NCBI GenBank assembly: GCA_015065165.1
Contig: SVQU01000016.1
Location: 1-39,494, forward strand
DNA from: Oscillospiraceae bacterium
GTDB taxonomy: Bacteria > Bacillota > Clostridia > Oscillospirales > CAG-382
Direction of reading: 5' to 3'
Length of the DNA stretch: 39,494 bases
Shown here: one piece after another, positions 1 through 39,494 of the stretch
Position numbering within the stretch: position 1 is the stretch's first letter
Layout: the number at the start of each line of letters is the position of its first letter
Position numbers and translations under genes: made by a program
Notes under the pieces: model-generated
Told to the model about the DNA's origin: nothing
Seen by the model: only the letters and a program-made list of their open reading frames with translations
The model's database searches: none

Positions 1-133
1 ATAGTTATATTGCCTACGGCAGTTTAAGGCGAATAAAATAACACTGAAGCCGATAGGCTTCAATAACACTATTGCTTTGCAATAATATCACTCCGACGAA
101 GTCGGAATAAAACTTGAAAAGCATTATGCTTTT
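1..133. repeat. Array 1: tandem hairpins with a constant 9-base unit
   Basis: A constant unit AATAACACT occurs at 37-45 and 62-70, with variants AATATCACT at 84-92 and AATAAAACT at 106-114 (steps of 25, 22 and 22 bases). Between the units lie different perfect palindromes: GAAGCC/GGCTTC with loop GATA (46-61), TATTGC/GCAATA with loop TTT (70-84), TCCGAC/GTCGGA with loop GAA (92-106), and AAAAGCAT/ATGCTTTT around one T (117-133). In the first three, the last T of one unit pairs with the first A of the next, so unit and stem interlock. A further small stem, TGCC/GGCA, is at 11-21. Stem sequences differ completely while stem length and spacing are kept, so this is architecture rather than simple tandem duplication. 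The array may continue to the left of the window. No known repeat family can be named from this alone. Confidence 0.75.
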
Positions 134-142
134 GTGTATAAT
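114..142 (+). promoter_or_regulatory. Sigma-A promoter overlapping the last hairpin of array 1
   Basis: The -35 is TTGAAA (114-119) and the -10 is TATAAT (137-142), with a 17-base spacer. The palindrome 117-133 lies almost wholly inside the spacer, and the -35 overlaps the end of the last constant unit. It would drive the four-helix-bundle gene starting at 162. A palindrome in this position could act as an operator; that is inference. Confidence 0.7.
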
Positions 143-161
143 GAACTTTGAGGTGATAAGA

Positions 162-512
162 ATGGCGGATAGTATTTTAAGAGATAAAGCAAAGGAATTT
201 GCGAAAACGGTTGTTTTTCTCTGTCGTGATATGAAATCAAAGCATAAAGAATCGGTTTTGATAAACCAATTACTTCGTTCTGCTACTTCCATTGGCGCAA
301 ATCTACATGAAGCGCAATATGCTCAAAGCACTAATGATTTTATTTCAAAGCTTGAAATAGCCCAAAAAGAATGTTACGAAACAGAATATTGGTTAGAGAT
401 TCTTTTTGAAACAGATTGTATGAATAAAGAAGAATATAAAACATTACAAAACGATTGCGGAGCAATTCGCAGAATGTTGATCTCTTCTCTTAAAACTATT
501 AAATCAAAATAA
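162..512 (+). CDS. Four-helix bundle protein (23S rRNA IVS / Avd-like family)
   Basis: This is a 116-residue protein. The start ATG at 162 is chosen because GAGGTGA (150-156) sits at ribosome-site distance; an upstream in-frame TTG at 114 lies in the -35 box. The family signature QLLRSATSIGANLHEA and the later run of IAQKECYETEYWLEILFE match the four-helix-bundle family. That family includes proteins encoded in 23S rRNA intervening sequences and the Avd accessory protein of diversity-generating retroelements. Avd binds a reverse transcriptase and RNA, but no reverse transcriptase or variable repeat is visible here. The gene has its own promoter, and its 5' side is the hairpin array at 1-133. 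No enzymatic motif is seen. A nucleic-acid-binding role, perhaps with the adjacent hairpins, is inference. Fold assignment is confident; function is not. Confidence 0.88.
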   Translation: MADSILRDKAKEFAKTVVFLCRDMKSKHKESVLINQLLRSATSIGANLHEAQYAQSTNDFISKLEIAQKECYETEYWLEILFETDCMNKEEYKTLQNDCGAIRRMLISSLKTIKSK

Positions 513-598
513 GGGTTTGGGCTTAGACCAAGAGTATTTGTATTGACAAATGCGATGCTGGTTATAATCGAAATAGTAAGATTTTAGGAGAAGATGTA

Positions 599-1033
599 AT
601 GGTTAGGGAAGTATCTGAAAACGAATTAAATAAATTGTTAGAGTTATATTTGCATTTGCACGAGGAAATTATCCCGGAAATGACGGGACATTTAGCAAAC
701 ACTTGGAATACTATTATGCATGACAAAAATCATCATGTTATTGTCAAGGAAATAGACGGAGAAATTGTATCGTCATGCGTCTGTGTGATTATTCCAAACT
801 TGACAAGAAACATAAGGCCTTATGCATTTGTTGAAAATGTTGTTACACACTCGGATTATCGCGGAAAAGGGTATGCAACGGAATGTTTGAATTATGCGAA
901 AACCATTGCAGAAAACGCAAACTGTTATAAAATAATGTTACTTACAGGTTCAAAAAATGATAAAACATTGAATTTTTATACTAATGCAGGCTATAACAGT
1001 ACAGATAAAACTGCATTTATTCAATGGCTATAA
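599..1033 (+). CDS. GNAT family N-acetyltransferase
   Basis: This 144-residue single-domain protein carries the acetyl-CoA pyrophosphate-binding signature YRGKGYA at residues 87-93, after a beta-strand ending VENVVTH. The C-terminal LNFYTNAGY (124-132) is typical of GNAT motif B. Start ATG at 599 follows AGGAG (586-590). TTGACA (543-548) and TATAAT (563-568) lie upstream but only 14 bases apart, so that promoter is doubtful. The gene ends just before a strong bidirectional terminator. The substrate cannot be read from the sequence. Its neighbours are accessory genes, so no pathway is implied. Confidence 0.88.
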   Translation: MVREVSENELNKLLELYLHLHEEIIPEMTGHLANTWNTIMHDKNHHVIVKEIDGEIVSSCVCVIIPNLTRNIRPYAFVENVVTHSDYRGKGYATECLNYAKTIAENANCYKIMLLTGSKNDKTLNFYTNAGYNSTDKTAFIQWL

Positions 1034-1056
1034 TACCGCATTCAATATGTAGAACA

Positions 1057-1089
1057 AAAAACCGACAGAACAAAATTCTGTCGGTTTTT
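1057..1089. terminator. Bidirectional intrinsic terminator
   Basis: A 14-base-pair perfect stem (1057-1070 with 1076-1089) has loop CAAAA, an A-run on the left and a T-run on the right. It can end the GNAT gene on plus and the P-loop NTPase gene on minus. Confidence 0.9.
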
Positions 1090-1137
1090 AACTTCCTTAT
1101 GAGAATTACCCTTTCTAACGTCCGTTTTTGTATATGA

Positions 1138-1632
1138 TTATCTACATTTCAAGCTTTCTAAAAATCCTTTTGATTCCTCGCGGGATTTGAAAATATAAAC
1201 CTCTTTGTCGGAACATTTCTCCAAACGAGAAATAACCTTTGGTCGGTTTTCGGCGTTGTAATTTCGTATAAACTCTAAAAATTCTTCGTCGGTTTCGGTT
1301 TCAACCCAAGGAATATCGGTTCGCGGTTTGCCTTTTCTTTCCCTTATACCGTTAAGACAAACCTCCAAGGGGTAATCCAAAAAGAAAACCGTGTCGCAAG
1401 CCTTTAAACGCGCCTCCATTGAGCTTTCATAGTTTCCGTCGATAATCCATTCGGGTTGTTGCAGAACTTCGCACAGGCGGTTCAAAAAGACCGCTTTGCC
1501 AACGGTGGTTTTGTCGGGATTCCAAAACATCATATCCAAATGAAAAAGGGGCAGGGAGGTTATTTTGTGTAACTCTTTGGAAAAATAACTTTTTCCGCTT
1601 CCGGGACAGCCGATAACAATTATTTTTTGCAT
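1138..1632 (-). CDS. P-loop NTPase (adenylate-kinase-like / topology modulation family)
   Basis: This is a 164-residue protein. Start ATG at 1630-1632 (minus) is preferred: AAAGGAG precedes it by about 6 bases, and an open upstream extension runs into the hairpin array at 1651-1825. The Walker A GCPGSGKS lies at residues 8-15, followed by LPLFHLDMMFWNPDK, the pattern of small FlaR-like 'topology modulation' or adenylate-kinase-related proteins. WIIDGNY and DTVFFLDYP (Walker B-like) follow, then a LID-like arginine-rich stretch (IRERKGKPRTD). Known members are predicted nucleotide kinases with poorly defined substrates. No promoter was recognised between the tRNA-Glu terminator and this gene; the hairpin array fills its 5' region. 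Confidence 0.85.
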   Translation of the reverse strand: MQKIIVIGCPGSGKSYFSKELHKITSLPLFHLDMMFWNPDKTTVGKAVFLNRLCEVLQQPEWIIDGNYESSMEARLKACDTVFFLDYPLEVCLNGIRERKGKPRTDIPWVETETDEEFLEFIRNYNAENRPKVISRLEKCSDKEVYIFKSREESKGFLESLKCR

Positions 1633-1650
1633 AAGGGCTCCTTTGGGTAA

Positions 1651-1825
1651 TGAAATACTTTCCTTTCGGAAAGTATGAAGTAATCCTTTAGGATTATGAA
1701 GTATCTCGCAAAACTCAATATGAAGTAAAATTCGTTCGCTCATATGCCGAAAGCATATTTCATACGCAAAGCGTATTTCATATTGCGAAGCAATATTTCA
1801 TTCGGTCCGCAAGAACGAATTTCAT
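1651..1825. repeat. Array 2: hairpin array with TGAAGT / TTTCAT linkers
   Basis: A run of short palindromes is joined by a common linker. They include a 9-bp stem 1655-1663/1668-1676, TAATCCTttAGGATTA (1681-1696), ATATGCcgaaaGCATAT (1742-1758), ATACGCaaaGCGTAT (1762-1776), ATATTGCgaaGCAATAT (1780-1796) and ATTCG...CGAAT (1800-1820). On the plus strand, linkers in the left part read (A)TGAAGT and those in the right part TTTCAT. The two halves therefore face each other and the whole is roughly an inverted repeat centred near 1705-1745. The right edge runs directly into the tRNA-Glu terminator. The design is like array 1 (variable stems, constant linker), but the linker sequence differs. The array forms the 5' region of the P-loop NTPase gene on minus. 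Confidence 0.75.
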
Positions 1826-1827
1826 TG

Positions 1828-1857
1828 AAAAAAGCACTTCGTAAGAAGTGCTTTTTT
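1828..1857 (-). terminator. Terminator of tRNA-Glu
   Basis: A 13-base-pair stem (1828-1840 with 1845-1857, loop GTAA) with A6/T6 ends starts directly after the tRNA CCA on minus. It is symmetric, so it could work in both directions. Confidence 0.9.
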
Positions 1858-1858
1858 C

Positions 1859-1933
1859 TGGTGACCCGTAGGGGAGTCGAACCCCTGCCTTCGCCGTGAG
1901 AGGGCGACGTCTTGGCCACTTGACTAACGGGCC
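1859..1933 (-). tRNA. tRNA-Glu(CTC)
   Basis: Read on minus, the acceptor stem GGCCCGT pairs with ACGGGTC (one G-T wobble). The anticodon stem TCGCC/GGCGA encloses loop CTCTCAC, giving anticodon CTC, and the T arm is AGGGG/CCCCT with loop TTCGACT. The discriminator A is at 1862 and an encoded CCA at 1859-1861. The CTC isoacceptor reads GAG only; bacteria usually rely on TTC. Confidence 0.95.
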
Positions 1934-1942
1934 GTGCAATAT

Positions 1943-1971
1943 AATATATCACAACTTTTAAACTTTGTCAA
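1943..1971 (-). promoter_or_regulatory. Promoter of tRNA-Glu
   Basis: On minus, -35 TTGACA (1966-1971) and -10 TATATT (1943-1948) have a 17-base spacer and lie about 10 bases before the tRNA 5' end. Confidence 0.85.
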
Positions 1972-2029
1972 GAGGAAAACGAGGGCGTTATTATAATGTT
2001 TTCGGGCGGACGGGTGAATAAGAACAAAA

Positions 2030-2620
2030 TTACATAAAACTGCTTATGAAAATTTCAAAACCGATAAAAATCAAAATTCCGCCACCGAGATAACCGGCTT
2101 TGTTTGCAAGCCTTGTGCCTGCTTTCTTGCCGATTATAATACCGCCCAAGCAAATTGCAAAGGTGGTTACGGCAATAATAAGACCGCATATCAGCGCTGT
2201 TACAAGGTTGTAGCTGGAAATGGTAAAGCCAACGGACAATGCGTCGATAGAGGTTGCCACACCTTGCATAATAAGTGCCCCTATGGTGATGGCTCGTGCT
2301 TCGCAACAGCGGTCTTCGTCCTGATTCTTAAAGGCGTCTAAAATCATCTTTCCGCCGATAAAGCAAAGTAAAACAAGTGCAATCCAGGGTATGAATTTTT
2401 CGAAAGAGCTGAAATGCTGTGCCACCGTATGTACACAAACCCAGCCGATCATAGGCATTAGATATTGAAAAAAGGCAAAAACACCCGCGATACCAAGCAT
2501 TCGCGGTTTTTTCATACAGGGCTCGTTCAACCCGTTTGCCAAAGAAACCGAAAAGGCATCCATGGCAAGGCCAACGCCAAGCAAAGCACTTTCTACAAAA
2601 AACATAATTCCTAAATTCAT
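2030..2620 (-). CDS. mntP: Manganese efflux pump MntP
   Basis: This 196-residue membrane protein has about six hydrophobic segments. It carries the two family signature repeats with membrane-embedded aspartates: GLAMDAFSVSLANG (residues 17-30) and GVATSIDALSVG in the second half. MntP exports Mn2+ from the cytoplasm. Start ATG at 2620 follows AAAGGTG. The length is the usual one for the family. The manganese riboswitch often found before mntP is not present: only 57 bases separate it from pflA, and these are taken up by a hairpin. It may be co-transcribed with pflBA in part; linkage to pfl function is not implied. Confidence 0.93.
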   Translation of the reverse strand: MNLGIMFFVESALLGVGLAMDAFSVSLANGLNEPCMKKPRMLGIAGVFAFFQYLMPMIGWVCVHTVAQHFSSFEKFIPWIALVLLCFIGGKMILDAFKNQDEDRCCEARAITIGALIMQGVATSIDALSVGFTISSYNLVTALICGLIIAVTTFAICLGGIIIGKKAGTRLANKAGYLGGGILIFIGFEIFISSFM

Positions 2621-2640
2621 AAACGCACCTTTTCAAGATA

Positions 2641-2672
2641 ATGCCCCGAAGCAGAAATCTGTTTCGGGGCAT
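2641..2672. terminator. Hairpin between pflA and mntP (possible attenuator)
   Basis: A 14-base-pair stem (2641-2654 with 2659-2672, one G-T pair, loop AAAT) has no clear T-run on the minus side. On the plus side it is followed by T-rich sequence. As a terminator for pflBA it would be imperfect, so mntP could receive read-through or the stem may stabilise the pfl mRNA end. Confidence 0.55.
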
Positions 2673-2677
2673 AGGTT

Positions 2678-3397
2678 TTATTTTTTCAACATTTCCCTAA
2701 ACCTGTCAACCTCTTTTGGGTCGGGCTCGGGCAAATGTCCGTGGGCAAAGTGAATACCTAAATCATCGTATTTAACTTTGCACATTTTTCTAAAGGGCAA
2801 CAGTTCGATTTTATCCACACAGGGATGAGCATCGCAAATCGCCTTTAGTTTAAGTATGTTTTCATCGTTATTATTCAAAGTGGGTATGATAACCTGACGA
2901 ACCGTAACGGGTATGTTCTGTTGGTTAAGATAATCTAAAAAGCGTAAGGGCTTTTCAAGGTCGCAACCAACGTGCTCTTCGTAAAGACCGTTTTCGGTAT
3001 ACTTTATGTCAAGCAAAACTCTGTCCGCCACCGCAAGCGCCGCCTTGATGGACTCGCCAAACAGGCTTCCCGAGGTGTCAAGACAGGTGTTTATGCCCGC
3101 TTCGTGGCAAAGGGTAAATACCTCGCGCACAAATTCGGGTTGAAGCAACGGCTCGCCCCCCGAAATGGTAACTCCGCCGTCAGAACCGAAATACTCGCGA
3201 TATCTTTTCGCCATTTCAACGATTTCTTTAGGAGTATATTCGGTTCCGCCGGAAATATTCCAAGTGTCGGGGTTATGACAGCATCCGCAGCGGAGGTTGC
3301 ACCCTTGCAGGAATATTGCAAAACGCACACCCGGACCGTCGCTTGCCGCCAAGCTTTGAATAGAATGAACTTTACCTTTTATTTCCTTATCGCTCAT
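2678..3397 (-). CDS. pflA: Pyruvate formate-lyase activating enzyme
   Basis: A 239-residue radical SAM enzyme that installs the glycyl radical on PflB. The 4Fe-4S cluster motif is C33-X3-C37-X2-C40, followed by HNPDTW as in PFL activases. The SAM-binding [10 protein letters not shown] is near residue 95, and the later LLDIKYT and LPFRKM are also family-typical. It overlaps the pflB stop codon by 4 bases (ATGA), so translation is coupled and the pair forms one operon. The length fits the E. coli-type activase (about 245 residues). Confidence 0.96.
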
Positions 3398-5625
3398 ACG
3401 GTTTCGTGGAAGGTACGGCTGATAACTTCTCTCTGCTGTTCGCGGGAGAGCTTGTTGAAGTTAACTGCGTAACCCGAAACACGAATGGTAAGGTTGGGGT
3501 AATCTTCGGGATTTTCGTATGCCTTAAGAAGAGTTTCACGGTTCATAACGTTAACGTTGATGTGGTGAGCGTTCTTCTTGAAGTAACCGTCGATGATGTT
3601 AACGAGGTTGGTAGTTCTTTCGTCTTCGCCTGCGCCCAATGCTTCGGGAGTGATAGAGAAGGTGTTGGAAATACCGTCGCGGCAGTCGCAGTAATCGATC
3701 TTAGCAACCGAGTTGAGAGATGCGAGAGCGCCGTTTGCTTCGCGGTTGTGCATGGGGTTAGCACCGGGAGCGAAGGGTTCGCCTGCTTTTCTTCCGTCGG
3801 GAGTAGCGGCGGTGTTTTTACCGTACATAACGTTAGAGGTGATGGTAAGGATAGAAAGGGTGTGCTCTGCGTTGCGATAGGTAGGAGTCTTGCGGAGCTC
3901 GGTAATTACCTGGTGAGCCATATCCTTTGCAATGCTGTCAACTCTGTCGTCGTCGTTACCGTATTTGGGGAATTCGCCGGTGGTTTCAAATTCTGCGATG
4001 TAGCCTTCTTCGTTTCTGATAGGCTTAACGTTTGCATATTTGATAGCGCTCAAGGAGTCGGCGATAACCGAAAGACCTGCAACACCAAATGCCATAAATC
4101 TGTGAACGTCGGTATCGTGAAGAGCCAACATTTCGCTTTCATATGCATATTTATCGTGCATATAGTGGATAATGTTCATGGTGTTAACGTAAAGCTTGCT
4201 TGCCCATTCGAGGTAAATGTCAAGACGTTCCTTAACAGAAGCGTAATCGAGCTTGTCGCCTTCGAGAACAGACATCTGAGGACCGATCTTCATATTGCTG
4301 GAAACGTCGTAACCGCCGTTGATAGCAATAAGGAGAAGCTTGGGAAGGTTGCATCTTGCGCCGAAGAACTGCATATCCTTACCAACCTTCATTGCGGAAA
4401 CGCAGCAAGCGATAGCATAATCGTCGCCGTAGTCTGCACGCATAAGGTCATCGTTTTCGTACTGGATAGAGTCGGTATCTGCAGAAACCTTTGCACAGAA
4501 CTTCTTAAAGCCTTCGGGAAGATCCTGAGACCAAAGAATGGTGAGGTTAGGTTCGGGTGCAGGGCCGAGAGTATAAAGAGTATTGAGGAAACGGAAGTTT
4601 GTCTTGGTAACCAAGGTTCTGCCGTCAAGACCCATACCGCCTACAACTTCGGTGATCCACATGGGGTCGCCGCCGAAAAGTTCGTTGTATTCGGGAGTTC
4701 TGAGATGACGTGCAAGACGAAGCTTCATAACGAAATGGTCCATAATTTCCTGAGCTTCGATTTCGGTAAGGATACCTGCTTCGATGTCGCGTTCGAAATA
4801 GATGTCGAAGAAGGTACCAACTCTGCCGAGAGAGTTAGCTGCGCCGTTCTGTTCCTTAATAGCAGCGAGGTATGCGAAATAGGTCCACTGAACTGCTTCG
4901 ATAGCGTTCTGCGCGGGCTGGCTGATATCATAGCCATAGGAAGCCGCCATAGCCTTAAGGTCGTTAAGAGCCTTAATCTGGAAATGGAGTTCTTCTGTTG
5001 CGCGGATGGTATCAACGTTGAAATCGATGCCGTTGTGCGCCTTCTTTTCAGCCTGTTTAGCTTCGATAAGTCTGTCTACACCGTAGAGAGCAACACGGCG
5101 GTAGTCGCCGATGATTCTGCCTCTGCCGTATGCATCGGGAAGACCGGTAAGCACGTGGCACTTACGAGCAGCGCGCATTTCAGCAGTGTATGCACTGAAA
5201 ACGCCGTCGTTATGGGTGTTCTGATATTTGAATTTGTCCTTAACGGAATCGCCGAGAGTATAGCCGTATGCTTCGCATGCGCTAACGCACATTCTCATAC
5301 CGCCGAAGGGGTTAACGCCTCTCTTAAGGGGAGCGTCTGTCTGTACGCCGACGATAAGCTCGTTATCCTTATCGATATAACCGGGAGCGTATGCGGTTAT
5401 GGTAGAAACGGTTTCGGTGTCGATATCCAAAACGCCGTTGTTCTGTCTTTCCTTCTTAAAAAGTTCCTGAACCTTTGCCATCAAAGCGTTGGTTCTTTCG
5501 GTAGCGCCTGCAAGGAAGCTTGCATCGCCTTCGTAAGCCTTGTAGTTGTTCTGGATGAAGTCGCGAACGTTGATTTCGTCCTGCCAAACGCCACCCTTGA
5601 AACCTGTCCAATTCTTGTGTTCCAT
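3394..5625 (-). CDS. pflB: Formate C-acetyltransferase (pyruvate formate-lyase)
   Basis: A 743-residue glycyl radical enzyme converting pyruvate and CoA to acetyl-CoA and formate during anaerobic sugar catabolism. The catalytic pair Cys407-Cys408 is in [14 protein letters not shown], and the radical Gly718 is in RVSGYAVNF near the C-terminus. The N-terminal [19 protein letters not shown] is typical of PflB rather than glycerol or choline lyases, and the length is close to E. coli PflB (760). Start ATG at 5625 follows AAGGAG. The gene is preceded by a consensus promoter (5805-5833) and an approximately 170-base leader that looks structured, so control at the RNA level is possible. The very long open frame opposite this gene is a codon-usage shadow. 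Confidence 0.97.
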
Positions 5626-5672
5626 GGTTGTACTCCTTATAATTTATCATTTTATTTAATTAACAATTAATT

Positions 5673-5798
5673 AGGGCAAATCAGTAAACATATACCGATT
5701 TGCCCTGACGGACTGCGTATGTATTGCCTACGTTTTCCGGCGGTTCGGGCACGAATCAACGCGCTCAAGCCGCTTGATCCGTCAGTGCTGTAGGTACT
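5673..5798 (-). ncRNA. Candidate structured leader RNA of pflBA
   Basis: The predicted pflB transcript begins near 5798 and is GC-richer here than the flanking AT-rich DNA. On minus, an outer 8-bp stem CTGACGGA/TCCGTCAG (5778-5785 with 5705-5712) encloses smaller stems TCAAGcggCTTGA (5767-5779) and TTCGtgccCGAA. CCTAC just upstream of the stem is complementary to GTAGG inside its loop, which would make a pseudoknot. A 10-bp hairpin AGGGCAAATC/GATTTGCCCT (5697-5706 with 5673-5682) follows and shares two bases with the outer stem. No T-run follows, so translation control or mRNA stabilisation is more likely than termination. It does not match the ZTP (pfl motif), T-box or SAM consensus as I recall them. 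The RNA is seen as structure potential only; a riboswitch role is inference. Confidence 0.45.
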
Positions 5799-5804
5799 GT
5801 GGAC

Positions 5805-5833
5805 ATTATACATAAAATATAAGTGTTTGTCAA
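5805..5833 (-). promoter_or_regulatory. Consensus promoter of pflBA
   Basis: On minus, TTGACA (5828-5833) and TATAAT (5805-5810) have a 17-base spacer, matching the sigma-A consensus. The start point is expected near 5798, leaving a leader of about 170 bases before pflB. Confidence 0.92.
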
Positions 5834-5887
5834 TAGAAAAACCAAAAATTTATTGAGAATTTTTCTTAATAAGTTTTCGCCAAACTA

Positions 5888-5916
5888 TTGACAAAGGGTT
5901 ATTGATATGTTATCTT
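5888..5916 (+). promoter_or_regulatory. Promoter of the SDR gene
   Basis: TTGACA (5888-5893) and TATCTT (5911-5916) have a 17-base spacer. It is divergent from the pflB promoter, about 55 bases away, so both could be controlled from the shared region. Confidence 0.75.
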
Positions 5917-5979
5917 ACAAACATAAAGATAAACCCAAAGAAAATATATCAGATATTATGAAAGGAACGGTATTCAGTT

Positions 5980-6726
5980 ATGAGATTAAAGGACAAAGTT
6001 GTGGTTATCACAGGCGGAAGCCGAGGTATCGGTTATGCCACGGCAGAAGCGTTTCTTCGAGAGGGCGCAAAGGTTATTATTGCGGCGAGTAAGCAGGAAA
6101 ATGCCGACAAAGCTGCGGAAAGTCTCAAAACTTCCTTCCCTAATTCAACAATCGGCGGTATCGCCCCCGATCTTGCCGATTATCAATCGGTTCGCGATTC
6201 CTTTTTAAAGGTTGCCGAAACCTACGGCACTATCGACGTGCTGGTTAATAACGCCGGCGTTTCTGAAAGTACACCCTTTTCTAATTATACCGAGGAACTT
6301 TTTGATAAGGTAATGGACCTTAACGTTAAAGGCGTGTTCACTGCCTCCCGCGCCGCATCCGAAATTATGGAAGAAAAGGGAAGCGGTGTAATTCTTAACA
6401 CGTCTTCTATGGTAAGCATAAGCGGTCAGCCCTCGGGCGTGGCATATCCCGTTTCGAAATTTGCGGTAAACGGTTTTACTGTTTCTCTTGCTCGCGAGCT
6501 TGGCCCAAAGGGTATTCGCGTTAATGCGGTTGCCCCCGGAATTATCGAAACCGATATGATGAAGGCTGTTCCGAAAGAAGTTATCGAGCCTATGATAGCA
6601 CGCATACCCTTAAAACGTCTCGGCAAACCTCAGGATATTGCAAACGCCTTTGTGTTCCTTGCCTCGGATGAAGCATCCTACATCACGGGTGTAATCCTAA
6701 GCGTAGACGGTATGATGAGAGCATAA
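5980..6726 (+). CDS. SDR family oxidoreductase (FabG-like)
   Basis: A 248-residue classical short-chain dehydrogenase/reductase. It has the NAD(P)-binding TGGSRGIG (residues 11-18), NNAG (90-93), and catalytic Ser143, Tyr156 and Lys160 (YxxxK). The C-terminal ASYITGVILSVDGMM is typical of FabG-type enzymes. It probably reduces a keto group, but the substrate is open: it stands alone rather than in a fatty acid cluster, so it is not called FabG. Ribosome site AAAGGAA is about 13 bases before ATG 5980, longer than normal, which may mean weak initiation. It has its own promoter and terminator. Confidence 0.93.
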   Translation: MRLKDKVVVITGGSRGIGYATAEAFLREGAKVIIAASKQENADKAAESLKTSFPNSTIGGIAPDLADYQSVRDSFLKVAETYGTIDVLVNNAGVSESTPFSNYTEELFDKVMDLNVKGVFTASRAASEIMEEKGSGVILNTSSMVSISGQPSGVAYPVSKFAVNGFTVSLARELGPKGIRVNAVAPGIIETDMMKAVPKEVIEPMIARIPLKRLGKPQDIANAFVFLASDEASYITGVILSVDGMMRA

Positions 6727-6764
6727 TCACATCGAGCCAAAGGGATTATAAACATCAAAAGAAA

Positions 6765-6804
6765 ACATCACGCTCTGTATTTAACCGAGCGTGATGTATT
6801 TTTT
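6765..6804 (+). terminator. Terminator after the SDR gene
   Basis: An 11-bp perfect stem (6765-6775 with 6787-6797) is followed by ATTTTTTT. It lies between convergent genes and also ends close to the symporter stop codon on minus. Confidence 0.88.
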
Positions 6805-8192
6805 TATTTCTTTTTTCTTCTGAAAATTTGCTTTCTGAAAAGAATAATGTTCAAAACCACAAAGAACAAGAAAAGGATTATTGTGGTAAGAACAGGCTTT
6901 TTAGGTGCAAGAAGGGCAAGGAACATCAAGGGGAAGCCAAACACAATGGCAGGGAAGTTTTGGTAAACCAAATTATCCGCCGCAGGGGTTTTAAAATCGC
7001 CGTCGATTTCGCGAAGCAAAATAATACCCGTGCTGGCAGTACCCGTAAGCATACCGTACATAGCCAAAAATTGCTCTTCTTGATAATGCTTAAAGAGAAC
7101 TCTTGCGATAAAGTGGTTGTATGCGTAAGTAACCGCCAAGCCAACCACACCGAGAATCAACAAAATGCCCCAACGCTTTTCCAAAATGTCCAAACGGATT
7201 GCCGCGATACCTGCAACAACCATTATATCGAAAAAGAAGTTGCTCACACGGGTCATAAGGAAATCGTTGGTATATTCCTTTTTAATAACTCTCTTCTTTT
7301 TAAGAAAACTCATCACAGCCTTTATCAAGGTCGCCGAAAGAACACCCAAAAGGAAGTTAAAGCCAAAAATAACCGATTTCATACCCGGCAAAAGGTTGCC
7401 CAAAAGAGACATAAGCAGATAAGCAAGGAAATATGCAAAGGCAATTAACGCCATTTGTATGGTAAGCTTGTCGATGCTTTCCTGCATAGGAATTTCGCCC
7501 TCGCGCTGGATGTCCTCCGAGTGTATCGCGCCTTCTTCTGCTACGGTTTTCTTAATAATACCGCGCTTTTTAAGTATGTTAAGGTGAATAACGCCGCCGA
7601 TGCTTGCGCTGATAAAACCAAAAGCCGCAACGGTAAGACCAAAGCTCTTTCCGCCGATAAAACCAAAATCGTGCTCGTAAATACCGCCATAGTTAAGGGC
7701 TTGACCTGTACCCTGACCGTAACCAAAGGGAAGCAACAAACCCGAAGCAGGGAAAAATTCATCGATAAAGAACTTGGCGGCGATAATTGTGATAACAAGA
7801 CCTACCACGCCCTGAAGAAGATAGGTGGCAACGGTGGTAACCCCCGTGTTGAAAATCTCCGAGGTTCTTTCCTTGGTGAGCTTTCCGCCCGATTCTTTAA
7901 AAGCGGACGCGATAAAGCCCAAAGCAAGAGTGTGATAGGTGAGCATTTCCAAAAATGCGGTGCCGTTTCCGCCGAAAAATGCGGTATCGAACATAACCGT
8001 ACCGCCGGTGGCGATTTTGTAAATATCCGCAACGATAATTAAAATCGCGCCTGCCAGAACAGAAGTGGGAATTAAGGATACCTGCAAAAACTTAAAGCTT
8101 TTTTTCAAAAGGTTTGCGGCAAGCAGGCTGAGCAATAACACCGCAATAATGTTAAAGCCACCCCAAACGCTAAAGTCCCAAAAATTTTCCAT
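6804..8192 (-). CDS. Sodium/glutamate symporter-like permease (GltS/ESS family)
   Basis: A protein of about 462 residues with some ten or more hydrophobic segments. The two inverted halves and the re-entrant glycine-rich sequence LLPFGYGQGTGQALNYGG resemble the GltS family of Na+-coupled glutamate carriers; the second half has MYGMLTGTASTGIILLRE at the matching place. The substrate may differ from glutamate. The start at 8192 (ATG) is chosen because AAAGGTG lies 7 bases upstream; an in-frame GTG nine bases earlier is part of that ribosome site. Its 5' end overlaps the acyltransferase 3' end by 23 bases, so the two are translationally coupled on minus. Confidence 0.85.
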   Translation of the reverse strand: MENFWDFSVWGGFNIIAVLLLSLLAANLLKKSFKFLQVSLIPTSVLAGAILIIVADIYKIATGGTVMFDTAFFGGNGTAFLEMLTYHTLALGFIASAFKESGGKLTKERTSEIFNTGVTTVATYLLQGVVGLVITIIAAKFFIDEFFPASGLLLPFGYGQGTGQALNYGGIYEHDFGFIGGKSFGLTVAAFGFISASIGGVIHLNILKKRGIIKKTVAEEGAIHSEDIQREGEIPMQESIDKLTIQMALIAFAYFLAYLLMSLLGNLLPGMKSVIFGFNFLLGVLSATLIKAVMSFLKKKRVIKKEYTNDFLMTRVSNFFFDIMVVAGIAAIRLDILEKRWGILLILGVVGLAVTYAYNHFIARVLFKHYQEEQFLAMYGMLTGTASTGIILLREIDGDFKTPAADNLVYQNFPAIVFGFPLMFLALLAPKKPVLTTIILFLFFVVLNIILFRKQIFRRKKK

Positions 8193-9384
8193 TTTCTTCA
8201 CCTTTTCTGATATTGTCGAATCTGTGATATATGTTCAAATATTTAAGAGCGTTAAAACGTTTTCCGCTTTTCAACTGATAAACACGCTTGTCATAATAAA
8301 TGTTAAGCTTGTTTCTTCCAAGCACGGCAACCGCGGTTGCGCTTTCAAAATCGAAAACCGTTTCGGTTTCCTTACCTTGGTTAATAACAATTCTGTCGCC
8401 GTAAAGAGAAACTTCTGCCTCTTTGTCAATGGTAATCTTCTTTTTGTTGGGTATTACCTCGAAGAAACCCGAAACGTCCTTATATAAAGGCTCTTCGGTG
8501 TAATCCGAAGGGTTAAGATTATTTATGAAATTCTCCTGATAATCATACCATTCGCCCACAAATTCAAAGGGGAAATCAAAGCCAACGCCCTCAAGACGGG
8601 TGTTTTCGTTATATTTAATCTTGCGACCGCACTTTTTACATTTGATTTTGTTACCCGCGCTATGAAATTCCGAAAGACCGCAGAAAGGACAAACGTACAT
8701 AGCTCTTTCCAAAAATTCCGCGCGCTTGTCGGATTTAAACACGGCTTTGTCGTTGCCTTCGTCCACGAAAAGTCCTTTTTCAATTCTTTCCATAAGCGCT
8801 TCGTCGGACAGTTCAAGATATTCCTCGGGGTGAATGACCTCCGAAACGTAAGACCTCATTTTGCCCTTTCGTACAACGTCGCTCCAACGGGGGTGAACAC
8901 CGTAACCGCCCTCGATTCTATAAAGAAGCACAGGTAATTTCAGTTTTTTCGCCATCATAGCGATAGAGGGGCTCATATATCCCGTCTTACCGCTGTAGGT
9001 GCGGTTTCCCTCGGGGGCGATGGCAATTGTTCCGCCCTCTTTGGCAACGCGTATACAGTTAAGCACTGCGCCGATATCGTTTGCCTGCTTTTTAATGGGA
9101 ATAGGGTTAACTAACCAGCGGATTATCGACGAAACAAAGCCTTTTGAAAAAAGGTCCTCGCTGGCAAGATAATAAATAGGGCCCTTAAAAGCCATACCAA
9201 CGAAAAATTGGTCGAACGCCGTTTGGTGGTTATAAAGAATCAAATAATTTCGGTTTTCCTGTTCTTTGAACTTTTCAATTTTAATTCCGTATTTCCAAAC
9301 CGAATAGGGTTTTATCACGGCGCAAAGAATATTTCTTATAATTCTGTGTCGGGGTTTTATCCACTTGTTTTGCTTTTTCTTCAT
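8170..9384 (-). CDS. PlsC-type acyltransferase with C-terminal zinc ribbon
   Basis: A 404-residue protein. Residues 1-210 form a 1-acylglycerol-3-phosphate acyltransferase-like domain with the catalytic NHQTAFD (His53, Asp58) and PEGNRT (124-129). It is followed by a zinc ribbon with Cys232-X2-Cys235 and Cys249-X2-Cys252. The last ~120 residues are beta-rich (GFFEVIPNKKKITIDKEAEV, and later repeated short strands) and look like a small PH/GRAM-type domain; this last assignment is a guess. PlsC enzymes acylate lysophosphatidate at the membrane and are normally about 200-250 residues, so the tail is an addition. It is transcribed from a promoter at 9418-9446, upstream of the overlapping symporter gene. 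Confidence 0.85.
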   Translation of the reverse strand: MKKKQNKWIKPRHRIIRNILCAVIKPYSVWKYGIKIEKFKEQENRNYLILYNHQTAFDQFFVGMAFKGPIYYLASEDLFSKGFVSSIIRWLVNPIPIKKQANDIGAVLNCIRVAKEGGTIAIAPEGNRTYSGKTGYMSPSIAMMAKKLKLPVLLYRIEGGYGVHPRWSDVVRKGKMRSYVSEVIHPEEYLELSDEALMERIEKGLFVDEGNDKAVFKSDKRAEFLERAMYVCPFCGLSEFHSAGNKIKCKKCGRKIKYNENTRLEGVGFDFPFEFVGEWYDYQENFINNLNPSDYTEEPLYKDVSGFFEVIPNKKKITIDKEAEVSLYGDRIVINQGKETETVFDFESATAVAVLGRNKLNIYYDKRVYQLKSGKRFNALKYLNIYHRFDNIRKGEENGKFLGL

Positions 9385-9417
9385 AAAACACCTGGGATTT
9401 CACAAAAAATACATAAT

Positions 9418-9446
9418 ATTTTAGCATTTTATCAAAAATAAATCAA
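9418..9446 (-). promoter_or_regulatory. Promoter of the acyltransferase-symporter pair
   Basis: On minus, TTGATT (9441-9446) and TAAAAT (9418-9423) have a 17-base spacer. The start codon at 9384 follows about 30 bases after the -10, with AGGTG as ribosome site. Confidence 0.7.
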
Positions 9447-9529
9447 TAGTTTGGTTGAAATTTATGTTTTGGGCGTGTTTTATTTGTTATATATTAGTTC
9501 GACAAATTCGCGGTGGCGGTAAATATACC

Positions 9530-9558
9530 CCCCGAAAATGAGGAACGAATTTTCGGGG
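9530..9558. other. Isolated hairpin in the gap before the cassette genes
   Basis: CCCCGAAAAT (9530-9539) pairs with ATTTTCGGGG (9549-9558) around a 9-base loop. No T-run follows on either strand. The 9385-9654 gap otherwise holds the acyltransferase promoter and the terminator at 9595; I see no gene in it. Confidence 0.5.
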
Positions 9559-9594
9559 TAATGTTCTGCCCTTCGAATCTTTTCTCAAACAAAC

Positions 9595-9622
9595 AAAAAA
9601 ACCATCCGTTGGATGGTTTTTT
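9595..9622. terminator. Terminator after the first cassette gene
   Basis: AAAAAACCATCC (9596-9607) and GGATGGTTTTTT (9611-9622) form a symmetric stem with loop GTT. On minus it follows the gene 9655-10272. The adjoining ATTTGGC (GCCAAAT on minus) is the same junction as at the other two terminators of this block. Confidence 0.9.
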
Positions 9623-9652
9623 ATTTGGCTAATGACTGTAATTTTGATACAA
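9623..9652 (-). repeat. Tail copy of the cassette junction repeat
   Basis: ATTTGGC followed by a 23-base stretch (9630-9652) matches 10362-10384 at 19 of 23 positions, both ending TGATACAA. The first copy follows the stop of the gene at 9655. The second includes the last codons and stop of the gene at 10374. Confidence 0.75.
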
Positions 9653-9654
9653 GA

Positions 9655-10272
9655 TTATAGTTGTTCTTTATGCTTGTCCAAAAACTGTTTTGACCTTTTT
9701 TGTATTTCCTTAATGGTTAACAGATTCACCTGTTCCAAATTGGAATCCAATGTGAAATATCCTCGGAGCAAGGGATCGATTTTTTCGTACTCTTCCTCAG
9801 CTTTTTTTAGAGTTTGCGAAAAACAATCATACCCATATATATCTACAAGATACGGTAATCCTGCCACCGATAAAATATGATTATAATCAATATAGTCGTG
9901 ATTCTTTTCGAGGTTTCTGCGGAAATTATCCATCACGGGATTTAACTCTGCCTCGGAAGCATAAATGGCATATCCACGAATGAAAAAAATCTTCATTGCA
10001 AGTCTGCGACATTTCTTTAAATTTTCAAAATAAAAATCTTTCAAGTCAAATGCCTTTGCTGATGGATTAAGTAGCAGAATGCGGAGATGCTCTAATCGTA
10101 TTTCCCAAATATGCTTTTTTGAAGTCGTTTTATCGCACAGATAATCAATGAGCTCTTGTGTTAGGTCTATATCGTCTAATTTCTTTAAATTAGCGATGTA
10201 ATCGGGATGTAGTAAGCAATCGGAACACTTTTTGAAAGTACGCTCCATTGCAGACAATACGTTGTCATTCAT
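9655..10272 (-). CDS. Hypothetical protein (cassette gene 1)
   Basis: A 205-residue soluble, mostly helical, acidic-basic mixed protein, not recognised. The ATG at 10272 is chosen: AGGAGG lies 8 bases upstream, while the longer frame would begin with a GTG inside that ribosome site. Cys residues at CSDCLL and the aromatic stretch IRGYAIYASEAELNP are visible, with no catalytic pattern and no signal peptide. It has its own promoter (10299-10327) and terminator (9595-9622) and shares both flanks with the neighbouring unrelated gene. Solitary immunity genes for polymorphic toxins are often found in this kind of arrangement, but nothing in the protein itself proves that role. Codon choice is more AT-rich than the core genes nearby, suggesting acquisition. 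Confidence 0.85.
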   Translation of the reverse strand: MNDNVLSAMERTFKKCSDCLLHPDYIANLKKLDDIDLTQELIDYLCDKTTSKKHIWEIRLEHLRILLLNPSAKAFDLKDFYFENLKKCRRLAMKIFFIRGYAIYASEAELNPVMDNFRRNLEKNHDYIDYNHILSVAGLPYLVDIYGYDCFSQTLKKAEEEYEKIDPLLRGYFTLDSNLEQVNLLTIKEIQKRSKQFLDKHKEQL

Positions 10273-10298
10273 ATATTCCACCTCCTTTATACATAATC

Positions 10299-10327
10299 AT
10301 TATACCACATAAAAACAAAAACCGCAA
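10299..10327 (-). promoter_or_regulatory. Promoter of cassette gene 1
   Basis: On minus, TTGCGG (10322-10327) is followed after 17 bases by TATAAT (10299-10304) with an extended TGG. The -35 lies inside the terminator stem. Confidence 0.75.
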
Positions 10328-10354
10328 TTCCTTTGTATCGGAATTGCGGTTTTT
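10317..10354 (-). terminator. Terminator after cassette gene 2
   Basis: A 15-bp perfect stem with loop GATACAAA (minus) is flanked by A5/T5. The loop is the exact complement of TTTGTATC at 10378-10385, the last codons of the gene that it terminates. Confidence 0.9.
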
Positions 10355-10373
10355 GTTTGGCTAATAACCCTAA

Positions 10374-10835
10374 TTATGATACAAATTTTTTCACAATGGT
10401 TACATTGCCAGAATCATCTTTTTCAAAATGGGCATCAAAACAAAATCTTTTGTCCCATGCCCTTACGCTAAACGTATAGTCTTTAAGATCATGATAACCA
10501 AACTTGAGCCTCAAAGAGCTGTAAGTCAAGTCATCCAAAACAACGGTCTCAATTTCGCCACCAAAACAGTTCGCCCCGTCTTTGTAAAATTCAATAGCAG
10601 CCTTTTCTGCATTTGCAAAAGAGGAAATATAACTTATCAAATCGTCTTTTGAAGAGGTATCTCTATGTTGCGTTGCAAAACGCAACAGATATTTGTAGTA
10701 ATCGTCAGGGTAATAGTCAATCACTATTGGAAAATTAAACAGACTATTCCTTATATAAGCGGTTTCGACATCTTCTTCAGAACAAATGTCAACAACATAT
10801 TCTGAAAATAATTCTTTCAAAAAATCAAAATGCAT
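10374..10835 (-). CDS. Hypothetical protein (cassette gene 2)
   Basis: A 153-residue soluble acidic protein, not recognised. It starts at ATG 10835 with AGGAGG 7 bases upstream. The N-terminal half is helical (FLKELFSEYVVDICSEEDVETAY). The C-terminal half is beta-rich (SSLRLKFGYHDLKDYTFSVRAWDKRFCFDAHFEKD), a layout seen in small immunity-type proteins, although no family can be named. It is not similar to the next cassette gene, yet both sit between copies of the same terminator-promoter module downstream of tRNA-Ser. The final codons (GTA TCA TAA) fall inside the shared repeat. Confidence is high that it is a gene and low on function. Confidence 0.85.
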   Translation of the reverse strand: MHFDFLKELFSEYVVDICSEEDVETAYIRNSLFNFPIVIDYYPDDYYKYLLRFATQHRDTSSKDDLISYISSFANAEKAAIEFYKDGANCFGGEIETVVLDDLTYSSLRLKFGYHDLKDYTFSVRAWDKRFCFDAHFEKDDSGNVTIVKKFVS

Positions 10836-10856
10836 ATCTACTCCTCCTTTCTTTTA

Positions 10857-10885
10857 ATTATACCACAAAAACACAAAAACCGCAA
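10857..10885 (-). promoter_or_regulatory. Promoter of cassette gene 2
   Basis: TTGCGG and extended-minus-10 TGGTATAAT with 17-base spacing on minus, the same as the promoter of cassette gene 1. Confidence 0.75.
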
Positions 10886-10912
10886 TCCCTTTGTATCGGA
10901 ATTGCAGTTTTT
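10875..10912 (-). terminator. Terminator of tRNA-Ser
   Basis: A stem of 15 positions with two mismatches and loop GATACAAA on minus, followed by T5. It lies 3 bases after the tRNA CCA end. Confidence 0.85.
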
Positions 10913-10915
10913 ATT

Positions 10916-11006
10916 TGGCGGAGAAGGAGAGATTCGAACTCTCGAACGGTGTTACCCGTTACGCGATTTCCAATCGCGCGCGCTCGACCAACTACGCGAC
11001 TTCTCC
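10916..11006 (-). tRNA. tRNA-Ser(GGA)
   Basis: Read on minus, the acceptor stem GGAGAAG pairs with CTTCTCC. The anticodon stem CGCGA/TCGCG has loop TTGGAAA, giving anticodon GGA. A long class II variable arm and a T arm with loop TTCGAAT follow, then discriminator G (10919) and encoded CCA (10916-10918). The length of 91 with a long variable arm fits serine. Confidence 0.95.
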
Positions 11007-11047
11007 ACAAGTCTTATTTTTGCGCCATTTCTTCAACGCGCTTGGCT

Positions 11048-11076
11048 ATTATATCACACAAATTCGCGCTTGTCAA
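11048..11076 (-). promoter_or_regulatory. Promoter of tRNA-Ser
   Basis: On minus, TTGACA (11071-11076) and TATAAT (11048-11053) have a 17-base spacer: full consensus, as expected for a stable RNA gene. About 40 bases of leader precede the mature 5' end. Confidence 0.92.
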
Positions 11077-11175
11077 CATTAAATTTCGCATTTGTTTGGA
11101 TATTTTTGGTTTTGAATGGAAAAACTCTACATATAATATTGCAAAAACATAACGAATCCTTTGGAGGACAAACGA

Positions 11176-12282
11176 ATGCTACCCCAAGAACCCTACAAGC
11201 GTTTTGCCGTAATAACACTATATTGCGCCGTGGGATTGGTGATAACCTATTTACTTTTCAACTATCTTTGGTCGGCGATTTTGCCCTTTGTTATCGCCTA
11301 TTTCTTTGCGGAATGCTTTCGTCCCGTGGTTCGCTATTCCGAATCTCACAAAAGGTTTCCCAAAAAATCCTTCGTGCTGTTTGTGGTATTGCTTGCAACG
11401 GCATCTATAACTATGCTTATCTACGCCGTGGCAAGGCAGGTTGTTTTGGAAATGGGTGAGCTTTCCCAACGTATAAAAGAAACCTTGCGCCTTATACAAG
11501 CCGACAGAAATTATGCCGCGGCGGTTATAGATAAAATCAATTCCTTCGTGCCCTTTATAGATATAAGCGACCGACTTTGGGAAATGCGCGCAAACCTCAA
11601 CACCGAGCTTTTAACCATGGCGCTTTCCTTTGGAGAAAGCGCGACAGGGGGATTGGTTTCCATTATAGGCGGGGCGGCAGTGTTTGTTCCCAACGCCCTT
11701 TTTACGGTTTTGGTGGTAATAATTGCAACCTATTATTTCGCCATCGACCGTGTGAGGATTAATTGCTTTTTTCTTTCGCTTTTTCCAAAATCGGTTAAAC
11801 CAACCTTGAAAAACGCAAAGGATATGCTTGCCGCCACCGTGGGCAAATTCCTTCGCGCCTATGGATTGCTGTTTATAATAACCTTTGCCGAGCTTCTTGC
11901 ATCATTTGTAATAATCGGCTTGGATTTTGCCTTTGTTCTTGCCCTTGTAATTGCTCTTGTGGATATTTTGCCCGTTGTGGGCACGGGCACGGTGCTTATT
12001 CCTTGGGGGGCAATAGCCTTGGTTTCGGGAGATTATAAAACGGGAATAGGTCTTTTAATTTCCTATGCAGTGATAACCGTGATAAGACAGATTATCGAAC
12101 CGAAAATCGTTGGGAAATTTATGGGCATTTCGCCCCTTGCCACTCTGGCATCAATGTATATCGGGCTTAAACTTATCGGTATCGCGGGGCTTTTCGTTGT
12201 CCCCTTGGGTGCGATAGTTTTAAAGCGTGTGTTGGAAATCAATCAAGAAAACGTATATCCTTCGGCTGGTTCTGCCGGATGA
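11176..12282 (+). CDS. ytvI: AI-2E-like transporter / sporulation membrane protein YtvI
   Basis: A 368-residue protein with about eight hydrophobic segments and an amphipathic helical stretch (residues ~85-130) typical of the AI-2E/PerM family. The C-terminal part has VDILPVVGTGTVLIPWGAI and RQIIEPKIVGKFMGISPLATLASMYIGLKLIG, strong family signatures. In spore-formers this family includes YtvI, a sporulation membrane protein of unclear role; the size fits. Start ATG at 11176 is used because TGGAGGA lies 7-8 bases upstream; the upstream TTG (11161) is within that site. A -10 TATAAT is at 11132-11137 with a weak -35 about 16 bases upstream. No terminator follows until 12444, and a dispersed repeat lies in between. 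Confidence 0.85.
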   Translation: MLPQEPYKRFAVITLYCAVGLVITYLLFNYLWSAILPFVIAYFFAECFRPVVRYSESHKRFPKKSFVLFVVLLATASITMLIYAVARQVVLEMGELSQRIKETLRLIQADRNYAAAVIDKINSFVPFIDISDRLWEMRANLNTELLTMALSFGESATGGLVSIIGGAAVFVPNALFTVLVVIIATYYFAIDRVRINCFFLSLFPKSVKPTLKNAKDMLAATVGKFLRAYGLLFIITFAELLASFVIIGLDFAFVLALVIALVDILPVVGTGTVLIPWGAIALVSGDYKTGIGLLISYAVITVIRQIIEPKIVGKFMGISPLATLASMYIGLKLIGIAGLFVVPLGAIVLKRVLEINQENVYPSAGSAG

Positions 12283-12293
12283 CACACAAAAAC

Positions 12294-12386
12294 GTCATTC
12301 TGAGCGCAGGCAATTTTAATGCCGTAGGGCGGAGGTTCTACTCCCGCCGTTTTTGCGGGTCGTCGAGGACAACCACCCCTACAAAA
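12294..12386. repeat. Dispersed intergenic palindromic repeat, copy 1
   Basis: It begins GTCATTCTGAGCG and contains GTAGGG (12324-12329) pairing with CCCTAC (12377-12382) around an inner CCCGCCGTTTTTGC and GTCGAGGAC. The same order of words (GTCATyCyGAGCG, GTAGGG, CCGTTTTTGC or CCCGTTTTTGC) occurs again at 38391-38520, so it is a dispersed, non-coding element. It is in the 201-base gap after ytvI. Confidence 0.65.
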
Positions 12387-12443
12387 GTATAGCGCGTTTT
12401 TTCGAAAACGAAGTTTTTGGCGGTAAAGGTTTTTGGGGATTTT

Positions 12444-12475
12444 AAAAGGGGTGTTTTTTCAAAAACACCCCTTTT
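12444..12475. terminator. Bidirectional terminator between ytvI and the surface cluster
   Basis: A 15-bp perfect stem (12444-12458 with 12461-12475) with A- and T-runs on both sides, placed between convergent genes. Confidence 0.9.
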
Positions 12476-12483
12476 TGCTATTC

Positions 12484-13149
12484 TTAATTTCTGCAATCCA
12501 CCAAGGAAACCGAAACAACGTCGGGGATGCGGCTTATTGAAGAAACCACCTTTTGGTGTGCGCCGCTGATAGCAACCTCATAAATAATTTCGCAATAATC
12601 GCCGTTGTCAACCAAAGAACTCATACGGTTTTTAATGCCCTTTTCGGCAATAAGCTTTGCCGCTTGGTCGATGGCTGTATCGCTGTTTGCGCGGATAACC
12701 AACAAATACGGTCTTGCACTGTGGGCGGAAAGCTTCATAACGATAAACGCTGCCGCGCCGATAAACAAGGAAGCCACGATTGTGATTTTGTAGAAATGCG
12801 CGCCTGCGGTGATACCTGCGGCAACAGACCAAAACATAAATGCGGTGTCGGATGCATCCTTAATAGCCGTACGGAAACGGATGATAGACAACGCGCCCAC
12901 CATACCCAAGGAAAGGGCGAGGTTAGAGGTGATGGTAAGTACAATCATCGCCGAAATGGGGGTGATGAGAAGCAGGGTGATTTCAAAGGTGCGGTTGCGG
13001 GACACACCGCGCATAGTCAATCGATAGATAAGCAGAATGAAAAGCCCCGAAACGAAAGCCAGTGCAAGGGCAATAACAATGTCGACAAGCGTAATTTCGG
13101 GAGAAAATCCCTCCAACACACTTTTTTTGATAGCGTCAAAAATACTCAT
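12484..13149 (-). CDS. DUF4956 membrane protein
   Basis: A 221-residue protein with three to four membrane segments in the first ~140 residues (IVIALALAFVSGLFILLIY, TFEITLLLITPISAMIVLT, TIVASLFIGAAAFIVM). A conserved-looking loop SLGMVGALSIIRFRTAIKDASDTAFMFWSVAAG follows the second, then comes a soluble ACT-like C-terminal part. The IRFRT..DxxDT..F pattern is the hallmark of DUF4956. It starts at ATG 13149 after AAGGAG. Members commonly sit beside VTC-domain and CotH genes, as here, where it is third in a minus-strand operon. It may be the membrane partner of the polyphosphate-type enzyme; this is inference. Confidence 0.9.
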   Translation of the reverse strand: MSIFDAIKKSVLEGFSPEITLVDIVIALALAFVSGLFILLIYRLTMRGVSRNRTFEITLLLITPISAMIVLTITSNLALSLGMVGALSIIRFRTAIKDASDTAFMFWSVAAGITAGAHFYKITIVASLFIGAAAFIVMKLSAHSARPYLLVIRANSDTAIDQAAKLIAEKGIKNRMSSLVDNGDYCEIIYEVAISGAHQKVVSSISRIPDVVSVSLVDCRN

Positions 13150-13160
13150 AGTTAAACTCC

Positions 13161-13838
13161 TTAAAGGTTATAATCTTCGCCCCTATGTCGGCAGAGGGCA
13201 TATTTTGAAACCGACAGCTGCATACCTGTGTTTTGACAGCATTTGCGAATAAACGACGGACAACGGTCGGTATATTTGATTTCCAAAATGATGCTGTTTC
13301 GCGAAATAGCGGGTATACCGCCGATGGTTTCGCCGAAAAGCGTGTTTTTGTGGGGGGTTAATGAATCTACGTTCATATCAAAGGTAACCCGAATCCCCAA
13401 TTGGGGCATAACGTATGCCTCGCGGTCATATTTCACCGTAACGGCAGGCTTAAATCCCTTTGCTTGCATCTCTGAAACCAAACCGAAGCATTCTTGGTCC
13501 TCGGGTATGCTTTCGCCCTTTAAAATCGCGTCAAGCAGTGCTTCGTCGATGAGCGCGGAATGCTTTTCGGTAACTATACCGCGTTTTGTTTTTCGTTCCA
13601 GACGTATAGATTTATTTTCGCCGTTGTAGGTGCGAATTCGAAATTTAATGTGAACCGCGTTTCCGTCTTCTTTTTCCCGAAGGGCTGTGTTAAAAACATC
13701 GTCGAAATAAAGAGAGCAAATGGAATATTTACCGTTTTTTCCGTTTTTGTCGGGAACAAGAACCTGTTTTATACTGTGAGAGATTCTTTGGTATTCCGCA
13801 TAGGAGATAATGTATTTTTCTTCAATTCTTTCTGCCAT
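13161..13838 (-). CDS. VTC-domain (polyphosphate polymerase-like) protein
   Basis: A 225-residue protein. Start ATG at 13838 follows GAGGAGGATA; an in-frame TTG 12 bases earlier is part of that site. Motifs of the VTC tunnel fold are present in order: EEKYIIS (N-terminal), ICSLYFDD, VHIKFRIRTYNG, RLERKTKRG, PAVTVKYDREAY and ILEIKYTDRCP. In yeast Vtc4 this fold polymerises ATP-derived phosphate into polyphosphate; the basic residues and Glu/Lys strands lining the tunnel are retained. Bacterial homologues near CotH and DUF4956 are uncharacterised. The gene follows the CotH-like gene with the stop codon of the latter in its ribosome site. Confidence 0.88.
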   Translation of the reverse strand: MAERIEEKYIISYAEYQRISHSIKQVLVPDKNGKNGKYSICSLYFDDVFNTALREKEDGNAVHIKFRIRTYNGENKSIRLERKTKRGIVTEKHSALIDEALLDAILKGESIPEDQECFGLVSEMQAKGFKPAVTVKYDREAYVMPQLGIRVTFDMNVDSLTPHKNTLFGETIGGIPAISRNSIILEIKYTDRCPSFIRKCCQNTGMQLSVSKYALCRHRGEDYNL

Positions 13839-13846
13839 TATCCTCC

Positions 13847-16800
13847 TCAAACGGTAAATCCGTAATTTCGCATTTCGTCATCCGAAAGGCTGAAATAGGA
13901 TTTAACGTATCTTTCTATATAGTCTTCCCGTTGGTCAATAAAGCTTCTCAGACTTTCCACCGAAGATTTCCAAGCGTCATAGGAATGGTCCCAGCGTTGG
14001 CAATCTCTGGCGATATCGTTGGCAATCATACCCGAAAATCTGTCGATATATTCGTTAACTATTTCGGATGTCCAGATATTTTCAAGCTGATATGCAAATT
14101 CCTCAAGAAACATTTTTTTAAAATCGGGGTTTTTTAAAAGCGAATTTATAAGCGCGGTGGAAAACATATCGCTTGCCCCCGTACCTGCGGGGTTAAGGTG
14201 GCCTTCTACCGAATTAGACGATGCCGAGCGAAAGGCGTGGTCTACGTCGTACATCATCCAGCGCCATTTTCCGCCCTCATAGGTGAAAAAGCGGATATTT
14301 CCGTTATCGCCGTTGCCGATAATAATTTCCGCAACGATATAATCCGCGTAATTCTCTACGTCCATAAGGGTGCAGATATAATCGTAATTTTCCTTAACCG
14401 ACATATCGTGGGTGGAGGCGTAGCTGACCATTGCTTTATAATTGGTGCTGGATTTACCGTTGGCAAAGCTAACCTCGGCTTCCTCTGCCGAAACGTTATA
14501 ATGCCCTGCAACGTAATGCTCGTTAAGCTTTTCGCGGATAAAATAAATACCCCAATATTTGCCGTTGAGATAAACCGCAACGGGGCGGCAGTTTTGCACG
14601 TCCAATCCCATATAATCCGAGGCAAGGCTGGTTATCATGGCATCGCGCATTGCCGAAAGTCGCCAATCCTGCCCTGTATTTCTAAGGACAAGGGATTCGT
14701 AAACCTCTAAACTGTCGTTTTCAAACAGCTTATAATTCAGCTCGCCGTTTCCATAAGCCGAACGGAAGAAAAACGCCATGGATTTCTTTTCTAACGCGCG
14801 TGAAAGTCCGCCGAAAATGCGAACTCCGCATTTTTCCGAAAAACCGCCGCCATCCTTGTCGAAAAAGGAAAGGGTGGCTTCTCTCTCCCAACGTTGATAG
14901 TAATTCGCACCGTCATATGGGAAATTCGGGGCAGCGTTGGGACCTGTGGAATAAATCCCCGAATAATAATCGAAAAAATTATCGGGAGAAGAAATTATAG
15001 AAATAGTTTCTAAGGTATCGGGCTCGTTAACTACAAAGGTCAAATCGGCAACATCGCTTATTTGTTTGCCTTGGGCAACCGAAACACAGCGTATAACCGT
15101 TGTGGAGTTGATTTTCAGCGGTTGAGTGTAAAGTGAGGATGCCGCCGAGGGAATTGTGGCGTCTAAAGTGTAATAAATATTGCCCTCGCCCTTTAATTCA
15201 ACCGTAATTTCCTTTTCCTTGTAAACCCCTTGGGGTAAAGAGGAGGTAGGTGAAACCGCCTTCGCCTTTGCCTTGCCGTTGTTAGGATTTTCGGGGGTGG
15301 GGGATTCTAAAATCTCAAACCCGTCCTGTCCGTCGGCTCTGCCAAAGGATGTGTCTGCGCCCATAGAAGGCACAACGGCGTGATCAACGATAAAATCGCC
15401 CTTGGAAAGCACAACCGTTTCGCCCGAGGAAGACAGCGCGAAATCCAATTTGGGATAACCGTCCGGTATATTAACTCCCTCGGAGGAAAGGATTATCACA
15501 AGATAAGAATTTGCAGGGATAATCACGCCCTTAAGGCTTCCCTTGCGGGGCTCTTCAACGTCGTCGGAGAGATACCATTCCGAAAGGTCGATTTCCTTAT
15601 CGGTGCGGTTGTGAAGTTCTATAAAATCGTGGTAGGTTTTATAAGGACCGGGGAGATAGGATTTGTTAGAGGAAACAATCTCGCTTATTTCTAATTCGTC
15701 GGGGCGGATAGAAGAAGCATATTGCTTTTGCCCTTCGCTGTCGTTGGGGAAGCCAAGTGAAATTTCACCGCTTACGTAAACGCTTTCGCCGTTATCGATA
15801 ATACGGTTCAGCGATTTTCCGCTGCCCGCTTCGGCACAGCTTATAAATTCGCTTCTTTTAAAGTTGGGGGCGGTGAGATAAACCGCATCTCGCGAGGAAA
15901 GACCAAACCCCGTTGCATTTTCTCTGTCGCTTCTTTCTGCATAAAGCAACAAGCATTGGTTGGGCTCGATTATAGATTCGGGAAGTGCAAAGCTGTAAGG
16001 GTCCTTTTGAGAATCGCTGATAAACCAACCCTTTGTGGAAACCGATTCCTCTGAAATATTCATTATTTCAATAACGTCCCGCACACTTCCGTCAAAGGGT
16101 GTTTCGTCAATAGAAAGGAGAATTTCGTTTATAACCAAAGGAGAATCCTTGTAAATACGTGATTCTTCAAGAGCCTCTGCGCCTGTATCGTCGTTGGGGA
16201 ATCCGGGGGTAGCGGTCATTTCGGTAAATACCCCTTCGCCGCTTTCGTTACTTGTCAGGGACATAGAACAGTTGGGGCTGCATTTTTCGATTTTCTGCGA
16301 AAAATATTTCGAACCTATCGAAACCACAACGTTTTCTTCCTCATTCAGCTTGAAATCGGTGTGGAATTCACCGCTTTCGGTAAGAAGATTCTTGCCCGAT
16401 GCGAAAACCAACATAAGCTCTCCGGGGGCAAGCATAATTTCGGGCAGCGGACATTTATTTCTTTCGGTAAGCGAATCCGAAATGAAATAACCCTTGGTGG
16501 AAATAACCGCCGAGGAGGTGTTTTTCAGCTCGATAATATCACAATAATCCCCTTGATAGTCGGGAAGTACAGATTGGTTATAGGTTAAAATCTCGCTGAT
16601 GCTTAAGGCAAGCTTGCTTTCCTTGTCCCCTGCGCGGAAGGCTTCGACACCCTCTGCCGTGTTGGGGAATCCGGGGGAGGCATCGTAGGAAAGCGTATAT
16701 TCGCCCCCATCGAGAAGCATAACCTCGTTAGACCTTGTTGCCTTGGTGGTAAGGCTGTCAACAACGTTTCCTTCCTTTGAAACAAGGGCGATATATTCGT

Positions 16801-17185
16801 TTCCGTTGGAATTAAGCTTAAAAGGAACGTTAACTCCGTCAAGATAAACGATAAGATAGCTTTTGGCTTTGAACTCTATGTTGCCAAAGGTGTATACAAT
16901 TTCGTTGCTTGTGTCCTTTGCCAAGCCAAAGCTCGACAAATTAAAGCTGTCCCCTGCATTGTAAAGCTCGATATAATCGGGAAAATCGCCGCTGTCGGTG
17001 GCAATAACCGAGCCGTTGGAGGCGCATATTTCGTTGATTCTAACGTTTATATTCTGAATTTTGCCGTCTTCAAGGGATGGTATACCAACCTTATTTTCCA
17101 CGAACATCATCACCGTAGCGGACAGCAAAAGGCAACAAATCAACAAAATCGCTGTTAATATTTCCTTTTTTGTTCTTGCGGTCAT
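13847..17185 (-). CDS. Membrane-anchored CotH kinase with four lamin-tail domains
   Basis: An 1112-residue protein. An N-terminal membrane segment (residues ~9-27) is followed by four lamin-tail-type domains, each beginning with an 'INEI/SEIL' strand and containing a 'D-IEL-N' motif (about 45-150, 190-290, 345-450, 495-605). A chitobiase/CHB_HEX_C-like beta domain follows (~640-720, YYTLDATIPS). The last third is a CotH kinase domain with RIFGGLSR..KKS, VYLNGKYWGIYFIREKLNEHY, NGDNGNIRFF and WRWMMYDVDHAF, the expected metal and ATP-binding positions. Bacillus CotH phosphorylates spore coat proteins; long LTD-containing versions in Clostridia are thought to act outside the membrane. It is first in an operon with the VTC and DUF4956 genes. 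No target protein is visible in the window. Confidence 0.9.
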   Translation of the reverse strand: MTARTKKEILTAILLICCLLLSATVMMFVENKVGIPSLEDGKIQNINVRINEICASNGSVIATDSGDFPDYIELYNAGDSFNLSSFGLAKDTSNEIVYTFGNIEFKAKSYLIVYLDGVNVPFKLNSNGNEYIALVSKEGNVVDSLTTKATRSNEVMLLDGGEYTLSYDASPGFPNTAEGVEAFRAGDKESKLALSISEILTYNQSVLPDYQGDYCDIIELKNTSSAVISTKGYFISDSLTERNKCPLPEIMLAPGELMLVFASGKNLLTESGEFHTDFKLNEEENVVVSIGSKYFSQKIEKCSPNCSMSLTSNESGEGVFTEMTATPGFPNDDTGAEALEESRIYKDSPLVINEILLSIDETPFDGSVRDVIEIMNISEESVSTKGWFISDSQKDPYSFALPESIIEPNQCLLLYAERSDRENATGFGLSSRDAVYLTAPNFKRSEFISCAEAGSGKSLNRIIDNGESVYVSGEISLGFPNDSEGQKQYASSIRPDELEISEIVSSNKSYLPGPYKTYHDFIELHNRTDKEIDLSEWYLSDDVEEPRKGSLKGVIIPANSYLVIILSSEGVNIPDGYPKLDFALSSSGETVVLSKGDFIVDHAVVPSMGADTSFGRADGQDGFEILESPTPENPNNGKAKAKAVSPTSSLPQGVYKEKEITVELKGEGNIYYTLDATIPSAASSLYTQPLKINSTTVIRCVSVAQGKQISDVADLTFVVNEPDTLETISIISSPDNFFDYYSGIYSTGPNAAPNFPYDGANYYQRWEREATLSFFDKDGGGFSEKCGVRIFGGLSRALEKKSMAFFFRSAYGNGELNYKLFENDSLEVYESLVLRNTGQDWRLSAMRDAMITSLASDYMGLDVQNCRPVAVYLNGKYWGIYFIREKLNEHYVAGHYNVSAEEAEVSFANGKSSTNYKAMVSYASTHDMSVKENYDYICTLMDVENYADYIVAEIIIGNGDNGNIRFFTYEGGKWRWMMYDVDHAFRSASSNSVEGHLNPAGTGASDMFSTALINSLLKNPDFKKMFLEEFAYQLENIWTSEIVNEYIDRFSGMIANDIARDCQRWDHSYDAWKSSVESLRSFIDQREDYIERYVKSYFSLSDDEMRNYGFTV

Positions 17186-17267
17186 AACAAAACCTCGCTA
17201 AATGCTCAATGCCCAAGATTCATAAGAAAACTCGGGCATATGCTTTTTAATTTGACTTTTTTGGATT

Positions 17268-17609
17268 TTACATATCTCTGGAAGCAATGATATTTGCACC
17301 TGTATCGCAAACGTTTTCGATAAGAATCTCACCGCGCTTTACGGGAGATTTTGCGGTAAAGGAATGTAATTGCTTCATAATTTCAAACATTTTTGCCTTG
17401 GGAATCGCTCTGTCGGTGCGAACCGCAAGCTTGGGGTGAATACCGCCGATAACAGAAACCGAGCCTGTAACCGTGCGCATAGGGTTGGAGATTTCGGTTT
17501 TTCCGTATTCTTCGCCCTTGGGGCAGGAATTTCCGCTTACTTCAAGGGTGTTTTCGTCAATTTTCAAATGACAACCGCGGGGGCAGACAATACAAACAAG
17601 CTCTTTCAT
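17268..17609 (-). CDS. DUF1667 protein
   Basis: A 113-residue protein with N-terminal Cys pairs (CIVCPRGC near residues 6-13, and NSCPKGEEYG) and the family-typical NPMRTVTGSV and VRTDRAIPKAKMFEIMK. The cysteines could bind a metal or an iron-sulfur cluster. Its start shares one base with the stop of the upstream oxidoreductase gene (TAATG), so it is translationally coupled. DUF1667 genes regularly accompany GlpA-like and FAD oxidoreductase genes; the protein is presumably an accessory or electron-transfer subunit. Role not proven. Confidence 0.92.
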   Translation of the reverse strand: MKELVCIVCPRGCHLKIDENTLEVSGNSCPKGEEYGKTEISNPMRTVTGSVSVIGGIHPKLAVRTDRAIPKAKMFEIMKQLHSFTAKSPVKRGEILIENVCDTGANIIASRDM

Positions 17610-18880
17610 TATTCCTCAACCTCCTCGCGTTCATAAGCAGAAACGGTTATGTCGCCCTCTGCCTTTTCAAGCAAAACCTTGGGCAAAACAATTTTTTGCA
17701 TTTCTCCGGGCGCAAGATATTCTCTGCGGAAGGAGGCAATCTTAACTCCTTCGGATTCCACAACGATATCGCAATATCTAATCTTCTTGCGTACTCGGAA
17801 GAAAATTTCTGCATTTTTCTCTATGCTGTCAATTTCAATCTTTTGGGGTACGGTATATCCCACGTTTGCGCCGTTTTGAATATAGGTAACCTCGCTTTTA
17901 GAGTTTACACAGCCGGAAATAACGTATTTTGCCGCGCTTAAGCCCGCTTTTTCACTTTCGGCAGAAACATAGTCTACCAAATCGTGAACGTGCAAAACGT
18001 TACCGCAGGCAAACACGCCAGGTTCGCCCGTTTGCATATCCGCGCCTACAACGGCGCCGTTGGTACGGGGGTCGATTTCAATGCCCGCGCCTCTTGTAAT
18101 TTCGTTTTCGGGAACAAGACCTACCGAAAGCAACAACGTGTCGCATTCAAAATGCTTTTCGGTGCCCTCAATGGGGTTATTATTTTCGTCAACCTGAGAA
18201 AGAACAACACCTTCTACACGGTTTTTGCCCAAAACGTTGGTAACCGTGTGGGAAAGATAAAGAGGAATGTCATAATCTTCGAGGCATTGCGCCACGTTTC
18301 GCGCCAAACCGTTGGTAAAGGGCATAATTTCGGCAACAGCCAAAACCTTTGCGCCCTCCAAGGTCATACGTCTTGCCATAATCAAACCGATGTCGCCGCT
18401 ACCAAGTATAACAACCCTTTTGCCCACCAGATATCCGTTAATATTAAGATATCTTTGGGCACTTCCTGCGGTAAACACACCTCTGCCTCTGCCGCCGGGG
18501 ACAAAAATCGGTCCGCGGTTTCTTTCGCGGCAGCCCATAGCGAGAATAATCGCCTTTGCTTCGATTTGCTCAAAGCCGTTCTTTTCGGAAATAACCGAAA
18601 CAATTTTGTTTTCGATACTCAACACCATCGAGCCCAATTTAACCTCAATGTCGGTATCCTTTATCATATCGATATATTTACCCGCATATTCGGGACCGCT
18701 TAATTCCTCGCCGAATCGGTGCAAGCCAAAGCCGTTGTGAATACATTGGTTAAGTATACCGCCCATTTCCTTATCGCGCTCTATAATAAGGATATCCTTA
18801 ACCCCTGCATTATATGCGGCAATTGCCGCCGCAAGACCCGCGGGCCCCGCGCCGATAACTACAATATCTCTTTTTGTCAT
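17609..18880 (-). CDS. NAD(P)/FAD-dependent oxidoreductase
   Basis: A 423-residue pyridine-nucleotide-disulphide-oxidoreductase-type flavoprotein. The FAD-binding GAGPAGLAAA is near residue 10 and a second nucleotide site, VILGSGDIGLIMARR, is in the middle. TLLLSVGLVPENE and PGVFACGNVLHVHDLVDYVSAE close the FAD domain. A small C-terminal beta domain (residues ~335-423) is extra. The start overlaps the stop of the upstream gene by four bases (ATGA). With a GlpA-like dehydrogenase upstream and DUF1667 downstream it probably passes electrons from glycerol-3-phosphate oxidation; the acceptor is unknown. Confidence 0.92.
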   Translation of the reverse strand: MTKRDIVVIGAGPAGLAAAIAAYNAGVKDILIIERDKEMGGILNQCIHNGFGLHRFGEELSGPEYAGKYIDMIKDTDIEVKLGSMVLSIENKIVSVISEKNGFEQIEAKAIILAMGCRERNRGPIFVPGGRGRGVFTAGSAQRYLNINGYLVGKRVVILGSGDIGLIMARRMTLEGAKVLAVAEIMPFTNGLARNVAQCLEDYDIPLYLSHTVTNVLGKNRVEGVVLSQVDENNNPIEGTEKHFECDTLLLSVGLVPENEITRGAGIEIDPRTNGAVVGADMQTGEPGVFACGNVLHVHDLVDYVSAESEKAGLSAAKYVISGCVNSKSEVTYIQNGANVGYTVPQKIEIDSIEKNAEIFFRVRKKIRYCDIVVESEGVKIASFRREYLAPGEMQKIVLPKVLLEKAEGDITVSAYEREEVEE

Positions 18881-20313
18881 TGGGCATCACCCACCTTTTC
18901 GGCAACGATATATGAGGTTTCCTTGTCCCAAAGGATTTCCTTGGGGTCAAGTCCGTAATAATTACAAAGTATTTCGTGAATCTTTTCGCCGCAGAATCCG
19001 CCCTGACATCTGCCCATACCGCTGCCTGTGCGACGTTTTACGCCATCAAGCGTGCGGGGCTTTATGTGAGAATTCAGTGCTTCTAAAATCTCGCCCTCGG
19101 TAACGGTGTTGCAACGGCAAACCACGTTGCCGAATTTGGGGTTCTTTCTGCAATATTCTGCCTTTTCCTCGTTGGAAAGCTCGGCAAAGCAAATCTGAGG
19201 CTTTGCATATTTCCAATCGTGCTTTTGATACATAATCAAACCGCAATCACCCAAAACGTCAACCAAATATTCGCCAATGGCAATTGCCGAGGACAAACCG
19301 GGAGATTTAATACCCGCAACGTTAATAAAATGTCTAACCAAGGGCGATTCGCCGATGATAAAATCCTTTTGGTCGGAATTTGCTCTTAATCCCGCAAAGG
19401 AACGGATATTTTCGCGGTAATTTATCTTTTCGGTGGTTTTGCTTGCTTCCTGTCTGACAAATTCCAACCCTTCTCTTGTGGTAGAAACGTCATCCCTTGC
19501 ATTTCCGCTTTCGGCGTTGGGACCAACTATAATATTACCGTCCGCCGTGGGAGAAACCAAAACGCCCTTGCCCTTTTCGGTGGGGCATTGGAAAATAACC
19601 GAATTTACAATCCAATTGCTGGTTTTGTCAAGAAGGTAATACTGTCCTTTAGAGGGGCGTATTTCAAAATCGTTTGCGCCAACCATTTCGGCAATTTTGT
19701 CGGAATAAAGACCTGCCGCGTTAACCACGTATTTGCCCTCGAACTGCTTACCGCCTGCGGTAACTATAAAGCTTGTGGGCAATTTTTCAATTGCGGTAAC
19801 AGGACATTCCAAAAAGAATTCCACACCGTTTTCTGCCGCGGTTTCGCACATTGCAAGGCAAAGCCTCCAAGGGTTAACCACTGCGCCCGAGGGTGCAAAC
19901 AAAGCCCCTGTAACAGTATCCGAAAGGTGGGGTTCTCTTTTTAAAAGCTCTTCCTTGTTGATAATTTCCATACCGCGAACGCCGTTGATAATACCGCGCT
20001 CGTAAAGCTTTTGAATGTGCTCCTCGTCTTCGCTGTTAAAGGAAATAACCATAGAACCGCATTTTTTATAGGGTACGCCCATTTTAATGCAGAATTCCTC
20101 GGTAAGCTCGTTTCCGCGTACGTTAAGGCGAGCCATAAGAGTTTCGGGCTCGGGGTCGTAGCCTGCGTGAACGATACCGCTGTTGGCTCTGGTTGTGCCA
20201 ACGGCAACGTCATTTTCCTTTTCAAGCACACAACAGCTTATGTCGTATTTGGAAAGATACATAGCAATAGCCGCGCCGCAAACGCCGCCGCCGATAATAA
20301 TTACGTCATACAT
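18877..20313 (-). CDS. GlpA-like FAD-dependent glycerol-3-phosphate dehydrogenase
   Basis: A 478-residue protein. The N-terminal dinucleotide motif GGGVCGAAIA (8-17) and a DAO-type flavin domain run through residue ~370 (RANSGIVHAGYD, GLYSDKIAEM). A BFD-like 2Fe-2S domain with Cys399, Cys401, Cys436 and Cys441 completes it, as in anaerobic GlpA-type enzymes. It would oxidise glycerol-3-phosphate to dihydroxyacetone phosphate and pass electrons to the coupled oxidoreductase. Start ATG 20313 follows GAGGTGA. It heads the three-gene operon. The family also includes other 2-hydroxyacid oxidases, so the substrate is likely but not certain. Confidence 0.9.
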   Translation of the reverse strand: MYDVIIIGGGVCGAAIAMYLSKYDISCCVLEKENDVAVGTTRANSGIVHAGYDPEPETLMARLNVRGNELTEEFCIKMGVPYKKCGSMVISFNSEDEEHIQKLYERGIINGVRGMEIINKEELLKREPHLSDTVTGALFAPSGAVVNPWRLCLAMCETAAENGVEFFLECPVTAIEKLPTSFIVTAGGKQFEGKYVVNAAGLYSDKIAEMVGANDFEIRPSKGQYYLLDKTSNWIVNSVIFQCPTEKGKGVLVSPTADGNIIVGPNAESGNARDDVSTTREGLEFVRQEASKTTEKINYRENIRSFAGLRANSDQKDFIIGESPLVRHFINVAGIKSPGLSSAIAIGEYLVDVLGDCGLIMYQKHDWKYAKPQICFAELSNEEKAEYCRKNPKFGNVVCRCNTVTEGEILEALNSHIKPRTLDGVKRRTGSGMGRCQGGFCGEKIHEILCNYYGLDPKEILWDKETSYIVAEKVGDAQ

Positions 20314-20398
20314 TTGAATTCACCTCATATTCGGAGGACATATTTTTGAAACTTCGCATAATATGTATATAGAAGTTGTTAAATAAAATTCTTCGATT

Positions 20399-20908
20399 TT
20401 ATTGTTCTTCGGCTTTTTTGTAAGCCGTGATTTCCTGTTTTAAAATAGATACAAAGGCTTCGTTGGGTTCGAATTCTATCATCGCCCGCTTGCCGTTGAA
20501 TTCGCAAAGGAATACATAACTGTTTGCTTTCATATTTTGATTAAGAGAATATTTTATTATCCCTTTTTCGTTGGACGGCAAATGTTGGTAATCTCTTTTT
20601 GTGTAAAGGTCAACCGCACTTTCCAAAGCCACACAACAAACCTGCTGTCTGCGGTTGCCTGTGATTTTCGTTACCGAAAAATCTCCGTCGGAAACGGAAT
20701 ATTCAAATTCGGTTAAAGAATAACGCACGTTGAACAATATGGAAAGCATTAAGGATGCGAACCCCAAAAACCTAACCAATGCCGAATGGTTTTCGAAAAG
20801 AGTGGATATAAGAAACAGACCTGCCGTAACAATCACGCTGACTGCCAACAGCATTTTAACCTGAAAAACCTTTCTTTCGGGCTTGCAAATATACAAAACA
20901 ATCACCAC
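20399..20908 (-). CDS. Hypothetical membrane protein
   Basis: Up to 169 residues, not recognised. Two hydrophobic segments near the N-terminus (MLLAVSVIVTAGLFLISTLF and FLGFASLMLSILFNV) are followed by a cytoplasmic or external beta-rich domain of about 110 residues. The start is uncertain: the first possible codon is GTG at 20908 without a good ribosome site. A TTG at 20896, preceded by GGTGAT, is equally plausible. The C-terminal domain resembles small PH-like folds in its alternation of strands, but no motif supports this firmly. It is divergent from the small gene at 20942, only 33 bases away. Confidence 0.7.
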   Translation of the reverse strand: MVIVLYICKPERKVFQVKMLLAVSVIVTAGLFLISTLFENHSALVRFLGFASLMLSILFNVRYSLTEFEYSVSDGDFSVTKITGNRRQQVCCVALESAVDLYTKRDYQHLPSNEKGIIKYSLNQNMKANSYVFLCEFNGKRAMIEFEPNEAFVSILKQEITAYKKAEEQ

Positions 20909-20941
20909 TTTAATTTGAATTTATAATATGGAGGAACAGTT

Positions 20942-21205
20942 ATGGAATTTAACCGTAAAGATTTGGAAAAGGTACTTTCGTTAGATGACGAAAGCTTTAA
21001 AAATCTAACCCGCACCATCGCCGAGGCGGCAGGGGCAAGTCAGGCAAAAACCGAAATGATGCTTTCTAACCCCGATATGCTGAAAAAACGTATATCACGA
21101 ATGAACGAAGCCGAAGCCAAACAGCTTATCGAATCTGCGGGCAAGGACAAAAGCGAGGAGATAATGAATATGCTCCGAAATCGGGGTGTAGACCTTGGAC
21201 AGTGA
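20942..21205 (+). CDS. Small hypothetical protein 1
   Basis: An 87-residue charged helical protein (LEKVLSLDDESFKNLTRTIAEAAG) with two similar helical blocks and no membrane segment or Cys. Start ATG 20942 follows GGAGGAA. The stop overlaps the next reading frame by 11 bases. Not recognised beyond being a soluble helical protein; the first of three tandem small genes. Confidence 0.75.
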   Translation: MEFNRKDLEKVLSLDDESFKNLTRTIAEAAGASQAKTEMMLSNPDMLKKRISRMNEAEAKQLIESAGKDKSEEIMNMLRNRGVDLGQ

Positions 21206-21515
21206 TTTCGCAAGCAAATTACAAAGCGTACTTTCCAACCCCGAGGCTATGTCTAAAATAACCGCCATAGCTTCTTCCTTGGGTAACGGAAACAGCGGGG
21301 AAACACAAAAAGAAGTACAACCCGAACTGCCGCGGGAAACGGAAACACACCAAGCATTTACCCCTGTAAATCAAACTGCGTTGCCCCAAGGCGACCACAG
21401 AATTGCTTTGCTGAATTCTATCAAGCCTCTGCTTCGGGAAGAAAAACGGGGGCGGGTGGATTCGCTTTTAAACGCGTTAACCGTGGCTTCTATGCTGAAA
21501 GCCTTTAAAAAGTGA
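21195..21515 (+). CDS. Small hypothetical protein 2
   Basis: About 106 residues. It is read from a TTG at 21195 because its frame overlaps the upstream stop and has continuous coding character; GGGGTG lies 8 bases upstream, a weak site. ATG 21249 is an alternative start with poor spacing. The N-terminal half (FASKLQSVLSNPEAMSKITAIA) repeats the SNP...M pattern seen in the upstream protein. The C-terminal half (LLNSIKPLLREEKRGRVDSLLNALTVASMLKAFKK) is basic and helical. Function unknown. Confidence 0.7.
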   Translation: MDSDFASKLQSVLSNPEAMSKITAIASSLGNGNSGETQKEVQPELPRETETHQAFTPVNQTALPQGDHRIALLNSIKPLLREEKRGRVDSLLNALTVASMLKAFKK

Positions 21516-21525
21516 GGTGGCTAAA

Positions 21526-21825
21526 ATGTACAGCCGTGATTTCGGCGGAATAAAAAGCGACGGTCAGCTTTATAATTTCGAAAGAGAATATAACCAATCG
21601 CGGGAGAGGGAATATAATCAACCGCAAGGATACGGCGATTTCTCTCCGCGGGAGGAAAGTGCAGAATACCCCGAAAAAACCAAAACCAAGGGACCGTTGG
21701 ATTTTCTGCGCCATCTTGAAATAGATGACCTTATACTTATAGGAATAGGAATTCTTTTGTTATTGGATTCCGAGGAGGAAAACGATATTTTCGTTTTGAT
21801 AATTGCTTTAATGCTTTTATTCTGA
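21526..21825 (+). CDS. Small hypothetical membrane protein 3
   Basis: A 99-residue protein. The ATG at 21526 follows GAGGTG by 7 bases; an in-frame GTG nine bases earlier lies in that site. The polar N-terminal two thirds are rich in Tyr, Arg, Gln and Glu (REYNQSREREYNQPQGYGD, with an EYNQ repeat). A hydrophobic hairpin at the C-terminus (IDDLILIGIGILLLLDSEEEND, then IFVLIIALMLLF) marks a membrane-associated protein. It overlaps the HTH gene on the other strand by 9 bases tail to tail. Not recognised. Confidence 0.75.
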   Translation: MYSRDFGGIKSDGQLYNFEREYNQSREREYNQPQGYGDFSPREESAEYPEKTKTKGPLDFLRHLEIDDLILIGIGILLLLDSEEENDIFVLIIALMLLF

Positions 21826-22203
21826 GCCCTTTTTAGATTCCGCCAACAAAAAATCAATAAATTTATCTGCGATTTTGCGTTCCTTCGGAGGAAGCGAACG
21901 ATATTTATCGTAGGGTGTGGGGACGGAGGCACTTTCGCTTTCGTCCCTTAAAGTCATATTGTCGCCAACGTTTATCCCAGCGGCAAACATAAGGTCTTCC
22001 AAATCGATTTCACCGAAGGCTTGGGAAGCAACCTTGCGAATAAGCTTGGGGCGGGGAGGGTTTTCCTGTGTTGCCAAAGCCAATTTGCGCATTTGAACGT
22101 AGCTGATATCGCAATCTGCCGCAAACTGACGCCAGGACCTAACGCCCTTGGCTTCGGCAAGAAGCATTGCGAATATTTTTTTGTTCCATTTGTTTTCAGC
22201 CAT
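21817..22203 (-). CDS. HTH-like DNA-binding protein
   Basis: A 128-residue protein. The ATG at 22203 is used because GGAAGGAGC lies 5 bases upstream; a longer frame into coaW lacks a ribosome site. Residues ~15-70 (SWRQFAADCDISYVQMRKLALATQENPPRPKLIRKVAS) have the spacing of an Xre/lambda-repressor-type helix-turn-helix, with the recognition helix at SYVQMRKL. A helical C-terminus ends KFIDFLLAESKKGSE. The first 8 bases overlap the end of coaW, so it is probably co-expressed with pantothenate kinase. It may be a regulator, but its target is unknown. Confidence 0.75.
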   Translation of the reverse strand: MAENKWNKKIFAMLLAEAKGVRSWRQFAADCDISYVQMRKLALATQENPPRPKLIRKVASQAFGEIDLEDLMFAAGINVGDNMTLRDESESASVPTPYDKYRSLPPKERKIADKFIDFLLAESKKGSE

Positions 22204-23029
22204 TTTTTGCTCCTTCCAATGCTGCGCCGATAACAGTGCCGTAGGCGGCATTTTTGGGAATAATAATATTAACACCGAAAATCGATTCTAAATTTTTAAA
22301 AATAGTTTCTGCCTGGGGCAAAACCGTAAGGTTGCCTATAAGAATTATATCCTTGATATTTTTCATTCTGGCAGAGAAAATTGCCATCATAGCAATGGTT
22401 TCGAAAACCATATTAACAAGCCCCAATGCGATATCCTCGCGGGTTGCCATATCGCTCACCTTGCCGAAGTTAGAAGCGGTAATGTCGCTTTTAAGGGTGG
22501 GGCTAATGTCGTTTTGTGTAATATCCGAAATCATAAGGTCGATATTTTTCAAATCGCCGCCGAGAGCAAGTTCGGCAACGTGCTGTGCCGAGCGAATTCC
22601 CAAAAGCTTGTCGGCAATTCCCACCAAGGTGCCGCCGCCGACACCCGTACCGCCCAAGTGGGTATATTCTCCCGTTTTGCGGTTGGAATAAACGTAAGCA
22701 GTGCCCGTACCCATACTTACGACAATTGCCTCGTCAAGACCGCTTAAATAAAGACCGCCCTTGCCGTTGGCGATAAATTCGTTTACGTGTACAGCCTCTA
22801 TGCCGTAGATATTATCTCCCAAAAAGTCGGAACCAACACCCGTAACCATAACCTTTTCGATATCCGAAAGGGAAATCTTGTTATCGGTGGTGAATTTTCC
22901 GAAACCGCCGTAAACCGAGGCGATAGGGTCGTTAGCCTTAACCAAACCCGGCTCTAACAGACGGTCGCCGTCAAAGCCTACGATTTTAGTGGTGCTTCCG
23001 CCCACGTCAATACCTACAATTATACTCAT
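22196..23029 (-). CDS. coaW: Type II pantothenate kinase
   Basis: A 277-residue ASKHA-fold kinase for the first step of coenzyme A synthesis (pantothenate to 4'-phosphopantothenate). The phosphate-binding GIDVGGSTTKI is at residues 6-16, with GTGTAYVY and GGTGVGGGTLVGI in the middle and IILIGNLTVLP as the adenosine motif. It resembles the eukaryotic/staphylococcal PanK-II type rather than CoaA or CoaX. Clostridial genomes often have CoaX; whether this is the only pantothenate kinase cannot be seen. Promoter at 23094-23122. Confidence 0.9.
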   Translation of the reverse strand: MSIIVGIDVGGSTTKIVGFDGDRLLEPGLVKANDPIASVYGGFGKFTTDNKISLSDIEKVMVTGVGSDFLGDNIYGIEAVHVNEFIANGKGGLYLSGLDEAIVVSMGTGTAYVYSNRKTGEYTHLGGTGVGGGTLVGIADKLLGIRSAQHVAELALGGDLKNIDLMISDITQNDISPTLKSDITASNFGKVSDMATREDIALGLVNMVFETIAMMAIFSARMKNIKDIILIGNLTVLPQAETIFKNLESIFGVNIIIPKNAAYGTVIGAALEGAKNG

Positions 23030-23093
23030 GGCAGTAGTCCTCCTTATTGAAAAATAAGCAATATTACTTCATTATAAAATCATTGGACATAAT

Positions 23094-23122
23094 AGTTTAT
23101 ATCTTTTTTTTGCATTTGTCAA
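23094..23122 (-). promoter_or_regulatory. Promoter of coaW
   Basis: On minus, TTGACA (23117-23122) and TAAACT (23094-23099) have a 17-base spacer. Facing the other way, an extended -10 TGGTATTAT (23163-23171) may serve holB. Confidence 0.65.
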
Positions 23123-23231
23123 ATTATTTTTTCAAAAATCCCTTTTCATAAAGGAAATTTTGTGGTATTATTATGATTGGGGTGGGTTAAAGGTATCCTG
23201 TCCGCCCGATTATTAAACGGAGGAAAGCCTT

Positions 23232-24188
23232 ATGTTTAATTCCGAAGAAGCAAAGCTGTTTTCGGTTCGCGCCGCGCAAGGGCTTTGCTCCCACGCATAT
23301 ATCGTTGACGGCGAAGAGGGTATCGGCAAATTGGATTTTGCCCTTTACTGTGCCAGAACTCTTTTGTGCACCGAAAAATCCAAGCCTTGTTCTTATTGCG
23401 AAAGCTGCCGCAAGGCACTGGACAATAACCATCCCGATATATTCGTTATCGGCAGAGATAAAACAGCATCTATTGCCGACGTCCGCGAAATTATACGTCG
23501 CTCGGGCTTGAAGCCTAACGATGGCGAAAAACAGATTTTTATTGTTTGCAACGCGGGCAAGCTTAGGGCGGATTCTCAAAACGCACTTCTTAAGATTTTC
23601 GAAGAGCCCCCCGAAAGCGTGGCGATGTTTTTGCTAACCGAAAGCCGTTCTTCCTTGCTTCCTACGGTTTTGTCAAGAGGACAGCGGGTTCATCTTGACG
23701 GTATGACCGATAGGGAATTAGAAGAGACGATTTTAAACCAATACCCCAATCTTGACAGCGCAACGCTTAAACAGGTGTCGGAAATGTCCGGCGGGAACCT
23801 TTCAAAGGCGAAAAAGCTTCTTTCAAAGGAAACTGCGGCAACCAGAGAAAAGGCGGAAAAATTGCTTTTTCACGTTCTTTCGAAAAACAGCTACGAGGTG
23901 TGCGCGATTCTTGCGGCGCCAAAGCATAAAAGAGAAGCTTTACAAGCCTTGTTAACCGAGCTTGCCGCTTTGGTCGCCGAGGCGCAAAAGCAAAAATATT
24001 ACGTAAAATCAGTTTATCTTCCCGTTGGCGGGGAATGTGCCGAAAAACTTAAATCTGCGGGAAAGAGAGCGTTGGCATCTATCGGCGAAATTGCCCTTAA
24101 CGGCTTGGCATCTATCGATAACAACGCAAACCTTACGGCGCTGTCATCCCAATTAGCTATTGATTTTTTGCGCGCCGCCGCAAAATGA
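23232..24188 (+). CDS. holB: DNA polymerase III subunit delta'
   Basis: A 318-residue clamp-loader subunit. It has the AAA+ P-loop-like GEEGIGK (27-33), a zinc module with Cys46, Cys53, Cys56 and Cys59, the sensor region ALLKIFEEPPE, and the arginine-finger-like LSRGQRVHLDG. It works with tau/gamma and delta to load the sliding clamp. Start ATG 23232 follows GGAGG. The holB-ricT order is conserved in Firmicutes, which supports the call. Confidence 0.92.
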   Translation: MFNSEEAKLFSVRAAQGLCSHAYIVDGEEGIGKLDFALYCARTLLCTEKSKPCSYCESCRKALDNNHPDIFVIGRDKTASIADVREIIRRSGLKPNDGEKQIFIVCNAGKLRADSQNALLKIFEEPPESVAMFLLTESRSSLLPTVLSRGQRVHLDGMTDRELEETILNQYPNLDSATLKQVSEMSGGNLSKAKKLLSKETAATREKAEKLLFHVLSKNSYEVCAILAAPKHKREALQALLTELAALVAEAQKQKYYVKSVYLPVGGECAEKLKSAGKRALASIGEIALNGLASIDNNANLTALSSQLAIDFLRAAAK

Positions 24189-24223
24189 TTTTGAAATATA
24201 AACTTCGAACGGAGTGAAAATAT

Positions 24224-25372
24224 ATGGAAAACCACGAAAATAACAACCAGAAACGCCCCTATAAGGGAGGTAACCATAAAAACCATTACAACCGCCACAG
24301 AAACGGCAAGCACCACGGCAAGCCGAGAAATAAGCCTATGGGCGAGGCAGCTGAAAATAACGAGCTTGAAGAAACTGTTCCTGCCGAAAGCGTTAAGGTT
24401 CAACAGCAAGAAAATTCTTTTTCCACAGGCTTTTCTCCCGAGCCCGAGGAAGAACGTAAATATATGTTCGATTACGAGCCCGAGCAGACAATTGAAAAGC
24501 CTAAGGAAGATGCAAATATCGAGGTTGTGGGCATAAAGTTCCGCAACGGCAGTAAGATTTATTACTTTTCCCCCAACGGCATAAGCTTCGAAAAGGGCGA
24601 ACACGCTATTGTGGAAACCGTCCGCGGGGTGGAATACGGCGAGGTTGCCTTGGGCAACAAGATGGTTGGGGAATCCGAGGTTGTGTTTCCTCTTAAACCC
24701 GTGCTTCGCAAATCCACCAAGGAGGACGACCAGCGCAATACCGAAAACCGCAAGCTTGAGGAAAGTGCAAAGCCTATTTGGCACGAAAAGGTAAAGAAAA
24801 ACGGGCTGGATATGCAGCTTGTTGACGTGGAATATACCCACGATAACGCAAAACTTTGCTTCTATTTCACAGCCGACGGCAGGGTTGACTTCCGCGAGCT
24901 TGTTAAGGACCTTGCAGGCGTGTTCCGCACCCGTATCGAGCTTCGCCAAATCGGTGTCAGAGACGAGGCAAAGCTTTTCGGCGGCTTGGGCAGCTGCGGC
25001 AGACCTTTCTGCTGTAATACATTCCTCCCCGATTTTGCTCAGGTTTCTATAAAAATGGCAAAGGAACAAAACCTTTCGCTTTCCAGCTCTAAAATCAGCG
25101 GCGCGTGTGGCAGACTTATGTGTTGCCTGCGCTTCGAGCAGGACACCTACGAGCGCGAATATGCCACCTTCCCCAAGGTTGATACTATTGTAGATACACC
25201 TAAGGGCAGAGGCGTTATTGTGGAAAGCAGCTTCCTTACAGGCAGAATAAAGGTTAAGATGAACAACGACCAAAGCCTTAAAATTTTCGGCAAAACCGAG
25301 CTTAAACCCCTGGGTATGATAAAGGTAAAAGAAGAAGTCAGCGAAGATTTGAAGAAACTGGAAGATAAATAA
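24224..25372 (+). CDS. ricT: RicT (PSP1 domain) regulatory iron-sulfur protein
   Basis: A 382-residue protein. The basic, Asn/His/Lys-rich N-terminus (~1-50) is disordered. The PSP1 domain begins VVGIKFRNGSKIYYFSP and contains the Cys-rich LGSCGRPFCCNTFLPDF and SGACGRLMCCLRFEQDTY, as in RicT (YaaT). In B. subtilis RicT works with RicA and RicF in mRNA processing by RNase Y and in sporulation and competence; the complex carries 4Fe-4S clusters. It sits 35 bases behind holB, as is usual, and ends at a strong terminator. Confidence 0.93.
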   Translation: MENHENNNQKRPYKGGNHKNHYNRHRNGKHHGKPRNKPMGEAAENNELEETVPAESVKVQQQENSFSTGFSPEPEEERKYMFDYEPEQTIEKPKEDANIEVVGIKFRNGSKIYYFSPNGISFEKGEHAIVETVRGVEYGEVALGNKMVGESEVVFPLKPVLRKSTKEDDQRNTENRKLEESAKPIWHEKVKKNGLDMQLVDVEYTHDNAKLCFYFTADGRVDFRELVKDLAGVFRTRIELRQIGVRDEAKLFGGLGSCGRPFCCNTFLPDFAQVSIKMAKEQNLSLSSSKISGACGRLMCCLRFEQDTYEREYATFPKVDTIVDTPKGRGVIVESSFLTGRIKVKMNNDQSLKIFGKTELKPLGMIKVKEEVSEDLKKLEDK

Positions 25373-25386
25373 TAGTATAAAAATAA

Positions 25387-25424
25387 AAGAGTCAAACGGT
25401 TTTAACCGCTTGGCTCTTTTTTGT
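25387..25424. terminator. Terminator between ricT and the subtilisin
   Basis: A 14-bp stem (25387-25400 with 25407-25420, two wobble pairs) is followed by a T-run. It lies between convergent genes. Confidence 0.88.
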
Positions 25425-25425
25425 G

Positions 25426-28400
25426 TTATTCCTTATTCTCGGTTGCTTTTCCTGCAAGCTTAACGATAATCGCGGTGATTATTGCGGCTAACAATACTGC
25501 GACGAAGATTGTAAGAAGCAATTTCAAATTGCTTTCTTCGGGGGTGTCGATATCGTCAACCTGAGATTCCTCTTGCTCAGGCTCGGATGTTTCCTCGGGA
25601 GGCAGTATCTTTACGTGTATGGTGTAAACCAACGATTCGCCGTCGGGCGCGCCTACGGTAACCGTAACGTCGGTTTTTTCGCCTTTTAGGGTGGTGTCGC
25701 CCACAACCACCTCTGCCGAAGGGTTTTGTGCCACGCAGTAAAGGTTGATTTTTTCGGTTCCGTGAGAAACCGAAATGTTATATTCTAAAAATTCGGGGTT
25801 AAAGGATGGCGAAAGCTTGTGCCCCTCCACCTCTAATTCCTGAAGCTTGCAGTTGCTGTCGATAACGGGGGCGGAATCGCGTTTTACGTTGATGTTGTAA
25901 AAATTCGTGCCGTTGTCTTCGTCAGCAAAGGTTATAACTATTGTTTGTTCGCCGGAATCGGGAAGAATATAGGAGGTTGTGGAAATACGCTCGCCCGCTT
26001 TATGAGAAACGTTGATATCCGCCAGCGCGCTGTTGTAGGGGATGGTAATGTCATAATCGTGCTTGGATGGCGAAAACTTGAAAATATCCGCATTGTGGAT
26101 TTCTATATTGAAATCGGTATAAATTCGGGGTGAAACCACAATTTCCGAATTTTGAAACGCAACGTTTTTACAACCGTCCTCGTAAGAAACAGTGAAATTA
26201 TCTGCGGTAAAGCTTATTTTAGAATAAGGCTCGGCGTTTACTCTGAAACGCAGGGTTAAAAGTATTTTAAAGGAGGTATCACAGCTTTGACCGTTTTCAT
26301 CAAAGGCATAAAAGCTGATAACACCGTTGCGGTTGAAGCAATCGGTTTCCCAACCCACTGCACCGCCGCCTATAAATTCAAGCCCCTCGCTGTATGCGAT
26401 TTGTCCGAACACACCGCGGGCATATTTCGAACCGCTAATGCAAACCGCTGCTTCGATAACGTCGTTTTGATAAACAGTGGAAAGGGTTTGCACGTTGCAA
26501 TCTCCGAAAAGACTGTCCTCGGGTGTGCCCAAAACGGCTTCGACTCTGCCGAAAAGCATCTTTTTAAGGGTTCTGTGGTCGTTATCCGCCAACACGCCGT
26601 TGCCGTTTGTATCTGCCGAAGCGACGAAGGGGGCGGTGTATTGATATCCCTTAAGGATGCGCTCTAATTCGTACAAATCGTAAGCCGAAATAAATCCGTC
26701 TCCGTCGGTGTCGCCCTTAACAACGGCGTAAAGCTCGTCGGTGGTTTTGCCGTTTTCATCGGTGAGGGTTATTTTGTTGCCTGTACAAACGTAATCCTTA
26801 ACGTTATAGCCACGGTTGTCGGTAATCACAACCTCTTTGCTTGTGGAAATAGAGGCTTTGAAATCCGCAACCGATGTGCCGGGCAGAATGCCCGAAACAA
26901 GCATATTGTTGCGGTCGATAATATAACCGCTTTCGGGAAGGAAGGCGATAAGGTCGTCGCGGACGGTTATAACCGTTTGAGCAGTGATAATTCCGCTTTC
27001 GGTTTCTGCCTCTGCCGTAACCCTGTATCTGCCTACAGCCAGTGCCGTAACCTCGCCGCTTTCGGTGATATCAAGCCCGTTTTCGTCAAATTTGAACCTA
27101 ACGGGGATAGACCTTGCGCCTTCGGGAAGGTACGCCACGTGAAGGGCAACCTTTTCGCCCACCGAAACGGTGATGCTTTCCGCAAGGAACTTTATTTCCG
27201 AAAGCCTTGCTTCGATATTAAAGGGAATTTCGATGGTTCTTCCGCAGGGTAGAGAGAGCAGGAACAAGTGCTTACCTACCTCCGAAATAACGTCTCCCGA
27301 TTTAAAGGGGTTGCCGTCTATATATCCCACGCCGTGGTCGTAGGAAACAGAGGTTTTTTCCAAATAAACGCCGTTTTCCTCTATACCCGAAATGTTGGGC
27401 ATGGTGGTTATATCCTCGCCCTCTGCACAGTAATTCAGGGAAATACGTCCGTTGTTTATTGCAACCACGGTATTGTTTCCGCAAATCGTTGCGAATTTGG
27501 GCTGTTCGATGCCCGAAAAACCTATGTTTTGGTTTGCCGCAAGGTCAAAAACGCCGTTTTTGGTAATAACAACGTTGCCCTTGTGGTCAAGAATCGTGTC
27601 CTTGAAGGTTGCGATAATCTCGCCGTTTTCTTTGTTATAAACCGTTTTGCCCAAGGCGATTCCGTCGCCGATATGCAGACTGCCGTTTTCGGAAACCAAA
27701 ATTTCAAAATCGGTTTTGGTTAAATTTGTATCGTATTTTGAAATAATGCCGTTGTCAAGTATAAATAAATTGCTTCCGTCGATTGCCATGGCGGTAGCGT
27801 TTATTTCAGTTTCGGTAAGTGTTGCCGTTTGAATATCCACGTTAACCAATTTACGGTTGATTACCGCAATAAGCCGACCACCGAAAATCACCGCATCTCT
27901 GCAGGAATAGGGCAAAGAAATATAAGCGCCGTTTGCGATATCCTCTTCCTTGGCAACGTAAATTTCGGTGCGGTTTGCAAAGGAAATAACAACATATTCC
28001 CCAGAGCACATAACCTTTTCGGGTTTATATTTCAAATAAACGGGAGGCAGTTCGGCTTTACTTTCGGCATTTATGCCGTAAAGGGCAAAGCTGTCGTCAA
28101 ACAGCATATAAACCTTGTTAAAGGAGGACGCAACGCCCAAGGGAAGGCTGTTTTTGCCGTGATACAAATTGGTGCGGTATAGGGTTTGCTGTTCCGCCTT
28201 GGAAAAGGCTTTATCTCTGGCCGCCGCGCCGCCCAAATCGTAAACACCGCCGAGATTTTTTGTAACGAAGGCACATTCAGCCTTGGTTCCGAATAAGTAA
28301 GAGGTATTACCCGCCGTTTCTATAGAAAAAACGTTAAAGGGCAGACTGCCCACGTCCTTTCCCGTAGTGAAATCAAAAACTCGGTTTTGGGTGAAAACTC

Positions 28401-30891
28401 TGCTTTCGGTAATTCTGATTGCACAATTTCCCGCAAATTCAAAAACAAAGCTTCCGTCGTCGGCGTTATAAAGCCTGTTGCCCACCGAAATATACCCTTC
28501 GCCGAAGCAAACGGGCGAATTCATAAGTGTGTGTCCCAAATCGTATTGACTGAAAGCGCCGTCAACGGGGTTGAAAATTCTTACAATTCCGTCGGCGGAG
28601 GGGGCAAGAAGGTAAAATTTTTCGTTATGAAAAAACGCCTTCTCGCAGGTGTATCCCAGCTCGGCAACCAAAACAGTGCTTTCGGTTTCAAGGTCAACGA
28701 TATACATATTGTTGCCGCCAAAGCCGTAAATGCTTCCGTTTGCATAGGTATAATAGGTAACAAGGGGAGAATCAAAGGTGGAAATCACCGAATTTTTGTC
28801 GGTTAGCGCTTTTTTTCTGTCGATAACGGTTATACCGCTGTCCCCGAATAAATAAAGCTTGTCATCCATAAACGTATGGCTGTAAACACGGCCCACCGAC
28901 AGGAAAAATTTATATTTCTGCGGATTGCTTATATCGTAAATTCTTGCGCCCACAAGGGAATCGCCGTAAAGACAAAAATATCCGTTTTCGCTGTCAATTG
29001 CGGCGAAACCGTTTTCATAATCGGTTTCAAAGTGCTTATAATTGTCGAACTTTATGCTAAACTTAAAGCTTCTTTCAACCGCACCGTTACCGCTTTTTAC
29101 GGTTAAGGTGTGTTCCCCGCTTTCCGAAACGGTAATTCGGTTTTCAAATTCAACCTCGTTTAAATACGCACTGCCCTCGCCCACGATTGTTATTTCAATG
29201 GGATGCTCATAGATTTTTCCGTCCTCAACGCCGTAAACAGTGGGGAGAGAATATTTCAAATCCACAGTTTTTGTGATTATTTCATCCCCGTCGGTAAGTA
29301 TAAATTCGTACATTCCCGATGCGGTAATGCGGTCCTTCGAATTATAAGGGAAACCGTTAAGACTTGCGTTTCCGCGTTGGAATTCGAAATAAGCATAAGA
29401 TGAAAACTCGCGGAATTCAAATGAAAGCGGTGTATGGTCCAAACGGAATTTAACGGTTTTTCGGTTTTCGCCGTCGGTAATCACCAAGGTGTGCTGTCCG
29501 TTGGCAACTATGGTTTCTCCGTCTTCAATCTGCTCGTCGCCCAACAGCGCGTCGCCTCGGTTGAACCCGATTGTAACCGATTCGGAATAGCTTCCGCCGT
29601 TAATAACCCCCGTAACGATGGGCATACCCGACAGCTCGACCACCTTTTGGGCATTAATAACGCCGTGGCCCAATTTATCGTTTCTTGTTATACCGCAAGC
29701 CTCGGTAAACAACGAAATAAACTCTTCGTTTTCGAACCTTGCCTGCCTGTCTATTTCCGAGGCGGCAAGGGCGGCAATACCGCTTACAAAGGCGCAGGAA
29801 TAGCTTGTGCCCGAATCGGCGCGGTAAACCGAATTGCCTTCTTCGTCAACGGCGATAATTGTTATATTTTCGCCGGGGGCGGCAATATCAACAAACTCGT
29901 TTCTTTGAGAAAAACCGCTGTGCTCGCCCAAATCGTTGCAGGAGGCAACCGAAATAACGTTATCGTATGATGCGGGATAGCTTAATTGGTCGGCATATTC
30001 GGTGTTTCCGCCGTTACCTGCGGCAGAAATAAGTATACAACCCTTGCTTTTTGCGTAATTTATGGCTTCCTGCTCGGCAAAGGAGTGGGAATAACCGCCG
30101 ATAGACATATTTATAATTTTCGCCCCCGCGTCTGCGGCAAAGCGAATTCCGCGGATAAGGTCCGAGGAGTAAATGTTGGTACCGCTTGCAGAAACCTTAA
30201 CAGGCAAAATACTAACGCCGTGGGCGATGCCCGCAACACCCAAGCCGTTGTTTGCGGTAGCGGCAATAATACCTGCGACAGCAGTGCCGTGTCCTGCGCT
30301 GTCCTCGTAAACCCCCGCTTTTCTTGAAATGGCGTCGTAACCTGCGAGAATATTTGTGTTTGCGAAATCCTCGTGGCTCCTTATAATACCCGTGTCCAAA
30401 ACGGCAACGATAATATCCTTGTCGCCTTTTGAAATATCCCAAGCGGAATAAACGTTCATAAGGTCATAGGAAGGCATGGAAACAGGGTCGTTAACCACAG
30501 TCAAAGCGTTTCTTACAACCTCGCGCTCGGAATATTCAATAATGCTTTTGTTGTCAGAAAGAAAACTGTCGTTACTTAAAGAAACGGTAAATAATCTGCC
30601 CTCGATTTCAGAAATGGGGGCATAATCTACCTTCGATAATGCCTTTTCAATGGTTTTAAGGTCGGCGTTATCCGAAAATTTAACTATGTATCTGTTTTCG
30701 GCAGAGAGGGTGTCATAACCTTGGGAATTAACCGCGTTAAGCTCTAGCGCATCTGCCAAGGATTGCTCGTAAGCAGAATCCCAATTGTTAAAGTTGAGGT
30801 TTTTCTGCGCGACAAAAGAACTGCCCAAGCCGATAAAAACGGGAAGTATCAACAATATTGTTAAAATTATCGAAACAGCTCTTTTTGTCAT
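25426..30891 (-). CDS. Giant membrane-anchored subtilisin-family (S8) peptidase
   Basis: An 1821-residue protein. A signal peptide (1-28) and propeptide (~60-125) precede the S8 domain, whose catalytic residues are Asp166 (VAVLDTGI), His201 (GHGTAVAG), the oxyanion Asn293 and Ser363 (GTSYSCAFVSG). Next come two or three Ig-like repeats (~420-610). A long propeller-like part follows (~620-1170, repeated YLFGDSGIT..., YFDYK-type strands), then a Big2-like domain (~1180-1300). A dockerin-like pair of Ca-loops (DTDGDGFISAYDLYELERIL and DTNGNGVLADND...) is followed by a cohesin-like beta domain, two cadherin-like beta-sandwiches and a C-terminal membrane helix. It is anchored outside the cell and probably degrades proteins. 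Start ATG 30891 is preceded by GAGGAG-like sequence. Boundaries are estimates. Confidence 0.9.
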   Translation of the reverse strand: MTKRAVSIILTILLILPVFIGLGSSFVAQKNLNFNNWDSAYEQSLADALELNAVNSQGYDTLSAENRYIVKFSDNADLKTIEKALSKVDYAPISEIEGRLFTVSLSNDSFLSDNKSIIEYSEREVVRNALTVVNDPVSMPSYDLMNVYSAWDISKGDKDIIVAVLDTGIIRSHEDFANTNILAGYDAISRKAGVYEDSAGHGTAVAGIIAATANNGLGVAGIAHGVSILPVKVSASGTNIYSSDLIRGIRFAADAGAKIINMSIGGYSHSFAEQEAINYAKSKGCILISAAGNGGNTEYADQLSYPASYDNVISVASCNDLGEHSGFSQRNEFVDIAAPGENITIIAVDEEGNSVYRADSGTSYSCAFVSGIAALAASEIDRQARFENEEFISLFTEACGITRNDKLGHGVINAQKVVELSGMPIVTGVINGGSYSESVTIGFNRGDALLGDEQIEDGETIVANGQHTLVITDGENRKTVKFRLDHTPLSFEFREFSSYAYFEFQRGNASLNGFPYNSKDRITASGMYEFILTDGDEIITKTVDLKYSLPTVYGVEDGKIYEHPIEITIVGEGSAYLNEVEFENRITVSESGEHTLTVKSGNGAVERSFKFSIKFDNYKHFETDYENGFAAIDSENGYFCLYGDSLVGARIYDISNPQKYKFFLSVGRVYSHTFMDDKLYLFGDSGITVIDRKKALTDKNSVISTFDSPLVTYYTYANGSIYGFGGNNMYIVDLETESTVLVAELGYTCEKAFFHNEKFYLLAPSADGIVRIFNPVDGAFSQYDLGHTLMNSPVCFGEGYISVGNRLYNADDGSFVFEFAGNCAIRITESRVFTQNRVFDFTTGKDVGSLPFNVFSIETAGNTSYLFGTKAECAFVTKNLGGVYDLGGAAARDKAFSKAEQQTLYRTNLYHGKNSLPLGVASSFNKVYMLFDDSFALYGINAESKAELPPVYLKYKPEKVMCSGEYVVISFANRTEIYVAKEEDIANGAYISLPYSCRDAVIFGGRLIAVINRKLVNVDIQTATLTETEINATAMAIDGSNLFILDNGIISKYDTNLTKTDFEILVSENGSLHIGDGIALGKTVYNKENGEIIATFKDTILDHKGNVVITKNGVFDLAANQNIGFSGIEQPKFATICGNNTVVAINNGRISLNYCAEGEDITTMPNISGIEENGVYLEKTSVSYDHGVGYIDGNPFKSGDVISEVGKHLFLLSLPCGRTIEIPFNIEARLSEIKFLAESITVSVGEKVALHVAYLPEGARSIPVRFKFDENGLDITESGEVTALAVGRYRVTAEAETESGIITAQTVITVRDDLIAFLPESGYIIDRNNMLVSGILPGTSVADFKASISTSKEVVITDNRGYNVKDYVCTGNKITLTDENGKTTDELYAVVKGDTDGDGFISAYDLYELERILKGYQYTAPFVASADTNGNGVLADNDHRTLKKMLFGRVEAVLGTPEDSLFGDCNVQTLSTVYQNDVIEAAVCISGSKYARGVFGQIAYSEGLEFIGGGAVGWETDCFNRNGVISFYAFDENGQSCDTSFKILLTLRFRVNAEPYSKISFTADNFTVSYEDGCKNVAFQNSEIVVSPRIYTDFNIEIHNADIFKFSPSKHDYDITIPYNSALADINVSHKAGERISTTSYILPDSGEQTIVITFADEDNGTNFYNINVKRDSAPVIDSNCKLQELEVEGHKLSPSFNPEFLEYNISVSHGTEKINLYCVAQNPSAEVVVGDTTLKGEKTDVTVTVGAPDGESLVYTIHVKILPPEETSEPEQEESQVDDIDTPEESNLKLLLTIFVAVLLAAIITAIIVKLAGKATENKE

Positions 30892-30908
30892 TTTCTCCTC
30901 TTTCGTTT

Positions 30909-31631
30909 TTAAAATCTGTTGTAAATGCTTTTTAATTCCTCGGTTTGTTCCTTGTGGTCCTTGTCTTTATAAATAATAAGGTCGTTTTCGTAAATAAGAC
31001 CTTCCTTGCCGTCCTTTTTGCCCTCGATAAGTATTAAAGATGGCTTTTTGCCCACCGAGGGGACAACGGCGCGTAATCTTTTTGGCTCGATACCGCAGCT
31101 TCGCATGGCGCAAATAAGGTTAACAAGCCTGTCGGGGCGGTAAACGGCAAAAAAACTGCCGCCGCTTTTTAAACACCAAGCCGCCGCGCGGCAAAAAAGC
31201 TCTGCACCGCCCGAAATTTCACGCCTTGCGATATCCAACGCCTTAGATTCGTTGTTAAATCCGCAATCCGAACGCATATAGGGCGGGTTGGTAATAACAT
31301 ATTCGGTTCTGCCACATTCAAAAAGCGTCTTATAATCCTCGGCGTTGCCGTTTATAACCGAAAAACGGCTTTCAAAACCGTTTTCCTTTGCGTTTTCCTT
31401 GGCAATTTCGGCATATTCCTTTTGAAGCTCCAACCCCACAAAATCGGCGTTACAGCCCGAACCCAACAGCAAAAGAGGTAAAACACCCGAGCCTGTACCC
31501 AAATCGATACACTTGCCGTATTTAATGCTGTCCTTGGCAAAGTCGGCTAATAAAAGGGCGTCCGTTCCAAAACGAATTCCGCCCTCGGGTTCCTTCAAAA
31601 CCAAATCTGCATTGATTTTGTTTGTTATCAT
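30909..31631 (-). CDS. trmN6: tRNA1(Val) (adenine-N6) methyltransferase-like protein
   Basis: A 240-residue class I SAM methyltransferase. It has the SAM-binding DLGTGSGVLPLLL (residues 43-55) and the catalytic NPPY (115-118), which fits exocyclic amino methylation. TDALLLADFA near the N-terminus is typical of the TrmN6/YfiC family that modifies A37 of tRNA-Val. Start ATG 31631 follows AAGGT. It stands upstream of the subtilisin gene on the same strand with 17 bases between, so they may be co-transcribed by chance. Confidence 0.88.
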   Translation of the reverse strand: MITNKINADLVLKEPEGGIRFGTDALLLADFAKDSIKYGKCIDLGTGSGVLPLLLLGSGCNADFVGLELQKEYAEIAKENAKENGFESRFSVINGNAEDYKTLFECGRTEYVITNPPYMRSDCGFNNESKALDIARREISGGAELFCRAAAWCLKSGGSFFAVYRPDRLVNLICAMRSCGIEPKRLRAVVPSVGKKPSLILIEGKKDGKEGLIYENDLIIYKDKDHKEQTEELKSIYNRF

Positions 31632-31718
31632 ATATTATACCTTGTAAAAATTAGTTTGGTTTTTCCTAATTGTAAAATAATTTGAAAAATTATATCGAAA
31701 AATGCCCAAAGATACAGA

Positions 31719-31752
31719 AATGCGTTCATAACGGAACCGCTATGAACGCATT
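31719..31752 (-). terminator. Hairpin after the ferredoxin gene
   Basis: A 12-bp stem AATGCGTTCATA/TATGAACGCATT (31719-31730 with 31741-31752) plus CGG/CCG inside, 18 bases after the ferredoxin stop on minus. It is followed by a moderate T-rich stretch, so it is a fair terminator. Confidence 0.7.
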
Positions 31753-31769
31753 GCCGAGACCTTCCTAAT

Positions 31770-31946
31770 TTACGCTTCCTGAGGAGCGTCAACAGGGCAA
31801 ACGCCTGCGCAGGCGCCGCATTCGATACAAAGTTCGGGGTCGATTACGTATTTGCCTTCGTCGTTAGCGGTGATAGCGCTTACGGGGCATTCTGCTTCGC
31901 AGCTGCCGCAGCCGATGCAAGCATCAGAAGAAATGATATATGCCAT
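31770..31946 (-). CDS. 2[4Fe-4S] ferredoxin
   Basis: A 58-residue protein with two CX2CX2CX3CP clusters: CIGCGSCEAECP and CIECGACAGVCP. It carries electrons at low potential, for example between pyruvate oxidation and hydrogenase or Rnf-type enzymes in Clostridia. The ATG at 31946 is chosen with GGAGGTG 6 bases upstream; an in-frame GTG nine bases earlier belongs to that site. Single-gene transcript with its own promoter. Confidence 0.95.
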   Translation of the reverse strand: MAYIISSDACIGCGSCEAECPVSAITANDEGKYVIDPELCIECGACAGVCPVDAPQEA

Positions 31947-31976
31947 AATTAGCACCTCCGTTTGATAGTACCTTTG

Positions 31977-32005
31977 ATGATATCACAAAAGATTTTGAAT
32001 TTCAA
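31977..32005 (-). promoter_or_regulatory. Promoter of the ferredoxin gene
   Basis: On minus, TTGAAA (32000-32005) and TATCAT (31977-31982) have a 17-base spacer. Confidence 0.8.
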
Positions 32006-32015
32006 TAGTTTTTAT

Positions 32016-32047
32016 GCCCTTTAAAAAACTTTTTTAGGGCTTTTTTT
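32016..32047. terminator. Terminator-like hairpin after the sulfhydrylase gene
   Basis: GCCCT (32016-32020) pairs with AGGGC (32036-32040), with an inner A6/T6 stem. Seven Ts follow on plus, but on minus, the direction of the gene ending at 32068, the T-run is missing. Efficiency is uncertain. Confidence 0.5.
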
Positions 32048-32067
32048 ATGCAATATTTATACAAAAC

Positions 32068-33357
32068 TTACCCAAAGGTCTTTTCCATCGCATTTTTGAT
32101 ATCGCCAAGGATATCCTCGATATCCTCAATGCCCACCGAAATACGTATAAGACCGGCGTCGATTCCCGCCTGAACAAGCATTTCGTCGCTTAACTGTCTG
32201 TGGGTAGAGCTTGCGGGATGAAGCACGCAGGAATGTACGGTTGCAACGTGAACCGCGTTAACGAAAAGCGAAAGGGAGTTCATAAACTTTTCGGCTTTTT
32301 CTCTGCCGCCCTTGATACAGAAGGAAACAACACCGCTGCTTCCCTTGGGGAGGTATTTCTTCGCCAAGTGGTTGTTGGGGTCGCTTTCCAAAGCGGGATA
32401 TTTAACGTATTCGGCATAACCGCTGTTTTCAAGATATTGCGCAACCGCAAGAGCGTTGTTGCAATGACGCGCCAAACGCACGTCCAAGGTCTGAAGTCCC
32501 AAATCCAAAAGGAACGCCGCCTGTGCGGTGGGGTAAACGCCAAGGTCTCTAACAAGCTGAACTCTCATCTTTGTGAGATAAGACAATTTACCGAAGGATT
32601 CGGTATAAACAAGACCGTGATAGGATTCGTCAGGTGTGCACAGACCGGGGAATTTATCGTTTTGTGTCCAATCGAAATTACCGCTGTCCACAACGCAGCC
32701 GCCAAGCTGAACCGCGTGGCCGTCCATATATTTCGAGGTGGAGTAAACAACAATGTCTGCGCCGAAATCAATGGGCTTGCAAAGCACCGCCGTGGCAAAG
32801 GTGTTGTCGATAATCAAGGGGATACCCGCCTTGTGGGCAACCTTTGCGATACGCTCTATATCAAACACCGAAAGGGCGGGGTTTGCGATAGTTTCACCGA
32901 AAATAAGCTTAGTGTTAGGTTGTATAAGCTTTTCGATTTCTTCGTTGGGAAGCTCTTGGTCGAAGAAGGTGCAATCAATTCCGAAGCGTTTAAGAGTAAC
33001 GTGGAAAAGGTTGGTTGTTCCGCCGTAGATTTTTGCCGAAACCAAAATGTGGTCGCCTGCGGAAGCAATATTCGTAACCGTAAGGAAGGAAGCCGCCTGA
33101 CCCGAATTGGTACAAAGCGCTCCGACACCGCCCTCCATTTCGGCAATTTTCTTTTCAACAAGGGCAACGGTGGGGTTGGAAATACGGGAATACATATGTC
33201 CGTCCGCCGTAAGGTCGAAAAGCTTGCCTATTTCCGTGGGCGAGCTGTAGGCATAGGTTGTGCTTTGATATATGGGCAAAGCCAAGGGCTCGCCGTTTTG
33301 GGGCTCATAGCCCGAATGAATACATTGTGTAGCGGGAGAAATTTTTTTGTTGCTCAT
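32068..33357 (-). CDS. O-acetylhomoserine sulfhydrylase (MetY-type)
   Basis: A 429-residue PLP enzyme of the Cys/Met metabolism fold. It has the cofactor-binding Lys209 in VYSTSKYMDGH, QAASFLTVTNIASAGDH near the phosphate site, and IIDNTFATAVLCKP typical of O-acetylhomoserine aminocarboxypropyltransferase. It makes homocysteine from O-acetylhomoserine and sulfide. The length fits MetY (about 430), longer than MetB or MetC. The start ATG 33357 follows AGGGT. No SAM riboswitch is in the 40 bases upstream; the gene follows the LCP-like gene closely and may be read through from its promoter. Confidence 0.92.
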   Translation of the reverse strand: MSNKKISPATQCIHSGYEPQNGEPLALPIYQSTTYAYSSPTEIGKLFDLTADGHMYSRISNPTVALVEKKIAEMEGGVGALCTNSGQAASFLTVTNIASAGDHILVSAKIYGGTTNLFHVTLKRFGIDCTFFDQELPNEEIEKLIQPNTKLIFGETIANPALSVFDIERIAKVAHKAGIPLIIDNTFATAVLCKPIDFGADIVVYSTSKYMDGHAVQLGGCVVDSGNFDWTQNDKFPGLCTPDESYHGLVYTESFGKLSYLTKMRVQLVRDLGVYPTAQAAFLLDLGLQTLDVRLARHCNNALAVAQYLENSGYAEYVKYPALESDPNNHLAKKYLPKGSSGVVSFCIKGGREKAEKFMNSLSLFVNAVHVATVHSCVLHPASSTHRQLSDEMLVQAGIDAGLIRISVGIEDIEDILGDIKNAMEKTFG

Positions 33358-33376
33358 AATTATACCCTAAAATATC

Positions 33377-33406
33377 TTAATATCAGTTGAATTAATATCA
33401 GTTGAA
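33377..33406. repeat. 15-bp tandem duplication at a stop codon
   Basis: TTAATATCAGTTGAA occurs twice in direct succession (33377-33391 and 33392-33406). The stop codon of the LCP-like gene lies inside the second copy on minus. Confidence 0.85.
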
Positions 33407-34384
33407 GCTTCCGTCGGCATCGCGAAGCGCCTTTACTGCGATTTCACGGGCAGAGGGGTACTGAATTTCGTGTTTGTCAAAATCGTCATAAGAGAAAATA
33501 GTGTTCAAATGCGCGCCGGCTTGGTCAATGGTAAGGTTGGTGTTGCAAGCCTTAATAATTTTCGACATAACCGCCGAGCTTTTTGTGGAGCCTTCCTTTT
33601 CGAAGAACTGACGAATAAGCGATTTTGCTATTGTTGAATAAAGCGTGTTGTAATCGTTAAGCTCAACCTCTTCGGGGGCATATTCCAAAAGCCACTGAAT
33701 TTTGCTCTTGTTGTTCAATTGTTCGCTAAGCAACACCTTGCCGTCTACGTTGGAAATGAAAATTTCATAATCGTCGGGGAAGGGGGTGTTGGGTTCGGGA
33801 ACGTAATCCTTATAAGCGGGGTTAATAAAGGTTATAGATTCGTTCAGCGCGATGCTTGCGCCGGGGATTTGCTCGGCAACAATCGCCAGACTGTCGCGGT
33901 TAAAGCGCAGGCAATATTGAGTTTCGATGCCCGTCATCGCAGAAACACACTGTAAAATTTCTTCCTCGGTAAGAGTGCTGAAAAGGTCGTCGGCAGCCAT
34001 ATTTGTGCCGATTTTGTTTGAAACCTTGGTTTTAACGGAAATAGGGCAATAAACGAATCTTTCGGTTTTTGCGTTGGAATCGATAAACGCCATATCAATG
34101 GGACGGTTGTTATCATCCACAATCATAACTATCGCGGTGAAAACGTCCCCATCGGGGTTAACGATATTGCCTTGCTGTTCGGGGGCGGAGGTATCGGGGG
34201 CAGAAACGTCGGCAGAGGAATCGTCAACAGGCGGTTCGGTAACGTCCGAGCTGTTCGATTGTTCTGTATCGTCGGTCATTCTGAAACTGTCTATAAGGTC
34301 AATACCATAGGTAAATCCCAAAAATCCGAAAATCAAAAGGCAGATTATGAACGTGATAAAAAAGTTCTTAAATGCGGAGGCCAA
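33398..34384 (-). CDS. LCP-like membrane protein
   Basis: A 328-residue protein. One membrane helix (about residues 8-27) is followed by a low-complexity Ser/Asp/Pro-rich linker (~38-78). The extracellular domain has a LytR-CpsA-Psr-like layout: YCPISVKTKV, LFSTLTEEEILQCVSAMTGIETQYCLRFNRDSL and VAEQIPG. The highly conserved catalytic arginines of true LCP phosphotransferases are not evident, so it may be a non-catalytic relative. It starts with TTG at 34384: AAGGAG lies 8 bases upstream, and no ATG is in a better place. Divergent from uppP, with its own consensus promoter at 34453-34481. Confidence 0.75.
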   Translation of the reverse strand: MASAFKNFFITFIICLLIFGFLGFTYGIDLIDSFRMTDDTEQSNSSDVTEPPVDDSSADVSAPDTSAPEQQGNIVNPDGDVFTAIVMIVDDNNRPIDMAFIDSNAKTERFVYCPISVKTKVSNKIGTNMAADDLFSTLTEEEILQCVSAMTGIETQYCLRFNRDSLAIVAEQIPGASIALNESITFINPAYKDYVPEPNTPFPDDYEIFISNVDGKVLLSEQLNNKSKIQWLLEYAPEEVELNDYNTLYSTIAKSLIRQFFEKEGSTKSSAVMSKIIKACNTNLTIDQAGAHLNTIFSYDDFDKHEIQYPSAREIAVKALRDADGSFN

Positions 34385-34452
34385 AACCTCATCTCCTTAA
34401 ATGTTATTTTTAAAATTTCGGCAGGGCAAAAGCCACACCTTATCAACTGGCA

Positions 34453-34481
34453 ATTATACACCAAAAAAATGCGTTTGTCAA
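34453..34481 (-). promoter_or_regulatory. Promoter of the LCP-like gene
   Basis: On minus, TTGACA (34476-34481) and TATAAT (34453-34458) have a 17-base spacer. It lies back to back with the uppP promoter, leaving only 13 bases between the -35 boxes. Confidence 0.88.
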
Positions 34482-34494
34482 TGTTGTACTGTGC

Positions 34495-34523
34495 TTGACA
34501 TTTGAAGAATATATAAGTATAAT
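34495..34523 (+). promoter_or_regulatory. Promoter of uppP
   Basis: TTGACA (34495-34500) and TATAAT (34518-34523) with a 17-base spacer, full consensus. Confidence 0.92.
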
Positions 34524-34562
34524 AAGTATATTATGTAAATTATTTTTGAAAGGCTTGTTTTT

Positions 34563-35399
34563 ATGGGTATTATAGAAGCGATAATATACGGATTCATACA
34601 GGGCATAGCCGAATTTTTGCCGATCTCCAGCTCGGGGCATTTGGCGTTGGCGCAAAACTTCTTCGGTACCGAAACCGAAAACGGATTTGTTTTCAACATC
34701 GCTCTGCACCTTGCCACCTTAGTTTCGGTTTGCGTGGTTTACCGCAAGGACGTTTTGCTTTTGATAAAGGGCGGGTTTTCCTTTTTGAGCAAGCTCTTTA
34801 CGGGCAAACTGAAAAACGGCTTTGATACAAACGAAAAAATGTTTTTAATGCTGGTTGTGGCGACGCTTCCCTTGGTGCCGGTTAAGCTTTTGGGGTTGGA
34901 TGAAACTGTCGAAACCTTAAGCGGCATAAGCTGGGCAATAGGTATGTTGCTTATTTTCAACGGAATTATGCTTATAATCAGCGATAGAATTAAAAAGGGC
35001 GAACACAATTTCGAAAACGGCGGCTATACCCGTCCCTTGGGCGTTGGTATCGTTCAGGCGCTTTTGGGTATTATGCCCGGCATATCCCGTTCCGGCTCTA
35101 CCATTACGGGTGGCAGAATTTTGGGTTATACCCGCGAAGAGGCGGTTAGATTTTCCTTTTTAATGTCTATTCCCGCAATTGTGGGTGCCTGTGTTTTCGA
35201 ATTGCCCGATATGTTTTCCGAGGGTATTTCGGCAGAAATGCTGACACCTGTTATCGCAGGCGGAATTACCGCGGCGGTTGTGGGGTTCGGCGCTATAAAA
35301 TTGCTTCAGTATCTTGCAAAAAATAAAAGCTTCACCTTTTTTGCGGTTTATTGTTTAATCGTGGGCGCAGCCGCAGTTATCGGCGATTTGGTAATTTAA
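34563..35399 (+). CDS. uppP: Undecaprenyl-diphosphatase UppP (BacA)
   Basis: A 278-residue membrane enzyme that recycles undecaprenyl diphosphate to the monophosphate carrier for cell-wall synthesis and gives resistance to bacitracin. The N-terminal active-site motif GIAEFLPISSSGHL (14-27) and the second motif GIMPGISRSGSTI in the middle are complete. About seven to eight membrane segments, usual length. Start ATG 34563 follows AAAGG. Its promoter is consensus. Confidence 0.95.
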   Translation: MGIIEAIIYGFIQGIAEFLPISSSGHLALAQNFFGTETENGFVFNIALHLATLVSVCVVYRKDVLLLIKGGFSFLSKLFTGKLKNGFDTNEKMFLMLVVATLPLVPVKLLGLDETVETLSGISWAIGMLLIFNGIMLIISDRIKKGEHNFENGGYTRPLGVGIVQALLGIMPGISRSGSTITGGRILGYTREEAVRFSFLMSIPAIVGACVFELPDMFSEGISAEMLTPVIAGGITAAVVGFGAIKLLQYLAKNKSFTFFAVYCLIVGAAAVIGDLVI

Positions 35400-35444
35400 T
35401 TTATACGTGTAAACAACAGTGGATTTTCAATAAAGGAGTATAAA

Positions 35445-37904
35445 GTGGCGGATAAGAAAAAAAGAACCAAAACTACATACAGAAGAACCTCGGGTGCCAA
35501 AAGCACTTCCAAAAAAACAAATACGAAAGGCGCTAAAAACAGCAAAAGCCAATCCAACATAAACGTAGACCAAAGCGAGCTTATACGTTGGGGCGTTGGA
35601 TTTTTCGCGCTGTTTATGATACTTACCTTTATCCCCGCCATAAACAGCGGTGTTCTTGGAGATTTAATTTCCAAGTTCTTCAAGGGTATGTTCGGCCCTA
35701 TGTATTACGTGTTGCCCTTTCTTATACTTTTGGTGGTTATTATGTGGGGCAGAGACCACGAAAATAACGTGGCAGGGGTTAAATATTTACTCTATGCTTT
35801 GGAATTTGTTTTTATTTCCTTGGTGGTTCAGGTTGCGGTTGCCGACGGAGAACCTATCCCCGTAAATCAGCTTTACGCCAAGGGCATCGAGCTTAAAAGC
35901 GCAGGGCTTATCTGTGGCGGTGTGGCGATGCTGTTTACCTCCACCATCGGCAACATCCCCTCGCTGATACTTGCAATTTTGGGCATTTTTGTTTCTACCG
36001 TTCTTCTTTGCGGCGCAACGCCTAAGGACACGGTTATGGCTATCGTTAACTATTTCCGCGAAGCCTCTCAACGCATCCGTGAGGAACGGGAAATCGAAGA
36101 GGAGGAGCTTCCTCAGCGCATCCCTGCGCGTAAAAGCAAAAAGAACAAGGCGGAAGAATTTACCGATTACGAAAACGAGCCCGAGGTTGTTTTTGATAAC
36201 GAGCCCGTTTTTGATATAGAAAAGGAAGACCCCATAGACGACCTTCCCGACGACCCTATGGACGAATCCCAAGCCGAACCCGTTTCTACCGTTCCCGAAA
36301 TTATCGAGGAAACGCCTGTGGAAGAAGCCGAAACCGCGGCTTCGGATTTGGTTTTGGAGGACGAGGACGATGAGGAATTGTGCCTTGAGCCTATCGAGGA
36401 CACCCCCTACGTTTTCCCGCCGATGTCCCTGCTTACCTCCGATGAGGGCGCAAACGCACGTCCCTCTGCCGCGGATATCGCCCGTACAAGCCGTAGATTA
36501 GAGGAAATTCTCGCAAGTTTCAACGTTAAGGCGAAGGTTATCGATACAACCTTCGGTCCCACCGTTACACGTTATGAGCTTCGTCCCGAAACAGGGGTTA
36601 AGGTAAAGGCTATTTCCAACCTTGCCGAGGACCTTGCCCTTCACCTTGCCGCCCCCTCCATACGTATCGAAAGCATCCCCGGAAAGGCTGCGGTTGGTAT
36701 CGAGGTTCCTAACCAGACCACCTCTACCGTACGTCTGCGCAGACTTATCGATAACCCCGCCTTCCGCGATAATAAAAGCCGTCTTTTCGCCGCCCTGGGC
36801 GAGGACGTTGCGGGTAACCCCGTTTATCTTGATATCGCAAAAATGCCCCACCTTTTGGTTGCGGGTGCTACAGGTCAGGGTAAATCGGTTTGTATTAACT
36901 CCTTAATTCTTTCCTTGCTTTACCGTAACCATCCCAACGACGTAAAGCTTATACTTATCGACCCTAAAACCGTTGAATTTTCTGATTTTAAGGATATACC
37001 CCATCTTCTTGTTCCTGTTATTAACGACCCTAAAAACGCCGCAGGTACGTTAAATTGGGCATGTACCGAAATGGAAAACAGATATAAGACTATGCAGGAG
37101 GTTGGCGCGAGAGACCTTATGGGTTATAACTCCATTATTGCCAACGACCCCGAGCGTCAGATGCTTCCCCAGATAGTTATCTTTATCGACGAGTTTGCCG
37201 ACCTTATGATGACCGCCCCCGATGACGTTGAAACCTCGGTTTGCCGTCTTGCCCAAAAGGCTCGTGCGGCGGGTATGCATTTGGTTATCGGTACACAGCG
37301 TCCTTCCGTTGACGTTATCACAGGTCTTATCAAGGCGAATATTCCTTCGCGAATCGCCCTTACAACCACCTCTGCCATCGACAGCCGTACAATTATCGAC
37401 CAATCGGGTGCCGAAAAGCTTCTCGGCCGCGGTGATATGCTTTATTATCCCGTTGGCGCGCTTAAGCCCTTGCGTGTTCAGGGTACCTTCGTTGACGATA
37501 AGACCGAGGTTAAGGCGGTTACACAGTTTATTAAAGAAGCCGCCCACGCTCAATATGACGAATCTATCATTAACCTTATTGCCGAAGAAGCAAAGCGTTG
37601 CGGAATGAAGGGTAAAAAGGGTGTTTCCGAGCCTATGGAGGAGGACGCCAACGAAAAAATGGACCCCATGTTTTTGGATGCGGTGGAGGTTGCCATCGAA
37701 TGCGGTACGGTTTCCACGTCGCTTTTACAGCGCAGACTTTCCTTGGGATATGCCCGCGCCGCAAGAATCGTGGACAAAATGCAGATTCGCGGTTATATAA
37801 GCGAATTTGACGCTGCCACCAAAAAGCGTAGCGTTCTTATCACCCGCGAGCAATTTGCCGAGCTTAAGCTTAACGGCGAAAATAAGGAGGAAGACGGTGA
37901 ATAA
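35445..37904 (+). CDS. ftsK: DNA translocase FtsK/SpoIIIE
   Basis: An 819-residue protein. A basic N-terminus (KKKRTKTTYRR, 3-40) and about four membrane segments (~50-200) are followed by an acidic linker (~215-330). The motor part has Walker A GATGQGKS (474-481), VIFIDEFADLM and GTQRPSVDVITG. A C-terminal winged-helix gamma domain (MFLDAVEVAIECG..., about 745-810) reads the orienting DNA sequences. It pumps chromosome DNA at the septum. Start GTG 35445 follows AAGGAG. It is somewhat shorter than E. coli FtsK and fits clostridial SpoIIIE/FtsK. The last 8 bases overlap the following lipoprotein gene. Confidence 0.95.
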   Translation: MADKKKRTKTTYRRTSGAKSTSKKTNTKGAKNSKSQSNINVDQSELIRWGVGFFALFMILTFIPAINSGVLGDLISKFFKGMFGPMYYVLPFLILLVVIMWGRDHENNVAGVKYLLYALEFVFISLVVQVAVADGEPIPVNQLYAKGIELKSAGLICGGVAMLFTSTIGNIPSLILAILGIFVSTVLLCGATPKDTVMAIVNYFREASQRIREEREIEEEELPQRIPARKSKKNKAEEFTDYENEPEVVFDNEPVFDIEKEDPIDDLPDDPMDESQAEPVSTVPEIIEETPVEEAETAASDLVLEDEDDEELCLEPIEDTPYVFPPMSLLTSDEGANARPSAADIARTSRRLEEILASFNVKAKVIDTTFGPTVTRYELRPETGVKVKAISNLAEDLALHLAAPSIRIESIPGKAAVGIEVPNQTTSTVRLRRLIDNPAFRDNKSRLFAALGEDVAGNPVYLDIAKMPHLLVAGATGQGKSVCINSLILSLLYRNHPNDVKLILIDPKTVEFSDFKDIPHLLVPVINDPKNAAGTLNWACTEMENRYKTMQEVGARDLMGYNSIIANDPERQMLPQIVIFIDEFADLMMTAPDDVETSVCRLAQKARAAGMHLVIGTQRPSVDVITGLIKANIPSRIALTTTSAIDSRTIIDQSGAEKLLGRGDMLYYPVGALKPLRVQGTFVDDKTEVKAVTQFIKEAAHAQYDESIINLIAEEAKRCGMKGKKGVSEPMEEDANEKMDPMFLDAVEVAIECGTVSTSLLQRRLSLGYARAARIVDKMQIRGYISEFDAATKKRSVLITREQFAELKLNGENKEEDGE

Positions 37905-38319
37905 ACGTTTAATTTCTCTGTTTGCCCTTGTTCTTTCGGTTTGTCTGCTTCTTTGCGGCTGTACCAAATGGAACGTGTATAACCTTTCTTTTGTTCCCGA
38001 TAACAGCGATTCCACCTATTATACCTATTTCGACGAAGAAAAGGTGGTTTACACCGTCGGCGGTATAATGATGACCGAGATTGAGGGGGAATCCATGACA
38101 TTGGAATCTGCCCTTATTGAGGGCAAAACCACTGTTGCCGAAATTCTTGCTTCTGCCGCCGAGGATGCGGAAAATGAGAAAATCCAAACACAGACCTACA
38201 TAGACGGCAGTGTTGAATATACCTATAACGATTTCCGCTTGGTGCTTCTTAATTCCGCAACCGACAGAAATATTTATTTCATCCCGTTGGAGATGAATTA
38301 TTACAGCTTGGTTAATTAA
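37897..38319 (+). CDS. Small lipoprotein
   Basis: A 140-residue protein. GTG at 37897 is chosen because AAGGAGG (37884-37890) lies 6 bases before it. The longer upstream frame runs inside ftsK and lacks a site. The first ~21 residues are a lipoprotein signal with lipobox LLCGC, so the mature protein would be acylated on Cys and sit outside the membrane. The rest (SFVPDNSDSTYYTYFDEEKVVYTVGG...) is acidic and beta-rich; no family is recognised. Translationally coupled to ftsK. Confidence 0.82.
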   Translation: MNKRLISLFALVLSVCLLLCGCTKWNVYNLSFVPDNSDSTYYTYFDEEKVVYTVGGIMMTEIEGESMTLESALIEGKTTVAEILASAAEDAENEKIQTQTYIDGSVEYTYNDFRLVLLNSATDRNIYFIPLEMNYYSLVN

Positions 38320-38324
38320 AAAAT

Positions 38325-38357
38325 AAATCGCACTTCTCCTTTTGAGAGGTGCGATTT
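38325..38357 (+). terminator. Terminator after the ftsK-lipoprotein pair
   Basis: A 14-bp stem (38325-38338 with 38344-38357, one wobble), loop CTTTT, T6 following. Confidence 0.9.
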
Positions 38358-38390
38358 TTTGTGTTGTTGATTCCGATAACACCATAGGGA

Positions 38391-38520
38391 CGATTCACGA
38401 ATCGCCCGTTTTGAATTAAATGGCACTACTTCGGCGGTGCTGTCATCCCGAGCGGAGGCGATTTTCAATCGCCTACACTCGTATTGTAGGGGACGGCGTC
38501 CTCGACGTCCCGTTTTTGCA
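38391..38520. repeat. Dispersed intergenic palindromic repeat, copy 2
   Basis: It contains nested palindromes: CGATTCacGAATCG (38391-38404), GGCGATTttcAATCGCC (38457-38473) and GGGACG...CGTCCC (38490-38495 with 38506-38511). It shares the words GTCATCCCGAGCGGAGG, GTAGGGG and CCCGTTTTTGC with 12294-12386. It fills most of the 303-base gap 38320-38622, which otherwise holds the terminator above and the promoter below; no gene is seen there. Confidence 0.65.
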
Positions 38521-38559
38521 ACTAATCCATATCAAAAAACAAAAACTCCCCGCCAATCG

Positions 38560-38588
38560 TTGACAAAAATTCCATCCCGTGATATCAT
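38560..38588 (+). promoter_or_regulatory. Promoter of the BspA-like gene
   Basis: TTGACA (38560-38565) and TATCAT (38583-38588) have a 17-base spacer. Confidence 0.85.
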
Positions 38589-38622
38589 TAAATTAATATT
38601 CTACCATAAAGGAGATTTTGTT

Positions 38623-39494
38623 GTGAAAAGAATTATTTCCTTAATCCTTTCTCTCATAATGGTTCTCGCCCTTGTGCCCTTTTCGGCGCTTAATGTTGGG
38701 GCGTTTGTCGATACCGATTCCCAAGGTGTGAGCTACACTCTTTCCGGTGACAGCGCATATTGGATCGTTTCGGGTTGTGATGCATCCGCAACTTCGGTTG
38801 TGATTCCCAGCGTATATCATCGTAAACCCGTTGAAAAAATAGCCCAAAATGCATTTTCCCATTGCTACAGCCTAACAAGCGTAGAAATCCCCAATTCTGT
38901 AACCGCCATTGGCAATTCTGCATTTTACTATTGCTACAGCCTAACAAGCGTAGTGATTCCTAATTCCATAACCACCATTGGTAAAGAAGCGTTTGAGTAT
39001 TGCGACAGCCTCACAAGTATAAAAATCCCGAATTCAGTAACCACCATAGGCGAGGATGCATTTTACGGTTGCGGCAGCCTTACCGATATTTATCTCGAGG
39101 CGAAAACTGAACCTGAGGGCTGGGATAAAAATTGGGATGAGAGGTGCTACGCCGTGAAGCATTGGGGTGTGTTTTGGGGTGATTATACTGGTCCGTTGGT
39201 TTTTTTGCTATCCGAAGATGAAACTTATTGCATCGTTATAGCATGTGATGAATTTGCCACATCGGCGGTTGTTCCAAAAACGGTAAGCGATTTGCCCGTT
39301 AAAGAAATTAGTGAAGATGCATTTTCCGATTGCTCCAAACTAACAAGCATAGAAATTCCCGATTCGGTTGCCACTATTGGCGCTGGTGCATTTGGCGCTT
39401 GTGATAGCGTTGAAACAATAACCGTTTCAAGCGGAAATGAAACCTATCATTCTGATGGCAACTGTCTTATAGAAACCGAAAGCAAAACCCTTGT
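38623..39494 (+). CDS. BspA-like leucine-rich repeat surface protein (partial)
   Basis: Open from GTG 38623 to the window end without a stop; the C-terminus is missing. AAAGGAG (38608-38614) precedes the start. A signal peptide (MKRIISLILSLIMVLALVPFSALNVGA) is followed by BspA-type (LRR_5) repeats of about 23 residues, pattern 'AFxxCxSLTSVxIPNSVTxIG': four consecutive copies, a short WD-rich interruption (residues ~165-195), then a second block. The second block starts with a segment similar to the first N-terminal segment (YxLSxDxxYxIVxxCDxxATSxVVP), so the protein has at least two homologous halves. Such proteins are exported and mediate binding to host or to other cells. Their C-terminal anchor would lie beyond the window. 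Confidence 0.9.
   Translation, partial: MKRIISLILSLIMVLALVPFSALNVGAFVDTDSQGVSYTLSGDSAYWIVSGCDASATSVVIPSVYHRKPVEKIAQNAFSHCYSLTSVEIPNSVTAIGNSAFYYCYSLTSVVIPNSITTIGKEAFEYCDSLTSIKIPNSVTTIGEDAFYGCGSLTDIYLEAKTEPEGWDKNWDERCYAVKHWGVFWGDYTGPLVFLLSEDETYCIVIACDEFATSAVVPKTVSDLPVKEISEDAFSDCSKLTSIEIPDSVATIGAGAFGACDSVETITVSSGNETYHSDGNCLIETESKTL

Follow-up and report, generated by a model that had tools for sequence, protein, structure and literature searches.

Short tag-repeat arrays are paired with genes of the 23S rRNA intervening-sequence (IVP/S23) protein family

Introduction

What is the relationship between an array of short constant units and hairpins, located at the start of an Oscillospiraceae contig, and the small helical protein gene that follows it? 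The window analysed here is the whole stretch of 39,494 nucleotides (GCA_015065165.1, contig SVQU01000016.1), referred to below as contig C30 of a 1.67-Mb draft genome; other C numbers denote further contigs, G numbers the genomes compared, and L numbers the loci examined. A preliminary description, made from the sequence alone, noted four copies of a 9-base unit at 22-25 base steps, separated by palindromes with unrelated arms, ahead of a four-helix-bundle gene. It proposed that array and protein form one unit, that the protein reads or acts on the hairpins as DNA or RNA, and that it autoregulates through the last palindrome, in the promoter spacer. The protein belongs to the widespread 23S rRNA intervening-sequence or S23 family (PF05635, here IVP), which is of unknown function. 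We asked whether the array is real, whether it is tied to the gene family, and what kind of element the two may form.

Results

The array is one half of a dispersed element

The observation held in full: the four units and the intervening palindromes are exactly as described, at steps of 25, 22 and 22 nt. We refer to the constant unit as the tag, and to the two halves of the element as L (left) and R (right). The features of the region are as follows.

3-11 (+): remnant of the left half, the last L tag AGTTATATT, reverse complement of AATATAACT, an R-tag variant
12-20 (+): hairpin GCC-tac-GGC of the left half
28-38 (+): far arm (X'') GGCGAATAAAA, able to pair with TTTTATTCGCC at the start of the left half (contig C26), enclosing the L tags
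37-45 (+): R tag 1, AATAACACT
46-61 (+): hairpin GAAGCC-gata-GGCTTC
62-70 (+): R tag 2, AATAACACT
71-83 (+): hairpin ATTGC-ttt-GCAAT
84-92 (+): R tag 3, AATATCACT
93-105 (+): hairpin CCGAC-gaa-GTCGG
106-114 (+): R tag 4, AATAAAACT, fused to the -35 box
114-142 (+): promoter of the IVP gene, with TTGAAA (114-119), a 17-nt spacer across which lies the palindrome AAAAGCAT-t-ATGCTTTT (117-133), and TATAAT (137-142)
162-512 (+): four-helix-bundle protein (23S_rRNA_IVP/S23, PF05635, TIGR02436), 116 aa
513-598 (+): segment shared with copies that lack the IVP gene (GGGTTTGGGC..., ...ACAAATGCGATGCTGGTT; C16, C12, C25)
599-1033 (+): GNAT acetyltransferase, probable cargo of the element
1116-1128 (+): TAACGTCCGTTTT, proposed 3´ arm of the split host terminator, whose 5´ arm AAAACGGACGTTA is in contig C26 just before the element

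The gene product matches PF05635 at 97.8 bits (5e-28, cut-off 33.8) and TIGR02436 at 107.9 bits (3e-31, cut-off 24), and is 49% identical to the solved homologue 2RLD. The IVP is under purifying selection (dN/dS 0.03-0.06 against two relatives, though dS is high). PADLOC and PHROGs gave no match. Window 1-140 folds as RNA with z = -4.3.

The window starts inside a repeat at a contig end, such that only the right half and a remnant of the left half are visible. A search of the same genome with window 1-520 gave 15 places, most near contig ends, and parts of the same array recur at about 13 further places; genome-wide tag counts come from such searches only. The last 127 nt of contig C26 equal window 1-127, and reading through C26 revealed the missing left half. 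The reconstruction of the window's own copy depends on joining C26 and C30 across this 127-nt overlap, which contig C25 shares. A full copy runs from the host gene through a terminator-like hairpin, TTTTATTCGCC, left tags AGTGATATT separated by small hairpins, and GGCGAATAAAA, to right tags AATATCACT (the reverse complement) separated by other hairpins. In contigs C12 and C16 (L017, L004), as in window 513-598, the shared segment GGGTTTGGGC...GCCCAATAAAGCGTTTGTA..ACAAATGCGATGCTGGTT follows arrays with and without the IVP and contains two further small hairpins whose role is unknown.

The hairpin cluster of the left half is matched by Gut-1 RNA (Rfam RF01706), which was listed as a probable ncRNA known only from human gut metagenomes, with no function (PMC2864571). 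There are 13 hits over the Rfam cut-off (50 bits) in this genome, including the copies in C16, C39, C8 and C24; window 1-140, whose left half is cut off, gave no hit. The window also holds a second array, of another tag type (TGAAATA/TATTTCA), at 1617-1827 on the minus strand, with a Gut-1 hit of 66.8 bits (1752-1827) directly after a tRNA (1862-1933). The ORF called at 1138-1743 (-) probably starts inside this array by mis-calling, with its true start further in (MQKIIVIG...). Two nearly identical TGAAATA-type arrays lie in tandem beside a tRNA in contig C28 (27512-27587 and 27735-27810; L043 and L044).

Arrays are enriched upstream of IVP genes

The genome has five PF05635 genes, all directly preceded by such an array, with four different tags: AATATCACT (two genes), TATTTCAT, ACATCATT/AACGATGTT and GATTCCATA/TATGGAATC. 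Of sixty genomes searched (this one and its relatives), 45 contain IVP genes. A lack of enrichment near this gene family had been put forward in advance as grounds for abandoning the linkage, and enrichment was found: among 80 loci, an ab initio tag-plus-hairpin score of at least 5 was reached in 46 upstream regions, compared to 12 of 146 intergenic upstream regions of other genes (odds ratio 15, p about 1e-15). A second set of 77 GTDB loci gave 58, compared to 12 of 798 same-locus windows; this set partly overlaps the first and its controls include coding sequence, so the first test is the cleaner one. A quarter to 40% of IVP genes, depending on the set, miss the hairpin score; many of these carry bare short tags, for example CTTTTCTC...GAGAAAAG or ATTATTCA...TGAATAAT, and some carry none. 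A tRNA gene lies within 600 nt upstream in 80/147 loci, against 4/643 controls.

Genomes with an IVP gene have Gut-1 in 40/45 cases, and those without in 5/15 (p = 7e-5), a count in which shared ancestry is not corrected for. Three of the 15 relatives without a detected IVP (G001, G003, G014) still hold several Gut-1 arrays, though all are fragmented MAGs. A scan of viral contigs with the single protein found no relative, while the phage collection gave two unannotated faecal contigs, one with the same array after a tRNA.

Tag and protein change together while stems are replaced

Among 78 loci with a repeated tag, tag similarity follows protein identity (Mantel r 0.58 for pairs from different genera, none of 2000 permutations as high), in a test that does not model the phylogeny of the sequences explicitly. 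Pairs at 70% identity or more share the tag in 55% of cases, and pairs at 50-60% in under 1%. The closest IVP in another genus has the same tag in 48/78 cases, with 2.4 expected. In same-tag pairs, the sequence outside the tags is almost unshared (non-tag 8-mers, median 0.038 against a background of 0.013). Conservation of stem sequence between strains had also been specified beforehand as an outcome that would point to ordinary repeat decay; between genera the stems are not conserved, and the tag is retained with the protein while the stems are replaced, the opposite of such decay.

The last tag abuts the promoter of the IVP gene

The commonest count is four left and four to five right tags; the idea that five tags match a pentamer was thus not borne out. 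Automatic tag calling near start codons and in low-complexity sequence produces spurious extra tags, and strict L-then-R order held in only 21/75 automatic calls. In 31 of 39 loci with a clear promoter, the -35 hexamer begins within -5 to +6 nt of the end of the last right tag, and is often fused to it (ATTTCATTGAAA, ATATAACTTGAAA). In contrast, the palindrome in the promoter spacer is not conserved: it is imperfect in the second copy (contig C25) and missing in relatives with the same tag, and we dropped the idea that it is the operator. Reading of the loci indicates that a first arm X can pair with a near partner X' or a far partner X'', a pattern that was not tested statistically. By minimum free energy, left and right tags pair into a rod with hairpin side arms (complete array L119, z = -11).

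Stem mismatches suggest selection on RNA

In stems with exactly one internal mismatch, G.U outnumbers A.C 33 to 10 on the sense strand (p = 6e-4), while control windows give 396 to 418 and the base composition is balanced. The count is modest, and near-duplicate loci (window and C25) were not removed. This points to selection on the RNA of the strand read from the upstream gene toward the IVP, but does not exclude an additional DNA role, which the -35 overlap suggests.

Elements differ between sister species and are associated with terminators and tRNA genes

Between the sister species G002 and G006 (about 90-93% identical), a unit of about 1.8 kb with array, IVP and two ORFs is present in one and cleanly absent in the other, next to a tRNA-like sequence, with GCCAAAA at both ends. 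This is the only clean filled/empty site; loss in the sister is possible, and the 7-nt repeat could be coincidence. At one tRNA site (L195) the two species have different arrays, only one with an IVP, and at a second tRNA site (L194) one has array plus IVP and the other half an array. The orthologous locus of the copy at C42:83.6k was too diverged in the genus for a clean empty site, with several relatives showing plain terminators and one a different array; in G019 (L174) the orthologue of the gene before this element is followed by an array of yet another tag (GAATGAATTCC).

For the five elements of this genome whose two ends could be read (one by joining C26 to the window), the outer ends carry complementary arms followed by a T run, as if the element sat in the loop of an intrinsic terminator. 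Own ends match in 5/5 cases and swapped ends in 4/20. For the copies in C16, C12, C5 and C8 the contigs end before both arms can be read, and for C25 an arm was not found. Gene-less copies with the same tag are near-identical at unrelated loci. Varied single genes follow the IVP (L119, L135, L141, L158, L019 and window 599-1033), with GNAT-like acetyltransferases recurrent, resembling cassette cargo; by eye, another GNAT-like ORF follows the IVP of contig C23. An integron reading was considered because of this GNAT-type cargo, but no integrase or attC core was noticed, and it was not examined further.

IVP genes outside Clostridia are often bracketed by inverted heptamers

We examined plasmid-borne IVP genes from Cyanobacteriota, Bacteroidota, Spirochaetota, Chloroflexota and others. 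An exact 7-mer is repeated at least seven times within 220 nt on the two sides in 13/19, against 9/264 control windows. A more distant Xcc0516-like subset is weaker, with clear tag arrays in only 3-5 of 8 loci, including one ORF between cas10 and cmr3 and one in Gemmatimonadota. Where the same tag lies on both sides, it is inverted in 13 loci and in the same sense in 4. In Nostoc, this gives a tag stem of about 34 bp around the ORF, the plan of an rRNA intervening sequence (IVS). On cyanobacterial, Chloroflexota and other plasmids, IVP ORFs also sit inside defence-like operons (DISARM or other helicase/methylase, type I RM, between cas10 and cmr3, between cas2 and cas1, DUF1156/Swt1-HEPN; L322, L324, L326, L331, L332, L333, L334, L336 and L341), which may explain earlier reports of IVP as CRISPR-linked.

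Discussion

Our data support the linkage of array and protein, but the interpretation in the preliminary description is only partly supported. That the hairpins are what is specific is not supported, given that the constant part is the tag and many relatives have bare tags without hairpins, nor is autoregulation through the spacer palindrome; what is conserved is the last tag abutting the -35 box. Binding of the protein to the hairpins, the remaining point on which the proposal had been staked, was not assayed. Overall, the association suggests a large, overlooked family of self-spreading elements, and gives many unexplained bacterial short repeats a candidate partner protein.

We think it more likely than not, though far from certain, that the region is the right-hand part of an IVS/S23p-like mobile or selfish element located outside rRNA. 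Its core would be a pair of inverted arrays of a private 7-9-nt tag (about four left tags and four reverse-complement right tags, in Clostridia mostly separated by exchangeable small hairpins), followed by a gene for a four-helix-bundle protein. Sequence comparison establishes that gene and array occur together, that tag and protein diverge together while stems are replaced, that the last tag abuts the -35 box, that units differ between sister species at the same terminator or tRNA 3´ site, that arrays without the gene are dispersed in the genome, and that outside Clostridia the ORF is often bracketed by inverted heptamer arrays that would form one long RNA stem. The mechanism, in contrast, is our inference. 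Solved homologues of the protein have five chains (2RLD and 2GSC), and one protein, Xcc0516, is described as a homopentamer torus (PMC4990558). By analogy with TRAP, a ring protein that binds repeated RNA triplets, the probably pentameric IVP may bind several copies of its own tag, presented as single strands between hairpins or as a tag:tag' RNA stem, in the transcript running in from the upstream gene. It may also bind the promoter-proximal tag, lowering its own expression, and help the element, and gene-less arrays carrying the same tag, to spread into terminator loops and tRNA 3´ ends. There are no binding, expression or transposition data here. A 116-aa helical bundle has no known nuclease, recombinase or polymerase motif and no copying enzyme is encoded in the element, which therefore cannot be called autonomous; how it is copied is unknown, and help in trans is presumed.

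Other explanations seem less likely. The array could be a structured non-coding RNA (Gut-1) or composite transcription terminator that serves the host and does not move by itself, with the IVP as a tag-specific RNA-binding regulator or chaperone. The G.U bias, the position of arrays directly after terminators and tRNAs, the strong terminator-like hairpin with which each begins, and the listing of Gut-1 as a probable ncRNA (PMC2864571) are in line with this view. However, the same tRNA site carries different arrays or a half array in sister species, one insertion site is clean, near-identical copies lie at unrelated loci in one genome, and the cargo genes after the IVP vary, and we consider this reading unlikely. 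Simple-repeat growth, in which tags expand by polymerase slippage next to a gene that happens to tolerate it, is the least likely. Heptamer tandem runs outside Clostridia do look like simple sequence repeats, and slippage has been proposed for such repeats (discussed in PMC4679880), but tag orientation inverts between the two halves, the modal 4+4 layout has unrelated stems between tags, the protein is under strong purifying selection, and the match of tag to protein already counts against this reading.

Two further unlikely possibilities involve an enzyme acting in trans. The arrays could be miniature DNA transposons recognized as ssDNA hairpins by, for example, a Y1/HUH enzyme, with the IVP an accessory or passenger. 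The short conserved tag next to variable hairpins, the dispersed extragenic copies and the inverted pairs are formally like REPINs, and insertion at terminators suits an ssDNA hairpin target. Yet tags co-vary with the IVP itself, the preference of stems for G.U over A.C is not what ssDNA would predict, and the gene after the arrays is the IVP, not a transposase; no Y1 gene was noted beside the elements read, although co-occurrence was not examined genome-wide. Alternatively, the IVP could act like Avd, docking the array RNA to a reverse transcriptase (RT) of a group II intron, DGR or retron, with insertion by cDNA. PF05635 is reported as Avd-like and as the commonest Pfam in one DGR-neighbourhood survey (PMC10053308), and RNA-level selection would fit. 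No RT was seen in the elements read, none is annotated among neighbours in the plasmid loci, and none is apparent in the ORFs next to the window gene; neighbours in Clostridia were not profiled systematically, and neither RT co-occurrence nor an RNA-templated signature such as 3´ truncation was examined. A diversity-generating retroelement (DGR) was rejected because no RT was seen in the elements and plasmid neighbours read. A CRISPR array, with constant repeats of 23-47 nt, unrelated non-palindromic spacers and cas genes, was also rejected, as the units here are 7-9 nt and the intervening sequences are palindromes.

A broader hypothesis, which we hold tentatively and consider less likely than not, is that IVP/S23 proteins across bacteria are ring-shaped, tag-specific RNA-binding proteins of a previously unrecognized class of selfish element that spreads through RNA hairpin loops. 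In this view, each protein owns a 7-9-nt tag, and the scattered heptamer repeats of cyanobacteria, Xanthomonas, Bacteroidota and others, together with Gut-1 RNA and rRNA IVSs, are all footprints of this class. The function and spread of rRNA IVSs and their S23 protein, the purpose of Gut-1 RNA, and the trans-acting partner (if any) of bacterial heptamer repeats are separate open questions, which one protein-tag pairing would link and make testable by a simple binding experiment. Tag-specific small rings with many natural specificities could also be useful as RNA-binding modules.

The protein family, rRNA IVSs, Gut-1 and heptamer repeats are each known. In the open-licence literature searched, apart from the Coxiella heptamers, no paper linked IVP genes to tag or heptamer arrays as a unit, and the tag-protein pairing, the identity of Gut-1 as part of IVP elements, the tRNA/terminator location and the inverted flanking arrays were not found. 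Gut-1 covers 77 model positions and has no assigned function or protein partner in PMC2864571; here it is part of a larger two-sided array tied to IVP genes and their tags. Bacterial heptamer repeats (cyanobacterial STRR, G-rich heptamers of Xanthomonas and Nostoc, TAACTGA repeats; Beggiatoaceae were also covered) share the unit length, the tandem intergenic arrays and some of the same phyla (PMC4692102; PMC4679880). No IVP partner is named in the passages searched, and the arrays flanking IVP genes are mostly inverted across the gene; whether dispersed STRRs are identical to IVP tags was not examined genome-wide. REP/REPIN elements and their RAYT (TnpA-REP) transposases likewise combine a short tag beside hairpins, dispersed inverted pairs and a presumed protein partner in trans. 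They differ in that the partner here is a small helical bundle with no known catalytic motif, the stems are replaced while the tag stays, rather than conserved among copies with a GTAG-type tag (tags here are TGATATT, TGAAATA and others), and there is a sense-strand RNA bias. Avd of DGRs is a related pentameric four-helix bundle (homology stated in PMC10053308). Avd binds nucleic acid and RT, but no RT, template or variable repeat was seen here.

Closest is the 23S rRNA IVS with its S23p/IVP ORF, of the Coxiella and Leptospira type. The protein family is the same, the IVS ORF lies within an inverted-repeat stem, the IVS sits in an RNA helix (helix 45), and in Coxiella burnetii tandem heptamers (GACAGAT) of strain-variable number lie just upstream of the S23p ORF (PMC4990558). 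Enclosure of the ORF by complementary ends was seen at several plasmid cyanobacterial loci, whereas in Clostridia the two complementary tag blocks both lie upstream of the ORF, though split terminator arms enclose whole elements; on this feature the comparison can be read either way. Excision from the transcript by RNase III without religation was not looked at, in the absence of RNA data. Location inside a 23S rRNA gene helix does not apply: the window copy lies between a protein gene (C26) and another gene, and relatives lie after tRNAs or CDS. We therefore regard these elements as a variant of the IVS kind, with tRNA 3´ ends, intrinsic terminators and operon junctions as sites instead of 23S rRNA, tag blocks mostly separated by hairpins in Clostridia, their own promoter, probable cargo genes, and many gene-less copies.
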